From contig NZ_JACHGU010000003.1 in assembly GCF_014202435.1 (NCBI RefSeq), forward strand, positions 62,001 to 126,000: a DNA stretch of 64,000 nt. Direction: 5' to 3'. The notes below the pieces were generated by a model. The model was not told the DNA's origin, ran no database searches, and worked only from the letters and a program-made list of their open reading frames with translations. The translations under genes were made by a program, and so were the position numbers. How positions within the stretch are numbered: position 1 is the first letter of the stretch; each line of letters starts with the position of its first letter. Positions 1 to 64,000 of this stretch are shown here, in pieces. The DNA comes from Pseudoxanthomonas broegbernensis (GTDB taxonomy: Bacteria; Pseudomonadota; Gammaproteobacteria; Xanthomonadales; Xanthomonadaceae).

Positions 1-347
1 GCGGCACGCCGGTAACGTTCGCCCGCGCGCGCGGCATTGCCCTGCACCGAATCGACCGCACCCAGCAGCGACAGCGCATCGACCGCCGACGGCTCCAGCT
101 TGAGCGCCCGCAGGGCCAGCTTCTCCGCCTCGGCGAACTCGCCGCCTGCATAGCGCTGCGCCGCCCGGCCCAGCAAGTCGCCGACCTGGACGCGGCGCTT
201 GGTCGCGGCGCTGTCCTCCAACTGGTACGTCGGTGCGATCCGCTCGCTGCCCTTGATCTTGGGCGGCTTGATCGTGGCAGGCGTGGCGCAGGCCGCCAGC
301 AGCAGCGCGCAGCAGGAAAGGAGCGCCGGCAGCTCAGGCCGGCGCAT
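1..347 (-). CDS. pilW: Type IV pilus biogenesis lipoprotein PilW/PilF, TPR protein (partial, C-terminus beyond window)
   Basis: The visible 115 residues begin with a lipoprotein signal (LLLAAC, lipidated Cys near residue 20), then a linker and the start of tetratricopeptide-type helices ([37 protein letters not shown], split here as overlapping A/L-rich TPR helices). PilW/PilF is the outer-membrane pilotin that helps the PilQ secretin assemble. The ATG at 347 overlaps the rlmN stop by 14 bases, so the two are probably translationally coupled. The order ndk-rlmN-pilW is the usual one in this family. Identity rests on the lipoprotein-TPR architecture plus synteny; the rest of the protein is outside the window. 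Confidence 0.82.
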
Positions 348-1569
348 GGCCCCCGGCCTGTGCGGGGCCTTGCCCCTGCTCGACGAGGCTGCGCTGGAAT
401 TCCGCCTGGCGCCGGGTGCGGTCCATCACCTGCCCCTTGAGCTGGCCGCAGGCCGCGTCGATGTCGTCGCCGCGGGTGCGGCGGACCATGGTCAGCACCT
501 GCGAGTCGAGCAGGATCTTCTGGAAGGCGCGGATCTGCGCCTCGTCCGAGCGCTCGTAGCGGGTGCCCGGGAACGGGTTGAACGGGATCAGGTTGACCTT
601 GCCCGAATCGCGCGCCTGCACCACGTTGTCGAACTGGCGCATCAGCCTGGCCAGTTGGCGGGCATGTTCGGGCTGGTCGTTGACGCCCTTCATCAGGGTG
701 TATTCGAAGGTGACCGATTCGCGGCGGCGGTTGGCCTGCAGGTAGCGGGCGCAGGAGGCCATCAGCTCGGCGATCGGGTACTTGCGGTTGAGCGGCACCA
801 GCGTCTCGCGCAATTCGTCGGTCGGCGCGTGCAGGGATACGGCCAGCGACACGTCGCTCTCGGTGGAGAGGCGGTCGATCATCGGCACCAGGCCGGAGGT
901 GGACAGGGTGACCCGCTTGTTGGCCAGGCCGTAGCCCAGGTCGTCGCGCATCACGCTCATCGCGCGCACGACGTTGTCGAAGTTCATCAGCGGCTCGCCC
1001 ATGCCCATCATCACCACGTTGGTGAGGCGGCGCTGCTGGTGCGGCACGTTGCCCAGGTGGCGGGCGGCCACCCAGACCTGGCCGACGATCTCGGCGGCGG
1101 TCAGGTTGCGGTTGAAGCCCTGGGTGGCGGTGGAGCAGAAGGTGCAGTTCAGGCCGCAGCCCACCTGCGAGGACACGCACAGGGTGCCGCGCCCCTTGTC
1201 GGGGATGTACACGGTCTCGATGGCGTTGCGGCCATCCTCGCCCATCGCCAGCAGCCACTTGTGGGTGCCGTCGGCGGAGGGCTTGTCGAATACGACGTTG
1301 GGGACGACGACCTCGGCATGCGCGTGCAGCTTGGCCCGCAGCGCCTTGCCCAGGTCGGTCATCCGGTCGAAGTCGGTGACGTAGCGGTGATGGATCCACT
1401 TCATCACCTGGTGGGCGCGGTAGCGCTTCTCGCCGAGGATCTCCTCGAAGAAACGCTCCAGCCCGGCGCGGTCCAGTTCCAGCAGGTTCTGGCGCAACCC
1501 GCCGCCGACGATCGGCTCGCCGGCGGTGGTGACGCTCGGAATGACGGGAAGGGACTGCAGGCCGGCCAC
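334..1569 (-). CDS. rlmN: Dual-specificity 23S rRNA/tRNA adenine-C2 methyltransferase RlmN
   Basis: Radical-SAM enzyme that methylates C2 of A2503 in 23S rRNA and of A37 in some tRNAs. The protein is 411 residues, a little longer than the usual 370-400. The CX3CX2C iron-sulfur motif is seen as CGLNCTFC, followed by the MMGMGEPL segment typical of RlmN. The C-terminal Cys (in DAACGQL) that forms the protein-RNA adduct is present. The start is taken as GTG 1569, because a GAGG sits about 9 bases upstream and no better ATG lies nearby. It lies 15 bases after ndk and overlaps pilW, so the three form one transcription unit. Confidence 0.97.
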
Positions 1570-1584
1570 GTCGCTATGCCTCGC

Positions 1585-2010
1585 TCAGCGCGAAACCACT
1601 TCCGTGGCAGCGAAGAAATAGGCGACCTCGATCGCGGCGTTTTCGACCGAGTCCGAGCCGTGCGCGGCATTGGCGTCGATCGACTCGGCGAAGTCGGCGC
1701 GGATGGTGCCCGGCGCGGCGTCCTTCGGGTTGGTGGCGCCCAGCAGCTCGCGGTGCGCGGCCACGGCGTTCTCGCCTTGCAGCACCTGGATCATCACCGG
1801 GCCGGAGATCATGAACTCCACCAGCGCGTTGAAGAACGGGCGCTCGCGATGCACGGCGTAGAAGCCCTCGGCCTCGCGGCGCGACAACTGCTTGTACTTG
1901 GCGGCCACGACCTTCAGGCCGGCCTTCTCGAAGCGGGAATAGATTTCGCCGATGACGTTCTTGGCGACGGCATCGGGCTTGACGATCGAAAGGGTGCGCT
2001 CCAGCGCCAT
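1585..2010 (-). CDS. ndk: Nucleoside diphosphate kinase
   Basis: Transfers the gamma phosphate of ATP to nucleoside diphosphates through a phospho-histidine, balancing NTP pools. The 141-residue length is standard. The N-terminus [14 protein letters not shown] and the active-site NAAHGSDS (catalytic His) are both present. It starts at ATG 2010 with a purine-rich AGAAGAAGTGAAG stretch upstream. It is the first gene of the ndk-rlmN-pilW unit and has a long leader containing a terminator-like hairpin. Confidence 0.98.
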
Positions 2011-2075
2011 TGGACTTCACTTCTTCTGCTGACGGACGGGGTATTCCGGACCGGGACGGCCCGAAGCTGGGGGTC

Positions 2076-2100
2076 AAAAAACCCGCGTGGGGACGCGGGC
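2076..2100 (-). terminator. Terminator-like hairpin in the ndk leader
   Basis: Read on the minus strand, CCCGCGT-CCCC-ACGCGGG is followed directly by six T. This is a canonical intrinsic terminator. It lies between the predicted ndk promoter (2123-2151) and the ndk start, so it would sit inside the 5' leader. It could be an attenuator, or the end of a very short RNA of about 45 nt. Confidence 0.6.
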
Positions 2101-2122
2101 TTAGCATCTAATGCGTAGCGGG

Positions 2123-2151
2123 ATTCTAGCATCCGGCCCGGCAGGTGTGCA
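2123..2151 (-). promoter_or_regulatory. Predicted sigma-70 promoter of ndk-rlmN-pilW
   Basis: On the minus strand, -35 TGCACA (2151-2146) and -10 TAGAAT (2128-2123) are 17 bp apart, and the -10 is preceded by TGC (extended -10). Transcription would begin near 2116 and give a leader of about 105 nt. Confidence 0.5.
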
Positions 2152-2175
2152 GCGGCAGGAATGCTGCGACGCAAA

Positions 2176-2221
2176 ATGACCCCGCCTCCGCCCTGGCCTA
2201 GAATTAAACAATCGTTTGATT
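2176..2221 (+). promoter_or_regulatory. Promoter and PsrA-type operator of the TetR regulator gene
   Basis: -35 ATGACC (2176-2181) and -10 TAGAAT (2199-2204) have a 17-bp spacer. Overlapping the -10 is the near-perfect inverted repeat AATTAAACAATCGTTTGATT (2202-2221), with core AAAC-N4-GTTT. This is the form of operator reported for PsrA of pseudomonads. Its position predicts autorepression. Confidence 0.6.
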
Positions 2222-2233
2222 CATTCAGGTGTC

Positions 2234-2863
2234 ATGGGCAGGCCAGCACACTTTTCCACCAAGGACCGTATCCTGGGCGCGGCCGAGGAACTGTTCGCCC
2301 AGCACGGCTTCGCCGGGACCTCGCTGCGCCAGGTGACCAGCCTGGCGGCGGTCAACATCGCGGCGGTCAACTACCACTTCGGCTCCAAGGAAAACCTGGT
2401 CAACGAGGTCTTCCGCCGGCGCATGGACGGGATGACCGCGCAGCGCCTGGAACAGTTGGAAGCGGCCCTGCGCGAGCATCCCGGCCAACTCGAGCCGGTC
2501 CTGGCCGCCTTCATCGAGCCGGCCCTGGCCCTGGCCCAGGACCGCAACGGCGGGGCTTCGTTCGTGCGGGTCATCGCCCGCGCCTACGCCGAGCACAACG
2601 AGAGCCTGCGCAAGTTCCTGTCGGACCACTACGGCCACGTCCTGCGCGAGTTCGGCAAGGCGCTGTCGGCCTGCCTGCCCGCGCTGGACAAGCAGACCCT
2701 GTACTGGCGCCTGGACTTCCTCGCCGGCGCGCTGACCTATGCCATGTCCGACTTCGGCCTGATCAAGCGCCCCCCTGGCGCCAGCGAGTCCAATCACCGT
2801 GCCCGCGCGGCGCGCGAACTGATCCGGTTCGCCGCCGCGGGGCTGCAGGCACCCGCAAATTGA
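2234..2863 (+). CDS. psrA: TetR-family regulator, PsrA-like fatty-acid responsive repressor
   Basis: The 209-residue protein has an N-terminal helix-turn-helix (residues about 8-55: ILGAAEELFAQHGFAGTS ... VNIAAVNYHFGSK). This closely resembles PsrA of Pseudomonas, whose NLAAVNYHFGSK signature it shares, and is followed by a ligand-binding C-terminal domain. PsrA-type repressors are released by long-chain fatty acids or acyl-CoA and control beta-oxidation. The two next genes are FadN and FadA homologues, which fits. ATG 2234 is chosen over the in-frame TTG 2216, because the latter lies inside the operator. The function is inferred from family, operator and neighbours. Confidence 0.85.
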   Translation: MGRPAHFSTKDRILGAAEELFAQHGFAGTSLRQVTSLAAVNIAAVNYHFGSKENLVNEVFRRRMDGMTAQRLEQLEAALREHPGQLEPVLAAFIEPALALAQDRNGGASFVRVIARAYAEHNESLRKFLSDHYGHVLREFGKALSACLPALDKQTLYWRLDFLAGALTYAMSDFGLIKRPPGASESNHRARAARELIRFAAAGLQAPAN

Positions 2864-2869
2864 ATTTGC
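2855..2869. repeat. 15-bp palindrome GCAAATTGAATTTGC before fadN
   Basis: A perfect 7-bp inverted repeat around one central G overlaps the stop codon of the regulator gene and ends 19 bases before the fadN ATG. It does not match the AAAC-N4-GTTT operator. It could be a separate operator or an mRNA hairpin that separates the two genes. Confidence 0.4.
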
Positions 2870-2888
2870 AATCAATAGGTTGAAAGAC

Positions 2889-5261
2889 ATGTCCGAGAAA
2901 TTGCTTGTACGCCGTGCCGCCGTCCTCGGCGCCGGTGTCATGGGCGCGCAGATCGCCGCCCACCTCACCAATGCGGGCGTGGATACCGTCCTGTTCGACC
3001 TGGCCGCCAAGGAGGGCCCCGCCGACGGCGTGGTTCTGAAGGCCATCGCCCACCTGGGCAAGCTCAGCCCCGCCCCGCTGGCGAGCAAGGCCCTGGCCGA
3101 GGCCATCGCCCCGGCCAACTACGACACTGGCCTGGACGCGCTCAGGGACTGCGACCTCATCATCGAGGCCATCGCCGAACGGATGGACTGGAAGCAGGAC
3201 CTGTACCGCAAGATCGCCCCGTTCGTGGCCGCCCACGCGGTGCTGGCCTCCAACACCTCCGGCCTGGGCATCAACGCCCTGGCCGGGGTGCTGCCCGAGC
3301 AATTGCGCCACCGCTTCTGCGGCGTGCACTTCTTCAACCCGCCGCGCTACATGCACCTGGCCGAGCTGATCCCGGCGAAGACGACCGACAAGGCCGTGCT
3401 GGAAGGCCTGGAAACGTTCCTGACCACCCAGCTCGGCAAGGGCGTGGTCTACGCCAAGGACACCCCGAACTTCATCGGCAACCGCATCGGCGTGTTCTCG
3501 ATCCTGTCGGTGATCCACCACACCCGCCAGTTCGGCCTGGGCTTCGACGAGGTCGACGCCCTCACCGGCCCGCTGGTCGGGCGGCCGAAGTCGGCCACCT
3601 ACCGTACCTCCGACGTGGTCGGCCTGGACACCATGGCCCACGTCGTCAAGACCATGGCCGACACCCTGCCCGACGATCCCTGGCACCGGTACTTCCAGTC
3701 GCCGGACTGGCTGGCCGCGCTGATCGCCAAGGGCGCGCTGGGCCAGAAGACCGGCGCCGGGATCTTCCGCAAGGTCGGCAAGGACATCGTCGTCCTCGAC
3801 CTGGAGAAGCAGGACTATCGTGCGGCCGACCGCACCGCCGCCGCCGAAGTGGTCGATATCCTGAAGATCAGGAACCCGGCAGAGAAGTTCGCCAGGTTGC
3901 GCGAGAGCGCGCATCCGCAGGCGCGGTTCCTGTGGGCCGCGTTCCGCGACCTGTTCCACTACAGCGCCTACCACCTGGCCGACATCGCGCAGACCGCGCG
4001 CGACGTCGACCTGGCCATTCGCTGGGGCTACGGCTGGTCGCTGGGCCCGTTCGAGACCTGGCAGGCCGCCGGCTGGAAGCAGGTGGCGCAATGGATCGCC
4101 GACGACATCGCCGCCGGCAAGGCCATGAGCGACGCGCCGCTGCCCGCCTGGGTGCTGGACGGCCGCGACGGCGTGCATGCCGACGCCGGCAGCTACAGCC
4201 CGTCGGAGAACGCGCTGATCCCCCGCTCCAGCCTGCCCGTGTACCAGCGCCAGCGCTTTCCCGACCCGCTGCTGGGCGAGGCTTTCGACCCCGGCAAGAC
4301 CGTGTTCGAGAACGACGGCGTGCGCCTGTGGCACGACGGCGACGGCATCGCCGTGGTCTCGTTCAAGACCAAGATGAACACCGTCTCCGACCAGGTGCTC
4401 GACGGCCTGCAGGAAGCGATCGCCATTGCCGAGCGCGACTTCCGGGGCCTGGTGATCTGGCAGCACAAGGAGCCCTTCTCCGCCGGCGCCGACCTGGCCG
4501 GCGCGCTGGGCCTGCTGCAGGCCGGCAAGGTCGACGCGTTCGAGGCGATGGTCGCCAACTTCCAGCGCACCAGCCAGCGGATCAAGTACGCGCTGGTGCC
4601 GGTGGTCGCGGCGGTGCGCGGCCTGGCCCTGGGCGGCGGCTGCGAGTTCCAGATGCACGCCGCCCGCACCGTGGCCCACCTGGAGAGCTACATCGGCCTG
4701 GTCGAGGCCGGCGTGGGCCTGCTGCCGGCCGGCGGCGGGCTGAAGGAACTGGCGGTGCGCGCCTCGCGCGCGGCCGGCCCGGGCGGCGACGTGTTCGCCG
4801 AACTGAAGAAGACCTTCGAGACGGTGGCCATGGCCAAGGTCTCGGCCTCGGCGCTGGAAGCCAAGGAGCTGGGCCTGCTGCGCCCGGACGACGTGGTCGT
4901 GTTCAACGCCTTCGAGCTGCTGCACGTGGCCAAGGCGCAGGCGCGCGCGCTGGCCGAGGCCAGCTACCGGCCGCCGCTGCCGGCGCGCCGCATCCAGGCC
5001 GCCGGCGACGTCGGCATCGCCACCTTCCGCATGCTGCTGGTCAACATGCTCGAGGGCTGCTTCATCAGTCCGTACGACGACGAGATCGCCACCCGCATCG
5101 CCACCGTCCTGAGCGGCGGCGGGATCGACCGCGGCGCGGGGGTGGACGAGGAATGGCTGCTTAGCCTGGAGCGCAAGCACTTCGTCGAGCTGGCGCAGCA
5201 GGAAAAGACCCAGGCGCGCATCGGCCACATGCTCAAGACGGGCAAGCCGTTGAGGAACTGA
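2889..5261 (+). CDS. fadN: FadN-type 3-hydroxyacyl-CoA dehydrogenase / enoyl-CoA hydratase
   Basis: A 790-residue bifunctional beta-oxidation enzyme. Domain order is dehydrogenase first: an N-terminal Rossmann fold (GAGVMG, residues 14-19), the HFFNPP active-site His near residue 145, a dehydrogenase C-terminal helical region, then a crotonase domain at about 480-700 (FSAGADL, GLALGGGCEF, GLVEAGVGLLPAGGG with the hydratase Glu). This order and length match Bacillus FadN/YusL rather than E. coli FadB, where the crotonase domain comes first. It hydrates enoyl-CoA and oxidises the 3-hydroxyacyl-CoA with NAD. ATG 2889 is preferred to TTG 2880. It pairs with fadA 70 bases downstream, under the PsrA-like regulator. 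Confidence 0.92.
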   Translation: MSEKLLVRRAAVLGAGVMGAQIAAHLTNAGVDTVLFDLAAKEGPADGVVLKAIAHLGKLSPAPLASKALAEAIAPANYDTGLDALRDCDLIIEAIAERMDWKQDLYRKIAPFVAAHAVLASNTSGLGINALAGVLPEQLRHRFCGVHFFNPPRYMHLAELIPAKTTDKAVLEGLETFLTTQLGKGVVYAKDTPNFIGNRIGVFSILSVIHHTRQFGLGFDEVDALTGPLVGRPKSATYRTSDVVGLDTMAHVVKTMADTLPDDPWHRYFQSPDWLAALIAKGALGQKTGAGIFRKVGKDIVVLDLEKQDYRAADRTAAAEVVDILKIRNPAEKFARLRESAHPQARFLWAAFRDLFHYSAYHLADIAQTARDVDLAIRWGYGWSLGPFETWQAAGWKQVAQWIADDIAAGKAMSDAPLPAWVLDGRDGVHADAGSYSPSENALIPRSSLPVYQRQRFPDPLLGEAFDPGKTVFENDGVRLWHDGDGIAVVSFKTKMNTVSDQVLDGLQEAIAIAERDFRGLVIWQHKEPFSAGADLAGALGLLQAGKVDAFEAMVANFQRTSQRIKYALVPVVAAVRGLALGGGCEFQMHAARTVAHLESYIGLVEAGVGLLPAGGGLKELAVRASRAAGPGGDVFAELKKTFETVAMAKVSASALEAKELGLLRPDDVVVFNAFELLHVAKAQARALAEASYRPPLPARRIQAAGDVGIATFRMLLVNMLEGCFISPYDDEIATRIATVLSGGGIDRGAGVDEEWLLSLERKHFVELAQQEKTQARIGHMLKTGKPLRN

Positions 5262-5331
5262 TCCGGAACCGTGGCGCGCCGCCGGCGCGCCCTCCCCGAT
5301 CGACGCCGACTACAGACTCCGGAGAATTCCA

Positions 5332-6537
5332 ATGAGCAAGCAAGTACAGGACGCCTACATCGTCGCCGCCACCCGTACCCCGGTCGGCAAGGCGCCCAAG
5401 GGCGTGTTCCGCAACACCCGTCCGGACGACATGCTCGCCCACGTGCTCCGGGCCGTGGTCGCGCAGGCGCCGGGCATCGACGTCGGCCGCATCGACGACG
5501 CCATCATCGGCTGCGCCATGCCCGAGGGCGAGCAGGGCATGAACGTGGCGCGCATCGGCGTGCTGCTGGCCGGCCTGCCCGACACCATCGCCGCGCAGAC
5601 CGTCAATCGCTTCTGCTCCTCGGGCCTGCAGGCGGTGGCCCTGGCCGCCGACCAGATCCGCCTGGGCAACGCCGAGCTGATGCTGGCCGGCGGCACCGAG
5701 TCGATGTCGATGGTGCCGATGATGGGCAACAAGGTCGCGCTGTCGCCGTCGGTATTCCGCGACGACCACGTCGCCATTGCCTACGGCATGGGCATCACCG
5801 CCGAGAAGGTGGCCGAGGAATGGAAGGTCTCGCGCGAGGCGCAGGATGCCTTCGCCCTGGCCTCGCACCGGAAGGCGCTGGCGGCGATCGCGGCCGGCGA
5901 ATTCCGCGACGAGATCAGCCCGTACGAGATCCATTCGCACGTGCCCGACCTGGCCGGCAACACCATCCGGCTGCAGAAGCGGCTCGTCGACACCGACGAG
6001 GGGCCGCGCGCGGATACCTCGCTGGAAGGGCTGGCGAGGCTGCGCCCGGTGTTCCGCAACGGCCAGTTCGGCGGCAGCGTCACCGCCGGCAACGCCTCGC
6101 AGATGAGCGACGGCGCCGGCGCGGTGCTGCTGGCCTCCGAGCAGGCGATCAAGGACTACGGGCTGACGCCCCTCGCCCGCTTCGTCAGCTTCTCGGTGGC
6201 CGGCGTGCGCCCGGAAGTGATGGGTATCGGGCCGATCGCGGCGATCCCCAAGGCGCTGAAGCAGGCCGGCCTGACCAAGGACCGGTTGGACTGGATCGAA
6301 CTCAACGAGGCCTTCGCCGCGCAGGCGCTGGCGGTGATCGGCGACAGCCGGCTCGATCCGGCCAAGGTCAACCCGCTGGGCGGCGCCATCGCCCTGGGCC
6401 ATCCGCTCGGCGCGACCGGCGCGATCCGTACCGCGACTCTCGTCCACGGCCTGCGCAGGCGCAGGCAGAAGTACGGCATGGTGACCATGTGCATCGGCAC
6501 CGGCATGGGGGCGGCAGGCATCTTCGAGGCATTGTGA
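5332..6537 (+). CDS. fadA: Acetyl-CoA C-acyltransferase (3-ketoacyl-CoA thiolase)
   Basis: Performs the last step of beta-oxidation, thiolytic cleavage of 3-ketoacyl-CoA. The 401 residues carry all thiolase landmarks: the acylated Cys in NRFCSSGLQ (near residue 90), NEAFAAQAL, the catalytic His in GHPLGATGA, and the second Cys in CIGTGMGAAG at the C-terminus. A GGAG lies 7 bases before the ATG. The intergenic 70 bases show no promoter-like element, so it is presumably co-transcribed with fadN. A hairpin follows the stop. Confidence 0.96.
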   Translation: MSKQVQDAYIVAATRTPVGKAPKGVFRNTRPDDMLAHVLRAVVAQAPGIDVGRIDDAIIGCAMPEGEQGMNVARIGVLLAGLPDTIAAQTVNRFCSSGLQAVALAADQIRLGNAELMLAGGTESMSMVPMMGNKVALSPSVFRDDHVAIAYGMGITAEKVAEEWKVSREAQDAFALASHRKALAAIAAGEFRDEISPYEIHSHVPDLAGNTIRLQKRLVDTDEGPRADTSLEGLARLRPVFRNGQFGGSVTAGNASQMSDGAGAVLLASEQAIKDYGLTPLARFVSFSVAGVRPEVMGIGPIAAIPKALKQAGLTKDRLDWIELNEAFAAQALAVIGDSRLDPAKVNPLGGAIALGHPLGATGAIRTATLVHGLRRRRQKYGMVTMCIGTGMGAAGIFEAL

Positions 6538-6565
6538 TGCCCGCCCAGCCGGCGGTATCAACCAC

Positions 6566-6592
6566 AACGGCGCCCCTTGGCGCCGTCGTTGT
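6566..6592. terminator. Hairpin between convergent fadA and galU
   Basis: CGGCGCC (6568-6574) and GGCGCCG (6579-6585) pair around a CCTT loop, with T-rich sequence on the right and ACAAC on the left. It probably terminates both converging transcripts. The U-tract is interrupted. Confidence 0.5.
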
Positions 6593-6606
6593 TAGAACGG
6601 ACCGGC

Positions 6607-7512
6607 TCAGCCGTTGTCGGTCACGCCCAGTTCGTCCAGGGCCTTCTGCATGCTGATGCGCGCAGGCTCGCTCAGCTTCTCGTGGTCGAGCGCGAAGCGG
6701 ATCGTGGCCTCGATCAGGCCGATGTGCGTGCCGCAGTCGAACCGCGTGCCCCGGAAGCGGTAGGCATCATAATGACTGCCTGACGCGAGCATCGAGGCGA
6801 TCGCATCGGTAAGCTGGATTTCCCCGCCCGCCCCGCGGCCGGTGGATTCCAGCGCCCCGAAGATGCCCGGCGGCAGCACGTAGCGCCCGACCACGGCCAG
6901 CGTGCTGGGCGCATCTTCCGGCGCCGGCTTCTCCACCATCGCCTCGATCCGGCCCGCACGGCCCTCGAAGCCACGGGTGGCCACGATGCCGTAGCTGGAC
7001 GTCTTTTCCCGAGGAACGTCCTGCACCGCGATCACGCCGCCGCCGATGCGCTCGGCGTGGTCGGCCATCTGCTTGAGCGCGCCCTCGCCACGGTTCCAGA
7101 TCAGGTCGTCCGGCAACAGCACCGCGAACGGCTCGTCGCCGATCACCTCCTTGGCGCAGAGCACGGCATGCCCGAGGCCCAGGGCCTCCTGCTGGGTCAC
7201 GAAGACCGTGCGCACATGGGACGGCAGCGGGTTGCGCACCTGCTCCAACTGCACCAGCTTGCCCGCGCGCTCGAGCTTCTGCTCCAGTTCGTAGGCCTTG
7301 TCGAAGTAGTCGGCCACCGCATGCTTGTAGCGGTTGGTGATGAACACCAGCGTGTCGCAGCCGGCCTCGATGGCCTCGTCGACCGCGTACTGGATCAGCG
7401 GCTTGTCGATGATCGGCAGCATCTCCTTGGGCACGGTCTTGGTGGCCGGCAGGAAACGCGTGCCCAGCCCGGCCACGGGGAATACCGCCTTGCGAATGCG
7501 CTTGCTGGTCAT
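6607..7512 (-). CDS. galU: UTP-glucose-1-phosphate uridylyltransferase
   Basis: Makes UDP-glucose for LPS, exopolysaccharide and glycan synthesis. The 301-residue protein begins IRKAVFPVAGLGTRFLPATK, the nucleotide-binding signature of GalU, followed by KEMLPIIDKP and the EKPAPEDAPS region. The ATG at 7512 overlaps the stop of the upstream dehydratase gene (ATGA), with AGGA about 7 bases upstream, so translation is coupled. It is the last gene of the rpsA-to-galU run. Confidence 0.97.
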   Translation of the reverse strand: MTSKRIRKAVFPVAGLGTRFLPATKTVPKEMLPIIDKPLIQYAVDEAIEAGCDTLVFITNRYKHAVADYFDKAYELEQKLERAGKLVQLEQVRNPLPSHVRTVFVTQQEALGLGHAVLCAKEVIGDEPFAVLLPDDLIWNRGEGALKQMADHAERIGGGVIAVQDVPREKTSSYGIVATRGFEGRAGRIEAMVEKPAPEDAPSTLAVVGRYVLPPGIFGALESTGRGAGGEIQLTDAIASMLASGSHYDAYRFRGTRFDCGTHIGLIEATIRFALDHEKLSEPARISMQKALDELGVTDNG

Positions 7513-9422
7513 CGGGTCCTTCTGGCCTCGCGGGCCGGGAACGGGACGACGATGGCACCGGGAAGCTGCGGCTGCGCCGTGTCCATGGGAGTGAATTCGG
7601 GAATGACCTCGCGCAGCACCTGGCGCAGCGCCACCTCGTCGTAGCGGGCCACCGCGTCGCGCATGCGCTCCACGCCGGTGCGCACCAGCTCGGCGGGGCA
7701 TTGCCGCGGGCCGGCCTCCAGGATCTTGGAGTGCGAGGTCGGACGGTAGTGCTCGTCGGCGTAGAACAAGGTCTCGTGCAGCTTCTCGCCCGGACGCAGG
7801 CCGGTGTAGACGATGGCGATGTCGCGGCCCGGCTGCTTGCCGGCCAGGCGGATCATCTGCTCGGCCAGCAGCCGGATCGGCACCGGCTCGCCCATGTCCA
7901 GGGTGTAGATGGCCGCGTGCGAAGCGGAGGCGGCGGCCTGCACGATCAACTGGCAAGCCTCCGGGATTGTCATGAAGTAGCGGCTGACCTCCGGGTCGGT
8001 CACCGTCACCGGGCCGCCCTGGCGGATCTGCTCGCGGAACAGCGGCACCACGCTGCCGGCCGAGTCGAGCACGTTGCCGAAGCGCACCGTCACGTAGCGG
8101 GTGCCCTCGACCTTGGCGTCCAGCGACTGGGCGATCATCTCGGCGAAGCGCTTGGTCGCGCCCAGCACGTTGGCCGGGTCGACCGCCTTGTCGGTGGAGA
8201 TGAACACGAACGTGCCCACGCCCATGTCGCGGCACAGGCCCGCCACGGTCTCGGTGGACAGCACATTGTTGCGCACCGCCTCGCGCAGTTGCCGCTCCAG
8301 CAGCGGCACCTGCTTGTAGGCCGCGGCATGGAACACCGCGTCCGGCTGGGCCAGGCGCAGGGCGTGGGCGGTGACCGCCGGGTCGCCGCAGTCGCCCAGC
8401 ACCGCCTCCACCTCAAGGTCGGGGAAGGCGCGCAGCAGTTCGGTATGGATGGTGGTCAGGGCCAGCTCGTCCACTTCCAGCAGCGCGATCTTGCGCGCGC
8501 CATGGCGGGCGCACTGCCGGCACAGCTCGGAACCGATCGACCCGCCGGCGCCGGTCACCATCACCGTGCGTCCGCCCAGCCAGCCCCGGATCAGCTTCCA
8601 GTCGGGCGTGACCGGCTTGCGGCCGAGCAGGTCCTCGATGGCCACTTCCTTCAGTTCGCCCGGCAGCGCCTGTCCTTCGAGCACGTCGGTCAGGCGCGGG
8701 ACTGTGCGGAACGCAAGCCCGGTGCGCTCGCAGATGGACACCGCGCGCTGCATGCCGGCCGCGTCGAGCGACGGGATGGCGATGACCAGCATGCCCGCGG
8801 CCACCTCCTTGGCCACGCCGGGAGCTTCCTCCAGGCGGCCCAGGATCGGCAGGCCCTGCAGGTAGGAACCCTTGAGCTGCGGTGCATCGTCGAGGAAGCC
8901 GACCGGCTGGTAGGCGCCCGAACGCCGCAGGTCGCGGACCAGGGCCTCGCCGGCGCGGCCCGCGCCCATGATCAGCACCCGGCGCACGACGAAGTCGCCG
9001 CGGCCGACGTGGTAGTCCTTCCATACCCGGTACAGCAGGCGCGGCATGCCCAGCAACACGGTCAGGGCCAGCGGATACAGCACCAGCACCGTGCGCGGCA
9101 CCGTCTCCAGGCGGTTGTAGATCGCCAGCCCAAGGACGATGGCCACCAGCCCGAACAGGCTGGCCTTGAGGATGTTCCACAGGTCCGGGACGCTGGCGAA
9201 GCGCCACAGGCCCCGGTACAGGCCCACGCGCCAGAACACCAGCGCCTGCGCGATCAGGACGATGGCCAGCGTCGGGGCGAAGTCGATCCAGTCGTAGCGC
9301 TCGTGCCGGGTCGCGTAGCGCAGCACGTGCAGCAACTGCCAGCCCAGCAGGACCATGAACATGTCGTGGAGCACGATCGCGCCACGGGGGAGCAGCGTCG
9401 GCAGCTTGTCCCAGAATTTCAT
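7509..9422 (-). CDS. Membrane nucleotide-sugar 4,6-dehydratase/epimerase, WbpM/CapD family
   Basis: The 637-residue protein has four N-terminal membrane helices (first about 140 residues). A first nucleotide-binding fold follows (VLIMGAGRAGEALVRDL, near 150), then the catalytic SDR domain (VMVTGAGGSIGSELCRQ, near 290; STDKAVDPANVLGATKR). In ordinary SDR enzymes the residue four before the catalytic Lys is Tyr. Here it is Leu, comparable to the Met of WbpM, whose triad is described as S-M-K. WbpM-type enzymes convert UDP-GlcNAc to a 4-keto-6-deoxy sugar, the first step to QuiNAc/FucNAc for O-antigen. The neighbouring WbpL-type transferase and galU support that role. The exact product is not determinable. 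Confidence 0.88.
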   Translation of the reverse strand: MKFWDKLPTLLPRGAIVLHDMFMVLLGWQLLHVLRYATRHERYDWIDFAPTLAIVLIAQALVFWRVGLYRGLWRFASVPDLWNILKASLFGLVAIVLGLAIYNRLETVPRTVLVLYPLALTVLLGMPRLLYRVWKDYHVGRGDFVVRRVLIMGAGRAGEALVRDLRRSGAYQPVGFLDDAPQLKGSYLQGLPILGRLEEAPGVAKEVAAGMLVIAIPSLDAAGMQRAVSICERTGLAFRTVPRLTDVLEGQALPGELKEVAIEDLLGRKPVTPDWKLIRGWLGGRTVMVTGAGGSIGSELCRQCARHGARKIALLEVDELALTTIHTELLRAFPDLEVEAVLGDCGDPAVTAHALRLAQPDAVFHAAAYKQVPLLERQLREAVRNNVLSTETVAGLCRDMGVGTFVFISTDKAVDPANVLGATKRFAEMIAQSLDAKVEGTRYVTVRFGNVLDSAGSVVPLFREQIRQGGPVTVTDPEVSRYFMTIPEACQLIVQAAASASHAAIYTLDMGEPVPIRLLAEQMIRLAGKQPGRDIAIVYTGLRPGEKLHETLFYADEHYRPTSHSKILEAGPRQCPAELVRTGVERMRDAVARYDEVALRQVLREVIPEFTPMDTAQPQLPGAIVVPFPAREARRTR

Positions 9423-9440
9423 CCTGCTTAGACGTTCCTG

Positions 9441-10421
9441 TCAGTGCGTTGCGGTCCTGCGCAGCAGGAGCCACGTGATGGCTGCCAGCAGCAGCCAGAG
9501 AACCGCCACTCCCCCTGCGAGCCACGGTTCGGCCTGATTCAAAGCGAGCGCAAGGATACCAGCCATCAGGCTGAACGAAGCGTAGACGAGAGTGACGGCG
9601 ACGTGGCTGCGCCCGGCCCGGACCCAGCGCTGGTACAGATGCGAGACGTGCGGCAGCCACCAGCGCTCGCCAGCCAGGATGCGTCCGCCCAGGGTCATCG
9701 AGGCATCGACGAGGAAGGCCGACAGCGGCAGCAGCACGACCGGCGTCGCCCCGTCGATGCGACCCGTCCGCGCCGCGGCCGCGACCGCAATCGCGGCCAG
9801 CGCGTAGCCCAGCGCGCCGCTGCCCACGTCACCGAGGAAGATGCGGGCCTTGGGGAAATTGAAGGGCAGGAACCCGCAGCAGGCCGCCGCCAGCGCCCAG
9901 CCGGGCAGGCCGGCCTGCGCGGGGGCCAGCAACGCCAGCACGCAGGCGCAGATCAGCGCCTGGGTGGTGGCCAGCCCGTCGATGCCGTCCATGAAGTTCC
10001 AGACGTTGACCAGCACCGGGACCGCGGCGAACGCCAGCAGCGCCCAGCCCCGGCACCCATCCGCGCCGAACAGGCCCAGCGCCAGGACGGCACCGGCCAG
10101 GCACTGCACCAGCAACCGGAGCGCGGGCGAGAGCGGCCGGTGGTCGTCGACCCAGCCGATCCCCGCCACCAGCACCAGGCCCGCGGCGAAGGCCAGCGCG
10201 GCCACCGGCGCGACCATGCCGGCCGCCGTGGCCCACGCGCACCCCAGCAGCAATGCCGATGCGATGCCCAGGCCGCCGCCGCGCGGGGTCGGCACCGCAT
10301 GGCTGCGCCGTTCGCCGGGCAGGTCGATCAGCCGCCGCCGGCGTGCGTAGCGCAGGGTCGCCCAGGTGCCGAGCGCGGCGGCGGCCCACAGCGCCAGCAG
10401 CGGCCACGCCGATGCGGGCAT
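9441..10421 (-). CDS. WecA/WbpL-type undecaprenyl-phosphate sugar-1-phosphate transferase (MraY/GT4-like)
   Basis: A 326-residue polytopic membrane protein with about ten hydrophobic helices. The family's cytosolic catalytic motifs are present: GWVDDHRPLSP, VWNFMDGIDGLA, ARIFLGDVGSGALGY and the His-rich LPHVSHLYQRW loop. Such enzymes start O-antigen or enterobacterial common antigen units by moving HexNAc-1-P to undecaprenyl phosphate. Its start shares one base with the lapB stop (TGATG). Paired with the WbpM-like protein immediately downstream, it resembles the wbpL-wbpM initiation pair of Pseudomonas. The substrate sugar is inferred only. Confidence 0.88.
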   Translation of the reverse strand: MPASAWPLLALWAAAALGTWATLRYARRRRLIDLPGERRSHAVPTPRGGGLGIASALLLGCAWATAAGMVAPVAALAFAAGLVLVAGIGWVDDHRPLSPALRLLVQCLAGAVLALGLFGADGCRGWALLAFAAVPVLVNVWNFMDGIDGLATTQALICACVLALLAPAQAGLPGWALAAACCGFLPFNFPKARIFLGDVGSGALGYALAAIAVAAAARTGRIDGATPVVLLPLSAFLVDASMTLGGRILAGERWWLPHVSHLYQRWVRAGRSHVAVTLVYASFSLMAGILALALNQAEPWLAGGVAVLWLLLAAITWLLLRRTATH

Positions 10422-11599
10422 CAGACCACCGCGTAGTTCAGCAGCGGCTTGACCGTCCCCCATTCCTTGCAACTGGGACACTGCCAATGGTGGGTGCGTG
10501 CACCGAAACCGCAACGCGTGCAGCGATAACTGGGGTTGCGCACCAGCAACTGGTCGGTGATGTGCTTGAGGTCGTGCAGGGTGGCGGTGCTGTCGGCGCC
10601 CACCGCCAGGGTCAGGTCGATCAGCGCCGCCTCGCCACGGACCGAAGGACGGTCCTTGAGCTGGCGCCCGAGGTAGTCGCGGGCCGCCTGGGTCCCCTCC
10701 TGCTGCTCGATCAGCCGGGTCAGGGCCAGCACCGGGGCGATGCCGCGGTAGTGCTCGCTCATCTCGGCCAGGAACGCGCGCGCGCCGGCGATGTCGCCCA
10801 CTTGCGCATGGCAGGCCAGCAGGCTGGGCAGCACTTCCGGCAGGTAGTCCGGATCGTGCCTTGCGGCGCGCTCGAACGCGCGGATCGCCGCCTCGGGATG
10901 GCCGGCGTCGGACTCGATCCGTCCTTCCAGGATGCCGGCGCGCACGCAGGTCGCATCGGCCTGGTAGGCACGGCCGATGGCCGCGCGCGCGTCGTCGAGG
11001 TTGCCGTTGCCGCGGTGGCGTTCGGCCAGCTCGCACTCGAACTGCGCCACCAGCTTGCCCATCGGCTCGCCCGTGGCCTCCTCGTAGCGGGTGGCGTTGT
11101 CGATCGCCCGCTCCCAGTCGCGCTCGGCCTGGTAGATGCCGATCAGGTGCTTGAGCGCCTGCGGCGCGCGCTGGTCGATCCTGGCCAGGTCGGTGAACAC
11201 GGTCTCGGCGCGGTCCAGCAGCCCGGACTTCATGTAGTCCTCGCCCAGCGCCAGCAGCGCCTGCACCCGCTGCGCGTCGCTGAGGTCGTGGCGCTGGACC
11301 AGCCCCTGGTGCAGACGGATGGCGCGGTCGACCTCGCCGCGGCGACGGAACAGGTGGCCCAGTGCGACCTGGGTCTCGAAGGTTTCCTTGTCCAGTTCGG
11401 CGATGTGCAGGAACAGCTCGATGGCCTTGTCCGGCTGCTCGTTGAGCAGGTAGTTCAGGCCGCGGAAATAGGTGGTGGACAGGCGGCTGACCTGGGTGTC
11501 GCCGTGGCGCTGGCCGCCGCGGCGCCCCACCACCCAGCCGGTCAGCGCGGCCAGCGGCAGGAACAGGAAGAACCAGAACCACTCGTTGAGGAATTCCAT
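10421..11599 (-). CDS. lapB: LPS assembly regulator LapB (YciM)
   Basis: A 392-residue inner-membrane-anchored TPR protein. It has an N-terminal helix (FLNEWFWFFLFLPLAALTGW), several TPRs (residues about 70-340) and a C-terminal rubredoxin-like metal knuckle with CTRCGFGA and CPSCKEWG. In E. coli LapB tunes LpxC degradation through FtsH/YejM and so controls lipopolysaccharide amount. It lies 4 bases after lapA, and the next gene starts at its stop. Having an LPS regulator inside an O-antigen initiation operon is consistent with its role. Confidence 0.96.
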   Translation of the reverse strand: MEFLNEWFWFFLFLPLAALTGWVVGRRGGQRHGDTQVSRLSTTYFRGLNYLLNEQPDKAIELFLHIAELDKETFETQVALGHLFRRRGEVDRAIRLHQGLVQRHDLSDAQRVQALLALGEDYMKSGLLDRAETVFTDLARIDQRAPQALKHLIGIYQAERDWERAIDNATRYEEATGEPMGKLVAQFECELAERHRGNGNLDDARAAIGRAYQADATCVRAGILEGRIESDAGHPEAAIRAFERAARHDPDYLPEVLPSLLACHAQVGDIAGARAFLAEMSEHYRGIAPVLALTRLIEQQEGTQAARDYLGRQLKDRPSVRGEAALIDLTLAVGADSTATLHDLKHITDQLLVRNPSYRCTRCGFGARTHHWQCPSCKEWGTVKPLLNYAVV

Positions 11600-11603
11600 C
11601 GGC

Positions 11604-11909
11604 TCAGTCGCCTTCCGGGTAGGGAACCCGGGGGCGGGCGTCTTCGGCCTCCGGTGCGATGGGAGCGGCCGGCGCCGGCGGGCGGCAGGCGCGGCGCAGG
11701 CGGGCGTGCAGAGGGATGACGGTGGTCGCCACCACCAGCCCGCCGCCCAGCAGCACGCCGGCCAGCAAGGCCACGACGATGGCGATCCCCGAGGTGGTCA
11801 CCAGCTCCGCAATGCCGAAATCGAGCAGGATGCGCTGCGAATTGAGCGAACCCACGACCAGACCCGCGACCAGGAAGGCCAGCAGGACCAGCAAACGAAG
11901 GATATTCAT
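11604..11909 (-). CDS. lapA: LPS assembly protein LapA (DUF1049)
   Basis: The 101-residue protein has two membrane segments (residues about 3-22 and 40-66). The LapA family motif NSQRILLDFG lies between them, and the tail is Pro/Ala-rich and cytosolic. It is coupled to lapB with 4 bases between the genes. LapA is a conserved partner of LapB; its biochemical role is not settled. Confidence 0.92.
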   Translation of the reverse strand: MNILRLLVLLAFLVAGLVVGSLNSQRILLDFGIAELVTTSGIAIVVALLAGVLLGGGLVVATTVIPLHARLRRACRPPAPAAPIAPEAEDARPRVPYPEGD

Positions 11910-11983
11910 GACCCGCTTCTCCCGGGACGGTCGCGCACAAGCTTAGCCGAGCGCGGGCGGAGGAGGGATACGACCCGGGCGCG

Positions 11984-12286
11984 TTACGGCTCGGCCGGGG
12001 CGGGAACGACCTCGCTGACCTTCTCGCGCAGTTCCTTGCCCGGCTTGAAATGGGGCACGTGCTTGCCCGGCAGTGCCACCGAGTCGCCGGTCTTGGGGTT
12101 GCGGCCCATGCGCGGCGGGCGGTAGTGCAGCGAAAAGCTGCCGAAACCGCGGATCTCGATGCGTTCGCCCGAGGCCAGCGAACCGGCCATCATCTCCAGC
12201 AGCGACTTGACGGCCAGGTCCACGTCCTCGGCCTTCAGGTGCGACTGGCGGCGGGCCAGAATCTCGATCAGTTCGGACTTGGTCAT
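11984..12286 (-). CDS. ihfB: Integration host factor subunit beta
   Basis: The 100-residue HU/IHF-fold DNA-bending protein starts [10 protein letters not shown]. It contains the IHF-beta core [16 protein letters not shown] and the DNA-intercalating beta-arm with GRNPKTGD and a Pro nearby. It forms a heterodimer with IhfA and bends DNA at sigma-54 promoters, recombination sites and origins. It follows rpsA, as in many proteobacteria, separated by a strong 14-bp hairpin. The C-terminal extension EVVPAPAEP is lineage-typical. Confidence 0.95.
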
Positions 12287-12314
12287 CTCGGCATGGCTGC
12301 GACAGGACGATGCG

Positions 12315-12347
12315 CCACGGCGGCCCGGGGTCTCCGGGCCGCCGTGG
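12315..12347 (-). terminator. Perfect 14-bp hairpin between rpsA and ihfB
   Basis: The arms 12315-12328 and 12334-12347 are exact reverse complements around a 5-base loop. No U-tract follows, so complete intrinsic termination is unlikely. It may stabilise the rpsA 3' end or reduce read-through into ihfB. Confidence 0.5.
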
Positions 12348-12371
12348 TACCACTTCAGGTTACCGCGGGCA

Positions 12372-14060
12372 TCACTCGGACTTGCCGCCCAACTGCGCAC
12401 GCAGCAGCGCGCCCAGGCTGGTGGTGCCGGCGGCGGCCTCGGCGGCGGACTTGTTGTACTCGGCCAGCGCCTCGGCGGTCTCGGCTTCGTCCTTGGCCTT
12501 GATCGAAAGCTGCAGGCTGCGGCCCTTGCGGTCCATGCCCACGAACTTGGCCTCGACCTTGTCGCCGACCTTCAGGTGCTGGCTGGCATCGTCCACGCGA
12601 TCGTGGCTGATGTCGCGCGCGGCGACGTAGCCCTCGATGCCGTCGGCCAGCTCGATGGTGGCGCCCTTGGCGTCCACTTCGCGGACCGTGCCCTCGACCT
12701 TGGAGCCCTTCGGGTGCGCGGCCATGTACTGGCCGAACGGGTCCTGCTCCATCTGCTTCAGGCCCAGGCTGATGCGCTCGCGCTCCGGGTCGACCGCCAG
12801 TACCACCGCCTCGAGCGTGTCGCCCTTCTTGTAGTTGCGCAGGATGTCCTCGCCGGTGGTGTTCCAACTGATGTCGGACAGGTGGACCAGGCCGTCGATG
12901 CCGCCGTCCAGGCCGATGAAGATGCCGAAGTCGGTGATCGACTTGATCTGGCCGGACACCTTGTCGTTCTTCTTGTGGATCGCGGCGAAGGTCTCCCACG
13001 GGTTGGCGGCGACCTGCTTCATGCCCAGCGAGATGCGGCGGCGCTCCTCGTCCACATCCAGGACCATGACCTCGACCTCGTCGCCGACCTGCACGACCTT
13101 GGACGGGTTGACGTTCTTGTTGGTCCAGTCCATCTCGGACACGTGCACCAGGCCCTCGACGCCCGGCTCGATCTCGACGAACGCGCCGTAATCGGTGACG
13201 TTGGAGACCTTGCCGTAGACGCGGCTGTTGGCCGGGTAGCGGCGGGCGATGTTGTCCCACGGATCCTCGCCCAACTGCTTCAGGCCCAGCGAGACGCGGT
13301 TGCGCTCGCGGTCGAACTTCAGCACGCGCACGTCCAGCTCGTCGCCGACGTTGACCACCTCGGACGGATGGCGCACGCGCTTCCAGGCCATGTCGGTGAT
13401 GTGCAGCAGGCCGTCGATGCCGCCCAGGTCCACGAACGCGCCGTAGTCGGTCAGGTTCTTGACCACGCCCTTCAGCACGGCGCCTTCCTGCAGCTTCTCC
13501 ATCAACTGCTCGCGCTCTTCCGAGTGCTCGCTCTCGACCACCGCGCGGCGGGAGACGACCACGTTGTTGCGCTTGCGGTCCAGCTTGATGAGCTTGAACT
13601 CCAGCTCCTTGCCTTCCAGGTAGGCCGGGTCGCGCACGGGGCGCACATCGACCAGCGAACCGGGCAGGAACGCGCGGACGTCCTTGATGTCGACGGTGAA
13701 GCCGCCCTTGACCTTGCCGCTGATCCGGCCGGTGATGGTCTCGTTCTTCTCCAGCGCCTCTTCCAGCTCGTCCCACACCATCGCGCGCTTGGCCTTCTCG
13801 CGCGACAGCACGGTCTCGCCGAAGCCGTTCTCGATGGAGTCCAGCGCGACCTTGACCAGGTCGCCCTCGGCGACGTCGATCTCGCCGGCGTCGTTACGGA
13901 ACTGCTCGATCGGCACGATGCCTTCGGACTTCAGGCCGGCGTTGATCACCACCACGTCGCTGCGGACTTCCACGACGGTACCGGTGACGATGGCGCCCGG
14001 CTTCAGCTTGGCCAGGTTGGTCTGGCTCTGTTCGAACAGCTCGGCAAAAGATTCGGTCAT
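12372..14060 (-). CDS. rpsA: 30S ribosomal protein S1
   Basis: The 562-residue protein has six S1 RNA-binding repeats (for example [40 protein letters not shown] and [20 protein letters not shown]), the usual architecture of gammaproteobacterial S1. It unwinds and presents mRNA on the ribosome. ATG 14060 begins [10 protein letters not shown]; only a weak GAG lies upstream, as is common for rpsA, which is autoregulated by S1. It is preceded by the terminator of cmk, so it probably has its own promoter within 14061-14165. I could not assign one. Confidence 0.97.
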
Positions 14061-14165
14061 TAGTGAATACTCGGTTGAACACACGGACGGCGAAAAAGCG
14101 GCATTCGGGCCGCGCTCCCCGTCCCCCTGTCAGGCCCGTACGGGCGCCTTGTGTGGTTGGATTGG

Positions 14166-14193
14166 AAAAACCGCCGAGGGGAATCCACGGCGG
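14166..14193 (-). terminator. Intrinsic terminator after cmk
   Basis: On the minus strand, CCGCCG and CGGCGG pair around TGGATTCCCCT, followed by five T. It comes about 65 bases after the cmk stop and before rpsA. A second hairpin, GGCGCC-AAAA-GGCGCC, lies just upstream of it. Confidence 0.65.
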
Positions 14194-14257
14194 CGCCTTT
14201 TGGCGCCTGCGCGCCACCTGCTGCGTATACCCGGCCATGCGACGCCGGGCGCGACGG

Positions 14258-14935
14258 TCAGACGGAACGGACCGGCACCAGGGCCAGCACGCGCTCGACG
14301 GCCGCCTCGATGGACAGGCCGGTGGTATCGATGAGGACGGCGTCTTCGGCCGGCCTCAGGGGCGCCACCGCGCGCTGGGCATCGCGGGCGTCGCGGGCGA
14401 GGATCTCCCGCAGCAGACCGGCGAATGTAACCGGAACTCCTTTTTCCTTCAACTGCTTATGGCGCCTGCGGGCGCGTTCCTCGGCGCTGGCGGTCAGGAA
14501 CACCTTGGCCGTGGCGTCGGGGAAAATGACCGTGCCCATGTCGCGGCCGTCGGCCACCAGGCCCGGCGGCCGGCGGAAAGCGCGCTGGCGCTCCTTCAGC
14601 GCGGCCCTCACCTCGGGGATCGCGGCGATCGCCGAGGCCAGGGTGCCGGTGGTCTCCAGGCGCAGCTCGCCGGTGGCGTCGGTGCCGTTGACCAGCACCC
14701 TCAGGCCCTCGGCGCCGTCGCGGAACTCGATGGAGGTGTCGAAGGTGCAGCGCACCAGGGCGGCCGGATCGGACAGGTCCAGGTCCGCCCAACTGGCCGC
14801 CACCCCGACCGCCCGGTACAGCGCGCCCGAGTCCAGGTAGTGCCAGCCCAGGCGCGAGGCCGCGATCCGGCTTACCGTGCCCTTCCCCGCGCCCGAAGGG
14901 CCATCGATGGTGAGGACCGGGGCGGGAGGCGTCAT
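14258..14935 (-). CDS. cmk: (d)CMP kinase
   Basis: Phosphorylates CMP and dCMP. The 225-residue protein has the P-loop [12 protein letters not shown] near the N-terminus, the LDSGALYRA nucleoside-binding segment, [15 protein letters not shown], and the lid ARRRHKQL. All match the family's size and order. The cmk-rpsA-ihfB order is the classical gammaproteobacterial one. Confidence 0.97.
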
Positions 14936-15012
14936 GGCGGTTCCGGGCGGCTGCAGGGGGGGCGGGATTGTAGCGCGGGCCCGGGCACCCGCCCGCACGG
15001 CCGTGCAAACAC

Positions 15013-15042
15013 TTGAAGCGCCAGGGGAAAGGCCGCTAGAAT
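15013..15042 (+). promoter_or_regulatory. Predicted promoter of rpmJ
   Basis: -35 TTGAAG (15013-15018) and -10 TAGAAT (15037-15042) have an 18-bp spacer. The expected start is near 15049, about 65 bases before the ATG. Confidence 0.5.
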
Positions 15043-15112
15043 GGCGGGCTTGTCTGCAACGCCTCGGCCATGCCGGCCCTGGCTTCCCATCCGTCGTCCT
15101 CCGAGGTGTGTC

Positions 15113-15238
15113 ATGAAAGTCCTGTCCTCCCTGAAGTCGGCGAAGACCCGTCACCGCGACTGCAAGGTGATCCGCCGCCGCGGAAAGGTCTTCGTGATCT
15201 GCAAGTCCAACCCGCGCTTCAAGGCCCGCCAGCGCTGA
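15113..15238 (+). CDS. rpmJ: 50S ribosomal protein L36, type B (zinc-independent form)
   Basis: The 41-residue basic protein [17 protein letters not shown]... ends NPRFKARQR. It has only Cys17 and Cys30, and lacks the C-x2-C-x12-C-x4-H zinc ligand set of the common type-A L36. It therefore matches the YkgO-like C-minus form. RBS GAGGTG lies about 8 bases upstream. It has its own promoter and terminator. No Zur-like operator was recognised. Whether a type-A copy exists elsewhere in the genome cannot be seen. Confidence 0.95.
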
Positions 15239-15278
15239 AGCGGACGGTGGCCCGCCTCCGCGGGCCGCGGACCGACGG

Positions 15279-15302
15279 AAAGGCCGCAGCGATGCGGCCT
15301 TT
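15279..15302 (+). terminator. Intrinsic terminator after rpmJ
   Basis: AAAGGCCGCA and TGCGGCCTTT form a perfect 10-bp stem around GCGA. A second GC-rich hairpin (GGCCCG...CGGGCC) lies just upstream at about 15249-15266. Confidence 0.6.
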
Positions 15303-15497
15303 CGCGTTTGCGGCGCGGACACCGGCTCCGGCGCAGGAAGGGGCGCGGCGATCCGGCATGCCCGCCATCGCTCCGGTCCGTGTCCCGGTCGCCGGGACCA
15401 TGATCGTCGCCGCAGCGCGGCGCGCCCGGTTCTGCTTACAATCGCCGCTCGACCACGCCACCGCCGCCGGCGGCGGTCCAACCGGGGAGACACCGCG

Positions 15498-15824
15498 ATG
15501 AAGCACCGCCTGTACATCCTGCCGCTGCTGGCCCTGCTGGCCCTGCCCGCCGCCGCCCAGGCCGATACCCTGCTGATCGAGCGCGTGCACCAGCCCACCG
15601 GCGACGAGCCGGCGCGCGGCCTGACCATGGCCGAGGTGGAGGCCCGCTACGGCACCCCGCAGCAGAAGCTGGACCCGCGTGGCGGGCAGAAGCGGCAGTG
15701 GCCGACCATCAACCGCTGGGTCTACCCCGACTACGTCGTCTACTTCGAGAAGAACCGGGTGATCGACGTGGTCGCGCACAAGGCCAGTCCCAACGAGGTC
15801 GGGCCGAAGCCGCCGATTCGTTGA
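15498..15824 (+). CDS. Small exported protein, BamE/SmpA-like repeat
   Basis: The 108-residue protein has a clear signal peptide (cleavage after AAAQA, near residue 22). The mature part contains [17 protein letters not shown] ... [21 protein letters not shown] helix ending in a Gly-Pro-like turn followed by W-x-Y-x(4)-VYFE strands is the pattern of SmpA/OmlA (BamE)-like periplasmic domains found as orphan proteins in Pseudomonas and Xanthomonadaceae. The function is unknown. A TACAAT (15437-15442) may be its -10 element. The fold assignment is inference. Confidence 0.8.
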
Positions 15825-15967
15825 TGCGGGCCCGGCGCCATGGCCCGCGCATCCGTGTGCGGGAATCGAACGCCGCGAGCCCCTCCCGCACCAGCCCGCA
15901 CGTCCCCTGCGGGATTCCATTGAAAAGCCCGGGTCTCGATCCGGCGTGATGTGAGCATCCGTTCGGA

Positions 15968-16999
15968 ATGACCGCCCCCCTGCGCTTCCCCGCGGAATGG
16001 GAACCCCAGTCCGCAATCCTGATCGCCTGGCCGCACCCGGGCACCGACTGGGCCGAGCGCCTGGCCGAGGTCGAGGACACCTACATCGCCCTGATCGCGG
16101 CGATCACCCGCTTCCAGGACGCCTGGATCTGCGTGGCCGACGACGACCTGCAGATCTATGCCGAGGTACGCCTGCGCTCGGCCCGGATCGACATGGGACG
16201 GGTCCGCTTCGTCCCGTTCGACTACGACGACACCTGGCTGCGCGATTCCGGCCCGATCGTCCTGCGCCAGGGCGGCGGCTTCCGCGTGCTGGATTTCCGC
16301 TTCACCGCCTGGGGCGGCAAGTTCGAGGCCGGGCGCGACGACCGCCTGGTGGAATCGCTCGCCGCGCAGGGCCTGTTCGGCGACGCGCCGCGGCAGCGGA
16401 TCGACTTCGCCCTGGAGGGAGGCGGCATCGAGACCGATGGCGCCGGCACCCTGCTGACCACCTGGCACTGCCTGCACGAACGCCACCCCCAGGCCAGCCG
16501 CGAGGAGCTGGACGCGAAGCTGCGCCGGTGGCTGGCCCAGGACAGGGTGCTGTGGCTGGACCACGGCTACCTCGAAGGCGACGACACCGACGCCCACATC
16601 GACACCCTCGCCCGCTTCGCGCCCGGCGACGCCATCGTGTTCCAGTCCTGCGACGACCCGGCCGACAGCCACTACCGGGAACTGCAGGCCATGGCCGCGC
16701 AGATCGCCACCCTGCGCACCGCCGACGGCCGGCCATACCGGCTCCACTCCCTGCCCTGGCCGGCGCCGATCCTGGACCAGGGCCGGCGCCTGGCCGCCTC
16801 CTACGCCAACTTCCTGATCCTCAACGGCGCGGTACTGATGCCCGCCTACGGCGACCCGGCCGACGCGCGCGCCGCCGCCGTCCTGGCCGAGGCCTTCCCC
16901 GGCCGCGAGATCGTGCAGGTGCCCTGCCGCCCGCTGATCTGGCAGAACGGCAGCCTGCACTGCATCACCATGCAGTTGCCGAGCGGGCTTCCCGGCTGA
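15968..16999 (+). CDS. aguA: Agmatine deiminase
   Basis: Hydrolyses agmatine to N-carbamoylputrescine and ammonia. The 343-residue protein belongs to the peptidylarginine-deiminase-like (PPAD/AguA) family. It starts with the FPAEWEPQSAILIAWPH signature, has DDTWLRDSGP (substrate-binding acidic residues) and EGGGIETDG, and ends with the nucleophile Cys in NGSLHCITMQLP. It is followed 105 bases later by aguB, giving the two-step putrescine route from arginine-derived agmatine. Confidence 0.96.
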   Translation: MTAPLRFPAEWEPQSAILIAWPHPGTDWAERLAEVEDTYIALIAAITRFQDAWICVADDDLQIYAEVRLRSARIDMGRVRFVPFDYDDTWLRDSGPIVLRQGGGFRVLDFRFTAWGGKFEAGRDDRLVESLAAQGLFGDAPRQRIDFALEGGGIETDGAGTLLTTWHCLHERHPQASREELDAKLRRWLAQDRVLWLDHGYLEGDDTDAHIDTLARFAPGDAIVFQSCDDPADSHYRELQAMAAQIATLRTADGRPYRLHSLPWPAPILDQGRRLAASYANFLILNGAVLMPAYGDPADARAAAVLAEAFPGREIVQVPCRPLIWQNGSLHCITMQLPSGLPG

Positions 17000-17091
17000 G
17001 CCGGAAAGCCCCCGAGGTTCACAGCGCAAACTTCGGGCCCCGCCTTCGTGCCATCCGGCACGGATCGCCCTTGCCCAGGGGCGTATCGCTC

Positions 17092-17097
17092 TACAAT
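17092..17097 (+). promoter_or_regulatory. -10 element placed for a leaderless aguB transcript
   Basis: TACAAT is followed by exactly seven C and then the aguB ATG, so the usual start point falls on or beside the A of the start codon. No ribosome binding site is possible. The -35 is weak (CCTTGC, 17-bp spacing). Confidence 0.5.
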
Positions 17098-17104
17098 CCC
17101 CCCC

Positions 17105-18007
17105 ATGAAGACCAAGACCCTCTCCGTCGCCCTGATCCAGGAGCGCAACCACGGCGATGCCGAAGCCAACCTGTCGGTGATCGAGCAGCGCGTGGCCGAG
17201 GCCGCGGCGCAGGGCGCCCGGCTGGTGCTGCTGCAGGAACTGCACAACGGCGCCTACTTCTGCCAGCACGAGGCGGTGGGCGAGTTCGACCTGGCCGAGC
17301 CGATCCCCGGCCCGAGCACCCAGCGCCTGGGCGCGCTGGCGAAGAAGCATGGCGTGGTCGTCGTCGGCTCCCTGTTCGAGCGCCGCGCCGCCGGCCTCTA
17401 CCACAACACCGCCGTGGTCCTGGAGAAGGACGGCACCCTGCTGGGCAAGTACCGCAAGATGCACATCCCGGACGACCCGGGGTTCTACGAGAAGTTCTAC
17501 TTCACCCCCGGCGACATGGGCTTCAACCCGATCGACACTTCGGTCGGCCGCCTCGGCGTGCTGGTGTGCTGGGACCAGTGGTACCCGGAAGCGGCGCGGC
17601 TGATGGCCCTGGCCGGCGCCGAACTGCTGCTCTACCCCACCGCCATCGGCTGGGACCCGGACGACGTCCAGGACGAGAAGGACCGCCAGCGCGACGCCTG
17701 GGTGCTGAGCCATCGCGGCCACGCGGTAGCCAACGGCCTGCCCGTGCTGAGCTGCAACCGCGTCGGCCACGAGCCCTCCCCGCTGGCTTCGGAAAAGCCC
17801 GTGGGCGCGTCGGGCATCGACTTCTGGGGCCACAGCCACGTGCTCGGCCCGCAGGGCGAGTTCATCGCGCAGGCCGGCACCGGGCCGGCCGTGCTGGTCT
17901 GCGACGTCGACCTGGAGCGCAGCGAGCACGTGCGCCGGATCTGGCCGTTCCTGCGCGACCGCCGGATCGACGCCTACGGCGACTTGCTCAAGCGCTACAT
18001 CGACTGA
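17105..18007 (+). CDS. aguB: N-carbamoylputrescine amidase
   Basis: Nitrilase-superfamily enzyme that converts N-carbamoylputrescine to putrescine, CO2 and ammonia. The 300-residue protein shows the Glu-Lys-Cys triad: E in LLQELHN (near 42), K in KYRKMHIPDDPGFYEKFYF, and C in VLVCWDQWYPEAAR. The long PDDPGFYEK segment and the C-terminal RRIWPFLRDRRID are typical of AguB. The ATG at 17105 follows a -10 box at leaderless distance. It lies downstream of aguA with which it works. Confidence 0.97.
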   Translation: MKTKTLSVALIQERNHGDAEANLSVIEQRVAEAAAQGARLVLLQELHNGAYFCQHEAVGEFDLAEPIPGPSTQRLGALAKKHGVVVVGSLFERRAAGLYHNTAVVLEKDGTLLGKYRKMHIPDDPGFYEKFYFTPGDMGFNPIDTSVGRLGVLVCWDQWYPEAARLMALAGAELLLYPTAIGWDPDDVQDEKDRQRDAWVLSHRGHAVANGLPVLSCNRVGHEPSPLASEKPVGASGIDFWGHSHVLGPQGEFIAQAGTGPAVLVCDVDLERSEHVRRIWPFLRDRRIDAYGDLLKRYID

Positions 18008-18182
18008 GCCGCCGCGTGTCCCTCTCCTCACGCCAGGCCGCAACGGCCCGCATCCGCAGGGCCGGTGACCGCGGCCCCCGGCCCTGGCCCGCCCCACGCT
18101 ACCGGCCGGACCGCCCGAGGGCGTCCTTGCCGATCGGATACCGCATGGAACACATCGGACCCCGCCGGCAGGAAGCCTCCGC

Positions 18183-19430
18183 ATGAGCCACGACACGAAC
18201 GACGGCACGATGGCCGCCGACGCCGCTCCCGCACCGCAGGCCGATCCGCTGCACGACCAGCCGCACCGGATCGTCGAGCGCGATGGAGTGCGCTACACCC
18301 TGCTCGGCACCGCGCACATCTCGCGCGCCAGCGTGGAGGCCGTCCGCACGGCGGTGGCCAGCGGCGGCTACGACGCGGTGGCGGTCGAGCTCGACAGCGG
18401 CCGCCTGCAATCGCTGGCCGATCCCGACGCTCTGGCGCGGCTGGACATCGTGCGCGTGCTGCGCGAGGGCAAGACCCACCTGTTCGCCGCCAACCTGGCC
18501 CTGTCCGCCTACCAGCGCCGCCTGGCCGAGCAACTGGACGTGGAGCCGGGCGCGGAACTGAAGGCCGCGGTCATGGACGCGCGCGAACGCGGCCTGCCGG
18601 TGCACCTGATCGACCGCGAGGTCGGCCTGACCTTCCGCCGGGCGATGCAGCGGCTGGGCTGGTGGAGCCGGGCCAAGACCGGCGCCGGCATCCTGATGGC
18701 GATGTTCGGCGACGAGGAAGTGGGCGACGAGGAGATCGAGAAGCTCAAGCAGGGCGACATGCTCGAAGCCAGCTTCGGCGAGTTCGCCTCGCACAGCCCT
18801 GCCCTCTACGAAGCCGTGATCGCCGAGCGCGACCGCTACATGGCCGCGCGCCTGCGCCAGGACACCGGCGAGGCGCGCCGGGTGCTGGCCGTGGTCGGCG
18901 CCGGCCACCTGCCCGGGCTGGCCCGGCACCTGGCGCAGGACACCGATGCGCCGGAACAGGCGCTGGCCGAGCTGGAATCGGTCAAGCGCAAGTCGCGCTT
19001 CCCGTGGATGGAGACGATCATCGGCGCGTTCCTGCTCGGCGGGTTCGCCTGGGGCTTCTGGCGCGGCGGCGTGGACGTGGGCTCGGAGCTGATCGTGCAA
19101 TGGGTGCTGGCCACCGGCGTGCTCGGCGCACTGGGCTGCGCCATCGCCGGGGGGCATCCGCTGAGCATCCTGGCGGCCTTCATCGCCTCGCCGCTGACGC
19201 CGCTGCATCCGGCGCTGGCCTCCGGCACGGTCAGCGCGCTGGTCGAGGCCAGCCTGCGCAAGCCGACCTACGCCGACTTCATGGCCCTGCGCGACGACGT
19301 GCAGCACCTGAAGGGCTGGTGGCGCAACCGGGTGGCCCGCACCCTGCTCAACTTTTTCCTGACCTCGCTGGGTACCGCCATCGGCGTGTGGACCGGCGGC
19401 GCGAGGATGCTGGCGCGCCTGTTCGGCTGA
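18183..19430 (+). CDS. TraB-family membrane protein
   Basis: The 415-residue protein has an N-terminal TraB/PrgY domain (about 35-270) with the family markers LLGTAHISRASVEAV and VAVELDSGR. Three to four C-terminal membrane segments follow (about 280-410; FLLGGFAWGFW, VLATGVLGALGCAIAGG). Bacterial TraB/PrgY relatives include PrgY, which curbs pheromone signalling in Enterococcus. The fold is related to erythromycin-esterase/Tiki-type hydrolases. The role here is unknown. The 292 bases after the gene (19431-19722) contain nothing I can assign. Confidence 0.85.
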   Translation: MSHDTNDGTMAADAAPAPQADPLHDQPHRIVERDGVRYTLLGTAHISRASVEAVRTAVASGGYDAVAVELDSGRLQSLADPDALARLDIVRVLREGKTHLFAANLALSAYQRRLAEQLDVEPGAELKAAVMDARERGLPVHLIDREVGLTFRRAMQRLGWWSRAKTGAGILMAMFGDEEVGDEEIEKLKQGDMLEASFGEFASHSPALYEAVIAERDRYMAARLRQDTGEARRVLAVVGAGHLPGLARHLAQDTDAPEQALAELESVKRKSRFPWMETIIGAFLLGGFAWGFWRGGVDVGSELIVQWVLATGVLGALGCAIAGGHPLSILAAFIASPLTPLHPALASGTVSALVEASLRKPTYADFMALRDDVQHLKGWWRNRVARTLLNFFLTSLGTAIGVWTGGARMLARLFG

Positions 19431-19722
19431 TCGCGCCCCCTGGCCAGAGACGGCCCTGCAGCCGCTCCGGGCCGGGCGACGATCGGGACGCGGCGTCGAT
19501 CGGCTCCAGGACCAGGTTCGTCAGCCCGGTGAGCTGGCGCAGCGCATCGATCAGGGGGCGGGATGCGTATAGCCCCCTCTTGCGGCGCCCGGACCCGCGC
19601 GGTTGCCCGCCGCCGCCGGGGACGCCTTCCCTGGAAAAGCCCGCGCGACACGCACTGGCCGGATCACCGCCGCGCCGCGTCCATGCCCCGTTACGGGTCT
19701 GCGGGACGGGCCCGGTGCCGGT

Positions 19723-22700
19723 TCAGGCCGGCTGCGTCGGCACCGCCGCTGTCTTGCCGCTGGCGCGCACGCCGCGTGCGCGCGCCACCAGGCGCGACGT
19801 GCCGCTGCGCAGGTCGTCCAGGATCGCGTAGATGGTGGGCAGGAACAGCAGGCTGACCACCGTGGAGAAGGCCAGCCCCCCGGCGATGGCACGCGCCATC
19901 GGGTAGTACGGCGGCATGCCGCTGACCGTGTCGGTATGCAGGGCGATGGGGATCATCGCCAGGATCGCCGTGCCCATGGTCATCATGATCGGGCGCAGGC
20001 GCTCGCGGCTGCCCTCCACCAGCGCGTCCAGCCGCGACAGCCCGCGCCGGCGCAGGTTGTTGATGTGCTCGATCATCACGATGCCGTTGTTCACCACCAC
20101 CCCCATCAGCACCAGGATGCCGATCACGGCCATGATGTTCATCTCGGTGCCGGTGATCCAGAACAGCCAGTACACGCCGAAGATCGAGAACAGCACGCAG
20201 GACATGATCGCGGCCGGGAACAGCATGGATTCGAACACCGCCGCCATGATCACCAGCATCAGCACCAGCGCGATGACGATGCTCCTGAGCATCTGGTCCG
20301 TGCCATCGAAGTTGATGTTGAACCCGCCGCCGGCGAAGGTGTAGCCGTACCCCGGCGGGAACTGCACGCCGTCGAGCATGGCCTCGATGGACTTGCGCGC
20401 CTCCTCCATCGGCACGTCCGGGGCCACGCCGGACTCCACGCGCAGCATGGTCTGCCGGTTCAGGCGCTGGATCGAGGTGGCCGCCGGGTCGATGCCCACG
20501 TCCACCATCGCCAGCAGGGGCACCTCCACGCCGTTGCCGGCGCGCACCATGAACGTGGACAGGTCCTCGACGCCATAGTCCTCCGAGCCGGCGAAGCGCA
20601 CGTTGACCGGGATCTCCACGCCGTCCATGTGAAAATCCCGCAACGACGCGCCGCGCAGCGCCATGCCGACGAACTGCGCCACCTGCTGCGCGTTGAACCC
20701 GTAGGCGGCCGCGCGCTCGCGGTCGACCCGCACCGACAGCTCGGTGTTGGCGTCGCCGGTGTCCACCCGCACGTCGCGCAGCTTTGGGTTGCGCGCCAGC
20801 AGCGGGACGATGTCGTCGGCCAGTTCCTGCAGGGTCCGGGTCGAGTCGCCGACCAGGCTGAAGCGGATGCCCTGCCCGTCGCTGCCCATGCCGCCCGGCC
20901 AGCCGATGCCGATCTTGGCGCGCGCCGATTGCGGCAGGCCCTTGCGCACCTCCTCGGCGATCTTCCGGCTCAGCTCCCGGTCCTTGATGTCCAGGAACAG
21001 GCGGGTCTGCGACCAGCCCTGCTCCGCATAGCGGCTGTAGACGCGCTCGATGTGGAATTGCTCGCGGTGCGCGTTGACGAAGGCTTCCACCCGGGCCACC
21101 TCCCTGCCCATCTCCTCCTTGGAGTAGGCGCCGCGCCACTGGTAGTAGATGTTGATCTGGCTGGGGTCGCTGTCGTCGCCGCCGCCCTGGGTGTGGGTCA
21201 TGGGCCAGAGGCTGGCCAGGGAGATGACGAGGATGCCGGCCACGCTCCAGCCACGATGCTTCAGGGTCCAGCGCAGGGCGCGCGCATAGCGGTCCTGCAG
21301 GCGCGAGATCATCGGCGAATTCACCGCCGGCGGGGTTTTCATCCGCGCGGACAGCATCGGGATCAGGCTCACCGCCACCAGCCAGGAGGCCAGCAGCGAG
21401 AACGAGATGGTCACCGCGAGCTGCGACAGGTAGATGGTGATGATGTTCTTCTCGCCGAACATCATCGGCATGAACACCACGCAGTGGCACAAGGTGCCGG
21501 CGGACAGGGCGATGGCCACGTGGCGGGTGCCGACGATGGAGGCCAGCGAGGGCCGCCCGGGGAACTTCTCCCGCTCCTGGTAGATGCTCTCCACCACCAC
21601 CACGGCGTTGTCCACCAGCATGCCCACCGCCAGCAGCAGGCCCATCATCGAGATGATGTTCAGCGAGATGCCGACGAAGTACATGAAGCCCAGGGTCATG
21701 ATGAAGCAGATCGGGATGGCCAGGCTGACCATCAGCGTCGACGGCCAGTGCCGCAGGAAGCCGTAGAGCACGATCACCGACAGCAGCAGGCCGATGGCCC
21801 CGGCCTCGGCCAGGGCCATCAGCGAGCCGGTCACGGCCTGGCCCTGGTCGTCGGTGACCTCGATGCCGACGCCGTGCATGGCCGGGTCCTGTTCCAGCGC
21901 CTGGATCTCGGCGCGCACCGCGCGCGACAGGTCGACCAGGTTGGCCGAGCGCTCCTTGTAGATGTCCACCCCGACGCTGGGCTTGCCTTCCATCTGGCGC
22001 ACGTAGCTCATGCGCTGCGGCCGCAGGCCGACCGTGGCGATGTCCGAGAGCCGCGTGCCGGAATCGTTCACGCGCAGGTCGCGCAGCGCCTGCAGTTCCT
22101 GCAGCTCGCCGCGGGGCTGCACCCGCAGGCGCCGCCCGGCCTCGGTGATCTGGCCGGCCGACACCGAGAAGTTGGCCGCCTGCAGCCGCTGCACCAGGTC
22201 GTTGAGCGCGATCCCGTGCGCGCTCAGGCGATCCTTGTCCAGAGCCACCAGCACCTCGCGGCTGGCCACGCCCTCCACCTCGACGCGGGCCACGCCGGGC
22301 AGGCGCTCTAGGCGCTGCTTCATGCTGCGCTCGATCAGGTCGGCGCGCGTGGTGAGGTCGACGTCGCTGGTCAGGCGCAGGCTGATGGCCTCGCGGTCGC
22401 CGGTGCTCCAGCGCTGCACGTAGTAGCGTCGGAAGTCGTCCGGGAGCTGGTCGCGGATGGCATCGATCCGCTCGCGCGCCTCGGAGGCCGCCATGGCGAT
22501 GTCGCGGCTCCAGTCGCTGAATTCCACCTGGATCTGCGCACCCTCGGCGTTGGCGCGCGAGTTCATCGACTTGATGCCCGGCATCGTGGCGATGGCTTCC
22601 TCGACCGGGCGCAGCAGGTTGCGCTCGACTTCCTCCGGAGTGGAGCCGGCATAGGGCAGGGAGACGAAGAAGAACGGGATGGTGGCCTCCGGCTCGGCCT

Positions 22701-22803
22701 CCAGCGGCAGCCGGAACGTGGCGATCAGGCCGATCGCCACCATCGACACGAACAGCATGATGGTGGTGACCGGCCGGCGGATGGACAACTCGGTGATGTT
22801 CAT
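19723..22803 (-). CDS. RND efflux permease, second of a tandem pair
   Basis: The 1026-residue AcrB-type inner-membrane pump subunit has an N-terminal helix (LSIRRPVTTIMLFVSMVAIG) and two large periplasmic loops. It has the repeated 6-helix arrangement with MGLLLAVGMLVDNAVVVVE in helix 4 (the proton-relay Asp pair region) and GILVLMGVVVNNGIVMIE in helix 10. It starts 5 bases after the upstream permease. Two permeases with one adaptor recall MdtABC/MuxABC, where the permeases form a mixed trimer. The substrate is unknown. No outer-membrane channel gene is adjacent. Confidence 0.93.
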   Translation of the reverse strand: MNITELSIRRPVTTIMLFVSMVAIGLIATFRLPLEAEPEATIPFFFVSLPYAGSTPEEVERNLLRPVEEAIATMPGIKSMNSRANAEGAQIQVEFSDWSRDIAMAASEARERIDAIRDQLPDDFRRYYVQRWSTGDREAISLRLTSDVDLTTRADLIERSMKQRLERLPGVARVEVEGVASREVLVALDKDRLSAHGIALNDLVQRLQAANFSVSAGQITEAGRRLRVQPRGELQELQALRDLRVNDSGTRLSDIATVGLRPQRMSYVRQMEGKPSVGVDIYKERSANLVDLSRAVRAEIQALEQDPAMHGVGIEVTDDQGQAVTGSLMALAEAGAIGLLLSVIVLYGFLRHWPSTLMVSLAIPICFIMTLGFMYFVGISLNIISMMGLLLAVGMLVDNAVVVVESIYQEREKFPGRPSLASIVGTRHVAIALSAGTLCHCVVFMPMMFGEKNIITIYLSQLAVTISFSLLASWLVAVSLIPMLSARMKTPPAVNSPMISRLQDRYARALRWTLKHRGWSVAGILVISLASLWPMTHTQGGGDDSDPSQINIYYQWRGAYSKEEMGREVARVEAFVNAHREQFHIERVYSRYAEQGWSQTRLFLDIKDRELSRKIAEEVRKGLPQSARAKIGIGWPGGMGSDGQGIRFSLVGDSTRTLQELADDIVPLLARNPKLRDVRVDTGDANTELSVRVDRERAAAYGFNAQQVAQFVGMALRGASLRDFHMDGVEIPVNVRFAGSEDYGVEDLSTFMVRAGNGVEVPLLAMVDVGIDPAATSIQRLNRQTMLRVESGVAPDVPMEEARKSIEAMLDGVQFPPGYGYTFAGGGFNINFDGTDQMLRSIVIALVLMLVIMAAVFESMLFPAAIMSCVLFSIFGVYWLFWITGTEMNIMAVIGILVLMGVVVNNGIVMIEHINNLRRRGLSRLDALVEGSRERLRPIMMTMGTAILAMIPIALHTDTVSGMPPYYPMARAIAGGLAFSTVVSLLFLPTIYAILDDLRSGTSRLVARARGVRASGKTAAVPTQPA

Positions 22804-22808
22804 CCGCG

Positions 22809-25800
22809 TCAGCCCCCGCGCGCGTCGCCGCCCAGGGCGTCGTGCTCGTGCGCCAGCACCTGCGCTGCCTGCTCGGCGTCCCTGCGGGCGCGCCGGCCGC
22901 GCTCGGCGTAGTACGCATCGGGCTTGCGATCCAGCAGGTCGTAGACCACCGGGATCACCAGCAGGGTCAGCAGGGTCGACACCAGCAGGCCGCCGATGAC
23001 GGTGATGGCCATCGGCGAGCGCACCTCGGCACCCTCGCCGAAGGCCAGCGCCAGCGGCAGGAAGCCGAACACCGCGCACAGGGTGGTCATCATGATCGGG
23101 CGCAGGCGCGAGCGCGCGCCCTCGACGATGGCCGCGCGCTTGGCCAGGCCCTGCTCGCGCGACTGGTTGACCTTGTCGACCAGGATGATCGCGTTCTTCA
23201 CCACCAGGCCGACCAGCAGGATCAGGCCGATGAACACCACCACCGACACCGGCGAGCGCGACAGCAGCAGCGCGGCCACCGCGCCGACCAGCGCCAGGGG
23301 GATGGTGAACAGGATCACGAACGGGTGCAGCAGCGACTCGAACTGCGAGGCCATCACCAGGTAGACCAGGAACACCGCCAGCCCGAAGGCGAACACCAGC
23401 GAGCGCATCGACGCGTCCAGTTCCTCGCCCTGGCCGCCGATGTGCATGTCCACGCCGGTGCCCAGCGGCGCGTCGGCCACCATCTTCTGCACTTCGGCGA
23501 TGGCCGTGCCCAGGTCGATGCCGCGCAGGTTGGCCGAGACGATGGCCACCCGGCGCTGGTTGACCCGGTGGATCTCGCTGGGCCCGGTGGTGGAGACCAC
23601 CTGCGCCACCGAGGCCAGTTCCACCGGGGTGCTGCCGGTGGGGTTGACCACCAGGCGGCGGATGTCCTCGACCGAGGAGCGCTCCGACTCGCGCACCCGC
23701 ACCAGCACGTCGATCTTGCGGTCACGGAAGCTGTAGCGGGTGGCCACGCTGCCGCGCACCTTGTTGACTACCGCATCGGCGATCTGGCGGGTGGTCAGGC
23801 CCAGCGCGGCGGCGCGTTCCTGGTCGAACACCACCTGGATCTCGGGGAAGCCCTGCTCAACCGTGGACTTCACGTCGGCGTAGTGCGAGTTGCCGCGCAG
23901 CAGCCCGGCCAGGCGCGTGCCCGCCACCCGGATCTCCTCAAGGTTGTCGCCCTCGACCTCGATCTCCAGCGGCGGCGACAGCGAGAACAGTTCCGGCCGG
24001 GCGAAGTCCACCTGCGCGGCGGGCCAGGCGCGCACCGTCTCGCGCAGTCGGCCGACCAGCTCGGCCTCGCGCGAGGTGTCGCTCATCACCACCGACAGCT
24101 TGCCGATGTTCTCGCCGCTCTCGGTCGGGCTGGCATCCAGGCGCGTGCCGGTGCCGGACACGCCGTACAGCAGCCGCACGCCCGCCTCGTCCGCATGCGC
24201 GTGCTGTACGCTGCGGACCAGCGCGTCGGTCTGCGCCAGGGGCGTGCCGGGCGGCAGCTTGGCGGTCATCTCGAAGCGGTCCTGGGCCAACTGCGGGATC
24301 AGGTCCATGCCCAGCAGCGGGACCACCGCCAAGGTCGCCGCGAAGGCCAGCGCGGCGATGCCCAGCACCGGCCAGGGCCGCACCAATGCGGCAGGCAACG
24401 CGCGCAGGTAGGCCGCCTCGGCGCGCCGGTACGGGGCCATCGCCAGGTCGCTGGCCTTGCCCATGACCGGCCCGACCACCGCGACGATGCCGCGGAAGAC
24501 GCGGACCACGGTCCAGACCACCGCGTAGAAGCCGCCGCGGACCAGGGCGCCGATCCCGCGGCCGGCCAGCGCCACGGGCTTCTGCCAGCGGCTTTCCGGG
24601 CGCCACGGCGATGCCGGCGTCTCCGGCGGGAACTCCAGCGGCGGCCGCCCCTTCAACGCGCTTAGCATCGGGATCAGGGTCATCGACACCGCCAGCGACA
24701 CCGCGATGGCGATGGACACGGTGAGCGCCTGGTCGCGGAACAACTGCCCGGCGATGCCCTCGACGAAGACCAGCGGCAGGAACACCGCGATGGTGGTAAG
24801 GGTGGAGGCCACCACCGCCATGAACACTTCGCGGGTGCCGGCGATGGCCGCCTGCAGCACGCCCATCCCGCGCTCGCGGGCCTTGGCGATGGATTCCAGG
24901 ACCACGATCGAATCGTCCACCACCAGGCCCGTGGCCAGGGCCAGGCCGCCCAGGGACATCACGTTCAGGCTCAGCCCCAGCCGGCCCATGAAGAAGAACG
25001 TGGTGATGATCGAGATCGGCAGCGAGAGCGAGATGACGAAGGTGCTCCAGCCATCGCGCAGGAACAGGAAGATGACCAGGATCGAGAGCATCCCGCCGAT
25101 CACCGCGTCCAGCTTGACGTCGCTGATGGCATGGCGGATGAATACGGATTGGTCCTCCACCACCGTCAGCTCGATGTCCTTGGGCATTTCGCCGCGGATG
25201 GAGGCCAGCCTCGCCTCCAGCGCATCGGCGGTGGAAACGGTGTTGGCGTCGCCCTCCTTGTAGACCGCCAGCTCCACCGCCTCGTGGCCGCCGCTGCGGA
25301 TCACCGCCTCGCGCTCCTTGTAGCCCTGGCGCACCTGCGCCACGTCCTTCAGGCGCACCGGCACGGTAGCGCTGCCGCCTCCGCCTCCGCGCAGGGCCGC
25401 GATCACCGTAGGGTCGCGGCTGCCGAGGATGGCCGACATCAACTGCTGGTTCTCGCCGGCCGACGAGGCGGAAGCGGCCGAGCCGCCGGCCGTGGTCAGC
25501 AGCAGCTCGCGCATCTGCTCGACCGTGGCGAACTGATTGACGGTGCGCACGAGGTAGCGCTGGGTGCCCTCTTCCAGCCGGCCGCCCGACAGGTTGACGT
25601 TCTCCTGCTGCAGGCGCTGGATGACGGTGTCCAGCGACAGGCCCAGTTGCGCCAGCTTGCGCTGGTCGATCTCGACCTGGACCTCGTCCTCCAGGCCGCC
25701 GCCCACCTTTACCGCGGCCACGCCGCTGACCGGCTCCAGCTTGCGCTTGAGATCGTCCTCGGCGTAGCGGCGCAGCTCCATCAGCCGGCGCACCGCATCG

Positions 25801-26288
25801 GCCTCGCTGCCACCCTCCTCCCTGGAGGACAGCGCCAGGCGCATGATCGGCTGGGTCGATGGATTGAAGCGCAGCAGCATCGGCGGCTTGGCATCCAGCG
25901 GCAGTTCCAGCGTCTCCATCTTGTCGCGCACGTCCAGGCCGGCCTGCTGCATGTCCGTGCCCCAGGCGAATTCCAGGACCACGTCGCTCTGGCCGGTGCG
26001 CGAGATCGACTTCAGCCTGCGCAGGCCCTTGACGATGCCCAGCGCCTCCTCGGCAGGCCGCGAGATCAGGGTCTCGACCTCGGCCGGCGCCGCGCCCTCG
26101 TAGTCGGTGCGCACGGTCAGCGTGGGATAGCTCAGGTCCGGCAGCAGCTCGACCTTCAGGCTGGACAGCGAGATCAGGCCAAACAGCACCAGGGTGAGCG
26201 TCATCATCGCGACGGTGACGCGGCGGCGAGTGGAGAACTCGACCAGGTCGAACCCGCCCGCCGCGGCCCGCAGGTCGTGCGCCGGCAT
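22809..26288 (-). CDS. RND efflux permease, first of a tandem pair (large)
   Basis: The 1159-residue protein is about 100 longer than typical AcrB. The order is helix 1 (VTVAMMTLTLVLFGLISL), a periplasmic pore domain, helix 4 with LALATGLVVDDSIVVLESI (Asp pair), and a second half with LVGLVVKNAIILVDKVN. Extra length lies in a Gly/Ser-rich insert in the first periplasmic domain (near residue 270-310) and a long cytoplasmic loop near 560-640. The C-terminal tail is charged. Its start shares one base with the adaptor stop (TGATG). It forms a tripartite efflux operon with the adaptor and the second permease. Confidence 0.93.
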   Translation of the reverse strand: MPAHDLRAAAGGFDLVEFSTRRRVTVAMMTLTLVLFGLISLSSLKVELLPDLSYPTLTVRTDYEGAAPAEVETLISRPAEEALGIVKGLRRLKSISRTGQSDVVLEFAWGTDMQQAGLDVRDKMETLELPLDAKPPMLLRFNPSTQPIMRLALSSREEGGSEADAVRRLMELRRYAEDDLKRKLEPVSGVAAVKVGGGLEDEVQVEIDQRKLAQLGLSLDTVIQRLQQENVNLSGGRLEEGTQRYLVRTVNQFATVEQMRELLLTTAGGSAASASSAGENQQLMSAILGSRDPTVIAALRGGGGGSATVPVRLKDVAQVRQGYKEREAVIRSGGHEAVELAVYKEGDANTVSTADALEARLASIRGEMPKDIELTVVEDQSVFIRHAISDVKLDAVIGGMLSILVIFLFLRDGWSTFVISLSLPISIITTFFFMGRLGLSLNVMSLGGLALATGLVVDDSIVVLESIAKARERGMGVLQAAIAGTREVFMAVVASTLTTIAVFLPLVFVEGIAGQLFRDQALTVSIAIAVSLAVSMTLIPMLSALKGRPPLEFPPETPASPWRPESRWQKPVALAGRGIGALVRGGFYAVVWTVVRVFRGIVAVVGPVMGKASDLAMAPYRRAEAAYLRALPAALVRPWPVLGIAALAFAATLAVVPLLGMDLIPQLAQDRFEMTAKLPPGTPLAQTDALVRSVQHAHADEAGVRLLYGVSGTGTRLDASPTESGENIGKLSVVMSDTSREAELVGRLRETVRAWPAAQVDFARPELFSLSPPLEIEVEGDNLEEIRVAGTRLAGLLRGNSHYADVKSTVEQGFPEIQVVFDQERAAALGLTTRQIADAVVNKVRGSVATRYSFRDRKIDVLVRVRESERSSVEDIRRLVVNPTGSTPVELASVAQVVSTTGPSEIHRVNQRRVAIVSANLRGIDLGTAIAEVQKMVADAPLGTGVDMHIGGQGEELDASMRSLVFAFGLAVFLVYLVMASQFESLLHPFVILFTIPLALVGAVAALLLSRSPVSVVVFIGLILLVGLVVKNAIILVDKVNQSREQGLAKRAAIVEGARSRLRPIMMTTLCAVFGFLPLALAFGEGAEVRSPMAITVIGGLLVSTLLTLLVIPVVYDLLDRKPDAYYAERGRRARRDAEQAAQVLAHEHDALGGDARGG

Positions 26289-27421
26289 CAGCGCACCGCC
26301 TGGCCGGCGGGAGAGGCGACCACCGCCTTGCCCTGGCCGTCGTGCTCCAGCACCTGCACCGCGCTGCCTTCGCGCAGCGCGGCCTTGCCCGCCACCACCA
26401 CCGCGTCGCCCGCCTTCAGGCCTTCGCGCACCTCGACCCAGCCCGCGTCGTCGTATCCCAGCTTCAGCTCGGTGCGCGACGCCTTGCCGTCGCGCACCAC
26501 GTAGACCGCCGGCACGCCGCCGTCCTCCAGCAACGCGGTGCGCGGCACCACCAGCGCATCGGCACGCTGGTCGTAGCCGATGCTCAAGCGGCTGAACATG
26601 CCGGGCTGCAGCTCCCCGTCCCCCGGGAAGGCGGCGACCACGCGGAAGGTGCCGGTGCCGACATCGACCACGGGCGAGACCCGGTCCACGGCGCCGGCGA
26701 AGCTGCGGCCGGGCAGCGCGTCGGCCGACAGTTCCACCTTCTGCCCGGGCTTGAGCTTGGCGATCTCGCGCTCGGGCACGTTGAGCGTGGCCTCCAGCCT
26801 GCTGCCGTCGACGATGCGGATGATCGGCGAGTTGATCTGCACGAAGTTGCCGGGCTTGATGTCGCGCGAGGCCACGATGCCGGAGATCGGCGCCACCACG
26901 GTGGTGTAGGACAGCTCCAGCGCGGCCAGGTTGTACTGGGCGCGCACGTTCTCCAGGTCGTAGCGCATCTGGTCCACCTCGCCGGCGCTGATCAGTTGCT
27001 GCGCAACCAGTTGCCGCGCGCGGCTGTAGTTGTTCTCCAGCTTGCGCAGTTGCGCCTCGCCCTGGGCCATGGCCAGGCGCGCGCGGTCCGGGTCCAGCCG
27101 CACCAGCGGCTGGCCCGCCTTGACCTGCTGCCCCTCCTCCACCAGCACCGCCAGCGCCACGCCGGAGGTCTTGGCCACCACCTGCGCCTCGGCGCGCGGT
27201 TCCAGCGCGGCGGTGCCGGTGTAGCTGGCGGCGATCGGACGGTGGCTGGCGGTGGCCACCTCCACCGGGATCGCGTCGGCGGCCTTGTCGGCGGCCCCGG
27301 GCTGGGCGTCGCCCGGCGCGCCCTTGCAGGCCGCCAGCACGGCCACGGCCGATGCGAGGACAGCGATGCGCATCCCTGCGCGGAAGTGGCGGAGGGCGGG
27401 ACGGGCCGTGGCGATATGCAT
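26288..27421 (-). CDS. RND efflux periplasmic adaptor (membrane fusion) lipoprotein
   Basis: The 377-residue HlyD/AcrA-family protein has a lipoprotein signal LASAVAVLAAC, a lipoyl/barrel-sandwich half (GVALAVLVEEGQQVKAGQPLVRLD), a short helical hairpin (RARQLVAQQLISAGEVDQ) and beta-barrel and membrane-proximal domains. It couples the two RND permeases to an outer-membrane channel. The start is uncertain. ATG 27421 gives a 16-residue Arg-rich extension before the signal; ATG 27373 gives a more ordinary lipoprotein signal. Neither has a good ribosome binding site. Confidence 0.92.
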   Translation of the reverse strand: MHIATARPALRHFRAGMRIAVLASAVAVLAACKGAPGDAQPGAADKAADAIPVEVATASHRPIAASYTGTAALEPRAEAQVVAKTSGVALAVLVEEGQQVKAGQPLVRLDPDRARLAMAQGEAQLRKLENNYSRARQLVAQQLISAGEVDQMRYDLENVRAQYNLAALELSYTTVVAPISGIVASRDIKPGNFVQINSPIIRIVDGSRLEATLNVPEREIAKLKPGQKVELSADALPGRSFAGAVDRVSPVVDVGTGTFRVVAAFPGDGELQPGMFSRLSIGYDQRADALVVPRTALLEDGGVPAVYVVRDGKASRTELKLGYDDAGWVEVREGLKAGDAVVVAGKAALREGSAVQVLEHDGQGKAVVASPAGQAVR

Positions 27422-27442
27422 GCGGGGTAGGTCCGAAGCGAT

Positions 27443-27472
27443 GTGATCAGGTGTTGTATGCAAGTAGATCAC
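27443..27472. promoter_or_regulatory. Inverted repeat GTGATC-N18-GATCAC upstream of the efflux operon
   Basis: Perfect 6-bp arms lie 22 bases upstream of the adaptor start, in the region shared with the divergent cytochrome genes. It could be a regulator site. No regulator gene is adjacent, and half-sites this short may be chance. Confidence 0.3.
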
Positions 27473-27649
27473 CCACCCGGATCGACGCCATGCGCCGAAG
27501 GTCATGGTGACCGCCGGGGGATGGTGCGGGATCGAGCGCGAGCCCGCGAGTTTCCGGTTGCGGTGACGCGCGGCTATACTGGCTGAACTGCGCGGTGGAG
27601 GGGTTGATCGCCGCGAACGACTCCATCCGAGACCGATCCGGACCACAGA

Positions 27650-28033
27650 ATGATGCGCCCGCTGCCGCTAGCCGCCTGCCTTGCCCTGGTCACCGCCCTG
27701 CCCTTCGCCACCGCCGCCCAGGAGGCCGACCCGGCTCCGGCCGACGCGCCGCCGGCCGCCGCCGCTCCCGCCGCGGCCACGGCCGGCGACGTGGAACACG
27801 GGCGCCTGCTGAGCTACACCTGCCATGGCTGCCACGGCATCACCGGCTACAAGAACGCCTACCCCAGCTACAAGGTGCCGAAGATCGCCGGCCAGTCGGC
27901 CGAGTACCTGTCGCAGGCCCTGCACGAGTACCAGCAGGGCAAGCGCAAGCACCCGACGATGCGCGCCCAGGCCGAGAGCTTCTCGGCCCAGGACATCGCC
28001 GACATCACCGCCTTCCTGTCCACCCTCAAGTAA
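27650..28033 (+). CDS. Small periplasmic c-type cytochrome
   Basis: The 127-residue protein has a signal peptide (cleavage after ATA, near 23), an Ala/Pro-rich linker and one class-I cytochrome domain. The domain has a haem motif CHGCH (near 62) and a distal Met in KHPTMRAQA. It resembles one half of a cytochrome c4. A TATACT at 27575-27580 may be its -10 element. ATG 27650 and 27653 are adjacent alternatives. The next gene, 7 bases on, encodes a similar domain as a lipoprotein, so together the pair could act like a split c4 electron carrier. Confidence 0.9.
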   Translation: MMRPLPLAACLALVTALPFATAAQEADPAPADAPPAAAAPAAATAGDVEHGRLLSYTCHGCHGITGYKNAYPSYKVPKIAGQSAEYLSQALHEYQQGKRKHPTMRAQAESFSAQDIADITAFLSTLK

Positions 28034-28040
28034 GCAACCC

Positions 28041-28472
28041 ATGTCGACAGCCGTGCACGCCTCGCGTCTCGCCATCGCCCTGACCGCCCTTCTCGCCCTG
28101 GCGGCCTGTTCCGGACAGGACGGTTCCCATGCCGCCGAGGGCGGTACCCGCAGTTCCTCGGCTGGCCTGCCCGATGGCCGCATCGCCATCGGCGAGCAAC
28201 TGGCCAACGCCAAGGGCAAGGCCACCGGGCAGAGCTGCATCGACTGCCACGGCCCGGACGGCAACGTGCCGATCGACGCCACCTACCCCAAGCTCGGCGG
28301 CCAGTACGCCGACTACCTGGCCCGCGCCCTGCAGGACTACCGCAAGGGCGACCGCGACCACGCACTGATGACGCCGCAGGCCACCGGCCTGAGCGACCAG
28401 GACATCGCCGACCTGGCCGCGTGGTTCGCCTCGCGCCCCTCGCAGTTGCGCGACCTGCACGGCGTCTACTGA
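28041..28472 (+). CDS. Lipoprotein c-type cytochrome
   Basis: The 143-residue protein has a lipoprotein signal (LALAACSG, Cys near 24) and one haem domain with CIDCH and the axial Met in HALMTPQA. It shares the layout QYADYLARALQDYRKGDRDH with the preceding cytochrome (SAEYLSQALHEYQQGKRKH). The two probably arose by duplication and diverged in localisation: one soluble, one membrane-tethered. They would carry electrons in the periplasm; the partner oxidase or dehydrogenase is not identifiable here. Confidence 0.9.
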   Translation: MSTAVHASRLAIALTALLALAACSGQDGSHAAEGGTRSSSAGLPDGRIAIGEQLANAKGKATGQSCIDCHGPDGNVPIDATYPKLGGQYADYLARALQDYRKGDRDHALMTPQATGLSDQDIADLAAWFASRPSQLRDLHGVY

Positions 28473-28506
28473 CCGGCCGCGGCCGGCGGCGCCAGCAGGA
28501 CAGCGG

Positions 28507-28536
28507 AAGGCCCGCCTCGGCGGGCCTTCGCTTTTT
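28507..28536 (+). terminator. Intrinsic terminator after the cytochrome pair
   Basis: AAGGCCCGCC and GGCGGGCCTT form a 10-bp stem (28507-28516 with 28519-28528), followed by CGCTTTTT. Confidence 0.75.
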
Positions 28537-28677
28537 CCGCCCGTGCCCGGGTCACAGGGATGGCCTGGGCCGCGACGGCGTGCGTCCGGCATCCCGGGAA
28601 AGCTCCATCGCGCCGCCGGGCGCTTCCGCCGCCCGCGGCCATGACCCTCCGGCGCCGCGAGCCGGCACAATGGGCCG

Positions 28678-30561
28678 ATGGCCTCTCCCTCGACACCCCC
28701 TTCCGCCGCGCCGCGCCGCGAGCGCTCCACCCCCAGCCTGCGCGAGCGCTTCGATGCGATGCGCAACCTGCCACCGTTCCTGCGCCAGATCTGGCAGACC
28801 AGCCCGGGCCTGACCCTGGCCAGCCTCGGCCTGCGCCTGGTACGCGCGCTGATGCCGGTGGTCACCCTGTACATCGGCAAGCTGATCATCGACGAGGCCA
28901 TCCGGCTGGTCGGGCTGGGGCTGGAGTTCGAGAGCCTGGGCGCAGCCCTGCGCGAAGGCCGACTCGACTCCTTGTTGTGGCTGCTGGGCCTGGAGCTCGT
29001 GCTGGCGGTGGGCTCGGACCTGCTGGGCCGATTGGTGAGCTACGCCGACGGCCTGCTCTCGGAACTGTTCACCAACGCCAGCAGCGTGCGCCTGATGGAG
29101 CACGCGGCGACCCTGGACCTGGAGGACTTCGAGGACCCGGACCTGCAGGACAAGCTCGACCGCGCCCGGCGCCAGACCATGAGCCGGATGAACCTGATGA
29201 GCCAGTTGTTCGGCCAGCTCCAGGACGCCATCACCGTGGTCAGCTTCGGCATCGGCCTGCTGGTCTACGCGCCCTGGCTGATCGGGTTGCTGGCCGTGGC
29301 CCTGGTGCCGGCGTTCGTCGGCGAGGCGCACTTCAACGCGCTGGGCTATTCGCTCAACCACCAGTGGACGCCGGAGCGCCGCCAGCTCGAGTACCTGCGC
29401 CAGACCGGCGCCAGCGTGGAAACGGCCAAGGAGGTGAAGATCTTCAACCTCCACCGCTTCCTGATCGACCGCTACCGGGTACTGGCGGACAGGTTCTACC
29501 TGGCCAACCGCGCCCTGGCCCGGCGCCGCGCGCTGTGGGGCGCGGCGCTGACCGCGCTGGGCACGCTGGGCTACTACGTGGCCTACGGCTACATCGCCTG
29601 GCGCACGGTCAAGGGCGATTTCAGCATCGGCGACCTCACCTTCCTGGCCGGCAGCTTCCGTCGCCTGCGCCAGTTGCTGGAAGGCCTGCTGGTCGGCTTC
29701 TCGCAGGTGGCCGGGCAGGCGCTCTACCTGGACGACCTGTTCTCCTTCTTCGAGATCGAGCCGGAGATCGCCTCACGGCCCGGCGCGCTGCCGGTGCCGC
29801 GCCCGATCGAGCGCGGCTTCGCGTTCGAGAACGTCGGCTTCCGCTACCCGGGCGCCGAGCACTGGGCGCTGCGCGGGCTGGAGTTCGAGCTGCGCGCCGG
29901 CGAGGTGCTGGCCCTGGTCGGCGAGAACGGCGCCGGCAAGACCACCCTGGTCAAGCTGCTGGCGCGGCTGTACGACCCGGACGAGGGCCGCATCCTGCTC
30001 GACGGCCGCGACCTGCGCGACTACGACCTGGACGACCTGCGCGCCAATACCGGGGTGATCTTCCAGGACTTCGTGCGCTACCACCTGTCGGCCGGGGAGA
30101 ACATCGGCGTGGGCCGGGTGGAGGCGATGGACGACGACGCCCGCGTCCACGGCGCCGCGCGCCGGGCCATGGCCGACGAGGTGATCGACGCGCTGCCGCA
30201 GGGCTACGAACAGTTGATCGGGCGCCGCTTCAAGACCGGCGTGGACCTGTCCGGCGGCCAGTGGCAGAAGATCGCCATCGCCCGCGCCTACATGCGCGAT
30301 GCCCAGGTGATGATCCTGGACGAACCCACCGCCGCGCTGGACGCGCGCAGCGAGTTCGAGGTGTTCCAGCGTTTCAAGGAATTGTCCCACCGGCGCACCG
30401 CGGTGCTGATCTCGCACCGGTTCTCCAGCGTGCGCATGGCCGACCGGATCCTGGTGCTGGCCGGCGGCCGGGTGGAGGCCAGCGGCACCCATACGGAGCT
30501 GATGGCCCAGGGCGGGCGCTATGCGGAGTTGTTCGAACTGCAGGCCGCCGGCTATCGTTGA
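28678..30561 (+). CDS. ABC transporter, fused permease and ATPase
   Basis: The 627-residue half-transporter has a basic N-terminal tail, a six-helix ABC-exporter membrane domain (about 45-350), and an ATPase domain with Walker A GENGAGKTT, a Q-loop, signature LSGGQWQKIAIAR, Walker B VMILDEPTAALD and a switch His in ISHRFSS. It would work as a homodimer. The substrate cannot be told from sequence; relatives are annotated as lipid, peptide or drug exporters. The gene stands alone after a terminator, about 30 bases before the sugar dehydrogenase gene. Confidence 0.92.
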   Translation: MASPSTPPSAAPRRERSTPSLRERFDAMRNLPPFLRQIWQTSPGLTLASLGLRLVRALMPVVTLYIGKLIIDEAIRLVGLGLEFESLGAALREGRLDSLLWLLGLELVLAVGSDLLGRLVSYADGLLSELFTNASSVRLMEHAATLDLEDFEDPDLQDKLDRARRQTMSRMNLMSQLFGQLQDAITVVSFGIGLLVYAPWLIGLLAVALVPAFVGEAHFNALGYSLNHQWTPERRQLEYLRQTGASVETAKEVKIFNLHRFLIDRYRVLADRFYLANRALARRRALWGAALTALGTLGYYVAYGYIAWRTVKGDFSIGDLTFLAGSFRRLRQLLEGLLVGFSQVAGQALYLDDLFSFFEIEPEIASRPGALPVPRPIERGFAFENVGFRYPGAEHWALRGLEFELRAGEVLALVGENGAGKTTLVKLLARLYDPDEGRILLDGRDLRDYDLDDLRANTGVIFQDFVRYHLSAGENIGVGRVEAMDDDARVHGAARRAMADEVIDALPQGYEQLIGRRFKTGVDLSGGQWQKIAIARAYMRDAQVMILDEPTAALDARSEFEVFQRFKELSHRRTAVLISHRFSSVRMADRILVLAGGRVEASGTHTELMAQGGRYAELFELQAAGYR

Positions 30562-30589
30562 GCCTTCGTCGCCGACCGGAAGTCCCCGC

Positions 30590-31756
30590 ATGCGTCCGTC
30601 CTCGCCCGTACCCGCCGCCCTCGTCCTCGCCGCCGCCCTGTCGGCCTGCCAGCCCGCGCCGGCACCGGCCTCCGCCGCCGAAGCACCGGCGCAGGAGGTT
30701 TCCAGCGACCAGGGCGACGCCAACCTCACCGTGGTCGCGCGCGGCCTGTCCCATCCCTGGGCCGTGGCGCCGCTGCCGGACGGGAGCTTCCTGGTCACCG
30801 AGCGCGGCGGCGCGCTGCGCCGGGTAAGCGCCGACGGCAGCGTCTCGGCGCCGCTGGCCGGAGTGCCGGAAGTTTCCGCGCGCGGCCAGGGCGGACTGCT
30901 CGACGTGGCCCTGGCGCCCGACTTCGCGCAGAGCCGGCGCATCTACCTCAGCTACGCCGAGCCCGGCGACGGCGGCCTGTCCGGCACCGCCGCGGCCTAC
31001 GCCACCCTGGGCGACGATGGCCTCACGGACGTGAGCGTGATCTACCGCCAGGAGCCGAAGGTCAATACCGAGAACCACTACGGCTCGCGCTTTGCCTTCG
31101 ACGACCAGGGCCACGTGTTCATCAGCCAAGGCGAGCGCACCCTGCGGGCGATGTCGCAGGAGCTGGACAAGCTGCAGGGCAAGCTGGTGCGCCTGCACCT
31201 GGACGGCAGCGTGCCCAAGGACAACCCCTTCGTCGGCCGCCAGGACGCGCGCCCGGAGATCTGGAGCTACGGCCACCGCAATTCCCAGGGCCTGGCGTTC
31301 GACCCGCGCACCGGCAAGCTGTGGGAAAGCGAGCACGGCCCGCGCGGCGGCGACGAGATCAACCTGCCCCGGCCGGGCCTGAACTATGGCTGGCCCGTGG
31401 TCACCCACGGAATCGACTATTCCGGCCAGCCGATTCCCGAGGCGGTGGGCAAGGAGCGGGCGGGGATGGAACCGGCCCACTTCGTGTTCGAGGTCTCGCC
31501 CGGCCTGTCGGGCATGGCCTTCTACACCGGCCGGCCGGGCAAGCCGTGGAACGACAGCCTGTTCCTCGGTGCGCTGGCCCAGCGCAACCTGATCCGCCTG
31601 CAGTTGGAGGGCGACCGCGTCGTCGCCGAGGAGCGCCTGCTGCAGGACCTGGGCGAGCGCATCCGCGACGTGCGCGTGGCCGCCGACGGCAACCTGTACC
31701 TGGTCACCGACGAGGACGACGGCAAGCTGCTGAGGCTGGAGCCGCCGCAGGCCTGA
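30590..31756 (+). CDS. PQQ-dependent soluble aldose sugar dehydrogenase-like lipoprotein
   Basis: The 388-residue protein has a lipoprotein signal (LVLAAALSAC) and a six-bladed beta-propeller of the glucose/sorbosone dehydrogenase (YliI/Asd) family. Markers are GLSHPWAVAPLPDGSFLVTE, GGLLDVALAPDF, NHYGSRFAF, YGHRNSQGLAF and LWESEHGPRGGDE. It would oxidise aldoses in the periplasm with PQQ. It could pass electrons to a c-type cytochrome such as those encoded upstream, though that link is inference. No PQQ synthesis genes are in the window. Confidence 0.9.
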   Translation: MRPSSPVPAALVLAAALSACQPAPAPASAAEAPAQEVSSDQGDANLTVVARGLSHPWAVAPLPDGSFLVTERGGALRRVSADGSVSAPLAGVPEVSARGQGGLLDVALAPDFAQSRRIYLSYAEPGDGGLSGTAAAYATLGDDGLTDVSVIYRQEPKVNTENHYGSRFAFDDQGHVFISQGERTLRAMSQELDKLQGKLVRLHLDGSVPKDNPFVGRQDARPEIWSYGHRNSQGLAFDPRTGKLWESEHGPRGGDEINLPRPGLNYGWPVVTHGIDYSGQPIPEAVGKERAGMEPAHFVFEVSPGLSGMAFYTGRPGKPWNDSLFLGALAQRNLIRLQLEGDRVVAEERLLQDLGERIRDVRVAADGNLYLVTDEDDGKLLRLEPPQA

Positions 31757-31854
31757 GCAGGCGCTGCCGTGGCGCGGAGTTGATCCAGCGCAAGGCCGTG
31801 GGGCGGCCGTCGGCTACAATGAGCGGCGAACAGCCTCCCCACGACGCCCTGCCG

Positions 31855-32637
31855 ATGTCCTCCGCCTACGGCACCGAAACGGTGCTCGACGTCCGTCACT
31901 GGACCGACGACTACTTCAGCTTCACCACCACCCGCAACGACGGTTTCCGCTTCGAGAACGGCCAGTTCGTGATGATCGGGCTGCCCACCGAGGGCGGCAA
32001 GCCGATCCTGCGCGCCTACTCCATCGCCAGCGCCAACTGGGAAGAACAACTGGAGTTCTTCAGCATCAAGGTGCCGGACGGCCCGCTGACCTCGCGCCTG
32101 CAGCACATCAGGCCCGGCGACGGCCTGCTGGTGGGGCGCAAGCCCACCGGCACCCTGCTGATCAGCGACCTGCACCCGGGACGCAACCTGTACCTGCTGG
32201 GCACCGGCACCGGCCTGGCGCCATGGCTGTCGGTGATCAAGGACCCGGAGACCTACGAGCGCTTCGAGCGCGTGGTCCTGTGCCACGGCGTGCGCAACGC
32301 GAAGGACCTGGCCTACCGCGACTACTTCGAGAAGGAGCTGCCGCGGCACGAGTTCCTCGGCGAGGCGGTGCGGCAGAAGCTGCTGTACTACCCTGCGGTC
32401 AGCCGCGAGGACTTCCCGAACCGCGGCCGCCTCACCGACCTGATGGACAGCGGCGAAATGATGCGCGCCCTGGGCCTGGAACCGCTGGACCCCGCGTACG
32501 ACCGCGCCATGGTCTGCGGCAGCCCGCAGATGCTGGCCGACTTCCGCGCCCTGCTGGACGGCCGTGGATTCGCCGCCTCGCCGCGGATCGGCAGCCTTGG
32601 CCAGTACGTGTTCGAGCGCGCCTTCGTCGAGAAGTAG
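31855..32637 (+). CDS. fpr: Ferredoxin/flavodoxin-NADP+ reductase
   Basis: The 260-residue FAD enzyme exchanges electrons between NADPH and ferredoxin or flavodoxin. The FAD motif RAYSIAS, NADP-binding GTGTGLAPW, and the C-terminal tail YVFERAFVEK typical of bacterial Fpr are present. ATG 31855 is chosen. An earlier ATG at 31819 would overlap a TACAAT -10 box (31815-31820), so it is probably too early. The gene is monocistronic. Confidence 0.96.
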   Translation: MSSAYGTETVLDVRHWTDDYFSFTTTRNDGFRFENGQFVMIGLPTEGGKPILRAYSIASANWEEQLEFFSIKVPDGPLTSRLQHIRPGDGLLVGRKPTGTLLISDLHPGRNLYLLGTGTGLAPWLSVIKDPETYERFERVVLCHGVRNAKDLAYRDYFEKELPRHEFLGEAVRQKLLYYPAVSREDFPNRGRLTDLMDSGEMMRALGLEPLDPAYDRAMVCGSPQMLADFRALLDGRGFAASPRIGSLGQYVFERAFVEK

Positions 32638-32928
32638 TCCGGACCCGGTCGCGGCAGCGATGGCGGGATGCCCCTGTGGCGTGGCGCGGTGCGAAAGCCA
32701 CGCCCCACGTCTCATGCCAAAAAGAGATTTTGGCGCTTCCGGCGATGGCGGCCATGCGCCTGCGCCGGCAACTGAAGCCAGCGACCGCCGGCCCGGCGCG
32801 GCTCCTTTTGGGGTCGACCCTCTCCACGCCAAGTCGCGGCCCGTGCGGCCGCCCGTGCCTTTTGTCACGGGTCCGCACCCGGTTGCTGCGCTACGCTGGC
32901 CGGATTCGTTTCCGCAGGAACCGTTGTG

Positions 32929-35118
32929 ATGATGAGAACCGGACTTTCCCTGGCCCTGGCCGCCGCCCTTGGATTGAACATGACCGCGTGCAACCGAACC
33001 GACGCCCCCGCGGCCGGCACCGAGGCCGGACAGGCGGCCGCCACCGCCCGCCAGGACAACCCGTTCCTCGTCCAGAGCGACCTGCCGCTGCAATACCCGC
33101 ATTTCGACCGGATCCAGGACGGCGATTTCGCGCCGGCCTTCGACGCGGGCATGGCCGAGCAACTGCAGGAGATCGAGGCGATCGCCGGCAATCCCCAGGC
33201 CCCCACGTTCGACAACACCATCGTCGCCCTGGAGAACAGCGGCCAGACCCTGAACCGCGCGCGCGCGGTGTTCTCCAACCTGGTCGGCACCGACACCAAC
33301 GACGCCCGCAAGCGGTTGCAGGCCGACTACTCGCCCCGGTTCGCCGCGCACCGCGACGCGATCGTGCTCAACGGCCCGCTATTCGCCCGCATCCAGGCCC
33401 TGTACGACACCCGCGACTCGCTGGGCCTGGACGCCGAGGGCCTGCGCCTGGTCGAGCGCTACTACACCGACTACGTCCGCGCCGGCGCCAGGCTGTCCGA
33501 CGCCGACAAGACCAGGCTGAAGGAAATGAACGGCGAACTGGCCCGGCTGGGCACCCGGTTCGACCAGAACGTGCTCAACGAGGTCAACGCCTCGGCCGTG
33601 GTCTTCGACGACGCGCAGGCGCTTGCCGGCTCGACCGAAGCGCAGATCGCCGCGGCCGCCGATGAAGCCGGGCAGCGGGGGCTGGACGGCAAGTACGTGG
33701 TCGCCCTGCTCAACACCACCGGCCAGCCGCCGCTGAGCTACCTGACCGACCGCCAGGCGCGGCAGAAGATCTTCGAGGCGTCCATCGCCCGCGGCAGCCG
33801 CGGCGGCGAATTCGACAACACCGCCATCGTAGCCCAGGTGGCGAAGCTGCGCGCCGAGCGCGCCGCCCTGCTCGGCTACCCCAACCACGCCGCCTACCAG
33901 TTGGAGGAGGCCACCGCCAGGACGCCGCAGGCGGTCAACGACATGCTCGCCAAGCTGGCCCCGGCGGCGGTGGCCAATGCCAGGCGCGAGGCCGCCGAGC
34001 TGCAGAAGACCATCGACCGGGAGCAGGCCGCCAAGGGCGAGCCGAGCTTCCGGCTCGAGCCCTGGGACTGGGCGTTCTACACCGAGAAGGTGCGCCAGGA
34101 AAAGTACGATTTCGACGAATCCCAGCTCAAGCCCTACTTCGAGATGAAGAACGTGCTGGAGAACGGCGTGTTCTTCGCCGCCAGCCAGCTCTACGGGATC
34201 GCCTTCAAGGAACGCACCGACCTGCCCAAGTACCACCCGGACACCTGGACCTACGACGTGTTCGACGCCGACGGCAGCCTGTTGGCGATCTTCATCTTCG
34301 ACCCCTACGCGCGCGCCTCCAAGCGCGGCGGCGCCTGGATGAACTCGTACGTGTCCCAGTCCGGCCTGCGCGGCACGCGGTCGGTGGTGGCCAACCACCT
34401 CAACATCGCCAAGCCGCCGGCCGGCGAGCCCACGCTGATGACCTGGGACGAGGTCACCACCGCGTTCCACGAGTTCGGCCACGCCCTGCACGGCATGTTC
34501 TCGGATGTCGCCTACCCGTATTTCAGCGGCACCAGCGTGCCGCGCGACTTCGTCGAGTTCCCCTCGCAGGTCAACGAGATGTGGGCCGACTGGCCGAGCG
34601 TGCTGGCCAACTACGCCAAGCACCACGACACCGGCGAGCCGATGCCGCAGGCGCTGCTGGACAAGGTGCTGGCCACGGGCAGGTTCAACCAGGGCTTCGC
34701 CACCACCGAGTACCTGGGCGCGGCCATGCTCGACCAGCGCTGGCACCAGATGGACGCCGGGCAGGTACCGGCCGCCGACGGGGTGATGAAGTTCGAGGCC
34801 GACGCGCTGGCCGCCGACGGCATCGCCTATGCCCCGGTGCCGCCGCGCTACCGCACGCCGTACTTCAGCCACATCATGGGCGGCTACTCGGCCGGCTACT
34901 ACGCCTACATCTGGTCCGAGGTCCTGGACGCCAACACCCAGGCGTGGATGCGCGAGCACGGCGGCCTGAAGCGCGAGAACGGCGACCGCTTCCGCGCCAC
35001 CCTGCTCTCGCGCGGCGGCAGCAAGGACGCGATGCAGTTGTTCCGCGACTTCGCCGGCCACGATCCGAGGATCGAGCCGCTGCTGGCCAAGCGCGGGCTG
35101 GACGCCGCCGCGCCCTGA
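32929..35118 (+). CDS. dcp: M3-family peptidyl-dipeptidase, exported lipoprotein (Dcp-like)
   Basis: The 729-residue zinc metallopeptidase removes C-terminal dipeptides from peptides. The motif FHEFGHALHG (near 510) carries both zinc His and the catalytic Glu, with the third ligand Glu about 25 residues on. Unlike cytosolic E. coli Dcp it begins with a lipoprotein signal (LGLNMTAC), so it is envelope-located, as in other Xanthomonadaceae. Three possible starts (GTG 32926, ATG 32929, ATG 32932) follow an AGGA; 32929 is chosen. The 291 bases before it hold only a weak hairpin, GCCAAAA-AGAGA-TTTTGGC (32716-32734). Confidence 0.93.
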   Translation: MMRTGLSLALAAALGLNMTACNRTDAPAAGTEAGQAAATARQDNPFLVQSDLPLQYPHFDRIQDGDFAPAFDAGMAEQLQEIEAIAGNPQAPTFDNTIVALENSGQTLNRARAVFSNLVGTDTNDARKRLQADYSPRFAAHRDAIVLNGPLFARIQALYDTRDSLGLDAEGLRLVERYYTDYVRAGARLSDADKTRLKEMNGELARLGTRFDQNVLNEVNASAVVFDDAQALAGSTEAQIAAAADEAGQRGLDGKYVVALLNTTGQPPLSYLTDRQARQKIFEASIARGSRGGEFDNTAIVAQVAKLRAERAALLGYPNHAAYQLEEATARTPQAVNDMLAKLAPAAVANARREAAELQKTIDREQAAKGEPSFRLEPWDWAFYTEKVRQEKYDFDESQLKPYFEMKNVLENGVFFAASQLYGIAFKERTDLPKYHPDTWTYDVFDADGSLLAIFIFDPYARASKRGGAWMNSYVSQSGLRGTRSVVANHLNIAKPPAGEPTLMTWDEVTTAFHEFGHALHGMFSDVAYPYFSGTSVPRDFVEFPSQVNEMWADWPSVLANYAKHHDTGEPMPQALLDKVLATGRFNQGFATTEYLGAAMLDQRWHQMDAGQVPAADGVMKFEADALAADGIAYAPVPPRYRTPYFSHIMGGYSAGYYAYIWSEVLDANTQAWMREHGGLKRENGDRFRATLLSRGGSKDAMQLFRDFAGHDPRIEPLLAKRGLDAAAP

Positions 35119-35187
35119 TCCCGCCTCCCGGGGCGACCTGCCACCGCGCCGCCTCCGGGCGGCGCGGTGCTTTCCGCGCCGGTGCGC

Positions 35188-36309
35188 TCAACGCGGCGCG
35201 ACGTAGCCGCCGGGCACACCCCGCGGCGAGAGCACGACCTGCCACAACTGCGCACGGCGGGTGCGGAAGGCCGCCATCGACCCGGCCAGGTAGAACCGCC
35301 ACATCCGCCGGAAGCGCTCGTCGTAGCGCGGGTCCAGCCGTTCCCAGGCCGCCTCGACGTTGTCGCGCCAGGCCTGCAGGGTGCGGTCGTAGTCGGCCCC
35401 GAAGTTGTGCCAGTCCTCGATCACGAAGGCGCCCTCGCAGGCATGCGTGAGTTGCGCGGCCGAAGGCAGCATCGAGTTGGGGAAGATATAGCGGGCGATC
35501 CACGGATCGGTGCGCCGGGCCGAGACGTCGCGGCCGATGCTGTGCAGCAGGAACAGGCCGTCGTCGGCCAGGCAGCGCCTCGCCACCCGGAAATAGTCGC
35601 GATAATTGCGCACGCCCACGTGCTCGAACATGCCGATCGAGAACACCGCGTCGAACCGCTCGTCCAGCTCGCGGTAGTCCTGCAGGCGGATCTCCACCGG
35701 CAGGTCGGCGCACAGCCGGCGCGCGTAGCCGGCCTGTTCGCGCGAGATGGTCGCCCCCACCCCGCTCACGCCGTAGCGCCGCGCCGCATACTCCAGCGCC
35801 TCGCCCCAGCCGCAGCCGATGTCCAGCACGCGCATGCCCGGGCGCAGGCCGAGCTTGCGGCAGACCAGGTCCAGCTTGGCCTCCTGCGCCGCGTCCAGAT
35901 CGCCGGCCTGGCGCCAGTAGCCGCAACTGTAGACCAGCCGCCGGCCCAGCATCGCCGCATACAGGTCGTTGCCCAGGTCGTAATGCCGGCGCCCGACCTC
36001 GCCGCTGCGGCCGCGCGTCTGCGGATTGGTCAGCCGCGCCAGCAGGGCGCGCCGGAGCTCGCCGATGCCGTGCACGCGCTCGTCCAGGCGCGCACGCATC
36101 AGCCGCTCCAGCAGGCCGTCCAGCGCGCGCGCGTCCCACCAGCCGTCCATGTACGACTCGCCCAGCCCCAACGATCCGTGGACCAGCAACCGCGCGTGCA
36201 GGCGCGCGTCATGGACCTGCATGTCCCAGTCGCGGTCGCCGCCGATGCGCACGCCCGCCTCGCCCAGCAGCGCTTCGACGCGACGCCCGGCGAGGGAGGC
36301 GCGTGCCAT
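35188..36309 (-). CDS. cfa: Cyclopropane-fatty-acyl-phospholipid synthase
   Basis: The 373-residue SAM enzyme adds a methylene bridge to unsaturated acyl chains of membrane phospholipids. The N-terminal lipid-binding region (ESYMDGWWDARALDGLLERL), the SAM motif VLDIGCGWGEALEYAA, the segment SIGMFEHVG and the active-site region RYIFPNSMLPS match Cfa. The length is close to the E. coli enzyme (382). It ends 9 bases before... the next upstream gene (36319) reads the same way, so both probably share a transcript. Confidence 0.95.
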   Translation of the reverse strand: MARASLAGRRVEALLGEAGVRIGGDRDWDMQVHDARLHARLLVHGSLGLGESYMDGWWDARALDGLLERLMRARLDERVHGIGELRRALLARLTNPQTRGRSGEVGRRHYDLGNDLYAAMLGRRLVYSCGYWRQAGDLDAAQEAKLDLVCRKLGLRPGMRVLDIGCGWGEALEYAARRYGVSGVGATISREQAGYARRLCADLPVEIRLQDYRELDERFDAVFSIGMFEHVGVRNYRDYFRVARRCLADDGLFLLHSIGRDVSARRTDPWIARYIFPNSMLPSAAQLTHACEGAFVIEDWHNFGADYDRTLQAWRDNVEAAWERLDPRYDERFRRMWRFYLAGSMAAFRTRRAQLWQVVLSPRGVPGGYVAPR

Positions 36310-36318
36310 GCCCGCCGC

Positions 36319-37143
36319 CTATTGCGCGAACAGCTCGCGGTAGTCCGGGGCCAGGTACGGCAGCAGTACCGCGGCCGGGACCTCGGCGTACTGCACCCCG
36401 TCCGCGTACGGCCCCACCTGGTAGGGCGCGAACACGAAGCGCAGCGCGGCGATCCTGCCGTCCTGCGCCGGCACCGGCTCGAACTGGGCGAAGTTCTCGG
36501 GCCGCGGCTCGGTGCCCTGGGCGATGGTCTTCAGTGCCGCGCCCAGCAGGCGCTGGCGGTCGCCCGGCTCCAGCGACTCGTCCGCGGCCCGGGTATGGGC
36601 CGCCGTGCCCAATTGCTCGGCCGCATGGTCGGCGATCGTGCGCCATCCCGCCGGCGAGGCCAGCAGCCGGTCCGAGGTCAGCATCTGCTCGTGCCGCGGC
36701 AACCAGACGAAACGCGCCACCAGGGGCTGGCCGTGGGCGCCCCCGGTGTAGAGGCTGCCCTCGGCCGCCACCGCCACCACGTCCGGCGTCTCCATCAGGC
36801 CGCGGAACCCCAGCGACAACTCGTAGGGCGCCCTGGGCGGCCCGTCCAGGCCCTCGACCGCCTGCATCAGTTCCGCGCGGGCCGCGGCGGCATAGGCGTG
36901 CAGCGCACTGGCCAGGCCGGGATAGGCCGCCGCCGAAGGCGGATAGCTGATGCCGACCACATAGCGCGGGTCGTGCTCGATCACGTCCTCCATCGATACC
37001 GGCGCCGGCATTTCCGGCACGGCGGCCTCCGCCACGGGCGGTGCCTCGATGGACGGCGCCGGCGCCTCCGCCTGCCGTCCGCAGGCGGACGGCAGCAGCA
37101 CCAGCACGGACAGCACCAGGAAGGGAAGCTTGGTTCGGATCAT
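36319..37143 (-). CDS. DUF3298/DUF4163-type lipoprotein
   Basis: The 274-residue protein has a lipoprotein signal ending PSAC, a Pro/Ala/Glu-rich spacer (to about 50) and an alpha/beta domain with YTGGAHGQPL, the recognisable motif of DUF3298. The C-terminal PYQVGPYADGVQYAEVP fits the same family (RsiV/PdaC-like extracellular domains). The domain in RsiV binds lysozyme and in PdaC is linked to cell-wall work. The function of this protein is not established. A strong GGAGG lies 9 bases before ATG 37143. Confidence 0.85.
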   Translation of the reverse strand: MIRTKLPFLVLSVLVLLPSACGRQAEAPAPSIEAPPVAEAAVPEMPAPVSMEDVIEHDPRYVVGISYPPSAAAYPGLASALHAYAAAARAELMQAVEGLDGPPRAPYELSLGFRGLMETPDVVAVAAEGSLYTGGAHGQPLVARFVWLPRHEQMLTSDRLLASPAGWRTIADHAAEQLGTAAHTRAADESLEPGDRQRLLGAALKTIAQGTEPRPENFAQFEPVPAQDGRIAALRFVFAPYQVGPYADGVQYAEVPAAVLLPYLAPDYRELFAQ

Positions 37144-37239
37144 GTCTGCGGACCTCCGTTGTGCCGCATGCATCTTCGCGTACATAGCCGCAGGGCGGCG
37201 CCGGCCGTCATTGCGCCGCGACCCCGGCGCTGCGCGGCA

Positions 37240-37533
37240 TCATCCCGCTACCTGGGTGGCGTATTCCGGATGCCTGGCCACCCAGACGGCAGCATAGGAA
37301 CACGCCGGGACCACGCGCCACCCCTGGGCCTTGGCATGCTCGAAGGCCTCGCGCACCAGGTGCCCGGCCACGCCGCGACCGCCGATGGCCAAGGGCACGC
37401 CGGTATGGTCGATGACCATGGCCCCGTCCTCCAGCCGGTAGAGCAGTTCGGCTTCGTGGCCGTCCATCCGGACGTGGAAGCGGTGCCGGTCCGGATCGTG
37501 CCCGATCGCGGGGGATGGGGGGGAATCGGTCAT
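37240..37533 (-). CDS. Small GNAT-like N-acetyltransferase (YjdJ/Gtn1 type)
   Basis: The 97-residue minimal GNAT fold has HRFHVRMDGHEAELLYRL and then IGGRGVAGHLVREAFEHAKAQGW (acetyl-CoA-binding loop R/Q-x-x-G-x-G/A form) and VVPACSYAAVWVARHPEY, with the Cys of this class. Homologues include human GATD/Gtn-type single-domain acetyltransferases. The substrate is unknown. ATG 37533 has GGAGG-like sequence upstream. Confidence 0.88.
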   Translation of the reverse strand: MTDSPPSPAIGHDPDRHRFHVRMDGHEAELLYRLEDGAMVIDHTGVPLAIGGRGVAGHLVREAFEHAKAQGWRVVPACSYAAVWVARHPEYATQVAG

Positions 37534-37654
37534 GTCGGGCCTCCGTGGAATGCGGCAAAAGGCGACGTGTAGCGTCACATTATGGCGGGCATCCGCGCAA
37601 TGGCATGTGAGGAATCCGGTCCGCCGCATGGGTTTCCGGGCCCGCCACCGCGGT

Positions 37655-37669
37655 TGGCACGCGTCCTGC
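37655..37669 (+). promoter_or_regulatory. Sigma-54 (RpoN) promoter
   Basis: TGGCACGCGTCCTGC matches the -24/-12 consensus TGGCACG-N4-TTGC at all but one position, with the invariant GG and GC exactly 10 bases apart. It ends 39 bases before the start codon of the small gene at 37709. Confidence 0.6.
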
Positions 37670-37708
37670 GACCCACCGGGACAGTACCGCCGCCGTGACG
37701 GAGCCAGC

Positions 37709-37876
37709 ATGAACGTTCTCGACGCCTACGCCGCCAACGATTCCGCCAGCGATGCCTCGCTGCTCGAAGGGCTGTACCAGTTGGTCATGGACGGGCATAC
37801 CGACAGTTGGGAGTTCGAGCAACTGACCCACGAAGTGTACGAGCGTCTCAAGACCACCTACTCGGTAGCCGTCTGA
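37709..37876 (+). CDS. Conserved-looking 55-residue acidic protein
   Basis: The protein begins MNVLDAYAANDSASDASLL and ends VYERLKTTYSVAV. It is acidic and helix-forming, with no signal, membrane segment or Cys. A GGAG lies 8 bases before the ATG and a very good sigma-54 promoter stands upstream, which argues for a real gene. I do not recognise a function. Possible roles are a small regulator of motility or nitrogen-related RpoN output. Confidence 0.7.
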   Translation: MNVLDAYAANDSASDASLLEGLYQLVMDGHTDSWEFEQLTHEVYERLKTTYSVAV

Positions 37877-37960
37877 CGCCACACGGGGCGCGCCTGGGCG
37901 CACGCCCCTTCCTCCCCGCCCCGCACCCTCGGGCGCGCACCTTTCCGATGCCACGCCGCT

Positions 37961-38734
37961 TCAGCGGTGGTCGCGCTTGCGCTGGTTGCGCCGGTCGTGG
38001 GTGCTGGCGCTGCCCTGGATCGCGCGCATCCGGCTCTCGCCGGCATGCAGTTCCTGCGCCTTGGCCGCGGCCTCCGGCGATACGTAGCCCTCGGCCTGGA
38101 GCGGTTGCGCCTGCGGGTCCAGTTGGCGCCAGGGCGGGGTCTGGCGCGCCTGTTCCTGCTGGGCCTGCAACAGCGTGCGGGTCGCGGCCAGCGCCTGCTT
38201 CGGGGTCGGCGCGCGCGCGCCGGCGCGGCGCGGGGTTGCAGTGCGCCCGGCAGTCGCCGCCTGCGCCGCATGGCCGCCGCGGGCAGCGGCCGTCGTCCTG
38301 GCCGGGGACGTCCCCGCCACGGCCCTGGGGGCTGCGGTGCGGCGTGCCGTCGCCTGGGCGGTCGCGGTTTTCTTCGTCACGGCCTTCTTCGCCGCAGTCT
38401 TCTTCACCACGGCTTTCTTCGACACGGTCTTTTCGCCTGTGGCTTTCTTCGATGCGGCTTTCCCGGCCACGGCGCTGCGCGCGGGCGATTTCTCCTTCGC
38501 CGCCTGGCGGGTCGTCGTGACCTTTTTCGCTGCCGTCTTCTTCGGCATCGCCTTCGTGCCCGTCTTCGCTGCGGCCTTCCTGGCGGGCGACTTCTTCGAA
38601 GCCGCTTTGCGGGCCGCGGCCGTCTTCGCAGCCGCCTTGGGCGTGCCGGCCTTCGCGGCCGGGCGGCGCCCGGTGGCGGCCTTGCGCGCGGCGGCCTTTC
38701 CGGCATGGGTGATGGATGCGGTACGGGTTGCCAT
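37961..38734 (-). CDS. Histone H1-like Lys/Ala-rich DNA-binding protein
   Basis: The 257-residue protein's first 150 residues are almost entirely Lys, Ala, Thr, Arg and Ser in repeats such as KKTAAKK, AARKAA and KKAVVKK. This is the composition of eukaryotic H1 tails and of bacterial Hc1/AlgP/H1-like proteins. The C-terminal 90 residues are Gln/Ala-rich and contain PWRQLDPQAQPLQAEGYVSPE and a His/Arg tail. It presumably binds and compacts DNA. GGAGG lies 6 bases before ATG 38734. Repeats make replication slippage likely, so the length may vary between strains. Confidence 0.85.
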   Translation of the reverse strand: MATRTASITHAGKAAARKAATGRRPAAKAGTPKAAAKTAAARKAASKKSPARKAAAKTGTKAMPKKTAAKKVTTTRQAAKEKSPARSAVAGKAASKKATGEKTVSKKAVVKKTAAKKAVTKKTATAQATARRTAAPRAVAGTSPARTTAAARGGHAAQAATAGRTATPRRAGARAPTPKQALAATRTLLQAQQEQARQTPPWRQLDPQAQPLQAEGYVSPEAAAKAQELHAGESRMRAIQGSASTHDRRNQRKRDHR

Positions 38735-38805
38735 CTTCGCCTCCGTCTTGGGGGGACGCAGGCAGACTGGCACGCCCCACATGCAGGCGCGGTGAGCGTC
38801 GCAGT

Positions 38806-39423
38806 TCAGCCGAAGCGCGGATTCATCAACTGCTCCAGGAACACCTGCGCCAGGCGCGGCTCCATCGCCAGCATGAACATGACCCCGAAGGCCGCCCCGG
38901 CCAGGTGCGCGCTGTGGTTGATGCGGTCGCCCCCGCGGTGGTCCATCCACAGGCTGTAGCCCACGTAGAAGACCGCGTACAGGATCGCCGGCGCGGGGAT
39001 GAAGAACACGAAGATCAGCGACCACGGCGAGATCAGGATGAAGGCGAACAGCACCGCCGACACCGCGCCCGACGCGCCGAGGCTGAAATAGCCGGCGTTC
39101 TTCTGGTTCTTCAGGTAGCTGGGCAGGATGGAGACCACCAGCGCGCCCACGTAGAACAGCGGATAGGTCAGCATGCTGCCGGTGAGCTGCCCCATCACCT
39201 GCTCGATCAGGCGCCCGAAGAAGAACAGGGTGACCATGTTGAACAGCAGGTGGGCCAGGTCCGCGTGCAGGAGGCCGTAGCTGGCCAGGCGCCAGTATTC
39301 GTGCCGCTGCGAGATCGCCGGCGGCCACAGGATCAGCCGGTCGGCCAGGCGGCGGTCGTGGAAGGCGCGCCAGGACACCAGCGCGGTGGCGGCGATCAGC
39401 ACGAGGGTAACGGGATAAGGCAT
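38806..39423 (-). CDS. Rhomboid-family intramembrane serine protease
   Basis: The 205-residue protein has six membrane helices. The catalytic Ser is in SLGASGAVSAVLF (GASG motif), the second residue of the dyad in INHSAHLAGAAFG (His), and the conserved HADLAHLLFNM is in helix 2. It cleaves membrane proteins within the bilayer. It is 8 bases after the POT transporter gene on the same strand, so they are probably co-transcribed. Substrates are unknown. Confidence 0.93.
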   Translation of the reverse strand: MPYPVTLVLIAATALVSWRAFHDRRLADRLILWPPAISQRHEYWRLASYGLLHADLAHLLFNMVTLFFFGRLIEQVMGQLTGSMLTYPLFYVGALVVSILPSYLKNQKNAGYFSLGASGAVSAVLFAFILISPWSLIFVFFIPAPAILYAVFYVGYSLWMDHRGGDRINHSAHLAGAAFGVMFMLAMEPRLAQVFLEQLMNPRFG

Positions 39424-39431
39424 GGCATTCC

Positions 39432-41048
39432 TCAGGCGGCGCGGTAGTTGTCCTGCATCGGGTAGCGGCGCGCGTAGGCGGCGAAGGCCAGCGCGGCGGC
39501 GAACGCGAAGCCGGCGAAGAAGAACATCAGGAACGCGTTCTCGCTCAGCCCGGTGCCGGCGATGCGGCCCAGCACGGCCTCGTTGCGCACGCCGAAGTTG
39601 GTCAGCAGCACCCACAGGCTGCCGAAGGTGCTGGTCAGGTACCAGAAGGCCATGATCACGCCCTTCATCGCGTGCGGCGCCTGGCTGTAGGCGAACTCCA
39701 GCGCGGTGGCCGAGACCAGGACCTCGCCGAAGGTCAGCATCAGGTAGGGCAGCGCCTGCCAGGCCAGCGAGACCGGCGCGCCGCCGTCCAGCCACAGTTG
39801 CAGCGCGCCGGCCACGATCCACGACACGCCGGAGATGGCGATGCCCCAGCCCATCCGCCGCAGCGCGGTGGGTTCCCAGCCCAGCCGGCGCAGGGCCGGG
39901 TACAGCACCAGGTTGTTGAACGGAATCAGCAGCATCACCAGCAGCGGGTTCAGCGCCTGCATCTGCGCCGCGTCCTGCACCAGCCAGCTCGGCCACCACG
40001 CCGCCCCGTGCGGGATGGTCATCTCCCGGCCCTGGATGATCCAGGTCGAGGCCTTCTGGTCGAACAGCGACCAGAACGGGGTCACCAGCGCGAACACGAT
40101 CAGGATCCGCAGCACCGCGCGCACGCCGTCCACCGCCGCGTCCGGGTGCGCGCCGCGGGCGCGCTCCAACTGCAGCGAGGCGCCCCAGCCGCCCAGCGCG
40201 ATCACCGCGCCCAGCGCCAGGCAGGCGGAGATGACGAAGCCGAAGTCCGGCCACCACGGCACCAGGCCGGCCAGCGACAGCGCCCACAGCCCCAGCAGCG
40301 CCGCCGCCGCCGCCAGGCCGGCCATGGCCACCGCGTAGCCGGGCCGTCCCTGCCCGGGCCGCCGGGTGCGCAGCGCGGTCTTGACCACCTCCAGGAAACC
40401 GTGCGGATCGTCGCCCGACGGCGGCACGTTGACGTAGCGCCGGCGCCCCAGCCAGAACACGACGGTGGCGATGAACATCAGCACGCCCGGGATGCCGAAG
40501 GCCACCGCCGGCCCCCAGTGGCGCAGGAACAGCGGCGCCAGCAGCGAGGCGAAGAACGAGCCGAAGTTGATGATCCAGTAGAACGCGTCGAAGACCACCC
40601 GCGCCTTGTCCTTGTTGCTCCGGTCGAACTGGTCGCCGCAGAAGGACACCACCAGCGGCTTGATTCCGCCCGAGCCCAGCGCGATCAGGAACAGGCCGGT
40701 GTAGAAGCCGCCGGCATGGCTCTCGAACAGCGCCAGGCAGGCATGGCCGGCGCAGTACACCAGCGAGAACCACAGGATGGTGTTGTACTTGCCGAAGAAG
40801 CGGTCCGACAGCCAGCCGCCGAGCAGCGGGAAGAAGTACACGCCGATGACGAAGCTGTGGAAGATGTCCTTGGCCGCGCCGTCGCGCTGCGCACCCTCGG
40901 GCAGGTAGGCCAGCAGGACCGAACTGATCAGGAACGGCACCAGGATGTTGCGCATCCCGTAGAAGCTGAAGCGCTCGCAGGCCTCGTTGCCGATGATGTA
41001 GGCGATCTGGCGGGGCATGCGCCCCGGCCCGGCGGTGGTGGTGGCCAT
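39432..41048 (-). CDS. Proton-coupled oligopeptide transporter (POT family)
   Basis: The 538-residue MFS protein has about 14 helices. The POT signature ExxERFxYYG is seen as NEACERFSFYGM near the N-terminus, and later PTR2 motifs (FYWIINFGSFFASLLAP) are recognisable. It imports di- and tripeptides with protons. Together with nearby exported peptidases (M3 at 32929, M14 at 41177) it fits a protein-degrading lifestyle. ATG 41048 is chosen, although no clear ribosome binding site precedes it. Confidence 0.93.
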   Translation of the reverse strand: MATTTAGPGRMPRQIAYIIGNEACERFSFYGMRNILVPFLISSVLLAYLPEGAQRDGAAKDIFHSFVIGVYFFPLLGGWLSDRFFGKYNTILWFSLVYCAGHACLALFESHAGGFYTGLFLIALGSGGIKPLVVSFCGDQFDRSNKDKARVVFDAFYWIINFGSFFASLLAPLFLRHWGPAVAFGIPGVLMFIATVVFWLGRRRYVNVPPSGDDPHGFLEVVKTALRTRRPGQGRPGYAVAMAGLAAAAALLGLWALSLAGLVPWWPDFGFVISACLALGAVIALGGWGASLQLERARGAHPDAAVDGVRAVLRILIVFALVTPFWSLFDQKASTWIIQGREMTIPHGAAWWPSWLVQDAAQMQALNPLLVMLLIPFNNLVLYPALRRLGWEPTALRRMGWGIAISGVSWIVAGALQLWLDGGAPVSLAWQALPYLMLTFGEVLVSATALEFAYSQAPHAMKGVIMAFWYLTSTFGSLWVLLTNFGVRNEAVLGRIAGTGLSENAFLMFFFAGFAFAAALAFAAYARRYPMQDNYRAA

Positions 41049-41176
41049 CGGATGGTCGGTCGCAAAAGAAACCGAGGGTACCCGATCGGCGGTTGCCACC
41101 GGAACCGTGCGCGGCGCCACGGCCCATGCCGCGCCGCACTGGCATCATGGCGGCTTTCCCCACCGTGCCGCCCCCC

Positions 41177-43003
41177 ATGTCGCGTTCCGTGTTCCGGTTC
41201 TTCCGCCCGTTGCCGGTGTTGTCCGGCCTGGTGTTCGGCCTGGTGTTCGGCCTGGCGGCCATGGCACCGGCCATGGCCGACGCTTCCCTGTCCACGGTGG
41301 CCGAGCGCTCCGGCTTCCAGCGCACCGGCCGCTACGGGGAAGTACCGGCGCTGGCGGCCGCGTTCCAGGCGCGATGGCCGGACCGGGTCCGCGCGTTCGA
41401 TTTCGGCACCACCCCGGAAGGGCGGCCAATGCAGGTGCTGGTGGTCACCGCCACCGGCGCGTTCGACCCGGCCCAGGCGCGCCGCCGCGGATTGCCGGTG
41501 GTGCTGGTCCAGGGCGGCATCCACGCCGGCGAGATCGACGGCAAGGATGCGGGGTTTCTGGCCCTGCGCCAGGTACTGGAAGGCCAGGCCGCCCGGGGGG
41601 CAATGGACCGCCTGGTGTGGCTGTTCGTGCCGGTGTTCAACGTCGATGGCCACGAGCGTTTCGGCGCCTGGAACCGGCCCAACCAGCGCGGCCCGGAGGA
41701 AATGGGCTGGCGCACCACCGCCCAGGGCTACAACCTCAACCGCGACTACCTGAAGGCCGACTCGCCCGAGATGCAGGCCATGCTGCGCCTGGTGCGCGAG
41801 TGGGACCCGCTGGCCATGGTCGACCTGCACGCGACCGACGGCGCCCAGTTCGAGCACGACGTGTCCATCCAGGTCGAGCCGCTGCACGCCGGCGACGAGG
41901 CACTGCGCACCGCCGGCCGTGCCTGGCGCGACGGGGTGATCGCCGACCTGGCCCGGCAGGGTTCGCTGCCGCTGGATTTCTACCCCTCCTTCGTGGTCGA
42001 GGACGACCCGGCCTCCGGCTTCGTCGACGACGTGCCGCCGCCGCGCTTCTCGCACGGCTATTTCCTGCTGCGCAACCGCCTCGGGATGCTGGTGGAGACC
42101 CACTCGTGGAAGCCCTACCCCGAGCGCGTGCGGATCACCCGCAACACCATCGTCTCGGTGCTGGAGCGGATGGCCGCGCACGGCGCGCAATGGCGGCGGC
42201 TGGCCGAGGCGGCCGACGCCCGCGCCGCACGGCTGGGCGGCACCGCGTCGCCGCTGGACTGGGCGGCCACCGACCGCTCGCGGACCATCCGATTCCGCGG
42301 CTACGCCTACACCCACACGCCATCGGAGGTTTCCGGCGCGCCGATGACCCGCTACGACGAATCCACCCCGCAACTGTGGCGCGTGCCGCTGCGCGACCAG
42401 TTGGCGCCGTCGCTCGTCGTCGCCGCACCCGGTGCCGGCTACCTGGTGCCACCGGCCTGGGCGGCACGGGTGCGGCCTTTGCTGGAGACGCATGGGGTGA
42501 TCTTCCAGCGCCTGGAGGCGGCCTGGACGCAGGCGCCGGTGGCGGCCTTCCGCGCGGACGCGGCCAGGTTCGCCGGCAGCTCCAGCGAAGGCCGCCAGCG
42601 CCTGGCACTGGACGGTAGCTGGCGAGCGGAAACCCGCGACGTCGGTGCCGGTGCGCTCTACGTCCCCATCACCCAGCCGCTTTCGCGGCTGGTGCTGGCC
42701 CTGCTCGAACCGCAGGCGCCGGACTCGATGGCCGCGTGGGGTGCGTTCAACAACGCCTTCGAGCGCAAGGAATACATGGAGGACTACGTGGCCGAGGACG
42801 TCGCCCGGCAGATGCTGGATGCCGACCCGGCGCTGCGTGCCCGCTTCCAGCGGCGCCTGGCCGAGGATGCGGCCTTCGCCGGCGACCCGGCCGCGCGCCT
42901 GGACTTCTTCTATCGCCGCCATAGTTCCTGGGACGAACGCCATGGCCTCTATCCGGTCCTGCGGCTGGAGCAGCCGCCGCCGGAAACGGCGGCCGCGGAT
43001 TGA
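41177..43003 (+). CDS. Exported M14-family zinc carboxypeptidase
   Basis: The 608-residue protein has a signal peptide (from ATG 41177; cleavage after AMADA). The M14 catalytic domain has the zinc motif GGIHAGEIDG (HxxE), FNVDGHERF, the third zinc His in VDLHATDGAQFEHD, and the catalytic Glu in MLVETHSWKPYP. The C-terminal 250 residues are a family-specific extension. It degrades peptides from the C-terminus outside the cytoplasm. An alternative ATG at 41147 would add ten residues before the signal. Confidence 0.9.
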   Translation: MSRSVFRFFRPLPVLSGLVFGLVFGLAAMAPAMADASLSTVAERSGFQRTGRYGEVPALAAAFQARWPDRVRAFDFGTTPEGRPMQVLVVTATGAFDPAQARRRGLPVVLVQGGIHAGEIDGKDAGFLALRQVLEGQAARGAMDRLVWLFVPVFNVDGHERFGAWNRPNQRGPEEMGWRTTAQGYNLNRDYLKADSPEMQAMLRLVREWDPLAMVDLHATDGAQFEHDVSIQVEPLHAGDEALRTAGRAWRDGVIADLARQGSLPLDFYPSFVVEDDPASGFVDDVPPPRFSHGYFLLRNRLGMLVETHSWKPYPERVRITRNTIVSVLERMAAHGAQWRRLAEAADARAARLGGTASPLDWAATDRSRTIRFRGYAYTHTPSEVSGAPMTRYDESTPQLWRVPLRDQLAPSLVVAAPGAGYLVPPAWAARVRPLLETHGVIFQRLEAAWTQAPVAAFRADAARFAGSSSEGRQRLALDGSWRAETRDVGAGALYVPITQPLSRLVLALLEPQAPDSMAAWGAFNNAFERKEYMEDYVAEDVARQMLDADPALRARFQRRLAEDAAFAGDPAARLDFFYRRHSSWDERHGLYPVLRLEQPPPETAAAD

Positions 43004-43007
43004 CGCC

Positions 43008-44006
43008 ATGCGAAGGTCCTTCGCCCCGCTGCTCGCGCTCGTGCTCGCCGCCGGCACGGCGGGCGCGCATGCGGGCGCCATGCCCGTGGCGGCGGCGGAC
43101 GATGCGGGCATGGCCGCCGGATTCGCCCTGGCCGTCCTCGATCTCCACCGCGAGCGCGACGACTGGCCGGCGAACCGGGCGCGCATCGCCGGGACGCTGC
43201 GCGGGCTGCAGCCGGATGCGGTGGCGCTGCAGGGCGTGCTGCAGGACGGGACGACGCTCAACCAGGGCGCATGGCTGGCCCGGAAGCTGGGCTACGACTG
43301 GCACTTCGCCACCATCGACCCGCCCAGCCGGCCGCGCCGCGAAGGCAACGCGCTGCTGACCCGCGCCCCCGTGGCCGGGCGCGGCGAGACCCTGCTGCAT
43401 CCCCTGCACGACCGGCGGGTGGCGGGCATGGTCACGGTGCTGGCCGATGGACGGCCGCTCAACCTCTACGTGGTCCGCCTGCACGGCACAGCCGAAGGCG
43501 GCGCCGTACGCGCGCGCCAGGTCGAGGACCTGTTGTCCTGGGTCCGGGCCACCGCGGGCAGCGCTCCGAGCCTGATCGCCGGCGACTTCGGCGCCGCCGC
43601 CGACGCGCCCGAACTGGCGCTGCTGCGCGCCGGCTGGGACGAGGCCTGCGGCCCGCTGCACGCGGCAGCCGGCCATCCCGATGCCGCCGCACCGGCAACC
43701 CTCCACGCCTTCGTGGAACGCGAGCGCTTGCTGCCGCTGGCAGCCAGCGTACTGATGCTGCACGCGGCCGACCCCGCCGCGGACGACGCCGATGCCGGCC
43801 AGGTCGCCGTGGATGCGAGTGCCGCCAACGACAGCGATGGAGATGGCGATGGCAATCGCGCCGACCAGGAAGGCAGCGACACGCGCGACGCCGGCCGCCT
43901 CCCGCCGACTCCCGGGCTGCTGATACGCGTACTCGCCGTCGATCCTGGAGACGGCAAGGATCGGGACGATGCCGAGCCAGCGTCCCCCGCCCCGCACGGG
44001 ACTTAA
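43008..44006 (+). CDS. Exported EEP-fold (endonuclease/exonuclease/phosphatase) protein, probably catalytically dead
   Basis: The 332-residue protein has a signal peptide and an EEP-like domain (about 40-250). The family's LQEV is here LQGVLQD, so the metal-binding Glu is Gly. GDFN is GDFGAA, so the Asn is Gly. The closing D-H motif is not found. REGNALLTRAPV and the beta-sheet pattern are kept. The C-terminal 80 residues are an Asp/Gly-rich stretch (DSDGDGDGNRADQ, calcium-loop-like). It lies 4 bases after the M14 peptidase gene. A binding rather than hydrolytic role is inferred. Confidence 0.75.
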   Translation: MRRSFAPLLALVLAAGTAGAHAGAMPVAAADDAGMAAGFALAVLDLHRERDDWPANRARIAGTLRGLQPDAVALQGVLQDGTTLNQGAWLARKLGYDWHFATIDPPSRPRREGNALLTRAPVAGRGETLLHPLHDRRVAGMVTVLADGRPLNLYVVRLHGTAEGGAVRARQVEDLLSWVRATAGSAPSLIAGDFGAAADAPELALLRAGWDEACGPLHAAAGHPDAAAPATLHAFVERERLLPLAASVLMLHAADPAADDADAGQVAVDASAANDSDGDGDGNRADQEGSDTRDAGRLPPTPGLLIRVLAVDPGDGKDRDDAEPASPAPHGT

Positions 44007-44089
44007 TGATTCGCACACGCGGCCTTCGCACCGCGCACGCGCATACCGCCCTACCTTGGCCGCTCCCCGCCCCGCCAAGGAATCCACGC

Positions 44090-44656
44090 ATGAGCCATCT
44101 CACCGGAAAACGTGTCGCCATCCTCGCCAGCGACGGCTTCGAGGAATCCGAGTTGCTGGAACCGATGAACGCGCTGCGCGAACACGGCGCCACGGTCGAG
44201 GTGGTCTCGCCGGAGCGAGGTTCCATCCAGGGGCTGCGGCATTTCGACAAGGGCCGATCGGTGGACGTGGACCGCGACCTGGCCGGCGCCGACGCCGCCG
44301 ACTACGACGCCCTGGTCATCCCGGGCGGCCTGTTCAACCCGGACGCGCTGCGCCACGACGACAACGCCATCCGCTTCACCCGCGCCTTCTTCGAGGCCGG
44401 CAAGCCGGTAGGCGCCATCTGCCATGGGCCGTGGGTGCTGGTGGATGCCGAGGTGGTCGACCAGCGCGAACTGACCTCGGTGCCCAACATCCGCCGCGAC
44501 CTGGAGAACGCCGGTGCGCGCTGGGTCGACCGCGAAGTGGTGGTCGACCAGGGCCTGGTGACCAGCCGCACGCCCAAGGACCTGCCGGCGTTCTGCGCCA
44601 AGCTGGTGGAAGAGATCGCCGAAGGCCGCCATCCGCAACAGGCCCGGTCGGCATGA
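44090..44656 (+). CDS. PfpI/DJ-1 family glutamine-amidotransferase-like protein
   Basis: The 188-residue protein has a class-I GATase-like fold with the nucleophile Cys in GAICHGPW and the acidic partner in DGFEESEL. This is the PfpI/YhbO subfamily, described as proteases, glyoxalases or protein deglycases and linked to stress resistance. The activity of this copy is not shown by sequence. The stop overlaps the start of the next gene (ATGA), so translation is coupled to the MliC-like lipoprotein. Confidence 0.92.
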   Translation: MSHLTGKRVAILASDGFEESELLEPMNALREHGATVEVVSPERGSIQGLRHFDKGRSVDVDRDLAGADAADYDALVIPGGLFNPDALRHDDNAIRFTRAFFEAGKPVGAICHGPWVLVDAEVVDQRELTSVPNIRRDLENAGARWVDREVVVDQGLVTSRTPKDLPAFCAKLVEEIAEGRHPQQARSA

Positions 44657-45069
44657 GCGGCACGCACGCCGCCGGCCGCACCGGCCGCCGCCTGCCCGTT
44701 CTCGTGTTCGCGGCCATGGTCCTGGCGCCGGGCGCCTGCCATCCCGCAGGCGCGCCGGAGACCGCCGGCGTCGATCCGATGCCGGCGCCCACCCCGCCCA
44801 CCGCCATCGCCGACCCCGTCGCCTCCGTGCTGGAAACCCATTGGCAGTGCGACGACCAGCACGTGGCCGCGCGCTTCGACAACGATGCCGGCACCGTGAC
44901 CCTGACCCACGACCGCGGCCAGTTGATGCTGCCGCAAGCGGTTGCCGCCTCCGGTGCGCGCTATGCCGATGCCAACGGCAACGAATTCTGGAGCAAGGGC
45001 CCCGCCGGGACGCTGACCCTTTCCGGCACCCCCGCACGCGAATGCATGCAGGTGGGCGCCGCCGATTGA
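44653..45069 (+). CDS. mliC: MliC-type lipoprotein inhibitor of C-type lysozyme
   Basis: The 138-residue protein has a lipoprotein signal ending APGAC and an MliC domain. The domain has WQCDDQHVAARFDN, AASGARYADANGNEFWSKG and the closing Cys in ARECMQV; the SGxxY and FWxKG blocks are the loop that plugs the lysozyme active site. It would protect the envelope from host or competitor lysozyme. It is coupled by ATGA overlap to the PfpI gene. Confidence 0.88.
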   Translation: MSGTHAAGRTGRRLPVLVFAAMVLAPGACHPAGAPETAGVDPMPAPTPPTAIADPVASVLETHWQCDDQHVAARFDNDAGTVTLTHDRGQLMLPQAVAASGARYADANGNEFWSKGPAGTLTLSGTPARECMQVGAAD

Positions 45070-45168
45070 GCGCCGCGGCACCGTCGCGAGGGCAGGGAAA
45101 CGTCCCGCCGCGGCCTCGTCCGTGGCGGACGGTTGCGTGCGCGTCACCGCGCGGAAACCAGCGCCTGC

Positions 45169-46041
45169 TCAGCCGGCCGCGCGCAGCGCGGCGATACGCT
45201 CGGACAACGGCGGGTGGCTCAGGAACAGGCGGCGCAGCCCCTGGCCGATGCCGCCGGAGATGCCGAAGGCCTCCACCTGCGCCGGCAGCGTGCTCCGGCC
45301 CTGGTTGAGCGACAACCGCTCCAGCGCGGCGATCATCTTCTGGCGGCCGGCCAGCCTCGCGCCGCCCGCATCGGCGCGGAATTCGCGATGGCGCGAGAAC
45401 CACATCGCGATCATGGTCGCGAACAGGCCGAACGCCAGTTCCAGCACCATCACGATGGCGTAGTACGCCAGGCCGCGGCCGCCGCCGTTGTCGCGATTGC
45501 CCGACAGGTAGCCATCGACCAGCCCGCCCACCACCCGCGCCAGCACGATCACGAACGTATTGAGCACGCCCTGCAGCAGGGCCATGGTCACCATGTCGCC
45601 ATTGGCCACGTGCGCGACCTCGTGGCCGAGCACGGCCTCGGCCTCGTCGGCCTGCATCTGCCGCAGCAGGCCGGTGGACACCGCGACCAGCGCGTTGTTG
45701 CGGTTGGCGCCGGTGGCGAAGGCGTTGATCTCGGGCGCGTCGTAGACGGCCACTTCCGGCATGCCGATGCCGGCGGCCTGGGCCTGCCGGCGCACCGTGG
45801 CCAGCAGCCAGCGCTCGGTCTCGTTGCGCGGCTGTACGATCACCTGCGCACCGGTGGCGCGCCTGGCCATCCACTTGGAGAGCAGCAGCGACACCAGCGA
45901 GCCGCCGAAGCCGAACAGCGCGGCGAACACCAGCAGGCTCCCCATCTGCCCGGGGTGGACGCCGAACAGCGACATGACGATGCCGGCCAGGAACAGCACG
46001 GCCAGGTTGGTGGCGAGGAACAGGGCAATGCGGCCGAACAC
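45169..46041 (-). CDS. htpX: Membrane zinc protease HtpX
   Basis: The 290-residue M48B protease of the inner membrane degrades misfolded membrane proteins together with FtsH. It has two N-terminal helices, then the zinc motif [12 protein letters not shown], two more helices, and the third ligand in [14 protein letters not shown]. The start is GTG 46041 ([15 protein letters not shown]), with a clear AGGAG 7 bases upstream. No heat-shock promoter was recognised. Confidence 0.95.
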
Positions 46042-46133
46042 GGCAAGTCTCCTGTGGAGGAACGGGCTTGTCGCTGCTGCAATGGGTGCGTGGCGGCTTG
46101 AAATCAAGCCATGCATGCCGCGACCATGCGGCG

Positions 46134-47045
46134 ATGCCCGGCCCTTCCGTTCAGCCTGCCGCGACCGGCTACCGCGGCCGCTTCGCACCCTCGCCCACCG
46201 GCCCCCTGCACCTGGGCTCGCTGCTGGCCGCCTTCGGCGGATGGCTGCTGGCCCGGCATGCGGGCGGCGAATGGCTGGTGCGGATCGAGGACATCGATCC
46301 GCCGCGCGAGGTGCCCGGCGCCGCCGCCGCGCAACTGGCCGCGCTGGCCGCCTTCGGCCTGGCCGGCGACCGGCCGCCGGCATGGCAGAGCCGGCGGCAT
46401 GCGCTGTACCGCGCCGCGCTGGACCGGCTGCTCGCCGCCGGCCACGCCTTCGCCTGCTCCTGCAGCCGCAGCGCGCTGGCCGCGCAGGGCGGCATCCATC
46501 GCCGCTGCGTAGCCGGCGTGCCGCGGCCGCACCCGGCCATCCGCCTGCGCGTGGCCGACGGCGCCACGGTCGCGTTCGAGGACGGCCTGCAGGGCACGGT
46601 GGGCCAGGACGTCGCCGCCGAGGTGGGCGACTTCGTCCTGCTGCGCGCCGACGGCTGCTGGGCCTATCAACTGGCGGTGGTGGTGGACGATGCCGATCAG
46701 GGCATCACCGACGTGGTCCGCGGCGCCGACCTGCTCGACTCCACCCCGCGCCAGATCCTGCTGCAGCGCGCGCTGGGCCTGCCCGTGCCGCGCTACCTGC
46801 ACCTGCCGCTGCTTCTGGACGAGGACGGGCACAAGCTCTCCAAGTCCAGCGCCGCGCCGCCGCTGGACCCGGCCGACCCGCTGCCGGCACTGCGTGCCTG
46901 CTGGTCGCTGCTGGGCCAGGACCCGGCGCACGTGCGCGGCTGCGGCGACGTCGATGCGCTGCTGCGCCAGGCCCGCGCGCGCTTCGATCCGGCACTGCTT
47001 CCGGCGCGCTTGCACTTTCGCCGAGGCGACACTACAACTGCCTGA
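46134..47045 (+). CDS. gluQ: Glutamyl-Q tRNA(Asp) synthetase
   Basis: The 303-residue truncated glutamyl-tRNA synthetase paralogue attaches Glu to queuosine of tRNA-Asp. It has the Rossmann fold with the HIGH-like [14 protein letters not shown], a zinc site with CSCSRSAL and a later HRRC, and the KMSKS-like GHKLSKS. It lacks the anticodon-binding domain, as expected. ATG 46134 is chosen. It precedes phaB by 44 bases. Confidence 0.95.
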
Positions 47046-47089
47046 CGGCCCCATCGACATCGAACAACGCAATCCCCGGGAGGGAAACC

Positions 47090-47830
47090 ATGAGCAGTCG
47101 CGTCGCACTCGTCACCGGCGGTACCGGAGGCATCGGCACCTCCATCTGCAAGCGCCTGGCCGACATGGGCCATCGCGTGGCGACCAACTACCGCAGCGAG
47201 GAAAAGGCGCGCGCCTGGCAGCAGAAGATGCAGGCCGAGGGCTACGACATCGTCGTCGTGCCCGGCGACGTGGGCTCGCCCGAGGCGGCGCAGGCCCTGG
47301 TCAAGGGGGTGGAGGAGAAGCTGGGCCCGGTCGAGATCCTGGTCAACAACGCCGGCATCACCCGCGACACCACCTTCCACCGGATGACCCCGGAGCAGTG
47401 GCACGAGGTCATCAACACCAACCTCAACTCGGTGTTCAACGTCACCCGGCCGGTGATCGAGGGCATGCGCGAGCGCAAGTGGGGCCGGGTCATCCAGATC
47501 AGTTCGATCAACGGCCTCAAGGGCCAGTATGGCCAGGCCAACTACGCCGCGGCCAAGGCCGGCATGCACGGCTTCACCATTTCCCTGGCGCGCGAGAACG
47601 CCAAGCTGGGCATCACCGTCAACACCGTCTCGCCCGGCTACGTGGCCACCGACATGGTCATGGCCGTGCCCGAGGAAGTGCGCGCCAAGATCGTGGCCGA
47701 CATCCCCACCGGGCGCCTGGGCAAGCCGGAGGAGATCGCCTACGCGGTGGGCTTCCTGGTGGCCGACGAGGCGGCGTGGATCACCGGCTCCAACCTGGAC
47801 ATCAACGGCGGCCACCACATGGGTTGGTGA
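47090..47830 (+). CDS. phaB: Acetoacetyl-CoA reductase
   Basis: The 246-residue SDR enzyme makes (R)-3-hydroxybutyryl-CoA with NADPH. The cofactor motif is VTGGTGGIGTSI. The NNAGITRDTTFHRM block and the catalytic S-Y-K (ISSINGLKGQYGQANYAAAKAG) are typical of PhaB/PhbB. It has a strong GGGAGGG upstream and is followed by phaR, supporting a polyhydroxyalkanoate role. No PHA synthase is in the window. Confidence 0.95.
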   Translation: MSSRVALVTGGTGGIGTSICKRLADMGHRVATNYRSEEKARAWQQKMQAEGYDIVVVPGDVGSPEAAQALVKGVEEKLGPVEILVNNAGITRDTTFHRMTPEQWHEVINTNLNSVFNVTRPVIEGMRERKWGRVIQISSINGLKGQYGQANYAAAKAGMHGFTISLARENAKLGITVNTVSPGYVATDMVMAVPEEVRAKIVADIPTGRLGKPEEIAYAVGFLVADEAAWITGSNLDINGGHHMGW

Positions 47831-47844
47831 CGAAAGTCAAGCGC

Positions 47845-47890
47845 ACTTGCGGCAGTTGCATGCGCTGCTGCGGTGCGCCATGCTCGCTGA
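47845..47890. promoter_or_regulatory. TGC-rich region upstream of phaR, candidate PhaR operator
   Basis: Within about 45 bases there are repeated TGC/GCA triplets in both orientations, including TTGCGGCAGTTGCATGCGC. PhaR proteins are known to bind TGC-rich or CTGC-N3/4-GCAG-like sequences, so autoregulation is plausible. It was not tested against a matrix. Confidence 0.35.
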
Positions 47891-47918
47891 CACATGAAGC
47901 CATGAGTGAGCGCTATAG

Positions 47919-48407
47919 ATGGCCGCCACCCGCATCATCAAGAAATACCCGAACCGACGGTTGTACGACACCGAGATCTCCAGCTACATCACCATCGAGG
48001 ACGTGCGCCAGCTCATCCTCGACGGCGAGTCGTTCGAGGTGCGCGACGCCAAGAGCGGCGACGACCTGACCCGCTCGGTGCTGCTGCAGATCATCGCCGA
48101 GCAGGAACAGGACGGGGAGCCGATGCTCTCCACCCAGTTGCTGAGCCAGATCATCCGCTTCTACGGTGACTCGCTGCAGGGCTTCATGGGCAACTACCTG
48201 GAGCGCAGCATGCAGTTGTTCATGGAGCAGCAGCAGACCTTCCGCCAGCAGATGGGCAACCTGCTCGGGCAGACGCCGTGGACGGCGATGAACCAGTTGA
48301 CCGAGCGCAACATGGAGCTGTGGCAGGAGTTCCAGCGCAGCCTCGCTGGCGGCCGCGACGCGTCCGCCGGCGCCGGCAAGGACGCCCCGAAGACGCGCAA
48401 CCGCTGA
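47919..48407 (+). CDS. phaR: Polyhydroxyalkanoate synthesis repressor PhaR
   Basis: The 162-residue protein's N-terminal PHB_acc_N DNA-binding domain IIKKYPNRRLYDTEISSYIT is near-diagnostic. It is followed by the accumulation-regulator domain (LLQIIAEQEQ ... MLSTQLLSQIIRFYG) and a Gln/Met-rich helical tail that contacts PHA granules. It represses phasin and its own gene until granules titrate it. It is downstream of phaB. Confidence 0.96.
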   Translation: MAATRIIKKYPNRRLYDTEISSYITIEDVRQLILDGESFEVRDAKSGDDLTRSVLLQIIAEQEQDGEPMLSTQLLSQIIRFYGDSLQGFMGNYLERSMQLFMEQQQTFRQQMGNLLGQTPWTAMNQLTERNMELWQEFQRSLAGGRDASAGAGKDAPKTRNR

Positions 48408-48417
48408 GCCGCCGGGC

Positions 48418-49320
48418 TCAGGACGGCGGCGGCGCGCAAAAGCGCTGCCTGTATTCCAGCGCCTTGGGCATCAGCGCCTGCAGGTTCTGGATGCGCGAGC
48501 CGGGGTTGGGATGGGTCGAGGAGAACTCGGGGGGCGCCTGCCCGCCCGAGGACTGGCCCATGCGCTCCCATAGGCCGATGGCCTCGTTCGGGTCGTAGCA
48601 GGCCGCCGCGGCCAGCATCAGCCCCACCTCGTCGGCCTGGGTCTCGTGGCTGCGCGCGTACGGCAACAGGTAGCCGTAGCCCATGGCCGCCATCATCATC
48701 TGCTGCTGTTGCGCGTCCAGCCCGCCGGCGGCGCCGGCCATCTGCCCGATCTGCGCCAGCTTCTGCTGGCTCATCCGCTGCGCGCCGTGGCGCAGCAGTG
48801 CGTGGGCGATCTCGTGGCCCATGACCACCGCCATCGCATCGCGGGTCCGGGCCACCGGGATCAGCCCGGTGTAGACGGCCATCTTGCCGCCCGGCAGGCA
48901 GAACGCATTGGCCTGCTCGGACGGGATGACGTTGACGTCCCACTCGAACTGGCGCCAGTGGTCCTGCGCGCGCATCCCGTGCTCGCTCGCCAGCGCGGCC
49001 GAGACCACGTCGACCTTGGCGATCAGGCGACTGGCGATCTCGCGGATTTCCTGCGACGCCGGATCGGCCGGGTCCAGCGGCCGCTCCTGCGCCAGGATTT
49101 CCCGGTAGGCCTGCAGGCCCAGGGCGCGCTCCTGTTCCGGACCGATGGCGCCGTCGATCAGCACGGTCTGCCCGGTGTAGGGGTCCTCGGTGCGGTTGGA
49201 GAGGTAGTAGCAGCCGCCGTACACCAGGAAGCCCAGCAGCACCAGCCAGCGTACGTTGCCGAACAGCCCGCCGCCGCGCCGCGGCGCGGCGCCGGAATCG
49301 CCGAATGACTGCCTGCGCAT
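48418..49320 (-). CDS. M48-family metalloprotease (LoiP/YggG-like)
   Basis: The 300-residue protein has an N-terminal membrane anchor (LVLLGFLVYGGCYYL) and then an M48 domain with VVMGHEIAHALLRHG and third ligand HETQADEVG. Substrate-cleft residues NAFCLPGGKMAVYTG are typical of YggG/LoiP periplasmic proteases. Gln/Met repeats near 200 (DAQQQQMMMAAMGYG) are as in family members. It forms a unit with the SUMF1 lipoprotein gene that precedes it by 13 bases. Confidence 0.92.
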   Translation of the reverse strand: MRRQSFGDSGAAPRRGGGLFGNVRWLVLLGFLVYGGCYYLSNRTEDPYTGQTVLIDGAIGPEQERALGLQAYREILAQERPLDPADPASQEIREIASRLIAKVDVVSAALASEHGMRAQDHWRQFEWDVNVIPSEQANAFCLPGGKMAVYTGLIPVARTRDAMAVVMGHEIAHALLRHGAQRMSQQKLAQIGQMAGAAGGLDAQQQQMMMAAMGYGYLLPYARSHETQADEVGLMLAAAACYDPNEAIGLWERMGQSSGGQAPPEFSSTHPNPGSRIQNLQALMPKALEYRQRFCAPPPS

Positions 49321-49333
49321 GGTCCCTCCCGGC

Positions 49334-51214
49334 TCAGATGCCCCGCACCAGGCGGAAGCCGATGCGCCCGCTAGTGATATCCGAATCCATGCGCGAACGC
49401 CATGCCGAGCGCGTCTGCACCGGCGACCCGGCCCAGGAGCCGCCACGGACCACGCGGGTGCGGCAGCCCGGGTTGAACCAGGCCGCGCCGTCGGCCGGCG
49501 CGCGCCGGTAGCTGGCATGCCAGCAATCGCCCACCCATTCGCTGACATTGCCCGCCAGGTCGTGAAGGCCCCATGCATTGGCCTGGAAGCGACCCACCGG
49601 CGCCACCCCCCAGTAGCCGTCGCCGTAGCCCACGAAAGCGTTGTTCCAGGTGCGCCCGCTGGGCGAGACGTCGTTGCCGCCGGTGAAGTTGCCGCTGTTC
49701 TCCGGCGGCAGCCCGGCATCGCCCCACGGATAGCGTCCCGGGCTGCCGGCGCGCAGGGCGTATTCGAACTCGGCCTCGCTCGGCAGGCGGTAATGGCGGC
49801 CGGTCTGTTCCGAAAGCCACGCCGCGTAGGCCTCGGCGTCGCGCACGCTCACGTGCAGCACCGGGTCGCCGGGCGCGGCCGGGCGCCCGTCGTACCCCGA
49901 ACGCCAGTCCACCCCGCTGCGCCGGACGAAGTTGCCGCTGCGCTCGTCGTAGACGATGGAATTGCCGCGCCGGGTCGCCCGCGGACGCGCGCCGGCCAGC
50001 TCCACGAAGCGGCCGAACTCGGCCACCGTCACCTCGGTGAGCGACATCGCGAAACCCCGGTCGAAGCGCACGTAGTGCGCCGGCTGCTCCGCGTCGGAGG
50101 CCAGCGGGTCGGTCGCCTCCGCGCCCATCCGGAACGCGCCGTGCGGCACCACCGCCATCTGCGGGCCGCGGCTGCCGTCGGCCAGCGCGTCGGTGAACAC
50201 CTGGCCCGGCCGGAACGCGCCGTAGTGGGTGAACAGGACGACGCGCTCGCGCAGTTGCACCGCCACCGGATCGCCCGGCGGGGCGATGCGCAGCACTTCG
50301 GCCAGGCGCGCGCGCGCATCGCGCAGGCCCCCGGGGCGCAGCAGATCGCTCAATGCGGCATCGCGCAGCATGGCCACGTGACGGCTGCGGACCGCGTCCA
50401 CCCGGTGGCGCGCATCGGCGACCGCCCCGGCCTCGTCCTCGCGCGTGGCGCGGGCATGCGCCAGCCAGCGCTCGGCCTCGTCGAAGTCCAGCGCGCGGGC
50501 GGCCGCCTCGGCCCGGTCCAGCATCGCGCTCTCCACCGCCGCCACGCCCTGGCGCGCGCGCGCGTCGCCCGGGGCCAGGGCCAGCGCATTGCGAAACCAG
50601 GCCAGGGCACCCTCGCCCGCCTCGCCCAACTGGCCGGCGCGCAGTTGCGCTTCTCCGGCGCCGGCGAGCACGGCCACTTGCTGCGCCCTCTCCACTTCCC
50701 GCGCCAGTGCGCCGACCGCCTCGTCCGCCGGGTCCAGCGCCTGCGCCACCGCGGCCAGTTGCCGGGCACGTCGCAGCGCTTGCTCGTCGTCGCCGCCCGC
50801 GGCGGCGGCCAGTGCCTGGGTGCCGGCCGCCACTACCGCCCCCTGCGCGCGCTGCAGCCCCCGCCGGGCCACCGCATCGTCCGGATCGGCCTGGAGCAGA
50901 GCCAGGTAGATCGGCACCGCCGCCTGCGCATCCTGGTACAGGCGGCCCTCTTCCAGCGCCTGCTCCGCCTGGCGCCGCCACTGCCCGCGATCCGCCTCGG
51001 GCGGCAACGCCACCGGCGGCGGCACCCAGCGCGCCGGCGCCGGGCGGGCTTCGTCGACGCCCTCGACCGCATCCGCGGTGACCCGCGCGGAGCCGGGCAG
51101 CGCCTCGCGGGAAGGCGCATCGCGCGCGGCGTCTCCCGGCACGGACGGCGCACGCCCGCACGCGCAGGCCAGCGCCAGCATCGCCCACATCATCGCCCGG
51201 CCGCTCGCGCGCAA
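49334..51214 (-). CDS. TPR-like lipoprotein with C-terminal SUMF1/FGE-sulfatase domain
   Basis: The 626-residue protein has a signal near MWAMLALACAC (lipobox-like), an Ala-rich helical repeat region (about 90-330) and a C-terminal SUMF1 domain (about 380-626). The SUMF1 domain shows MAVVPHGAFRMGAEATDP, SLTEVTVAEFGRFVEL, RLPSEAEFEYALRAG, GNVSEWVGDCW and VVRGGSWAG. The catalytic Cys pair of true formylglycine-generating enzymes is absent, so it is likely a binding or scaffolding member. The start is TTG 51214, because CGAGGAGG lies 5 bases upstream; GTG 51244 is less likely. Confidence 0.85.
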   Translation of the reverse strand: MRASGRAMMWAMLALACACGRAPSVPGDAARDAPSREALPGSARVTADAVEGVDEARPAPARWVPPPVALPPEADRGQWRRQAEQALEEGRLYQDAQAAVPIYLALLQADPDDAVARRGLQRAQGAVVAAGTQALAAAAGGDDEQALRRARQLAAVAQALDPADEAVGALAREVERAQQVAVLAGAGEAQLRAGQLGEAGEGALAWFRNALALAPGDARARQGVAAVESAMLDRAEAAARALDFDEAERWLAHARATREDEAGAVADARHRVDAVRSRHVAMLRDAALSDLLRPGGLRDARARLAEVLRIAPPGDPVAVQLRERVVLFTHYGAFRPGQVFTDALADGSRGPQMAVVPHGAFRMGAEATDPLASDAEQPAHYVRFDRGFAMSLTEVTVAEFGRFVELAGARPRATRRGNSIVYDERSGNFVRRSGVDWRSGYDGRPAAPGDPVLHVSVRDAEAYAAWLSEQTGRHYRLPSEAEFEYALRAGSPGRYPWGDAGLPPENSGNFTGGNDVSPSGRTWNNAFVGYGDGYWGVAPVGRFQANAWGLHDLAGNVSEWVGDCWHASYRRAPADGAAWFNPGCRTRVVRGGSWAGSPVQTRSAWRSRMDSDITSGRIGFRLVRGI

Positions 51215-51304
51215 GATCCCTCCTCGTATCCGGTCCGCATCCACCGGTTTGACGTTAGGCTATCGCAGCCCGCAACGGCAATCGCGAAAACCACCGGAAC
51301 CCAC

Positions 51305-52399
51305 GTGCCCTCACCCATCTGGATCGAACACCCCGACGAACTCCTCGGCCGCCTGCAATCGGCCCCGGCCCGCATCGGCCTGGACACCGAGTTCATCCGC
51401 GAGCGCACCTACTGGCCGCGCCTGGCCCTGGTGCAGATGGCGCTGGGCGAGGACATTCTCCTGGTCGACCCCCTGGTGCCCGGCATGCCCCAGGCACTGG
51501 CCGCCTGGCTGGACGCGCCCGGCGTGCTGAAGGTGATGCACAGCGCCAGCGAGGACCTGGTCGCGTTCAAGTGCACCTGCGGCACCCTGCCGCGGCCGAT
51601 GTACGACACCCAGATCGCCGCCGCGCTGGCCGGGTTCGGCGCCGGGCTGGGCTACCAGAAGCTGGTCGAGCGGATCACCGGCACGGTCCTGCCCAAGGGC
51701 GAGACGCGCTCGGACTGGCTGCGCCGCCCGCTCAGCCCGGCCCAGCTCGACTACGCCGCGGACGACGTACGCCACCTCGCCGCCGTGCACGACGCCACCG
51801 GCCAGCGCCTGCACGAGCTGGGCCGCCAGGCCTGGCTGGAAGAGGACGTGCAGCGCCTGCTGGGCCAGGCCGCGCGCGACGAGGGCGAGCGCTGGCCGCA
51901 CCTGTCCCTGCGCATGGCCCAGTTCCTGGACGAGGACGGCCAGCATCGCCTGCTGCGCCTGCTGCGCTGGCGCGAACGCTATGCGCGCGAACACGACCAC
52001 CCCCGCAACTGGGTACTGGACAACGAACTGGCCGCGGCCCTGGCCCGCGACCCGCCCATCGACGCCACGGACTTGCAGCGCCGCCTGGACGCCTTGCCCA
52101 AGTCGCCGCGCCGGCTGGGCAGCGCGATCTGGCAGGCCCTGTCCACGCCGCTGGCCGACGAGGCCGACATGCCCGCGCCCCCAGCCGAGCCCGACCGCAA
52201 CGCCGTGCGCCGGCTGCAGGACGCCGTGGCCCGGCGCAGCGCCGAACGCGGCCTGCCCGATGGCGTGCTGGCCTCGCGCCGGCACCTGGAAGCCCTGCTC
52301 GAGGGCGGGCCCTGGCCGGCCGCGCTGCAGGGCTGGCGCCGCGACGAGCTGGAACCGGTACTCGCCCCCCTGTTGGCAGGCGCACCCGCGACAGGCTAA
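51305..52399 (+). CDS. rnd: Ribonuclease D
   Basis: The 364-residue 3'-5' exoribonuclease trims tRNA and other stable RNA 3' ends. The DnaQ-like exonuclease motifs are Exo[16 protein letters not shown], Exo[10 protein letters not shown] and Exo[14 protein letters not shown], and two HRDC-like helical regions follow. The start is GTG 51305, the only suitable in-frame codon. It sits just before a tRNA-Ala gene. Confidence 0.95.
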
Positions 52400-52491
52400 A
52401 ATCCGCGCCTCGCGTGGGGCGGTCGCCGGGCGCAAGCCCATCCACCGCAGCCGATCCAGCGCCACCTGCCCGCGCGAGCCTGCAACACCGT

Positions 52492-52567
<76 letters not shown>

Positions 52568-52602
52568 CTTATCCCATCCCGGGTAGTCCGGGGAGAAAAA
52601 AA

Positions 52603-52628
52603 CCCCTGAGAAATCAGGGGTTTTTTTT
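52603..52628 (+). terminator. Intrinsic terminator after tRNA-Ala
   Basis: CCCCTGA-GAAA-TCAGGGG is followed by eight T, and seven A precede the stem so it can also act on the other strand. Confidence 0.85.
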
Positions 52629-52681
52629 CGCCCTTGGCGTCCAGCACCATCCCGGGCACTCCCTTGCAATTCGGCAGGCCC

Positions 52682-52730
52682 GGGGGCAACTTTGGGGGCA
52701 ACTGACCGTCCCGCCAAGGGAGTTGCCCCC
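52682..52730. repeat. Direct and inverted repeats of GGGGGCAACT before the integrase
   Basis: GGGGGCAACT occurs at 52682-52691 and 52694-52703, offset by 12 bp, and inverted as AGTTGCCCCC at 52721-52730, one base before the integrase ATG. The arrangement suggests arm-type integrase sites or an autoregulatory operator. Confidence 0.6.
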
Positions 52731-52731
52731 A

Positions 52732-53946
52732 ATGCTCACCGATCTGACCATCCGCAAGGCCAAGGCGAACGGAAAGACTCAGCGCCTGTTCGATGCAGGC
52801 GGCTTGTATCTGGAAATCTCCCCCAACGGGGGCAAGTGGTGGCGTCTCAAGTTCAGACACGGCGGCAAGGAAAAGCGCTTATCCCTAGGAACTTATCCCG
52901 AAGTCAGTCTCGTGGAGGCTCGCGACAAGAGAGCCGAGCACAAGAAGCTGCTCTCGGCAGGCGTTGATCCTGGGCAGCACCGCAAGGCGGCAACGGCGGC
53001 GGGCGCGGAGCGCGCTGCTAACAGCTTCGAAGTCGTGGCACGCGAATGGTTCGCGAAACAACAGGTTGGCTGGGCACCCAGCCATGCCGACAAGGTCATC
53101 GCCCGGCTGGAAAACGACATCCTCCCATGGCTCGGCAGCCGCCCTGTCGCCGAGATCACCGCTCCCGAGCTCCTGAAGCACTTGGATCGCATCGAAAAGC
53201 GCGGCGCGGTCGAAACCGCCCACCGCGCGCTACAAAACTGCGGGCAGATCTTCCGCTACGCCATTCAGACCGGCCGCGCCGAGCGTGACCCGACCTATGA
53301 CCTGAAGGGCGCCCTCACCCCTCACCGTACCCAGCAGTATGCGCACGTGGTCGAGCCGGCGGAGATTGCCGTACAGCTGCGGAAGATCCACGCCTGCAAG
53401 GGCACCTTTCCGGTGCTCTGCGCACTGCGTCTAGTGCCCCTGCTGTTTGCCCGTACAGGCGAACTGCGGCACATGCGCTGGACAGACCTCGACCTTGAGG
53501 CCGGGCAATGGTGCTACACGGTCAGCAAGACCCGACGGCAGCACATCGCTTCGCTTTCATCACAGGCCGTGGCAATCCTGACCGAGTTGAAGCCATTGAC
53601 CGGGCATCACCAGTACGTGTTCCCGGGCAAAGGCAGGGATCGGAAGGAACCGATTTCCAGCAATGCCATCCTCCAGGCGCTGCGCCGGGCGGGGATCTCC
53701 AAAGAAGAGCAGACCATCCATGGCTACCGGCACACCGCCAGCGTGCGACTGAACGAAATGAGCACATGGAACACGGATGCGATCGAGGCCGCGCTCACGC
53801 ACAAGATGCCCGGCGTCCGTGGCGTGTATGCCGGGCGCGCTCAGTACCTAGATGAGCGGCGACGAATGATGCAAGCGTGGGCGGACTATTTGGACGCCCT
53901 CCGCACCGGAACCAATGTCATCCCGATCAAGCGCGAAGTGGCCTAG
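52732..53946 (+). CDS. P4-type tyrosine site-specific integrase
   Basis: The 404-residue protein has the DUF4102 arm-binding N-terminus ([46 protein letters not shown]), an SAM-like core-binding domain (about 100-185), and a catalytic domain. Catalytic residues seen are Arg in [13 protein letters not shown]-x-x-R in HGYRHTA, the later His in ALTHKM, and the Tyr in [16 protein letters not shown]. It would integrate and excise the element at the adjacent tRNA. The ATG is embedded in the GGGGGCAACT repeat cluster. Confidence 0.93.
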
Positions 53947-54000
53947 CTTCCCACTCCCGGATCCCGAAGCTGCTCGTCCCATATCACATGGAGTCAAATG

Positions 54001-55431
54001 ATGGCGACACGGATCAAGAAAAAAGCAGCCCCCCCACCGCATATCCGGCGCATCGACTTCAAGCAGCCTGACGAGACTGGAACCATTGCTGATCTCATTG
54101 CAGAGCTAAACATCGAACAAAAAAAAGAGAATGGCGAGCTAATCAGCTATCGCACACTCAAGAGCACGCTCGAATTCATGGAGAAGGCCATCGGGTTCAC
54201 GGTAGAGAGCAAGGATCAGCCACTACCCATGTCGACGCTCAAGACAATCAGGCTGCTCTATCTCACGAAAGAAAGTACAAAAAAGCAGCTGTTCCGCCTG
54301 CTCGCGCCGCCCGATGATGTCGGAAAAGCCACAATGGAGTTTATTACCACCCATACGCTTCCTCGCCATCGCGATAGGGAAACCTATGCACTCATAGACT
54401 CCATGAGTAAGACGCTGTCCGCCGGCATTGATCCAGAGAAATGGAAGCTCTTCTCTTTGATGATTGGCCAAAAGGCAAGACAAACTTCTACGGAAAGTTT
54501 GCAAAAGTACGTAGAGATAACAAACGACGATGTGATGGACATCCTGATAGACGTGATTTCAGACGATGACAACGCGCTTGCCGACGCGTACCTAAAACTC
54601 ACCGAGGTGATGGACACCGCAACCTTCGATGACACCTTCGAGGTCATCACACCTGCAGACGAGGCAATGTTCGTCTACGTGGAACTGCTGGCATTCCGGC
54701 ACTTCACCCTACATCACCGGAAGCTTCTGGAAGACACATGGATTAAGCGCGAGATCGGAGACATTCGTGACGAAGCCAATAGGCTTTGCCAGAGCATAGC
54801 TTGGAATCTTGACCCCTCAGATCAGAAGTATTCAGTCAATGAAGTCCGAGAGCTCGTGCAAGAACACTCGAAACAGTTTGTCTCCCTAGTGAGAAGAGCC
54901 ACAGGTTTCGACACTCCGTACCGACAACATAGGGACAACACAAAGCGAGCACGCGCACTACTTGCGTCGTACGGATACCGATCATTCGACGAGTCGAATC
55001 CTGACGCCAAGATTCTGTCCATATACGACATTGTTGCCGCATTGTGCTCATTCCGATATCAGCAAAAATCCGGTGATAAATATGAACCACGTCGCCAAGG
55101 ACAGCTCCAGCAAGGAAAGAACCTGCAGCGCCAATTCGACAAAGGCCTGAGGCCCGGCGACCCGCACCAGGCTCAAGGAGTGATTTTCACCTATCTCAAT
55201 CGGTTCTATGAGTTCAGAGCCGTCTTCACTGGCGCAGCGGCAAGCCATAGGGCATGGGTGAAGTACCAAGCGTCTCGACTGGAGGCATTCGCTCGTTGCA
55301 TCCAACTCAATAACATCTACTCCATGTCATCGTGCTGGCTCGACCTAGACTCGCTATGCCGGAATAAAGCAAAGGAAATTGCAAATGACTACGTGGGCAG
55401 GAATGTAATTTTTCAACTCCATATCCTTTAG
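54001..55431 (+). CDS. Unrecognised cargo protein of the mobile element
   Basis: The 476-residue protein has a basic N-terminus (MATRIKKKAAPPPHIRRI) and is then mixed alpha-helical, with no signal peptide, membrane segment or nucleotide-binding motif that I can see. Short notable pieces are ITNDDVMDILIDVISDDDN (acidic), HREHE-less helices and a few Cys near the C-terminus (MSSCWLDLDSLCRNK). Base composition is clearly A/T-richer than chromosomal genes, which supports acquisition. GGAG lies 7 bases before ATG 54001 (ATG 53998 is adjacent). Cargo between integrase and relaxase in such elements is often defence-related, but nothing in the sequence proves that. Confidence 0.75.
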   Translation: MATRIKKKAAPPPHIRRIDFKQPDETGTIADLIAELNIEQKKENGELISYRTLKSTLEFMEKAIGFTVESKDQPLPMSTLKTIRLLYLTKESTKKQLFRLLAPPDDVGKATMEFITTHTLPRHRDRETYALIDSMSKTLSAGIDPEKWKLFSLMIGQKARQTSTESLQKYVEITNDDVMDILIDVISDDDNALADAYLKLTEVMDTATFDDTFEVITPADEAMFVYVELLAFRHFTLHHRKLLEDTWIKREIGDIRDEANRLCQSIAWNLDPSDQKYSVNEVRELVQEHSKQFVSLVRRATGFDTPYRQHRDNTKRARALLASYGYRSFDESNPDAKILSIYDIVAALCSFRYQQKSGDKYEPRRQGQLQQGKNLQRQFDKGLRPGDPHQAQGVIFTYLNRFYEFRAVFTGAAASHRAWVKYQASRLEAFARCIQLNNIYSMSSCWLDLDSLCRNKAKEIANDYVGRNVIFQLHIL

Positions 55432-55624
55432 TGTATGGAGATGTACCGCAACCTGACAGTAAAGGCAGACCACGAACTGATGCGTCTAATGGTGGGAGTG
55501 TGCACGCGCACTTACCTTTTCTTCCAATGCATCCAGAATCGGTCCGGAATCCATCTCCGAAGCAGCTGGCTAGAGTGATCTGGCCGGCTTTTTTATTTAT
55601 TCACGGGGAAAAGGTGATACACAG

Positions 55625-56353
55625 ATGGCAAGCTTCCACTACAGCATCAAGAGCGGCAAGAAAGGCAGTGCACGCAGACACTCCATGTACATCGAGCGCC
55701 GAGGATCACACAGCGCACAAGAAGACCTGATCCACTCAAGCTACGGAAACATGCCGACTTGGGCTATGAACGACCCGAGCCTGTTCTGGGGCATGGCCGA
55801 CCAGCACGAGAGAGCCAACGGCGCAGCCTACCGCGAACATGAGGTCGCACTACCGAACGAACTGACCGTGGCGCAACTGATCGAACTGGCTGAAAGATTA
55901 AGTCGCAAACTAGTCGGAAACAAGCCGTTCCAGTACGCGATCCACGCGCCGGAGGGAAAGCTCGGGGGCATCCAGAACCCCCATGTCCATCTAATGCATT
56001 CGGACAGGATCCCCGATGGGATCGATCGATCACCGGATCGGATGTTTGCGCGCTATAACGCCTTGCAGCCGAGTGCCGGAGGGTGCCGCAAGGACAGCGG
56101 AGGCAGGAGCCCGATGGAATTGCGTCAGCAGGTGATCGCCAGCCGCAAGCTGGTTGCCGACATTCAGAACCAGGCACTTGCCGAGCACGGGCACGAAGCC
56201 CGGGTCGACCACCGCACGCTGCGTGACCAGGGCGTCCGACGGCGCGCCGAACACCACCTGGGTCCACGCTTCATCAAGGGCATGGCTGGCCTCGAGAAGG
56301 CGCGGTATGCCGAGTGCCGAGCCCATGGTGCGGCGGCAGGCCTGGATACCTGA
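55625..56353 (+). CDS. MobA/MobL-family relaxase, short form
   Basis: The 242-residue protein begins MASFHYSIKSGKKGSA. It shows the MobA/MobL nickase hallmarks: RANGAAYREHEVALPNEL, the three-His metal region in NPHVHLMHSD, and EARVDHRTLRDQGV. Full-length relaxases of this family continue with a long C-terminal (primase or helical) region, which is missing here. A short MobA/MobL is common in small mobilisable islands. It would nick an oriT in cis and rely on a helper transfer system. The 193 bases before it (55432-55624) hold no gene I trust and may include oriT. Confidence 0.88.
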   Translation: MASFHYSIKSGKKGSARRHSMYIERRGSHSAQEDLIHSSYGNMPTWAMNDPSLFWGMADQHERANGAAYREHEVALPNELTVAQLIELAERLSRKLVGNKPFQYAIHAPEGKLGGIQNPHVHLMHSDRIPDGIDRSPDRMFARYNALQPSAGGCRKDSGGRSPMELRQQVIASRKLVADIQNQALAEHGHEARVDHRTLRDQGVRRRAEHHLGPRFIKGMAGLEKARYAECRAHGAAAGLDT

Positions 56354-56378
56354 GTTGCCTGCCCTCGGCCCGGAAACA

Positions 56379-56411
56379 GCGCGATTCTGCGACTAAGTCG
56401 CAGAATCGCGC
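56379..56411. repeat. 33-bp perfect palindrome
   Basis: The two 16-base arms (56379-56394 and 56396-56411) are exact reverse complements around a single A; the inner part reads GATTCTGCGACTAAGTCGCA. It lies between the convergent relaxase and DUF3987 genes. No U-tract follows. Candidate roles are an element-specific recombination or transfer site, a protein-binding site, or a bidirectional transcription barrier. Confidence 0.7.
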
Positions 56412-56433
56412 TTCGCGCTGCCCCCAGCCGACA

Positions 56434-56463
56434 CAAAAAAGGTCCCGGCACGGAGCCGGGACC
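56434..56463 (-). terminator. Intrinsic terminator after the DUF3987 gene
   Basis: On the minus strand, GGTCCCGGC pairs with GCCGGGACC around TCCGT, followed by six T. It lies 26 bases after the stop. Confidence 0.8.
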
Positions 56464-56488
56464 AGGAGCATCTCACTTGGCGTAGTCC

Positions 56489-57946
56489 TTATAGTGCCAT
56501 GGGATTCTGGCTGAAGAAGGCATTGCTCAACCGCAGGTAGGTCCTCTTGTCCCGATAGCCTCTGGATAACCAGATCGCCCCCCTAACTTCCAACATACTC
56601 AGGGCCGCATTCAATCGCCCGCTATCTCGCACGGGTCCATTGCGCAAGACGTGGTTCTTCGGAACATGGGTGTCCGATGCCGGGCCTTGCCAGAGGCGAG
56701 ACCGGAGGTATGCCGCGACTGCCTGGGCATCGACCAGGTCTTGGGGGACCACGAACTGCGGTGAGAACAGGTACCTATACTCTTCTACGTGCCAACGGAC
56801 GACGGCAAACGCTCGCTCGAACGTGTCGAGCGTGATATCCCCGCGCTCGCCGCCAAAGTAGTGCATCGCCGCTGCAAGCCGGGCAAGGATCTCCATCACC
56901 TTGGAAGCAAAATCATTGATCTCGCTGAGATAGCCACCCTCACGCAACATCCCTTCGGTTTGGCCCGCCACCTCAACCCAGCGCGCCTTCGCATCAGCCG
57001 AGAAGCCGATCTGCTCGCGCTCGATCGCACCCGATTCGATCATCGTTCGGTATTTGACGAGCAACTCCCGGATGCGTGTTTGGAAGATCGGCAGGCGTTG
57101 CCATACAGGTTCGGTATCGACCTGGCGATAACCCATCATCGACTGGGGACGCCCCACGAGATAGCGCGCCCAATGCCCGCTTCCCCTGGCGACCGATCCA
57201 CGCTTGTCCAGGAACGCCTTCAGTGGCGCGTGCTGCGTCATGATGCTAATCGAGACGCGAGGATTCATTGCCAGTAGGTGTTCGTGATCTGCCCGATCCC
57301 GAGGCAGCACTTCCGGGGAGTCCCACAGGCGGTTAAGCAGCCCAAGATGGGCCATGGCCTCGCTCTTGAACAGCAAGTGGCCCTCGTCGGAGGTGATCGC
57401 AATTGACTCGCCATCGCCCTGCAAGGCCTCCATAACAGCCTTACCAGTGATGTCCTGCCGCAGGAAGCAACGAAGACGCGGCTCTCGAGGCTTGGACCGG
57501 GCGTGCTCCAACAGTTGACGGTCCAACTCGGCTGTTGCCTTGCCTTTGCCAGTCGCCCGGCTAATGGCGCTACGTATCCCCTTGGCCTTGGCCACCCAAG
57601 ATCCGAGCTCCGCGCGATACTGTTCCATCTTCAGCGCGTGGCCTACCAGTGCCTGCGTGTCGGCTTCTCGAAATGGGGCAAGCAACAGCGACGCCACCGT
57701 CGTCTTGCGTTCGCCCGATTCGGCCACAAGCAGCAGGTTCTGCGAAACAGGCCGTACCTGTCCCGTCGGCAACTTCACGTCAATCAGCCCTTGGCAGGCC
57801 ATCGAAATCGCATTGATGAGTCCCATGCCAATCAACGCATCCGGTGCCTGTACATTGCGGACGAGTTCGTGCCCGGCATCCCGCGCGACCACCAGAAACG
57901 CGTCCAGCGGATACTGAGGGGTCTGCCTGACAAACATGCTGGTCAT
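56489..57946 (-). CDS. DUF3987 (YfjI-like) protein, P-loop-type element replication protein
   Basis: The 485-residue protein belongs to the YfjI/DUF3987 family, typical of P4-like satellites and integrative elements. It has a Walker-A-like LLLVAESGERKTTVASLLL, a Walker-B-like AITSDEGHLLF, and a C-terminal helical region with a winged-helix-like end (LNAALSMLEVRGAIWLSRGYR). Members are thought to be inactive or specialised primase-helicase relatives acting in replication of the element. ATG 57946 overlaps the previous stop (ATGA), and GGAGG lies 7 bases upstream. Confidence 0.85.
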   Translation of the reverse strand: MTSMFVRQTPQYPLDAFLVVARDAGHELVRNVQAPDALIGMGLINAISMACQGLIDVKLPTGQVRPVSQNLLLVAESGERKTTVASLLLAPFREADTQALVGHALKMEQYRAELGSWVAKAKGIRSAISRATGKGKATAELDRQLLEHARSKPREPRLRCFLRQDITGKAVMEALQGDGESIAITSDEGHLLFKSEAMAHLGLLNRLWDSPEVLPRDRADHEHLLAMNPRVSISIMTQHAPLKAFLDKRGSVARGSGHWARYLVGRPQSMMGYRQVDTEPVWQRLPIFQTRIRELLVKYRTMIESGAIEREQIGFSADAKARWVEVAGQTEGMLREGGYLSEINDFASKVMEILARLAAAMHYFGGERGDITLDTFERAFAVVRWHVEEYRYLFSPQFVVPQDLVDAQAVAAYLRSRLWQGPASDTHVPKNHVLRNGPVRDSGRLNAALSMLEVRGAIWLSRGYRDKRTYLRLSNAFFSQNPMAL

Positions 57947-58287
57947 CGCGCATCCTCCATGGTATTCGTACCCGTTACCGAGTGCAGCGGCTGCCCGCAG
58001 GCAGTACAAACCACCAAGTCGCCGGTTGCCCCACGGCGATTGCGCTCTGCATTCAGCAGCTTGCGGAACTGAACCAGGTTCACGTCGTGCCTGTAAGCGG
58101 CGTTGAACTGCTCCATCAGCGTCCTCTTACGCCTCTTTTGGGCAAGATGTGTCTCGAGGACCGGATAGGCCTCCCTGAAGTCGAGTTCGAGCCTGCTCTT
58201 GTCGCCGGTCAACTCCAGCTTCAGGGCTAGCTCCAGTTTCTCTAGGGGGCTATTCGCGCCTGCGAAGGCTTCATCGCTGATGTTCAT
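57943..58287 (-). CDS. Small element protein with one CxxC pair
   Basis: The 114-residue, highly charged helical protein ends with VVCTACGQPLHSV, half of a zinc-ribbon-like knuckle (CxxC). It is placed between AlpA and DUF3987: one base follows the alpA stop and 4 bases overlap with the next gene. It is probably an accessory replication or regulatory protein of the element. No known family is recognised. Confidence 0.75.
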   Translation of the reverse strand: MNISDEAFAGANSPLEKLELALKLELTGDKSRLELDFREAYPVLETHLAQKRRKRTLMEQFNAAYRHDVNLVQFRKLLNAERNRRGATGDLVVCTACGQPLHSVTGTNTMEDAR

Positions 58288-58288
58288 A

Positions 58289-58588
58289 TCAGCGGCCCTC
58301 GCGCCGGATGCTAACCTTGTTCGCACGACCTTCGACCCAGGCGATCGCCTCGTGCGTCCAATAGAATTTGGGAGATTGGTCGCTGTCGTAGAGCGGAATT
58401 CCTTTCGGGAAGTCCGGGTCGATCTTCATCAGTTCGTAGGCCTTGCTCCTGCTCACTGAGAGCACCTTGAGTAGGTCTTTGAAGCGCAGAGTCGGGCTAT
58501 CCGGCCAGCGGGCGCCAGCTGGCATGGGTTCAGGTGCGAGTTGAGTGCTGTCCGCAACCGAGCGCGGATGGTTTGCATGAAGTTCCAC
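58289..58588 (-). CDS. AlpA-family excisionase/regulator
   Basis: The 99-residue protein's C-terminal two-thirds is a MerR-like winged helix: LRFKDLLKVLSVSRSKAYELM and PKFYWTHEAIAWVEGR, matching AlpA of CP4-57-type elements. AlpA proteins act as excisionases or activate the integrase gene. GTG 58588 is used, with AGGA 8 bases upstream. The N-terminal 25 residues are a less conserved extension. It starts the three-gene minus operon and is divergent from the adjacent non-coding edge. Confidence 0.88.
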   Translation of the reverse strand: MELHANHPRSVADSTQLAPEPMPAGARWPDSPTLRFKDLLKVLSVSRSKAYELMKIDPDFPKGIPLYDSDQSPKFYWTHEAIAWVEGRANKVSIRREGR

Positions 58589-58967
58589 AGTGGATTCCTT
58601 CGAGTTGATGTTCTGGATTGAAGGAATCCGGCCGGATTTCCTGGCTGGAGCTGGTCCAGCCGGGCTTATTCCATCTCAGGTCGTGGCAGAAGCCGAGGGA
58701 AGAAAAATCAAGGTTTTGTTGAACTATCCTCGTCAGCTTCCTGACCGGAGGCCGCCGGCAATTTTTTATTTAAAAATCAATAATTTGTGAAATTATTGGG
58801 CTTGCACCCCGCCTTGATGAGGTCGAGTACGATCTCTTCCGATAGGCGAACGCCCCCGCAGCGCATCGCTTGGAGTCGAACCGCGGTCGATTCAGCCCTA
58901 TCCACGCCGATTCCAGTCCTCGAAGATGCAAGTCGCCTTACCCCTTGAGCGTCAGGTGAGCGTCTAG
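58589..58967. other. Non-coding right end of the element with an AT-rich inverted repeat
   Basis: No gene is supported here. It contains an A/T-rich stretch (58760-58800) with a perfect 9-bp inverted repeat, CAATAATTT-GTG-AAATTATTG (58778-58798), and probably the alpA promoter. The sequence returns to high GC by about 58800. The first in-frame codon of the truncated hydrolase follows a TAG at 58965-58967. Confidence 0.6.
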
Positions 58968-59567
58968 AGCGTTTACCGCTCGGTCACCACCAACGCCGGC
59001 GAACTCAGGGGCGACGCGTCCCGGATCTGCGTCGGCGGTGACAGCGCTGGCGGCAACCTGGCGATCTCCGTGAGTACCCGTCGGCTGCGGGCCAAGGAGA
59101 AACCTCCGACCTGCCAGCTCCTCTACTATCCCGCCGTCGACAATCGTGCAGTTCCGTCGATGCGTACTGATTACGCGTCTTCGCGAATGTTCGGCGACGG
59201 ATTCGGGCTCGACTACGGATTCACCGAGTACGTCCTCGCACGCGTGTTCCCTGGCCTGGACCTGGAGCACAGTGAGATCTCACCATTCTTTTCCAAGAGC
59301 ATTGCGCAACTGCCGCCCACCCTGATAGCCGCTTCGGGTTTCGACCCACTGCGCGACTCGAATCGGGCCTATGCGAAGCGCTTACGGGAATCCGGGGTTC
59401 GGACCTGGTATCGCGAGTACCCCACACTGACCCATGGGTTCTTCCAGCTCACGGCAATCACCGAGGCGGCTGACGCGGCTGCGACGGAAACAGCTCTTCT
59501 GCTAGGTGAGCTGATCCGCGGCGCCGAATCGCCATCTCCGGAGACGACGGTTCCTAGGACGCGCTGA
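58968..59567 (+). pseudogene. 5'-truncated alpha/beta hydrolase (HSL/esterase type)
   Basis: In frame from 58968 to 59567 the reading is a continuous esterase-lipase domain. It has the nucleophile elbow GGDSAGGNLAIS, Asp in GFDPLRDSN and His in PTLTHGFFQ. The N-terminal third with the HGGG oxyanion-hole motif is missing. An in-frame TAG stands immediately upstream (58965-58967). The first start codon is a GTG at 59070, after the nucleophile. The truncation point coincides with the edge of the mobile element, suggesting loss by integration or an associated deletion. Confidence 0.75.
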
Positions 59568-59620
59568 CTCGCAGGCGAAGGCATTTCCATGTGCCGCGGT
59601 CCCTGTGGTTTAGCCCACGC

Positions 59621-59953
59621 CTATTGCTCTGGAGCGGCTGCGGCGTCCTCTTCCGGCACGTAGATCATGCGCCCATCCGGCAGTTTGTACGCGACCCCGG
59701 CGCGCACGCCGCCGCCCTCTCCGATCTCTCCGGTCGATTCGTAGCGGGTCAGGTCCTGGCCGTCCTTCACGGTGATGCGCATATCCGCCTCTCCAGGATT
59801 CTCGACCACCACCACCTTGTCCTGCGAGAACGGGTTGAGCGGGTTCCGCACCACCACCACCATCAGGATCCCGATCACCACCAGGAACAGGTCGACCAGG
59901 TTGACCACGGACAGGATCGGATCATCGATTTCGTCATGCTCGAGGAAGCGCAT
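59621..59953 (-). CDS. DUF2149 membrane protein (HmuV-like accessory)
   Basis: The 110-residue protein has one N-terminal membrane helix (LVDLFLVVIGILMVVVV) and a periplasmic beta-rich domain ending with YKLPDGRMIYVPEE. The layout resembles ExbD/TolR-type partners of proton channels. DUF2149 proteins are regularly found with CobN-like and ExbB-like genes, in methanogens and in Bacteroidota hmu loci. The ATG at 59953 shares a base with the stop of the ExbB-like gene (TGATG), so it is coupled. Confidence 0.88.
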   Translation of the reverse strand: MRFLEHDEIDDPILSVVNLVDLFLVVIGILMVVVVRNPLNPFSQDKVVVVENPGEADMRITVKDGQDLTRYESTGEIGEGGGVRAGVAYKLPDGRMIYVPEEDAAAAPEQ

Positions 59954-60429
59954 CAGCTACCCTCCCCGCCGCGCTCTATGGCGCGCATCTCCTCCAGCAG
60001 CCAGCGCCGGCGCACGGTCAGCACCAGGAAGGCGATGCTGGCTGCGACCAGCGCCAGGATCACCGACGAGAACGCCACCACTAGGTTTTCGCCCACTGCC
60101 TGCGCGTCGCTGCGGGTCAGCGCCAGCAAGGCAGGCCCCATCGGGATCATGGTCGCGACCAAGCCCAGCATCGGCGCCGTGCGGGACACGATGCGCAGGG
60201 CTTCCAAGCGCCTGAGGATCCACAGTTCGAGATCGTCGCTGGTCCCGCCGCGGTCGGCCTGGTGCGCGGCCAGACGCGAACGGTAGCGCCCGCGCAGGCG
60301 CTGCCAAGCCTCCAGCGCGAACGCCCCCAGCGCGTAGAAGGCATAGGCCAGCGAGGCCAGGATCAGCACCAGTACAGGCGCGAGGAAGAGGCGGGAGAGT
60401 TCGTAGAGGCTGGATTCGAGGCTGTTCAT
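59953..60429 (-). CDS. MotA/TolQ/ExbB-family proton-channel protein
   Basis: The 158-residue protein has three membrane segments (about 14-38, 85-108 and 118-142), with the family core SRTAPMLGLVATMIPMGPALLAL and the pore-helix region VVAFSSVILALVAASIAFLVL. It would conduct protons with the DUF2149 protein as its ExbD-like partner and energise the CobN-like protein or an outer-membrane receptor. Its ATG overlaps the cobN-like stop (ATGA). The pairing is inferred from gene order. Confidence 0.9.
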   Translation of the reverse strand: MNSLESSLYELSRLFLAPVLVLILASLAYAFYALGAFALEAWQRLRGRYRSRLAAHQADRGGTSDDLELWILRRLEALRIVSRTAPMLGLVATMIPMGPALLALTRSDAQAVGENLVVAFSSVILALVAASIAFLVLTVRRRWLLEEMRAIERGGEGS

Positions 60430-63400
60430 CGGAGCGGTTGCGGGTGGGGAAGTCGGGCGTTGCCACGTGCCTGGGCCAGCACTCCGGCGAGCAGGCACAG
60501 CGCCAGTGCCAGCAGGCCTGCCAGAGGGTGCCAGGCCGACCTCGCAGGCGGTGGATCGAGCGGCGTTTCCTGCATGATCCGGCCGCGCACCGGGGTGGCC
60601 GGGTCGGCGGCGGCGGCGGGCGTGTCGTCGGGGGCAGCGGCCGGAGACGCATCGGCCGGGGGCTGCGCGGCGCGCGGTACCTGCGCGCGGACCTGCGCGG
60701 TGCCATAGCCGCGTGCGGCGGACTGCACCGCCTCGGCGCTCGCCCGGGTCAGCATCTGCAGGCGCTGTTCCAGCTCCGCCACAGTCGCTGCATCCGCCTG
60801 CCAGTAGCCACGCGCGATCGCCTCGCGCATGCGCACGATCAGCTGCGCCTGCGCGGTCGGATTGTGCTTCCCGAACCAGGCGTCCACGCCCAGCCGGCGG
60901 ACGTCGCGCACGTAGGTGTCATGCAGGGCCTGCCATTGCTCCGCGCGTACCGAACCCGGATCGGTCACCTGCCAGCCGAACAGGTTGTCCACCGTGTCCA
61001 GCACCGCCAGGGTGCCGGCGTAGCCCTCCTTCTGCATCTCGCCGATCCAGTGCGGGTTGAGTTGGCGGCTGCGCAGTTCGTCCGCGATGAAGCGGGCGGC
61101 GGTGGTGGTCTTGGCTGTTCCGCCGCGCAGGTCGGAGACGTACAGGTCCGGGCTGGCACCATCGAGATGGCGCACCGCCAGCGACAGGCCACCCAGGTAC
61201 TCGAATGGATGGTCGGTCGACAGCAGACCGTGGGTGTTGGAGGAACGCGCCAGCACCGCCGCCTGCACCCCGCGCAGTTGCTCGGCGAACAGGTTGCCCT
61301 GCCCCGGCGTGTCCAGCTTCAGGCCCCAGTCGCGGGCGCCGTAGGCGTACTGCAGCCGCGAGAGGAACTGGTCAGCCAGCGCGGCGTCGCTCTTGTCCGT
61401 GCGTTCGCTCAGGACCGCATCGGGCAGGCCGCTGCCGTACTCGCCAGGCGCGTTGCTGAAGATCCGCAGCGCCGCCAGCTGGCGCGCGCGGCCGGGGTCC
61501 AGGCCGCGGGCGGCGAGCGCCCGGGCCACGGCCCCGGTATTGCGTGCGATCGCGTGCGGCGCCTGCTGCGCCGCGAGGCGGTCGATCGCGTCGGCCAGCA
61601 GGCGCATGAAACCGTCGAACTGGTCGCGGTAGACGCTGGTGACCTGCACCACCGCGTCGATCCGGGGCCGCGCCAGCTCGACCTCGGGCACGATCTCCAG
61701 CGCCGTCACCCGGCCGCCGGGGTCCCATACCGGGCGCAGGCCGAGGGCGTGCAGCACCTGGCTTTCGAGCACGCCCAGGTGGCGGATCGCCTCGGACGAC
61801 CACAGGCTGAAGGCGAGCTTGTCCGGCGCGCGGCCACCATGCGCGTCCCGGTAGGTCGCGAGCAGCTGCTCCAGCGCCTGGCCGCCGGCCTCGTAGGCGG
61901 CCCGGGTCGGGATCCGGTCCGGCTCGAACGGATAGAGGTTGCGGCCGCTGCGCAGGTCCGGGTTGCGCACCGGGTCGCCGCCGGCGCCGGGAGGCACGAA
62001 GCCGCCGGCCAGGCCGCGCAGCAGCGATTCGGCTTCCTGCGGATCGGCCAGGGCCCGGTCCAGCTCCAGCGCGCGCTGCAACTGCGCGCGCAGCGCCGGA
62101 TCGGACACCGTGTCCAGCGGAATACCCTCGCGCAGGTGGCTTCGCAGCAGGCGGTACGGCTCGCCCTGCGCCAGCACCTGGAAGTCCTCGGCGAACGCTT
62201 CGGCTGGATCGACGCCCAGCGCGCGCAGGTAGGGTTCGCCCAGCTGCTGCAGGACCATGCCCAGGCGGTGATCGGGCATGGCCGCTTCGCCGAAGGTGTG
62301 CAGGCCCAGCGGCATCGCGCCGCGCGCCAGCTCGTGCAGCTGCTCGTGCAGGACGCCGAAGAACCTCGGGAAGTCGGCATCGATCGCCGCGCGGCTCCAG
62401 CCGATGTCGCCGGCGATCCCGGCCGCGAGCGCAGCGTCGCGCAGCGCATCCCGGGTGCGCTCACGCACGTCCCCTTCGTCCAGTTGCTGGTACTCGTGCA
62501 CCAGCGCGTGGAGGTCGCGCAGTTCGTCGTACAGCCCGGCCGGGGCGAACGCCGGGGTCTGGTGGCTGATCGTCACCGCGCGGCCGCGCCGCTTGGCCTG
62601 TACCGCTTCGCCGACGTTGTCCTGGATGTAGGGGTAGAACACCGGCAGGTCGCCGACGGCGAGGAACGGGTAATCGTTGACCCACAGCCCGCGGTCCTTG
62701 CCCGGGGTCCATTCCTGGGTGCCATGGGTGCCGAAGTGGATCAGGGCGTCGGCGGCGAAGCCTTCGCGCACGAATTGGTAGGCGGCCAGGTAGTAGTGGC
62801 TCGGCAGCGAGGCGGTGTCGTGGGTGGCCTGGCCGACCTGCCCAGCGCGGGGCGGCTGCGGCATCACCAGCAGCTGTCCCAGCTGCAGGCGCGGGAACAC
62901 GAAAGCCGGCTCGCCGTCGATCCGGCGCACCGCCGGGTGGGTTTCCGGCTCGCCCCAGCGCTGCAGCAGCGCCTGGCGCTGCGCCGGCGGCAGGGTGTCG
63001 AGCCACCGGCGGTAGCGCGCGACCGGGAAGGCGGCCGCCAGGCCGCGCGCGAGCAGCGCATCCAGCGACTGCGGACGGTAGTAGCCGCCGAGCATCGCCT
63101 GCGCCTTTTCGATCAGATCGGCTTCGGCCATCGGCTGCACCTGGTAGCCCGCCGCCCGCAGGTCCTGGCCCAGCCGGACCAGGCTGCGCGGCACGTTGAG
63201 ATGCGAGGCGGACAGGTTCTTCTCGCCTTCCGGCGCGTTCCAGAACATGAGCGCGACGTGCTTGTCGGCCGCTGGCTTGGCCCTCAGCGCCACCAGCCGG
63301 GCGAGCTTGGCGGCCAGCGCCTCGACCTGTTCGGGGATGGCCACCGACTCGCCGTGCTCCACCGCGCCTAGCACCATTGGATCGCTCGCGCCCCAGCCTT

Positions 63401-64000
63401 CCGGCACCGCCAGGAAGGTGGCCACCAGCGACGGGCTGACGCCACTGGCGGCACCGCGCCAGTGCGCCGGATCGCCCTGGCGGTAATTCAGTGCCTGCAG
63501 CACCGGCACGTCCAACGCGAGGAATTCCTCAGCGCGCGCCTTGTCGTTCTGCAGGTGGGTGAGGTTGACGATCACCGCGACCGGAAGACCGCGCAGCGCC
63601 TGGGTCAGCCCCTGCGGATCGTCGTCGTCGAACCACAGGCCGAACACCTGTACCCCGTGCGCGGCACCGCGCTGGATCAGCGCATCCACCACCGCGGTCT
63701 GCATGGAAGCCACCGACCCCGGCGACACGAGCACGGCCACGCGGGCGCCGTCGTCGGTGGCCGGGCCGCCACGCCATGCCAGGTATTCCGCGGCGCTGGC
63801 GAACACGGTCGGCGCGGCTGGATCGTAGTAGCCGGTACGCGGCAACGGCCGCGGAGGCGGCACCGCGGCCAGGTCGCCGCCGCGGCGCCAGCGCGCGATG
63901 GCGTCGACCAGATGGCGGAAGTTCGCCTCGCCGCCGGCGGCGTAATAGCCCGCAAGCCGCATCGCCACGTCCTCGGGCAGCCCACCGGCGGCCGGGCGAC
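60426..64000 (-). CDS. Membrane-anchored CobN-like metal chelatase (HmuS-like; N-terminus beyond window)
   Basis: About 1190 residues are visible, and the reading frame continues past the window edge (the frame upstream of a GTG at 63968 is open and matches CobN). It is the large chelatase subunit of the CobN/BchH superfamily. Landmarks include ALIHFGTHGTQEWTPGK with its two His, YPFLAVGDLPVFYPYIQD, FEYLGGLSLAVRHLDG and YVSDLRGGTAKTTTAARFIADE. The C-terminus carries an Ala/Pro-rich linker and one membrane helix (LAGLLALALCLLAGVLA), absent from cobalamin-pathway CobN. No CobS/CobT partners are near, but ExbB-like and DUF2149 genes are coupled to it. This is the arrangement of hmuS-type haem genes rather than cobalt insertion. 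Confidence 0.9.
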   Translation of the reverse strand, partial: RPAAGGLPEDVAMRLAGYYAAGGEANFRHLVDAIARWRRGGDLAAVPPPRPLPRTGYYDPAAPTVFASAAEYLAWRGGPATDDGARVAVLVSPGSVASMQTAVVDALIQRGAAHGVQVFGLWFDDDDPQGLTQALRGLPVAVIVNLTHLQNDKARAEEFLALDVPVLQALNYRQGDPAHWRGAASGVSPSLVATFLAVPEGWGASDPMVLGAVEHGESVAIPEQVEALAAKLARLVALRAKPAADKHVALMFWNAPEGEKNLSASHLNVPRSLVRLGQDLRAAGYQVQPMAEADLIEKAQAMLGGYYRPQSLDALLARGLAAAFPVARYRRWLDTLPPAQRQALLQRWGEPETHPAVRRIDGEPAFVFPRLQLGQLLVMPQPPRAGQVGQATHDTASLPSHYYLAAYQFVREGFAADALIHFGTHGTQEWTPGKDRGLWVNDYPFLAVGDLPVFYPYIQDNVGEAVQAKRRGRAVTISHQTPAFAPAGLYDELRDLHALVHEYQQLDEGDVRERTRDALRDAALAAGIAGDIGWSRAAIDADFPRFFGVLHEQLHELARGAMPLGLHTFGEAAMPDHRLGMVLQQLGEPYLRALGVDPAEAFAEDFQVLAQGEPYRLLRSHLREGIPLDTVSDPALRAQLQRALELDRALADPQEAESLLRGLAGGFVPPGAGGDPVRNPDLRSGRNLYPFEPDRIPTRAAYEAGGQALEQLLATYRDAHGGRAPDKLAFSLWSSEAIRHLGVLESQVLHALGLRPVWDPGGRVTALEIVPEVELARPRIDAVVQVTSVYRDQFDGFMRLLADAIDRLAAQQAPHAIARNTGAVARALAARGLDPGRARQLAALRIFSNAPGEYGSGLPDAVLSERTDKSDAALADQFLSRLQYAYGARDWGLKLDTPGQGNLFAEQLRGVQAAVLARSSNTHGLLSTDHPFEYLGGLSLAVRHLDGASPDLYVSDLRGGTAKTTTAARFIADELRSRQLNPHWIGEMQKEGYAGTLAVLDTVDNLFGWQVTDPGSVRAEQWQALHDTYVRDVRRLGVDAWFGKHNPTAQAQLIVRMREAIARGYWQADAATVAELEQRLQMLTRASAEAVQSAARGYGTAQVRAQVPRAAQPPADASPAAAPDDTPAAAADPATPVRGRIMQETPLDPPPARSAWHPLAGLLALALCLLAGVLAQARGNARLPHPQPLR

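Follow-up and report, generated by a model that had tools for sequence, protein, structure and literature searches.

The window analysed here, a whole stretch of 64,000 nucleotides (64 kb), ends within a four-gene operon. The genes all lie on the minus strand and encode, in this order, a TonB-dependent receptor (TBDR), a CobN-like protein, an ExbB-like protein and a DUF2149 protein. Our best explanation, which we hold with evenly balanced confidence, is that this operon is controlled by Zur and that its CobN-like product is a periplasmic chelatase of the HmuS kind, which would remove a metal, likely zinc, under the power of the ExbB-like/DUF2149 pair. In this scheme, a CirA-like receptor would import a ligand that carries a metal, and in the periplasm a class-I chelatase of the HmuS kind, tethered to the membrane, would strip the metal, most likely zinc, from the ligand. 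The ExbB-like and DUF2149 proteins would form the chelatase's own ion-gradient motor, replacing the cytoplasmic AAA+ proteins CobS/CobT or ChlI/ChlD. The features on which this explanation draws are as follows.

60426..64000, minus strand: CobN/HmuS-like class-I chelatase subunit, C-terminal 1190 of 1307 aa (PF02514, 950 bits)
61191..61226, minus strand: codons of LLSTDHPFEYLG, residues 1042-1053, aligned with HmuS His1209/Glu1212
59953..60429, minus strand: MotA/TolQ/ExbB-family protein, 158 aa, ATG at 60429 (PF01618, 31.2 bits, cut-off 22.9)
59621..59953, minus strand: DUF2149 protein, 110 aa (PF09919, 92.3 bits)
52492..52567, plus strand: tRNA-Ala(CGC), left end of the integrated island of ~43 kb that carries the operon
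52735..53946, plus strand: tyrosine integrase of the island (PF13356, PF22022, PF00589)
Whole operon in coordinates of locus L002, minus strand: TBDR 7272-5350; CobN-like 5350-1427; ExbB-like 1430-954; DUF2149 954-622

Locus L002 covers positions 121000-140900 of contig C3 and served for gene positions past the window; a position in L002 equals the window position minus 58999. The CobN-like frame has its stop at 60426, crosses the window end and starts at window-equivalent position 64349, which gives the full length of 1307 aa. We inspected all three junctions of the operon directly. The preliminary description had reported ATGA and TGATG overlaps among the three genes then visible, and these are exact in the sequence: ATGA at the CobN-like/ExbB-like junction and TGATG at the ExbB-like/DUF2149 junction. 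Beyond position 64000, where a TonB-dependent receptor had been thought worth looking for, such a gene is indeed present; it encodes 640 aa, lies just past the window end and shares a TGATG overlap with the CobN-like gene. The interpretation given at that stage stood in two respects, kinship with HmuS and the lack of a CobT or CobQ match. It fell short in that its account did not include the TBDR at the start of the operon, the Zur-box-like site or the zinc context, nor the published Zur-regulated operon of equal content, PA1922-PA1925.

An island of about 43 kb, running from tRNA-Ala(CGC) at window positions 52492-52567 to about position 157822 of contig C3, carries the operon as cargo. In the comparison genome G599, the tRNA is followed by sequence that here stands at the far end of the island, and the repeat CCCTGGC(T)CCACCA is imperfect. 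A CobN-like match occurred in two of the 17 genomes of the genus, including that of the window, and the other copy is 44% identical. The distribution of DUF2149 is patchy, with 8/200 genomes of the order and 17/398 of the phylum.

We examined the conservation of the gene set from two sides. Retrieval through DUF2149 yielded 24 regions, which together with the window make 25 loci; ExbB is adjacent in all 25 and CobN in 24. A scan with CobN patterns confirmed at least 577 relatives, and the best 80 were kept. Of these best 80 of at least 577, 77 have ExbB and 76 have DUF2149, and in the four incomplete loci the contig ends at or shortly past CobN. Within the same set, DUF2149 ends 0.5-1.3 kb past CobN in 67 of 76 loci and is farther away or upstream in the other nine. 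The combination of CobN, ExbB and DUF2149 is no chance event. Nor is the gene set specific to the genome of Pseudoxanthomonas broegbernensis: the best 80 of at least 577 relatives come almost all from alpha-, beta- and gammaproteobacteria, with one cyanobacterial MAG.

A Zur-box-like palindrome, GAAATGATATGATATAACATTA, is predicted ~27 bp upstream of the TBDR ATG. For comparison we applied what we take to be the Zur consensus, GTTATANTATAAC. A published Zur site of P. aeruginosa, GCGTTATAGTATATCAT, resembles this consensus. With at most one mismatch, GWTATNNTATAAC falls at two places in the 3.47-Mb genome, namely the TBDR promoter and C2:264882. The latter site precedes a ZnuD-like receptor (best family ZnuD, 420 bits; below the 950 cut-off), and a gene of the Fur family that has His residues close to its start lies 4.5 kb away; we took this gene as zur-like. 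The genome-wide count of GWTATNNTATAAC was not above control, the reversed pattern likewise giving three hits, so the number of sites is no argument for Zur and only their places argue for it.

For the relatives, we counted a box at no more than two mismatches between 500 bp before and 120 bp after the receptor start, receptor starts being the first possible start codons. The test covered 104 loci, from which 19 without a testable receptor start were set aside, leaving 85. A Zur-like box was found in 31 of these 85 loci, compared with 0.65% of random windows from the same loci; at three mismatches, the figures were 46/85 against a background of about 3.6%. Outside the 104, the CobN-less locus L036 has a partial ExbB and a DUF2149 behind a Zur-like palindrome. 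The gene for the zinc chaperone ZigA lies near L046, and a ZigA sequence cluster occurs in seven loci. Since the TBDR is the first gene and the Zur-box-like site precedes it, the context of the operon would be zinc starvation, and the operon is apparently under zinc-starvation (Zur) control via this putative Zur box.

The CobN-like protein had been described as ending in a linker plus a membrane helix, and our hydropathy calculation over 17 residues agrees, with a C-terminal peak of 2.66 against a cut-off of 1.7 for a terminal helix. The N-terminus, MRRCWHALGHPAPVWLLLLLGWCWAASAAEPP, which is encoded beyond the window, is a signal-peptide-like stretch, and its helix reached 1.61, slightly below the cut-off. 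Among 24 CobN-like proteins, window included, the N-terminal helix lies above the cut-off in 22, those below being the window protein and L035. The C-terminal helix lies above it in 18 of the 24, the window protein among these; it does not in L031, L033, L034, L041 and L050, and the L037 protein is not among the 18 because its C-terminus is cut by the contig. Because of the signal-peptide-like start together with the C-terminal membrane helix, the CobN-like protein is most likely periplasmic and tethered to the inner membrane by that helix. At the level of sequence, both zinc control and periplasmic location appear fairly well supported. If the chelatase is periplasmic as predicted, ATPases of the CobS/CobT type could not act on it. 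As a side observation, the terminal helices of the CobN-like proteins below the cut-off look similar by eye to those that pass.

The catalytic residues of HmuS are described as His538, in the motif HFGTHG, and His1209 and Glu1212, in the motif LSLDHxxEFMGG (PMC12583661). The window protein has HFGTHG (within IHFGTHGTQ) and, at the position of the second HmuS motif, LSTDHPFEYLGG. The second-motif stretch, LLSTDHPFEYLGG, differs from LSLDHxxEFMGG, and the equivalents of HmuS His538, His1209 and Glu1212 are all kept. Among 104 relatives, window included, the residues at HmuS positions 1209/1212 are His/Glu in 59, Asp/Gln in 35, Asp/Asp in five and other residues or a gap in five. The Zur-like box tracks the His/Glu site: of the 54 His/Glu loci that could be tested, 31 have it, and none of the other 31 loci does (Fisher p 1e-8, a value that overstates independence because the sequences are related). 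At three mismatches, the corresponding figures were 44/54 and 2/31, and the remaining ten of the 54 His/Glu loci had no Zur-like box even at this threshold. In L138, an A. brasilense plasmid of the same clade, a 13.5-kb stretch held no box below four mismatches and no annotated receptor. Of the head/neck haem ligands of HmuS, Met79 and His254, we looked at the second: in the pairwise alignment with the window protein, His254 pairs with a His that 53/59 His/Glu proteins and none of the 45 others possess, but in the multiple alignment HmuS His254 does not fall in that column and faces a gap. The position aligned with HmuS 1209 holds His in BchH and, in the four canonical CobNs, three Asp and one Ala. 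We dropped the rule that His at this position denotes a porphyrin and Asp a corrin. Operons with haem or haemoglobin receptors carry Asp/Gln, so the His/Glu site is no clean mark of porphyrin chemistry.

To HmuS (9d26), the window protein gave its best match among solved structures, with 413 bits, followed by CobN with 340 and ChlH with 335. A tree was calculated under LG+G4 by a quick search with SH-aLRT support, no bootstrap and BchH as the outgroup, from an alignment with many rows of uneven composition. Four canonical CobNs formed a clade of their own (SH-aLRT 100), and the other 53 rows, including three HmuS, were united at a weak 82. The window protein lies in a 22-row clade (99) and, nested in it, a 19-row clade (98), beside Stenotrophomonas acidaminiphila. 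The preliminary description had raised kinship with HmuS and, as a point to check, whether the protein branches inside the cobalamin-pathway CobN clade. The kinship is borne out by the best solved match and by a tree containing HmuS and BchH, in which the protein does not group with the four canonical CobNs. The 19-row clade holds the Zur-type members picked for the tree, and since it mixes alpha-, beta- and gammaproteobacteria, the branching suggests transfer.

The putative motor pair is conserved in residues as well as in place. The ExbB-like protein belongs to the MotA/TolQ/ExbB family by its PF01618 match above the cut-off, and its T93 and P96 are invariant in 18/18 aligned homologues. DUF2149 has one predicted membrane helix bearing an invariant Asp, with a short domain after it; this residue, D21, is invariant in 14/14 and 32/32 aligned homologues, and Asp occurs in 88/88 pattern-matched DUF2149 frames. 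The likeness to ExbB-ExbD, TolQ-TolR and MotA-MotB thus consists of an ExbB-like partner in PF01618 and a single predicted helix with an invariant Asp. The difference from ExbD/TolR is that DUF2149 has no reliable homology to ExbD. The structural model of DUF2149 was poor (pLDDT 66), and Foldseek returned nothing for it at E<=0.001. A comparison with ExbD in hhalign gave a probability of 12% from only three ExbD rows, with the helices aligned Asp on Asp; BLASTP gave no ExbD, and a profile search of solved chains had no ExbD among its matches. We rejected DUF2149 as an ExbD homologue after these negative tests and retained ExbD solely as a working analogy. A channel of the ExbB-like type driving the chelatase is consistent with these data but unproven. 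We infer that the pair is coupled to CobN, with DUF2149 acting in an ExbD-like manner.

Several observations help to decide what such a motor would serve. The pair goes with CobN throughout the clades sampled; this includes L049, L050 and L051, in which the fetched stretch holds no receptor match. A Trichlorobacter cluster contains the ExbB/DUF2149 pair plus a separate, full exbB-exbD-tonB set. Methanosarcina acetivorans, an archaeon without an outer membrane, has matches for both the DUF2149 and the CobN families in its genome. Because of these three cases, we favour a motor that serves the chelatase over one that serves the receptor. The latter alternative, in which the pair energises the TBDR as a private substitute for TonB-ExbBD while the CobN-like protein handles metal or ligand separately, seems unlikely to us, the more so as four ordinary ExbD matches lie elsewhere in the same genome. 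It draws support from the presence of a TBDR match upstream of CobN in 76/80 loci by a loose rule (best 80 of at least 577). It is also in line with the relevant passages of the Pseudomonas papers, which take PA1924 as support for the receptor, and with a scheme in which HmuU/HmuV are drawn as the power source for import (PMC12583661).

The direction of metal transfer is the next point of choice. Because of the HmuS precedent and the zinc-starvation control, we infer removal and not insertion. The putative ligand is a zinc chelate, perhaps a porphyrin. Insertion would mean that zinc or cobalt is loaded into a periplasmic ligand under zinc starvation. The CobN and ChlH relatives are metal inserters; in L049 the trio stands between cobB and cobO, in the order cobB-CobN-ExbB-DUF2149-cobO (CobB and CobO families above cut-off), at the cobalt insertion step; and cobalt is reported to increase in a P. 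aeruginosa znuA mutant. We nevertheless rate insertion as quite unlikely, for it would presumably consume a scarce metal under Zur derepression, and the closest characterised relative, with an equal site pair and equal partner genes, is the de-chelatase HmuS.

That same relationship, HmuS being the closest solved relative with an active-site pair common to both, would also fit an ordinary HmuS-type haem de-chelatase that supplies iron. The promoter context of the window operon is Zur-like, however, its receptor is CirA-like, and the operon is without HmuY or HmuT. The nearest match of the TBDR is the catecholate receptor Cir (388 bits), with haem and B12 receptors far more distant, so that the receptor gives no pointer to a tetrapyrrole. 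Furthermore, proteobacterial operons with haem receptors belong to another clade and have another site. We therefore consider the supply of iron from haem very unlikely. A CobN of the cobalamin pathway, as the NCBIfam name of NF004644 (cobaltochelatase subunit CobN, 1685 bits, cut-off 1248) would have it, can practically be dismissed on genome content, tree and predicted topology: the earlier remark concerned cobalamin genes nearby, and for CobT and CobQ it extends to the whole genome, listed as 99.99% complete, in which a profile search gave no match to TIGR01651 (CobT) or TIGR00313 (CobQ); no B12 riboswitch was found in L002, export and a membrane tether are predicted, and in the tree the protein is separate from the canonical CobNs.

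An operon of this type has been described before in P. aeruginosa, where it is Zur-regulated according to the sections available: PA1922-PA1925 are recorded there as under Zur control (PMC4542158, PMC8456098, PMC11761036, PMC9431628, PMC13083405), and in a znuA mutant they are reported to be up 44.7- to 147-fold. The two operons are alike in a CirA-type TBDR, a CobN-like protein, a channel protein (there named 'ExbD') and DUF2149; unlike PA1922-PA1925, the window operon is on an integrated island. This likeness rests on the published description, and the Pseudomonas relatives compared by sequence are L072, L085, L087 and L096. In the portions of those papers that concern them, PA1922-PA1925 are taken as import of free zinc or cobalt, with no chelatase mechanism proposed. 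Our literature searches, which covered the retrieved parts of open-licence full texts, found no biochemical work on the clade of the window protein, no de-chelatase role for PA1923-type proteins and no ExbB/DUF2149 motor for a chelatase. As far as these searches show, the new elements are the location predicted for the chelatase, its HmuS-type site, the clade-wide Zur-like boxes and the parallel haem-receptor and B12 versions.

The hmuYRSTUV operon of Bacteroidota, which encodes HmuS, resembles the window operon in that a CobN homologue tethered to the membrane is accompanied by a TBDR, an ExbB-like protein and a DUF2149 protein. HmuS was shown in 2025 to remove iron from haem (PMC12583661). 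As described there, the hmu system has a haem/iron function, HmuY and a gene in the HmuT position, and HmuS has 1469 residues with a Met-rich insertion (PMC12583661); the window operon, in contrast, has a Zur-like promoter, a CirA-like receptor and no HmuY or HmuT among its four genes. The likeness to CobN of CobNST and to ChlH/BchH consists of the PF02514 family and the HFGTHG-type motif. Those CobN and ChlH systems are described, in the texts available, as soluble cytoplasmic proteins driven by ATP with CobS/CobT or ChlI/ChlD, and CobNST-type CobN falls in a clade separate from that of the window protein. Taken together, the sequence evidence places a widespread HmuS-related group with an equal active-site pair in the zinc-starvation response, and it points to a route of zinc acquisition without a described enzyme in the literature searched. 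One then has to ask how an enzyme of the class-I chelatase type might work outside the cytoplasm without ATP, for which the conserved ExbB/DUF2149 pair is a testable motor candidate, and PA1922-PA1925 of P. aeruginosa gains a testable mechanism.

The receptors and neighbouring genes of the relatives vary with the active-site group. Of ten Zur-type loci, nine have receptors nearest to CirA-type families, none at cut-off, and L058 had no match at 1e-80. In the Asp/Gln group, 7/10 receptors tested scored above both curated haem-receptor cut-offs, as did that of L107; L112 and L125 each have a confirmed ChaN-type gene (PF04187). The trio occurs with Asp/Asp CobNs and cobalamin riboswitches in L049, L050, L052 and L053. 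B12 riboswitches were also found in L037, L047 and L048, and none in 12/12 further Asp/Gln loci or in 6/6 Zur-type loci. Some relatives have a haem receptor as neighbour and others are part of cobalamin clusters, which suggests a single chassis for several metals. A broader reading, which we advance tentatively and expect to fail somewhat sooner than hold, is that the window operon encodes a periplasmic zinc de-chelatase with its own ion-gradient ExbB/DUF2149 motor, as one member of a family whose common chassis was re-tuned to zinc, haem iron and cobalt/corrin; receptor, promoter and active-site pair would then have changed together. Bacteroidota plasmids show the hmu layout. Separately, we observed that a CobN gene on a haloarchaeal plasmid adjoins cobalamin genes.

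The TBDR-CobN-ExbB-DUF2149 operon was found to be part of an integrated island, and the corresponding empty site was seen in a genome of the same genus (G599). Just downstream of the operon lies a gene fragment whose PF07859 match starts only at profile position 91 of 210.

Window 52492-64000, continuing to about 157822 of contig C3 (NZ_JACHGU010000003.1): island of about 43 kb that carries a tyrosine integrase and has tRNA-Ala(CGC) as its insertion site
Window 59070-59567, plus strand: alpha/beta hydrolase fragment (PF07859)

Among the loci fetched from relatives, receptors scoring above the haem/haemoglobin cut-offs accompanied this chelatase type in eight operons (L043, L104, L107, L112, L114, L120, L123 and L132). 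L112 and L125 each contain a confirmed ChaN-like gene. The haem-receptor chelatase operons may be proteobacterial counterparts of hmu, the Bacteroidota haem operon with the CobN homologue HmuS.

Elsewhere, the three genes CobN-ExbB-DUF2149 were situated near B12 riboswitches (L049, L050, L052 and L053, as well as L037, L047 and L048), and the CobN of these loci carries a predicted export signal and membrane tether. In L049 the trio is placed exactly between cobB and cobO. Possibly, the products of these B12-riboswitch loci form a cobalt chelatase outside the cytoplasm.

L044 (G388) is a divergent member on a long branch of the tree, with a DHPMSFLGG site and a Zur-like palindrome at -102 (3 mismatches). 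In L036 (G106), CobN and a receptor are missing from the stretch listed here:

L036, 11431-12260: DUF2149 and a partial ExbB, with a Zur-like palindrome

Finally, in Trichlorobacter lovleyi (pGLOV01, L137), ExbB-like, DUF2149 and CobN genes share a single cluster with a DUF2162 gene and with an exbB-exbD-tonB set distinct from them.
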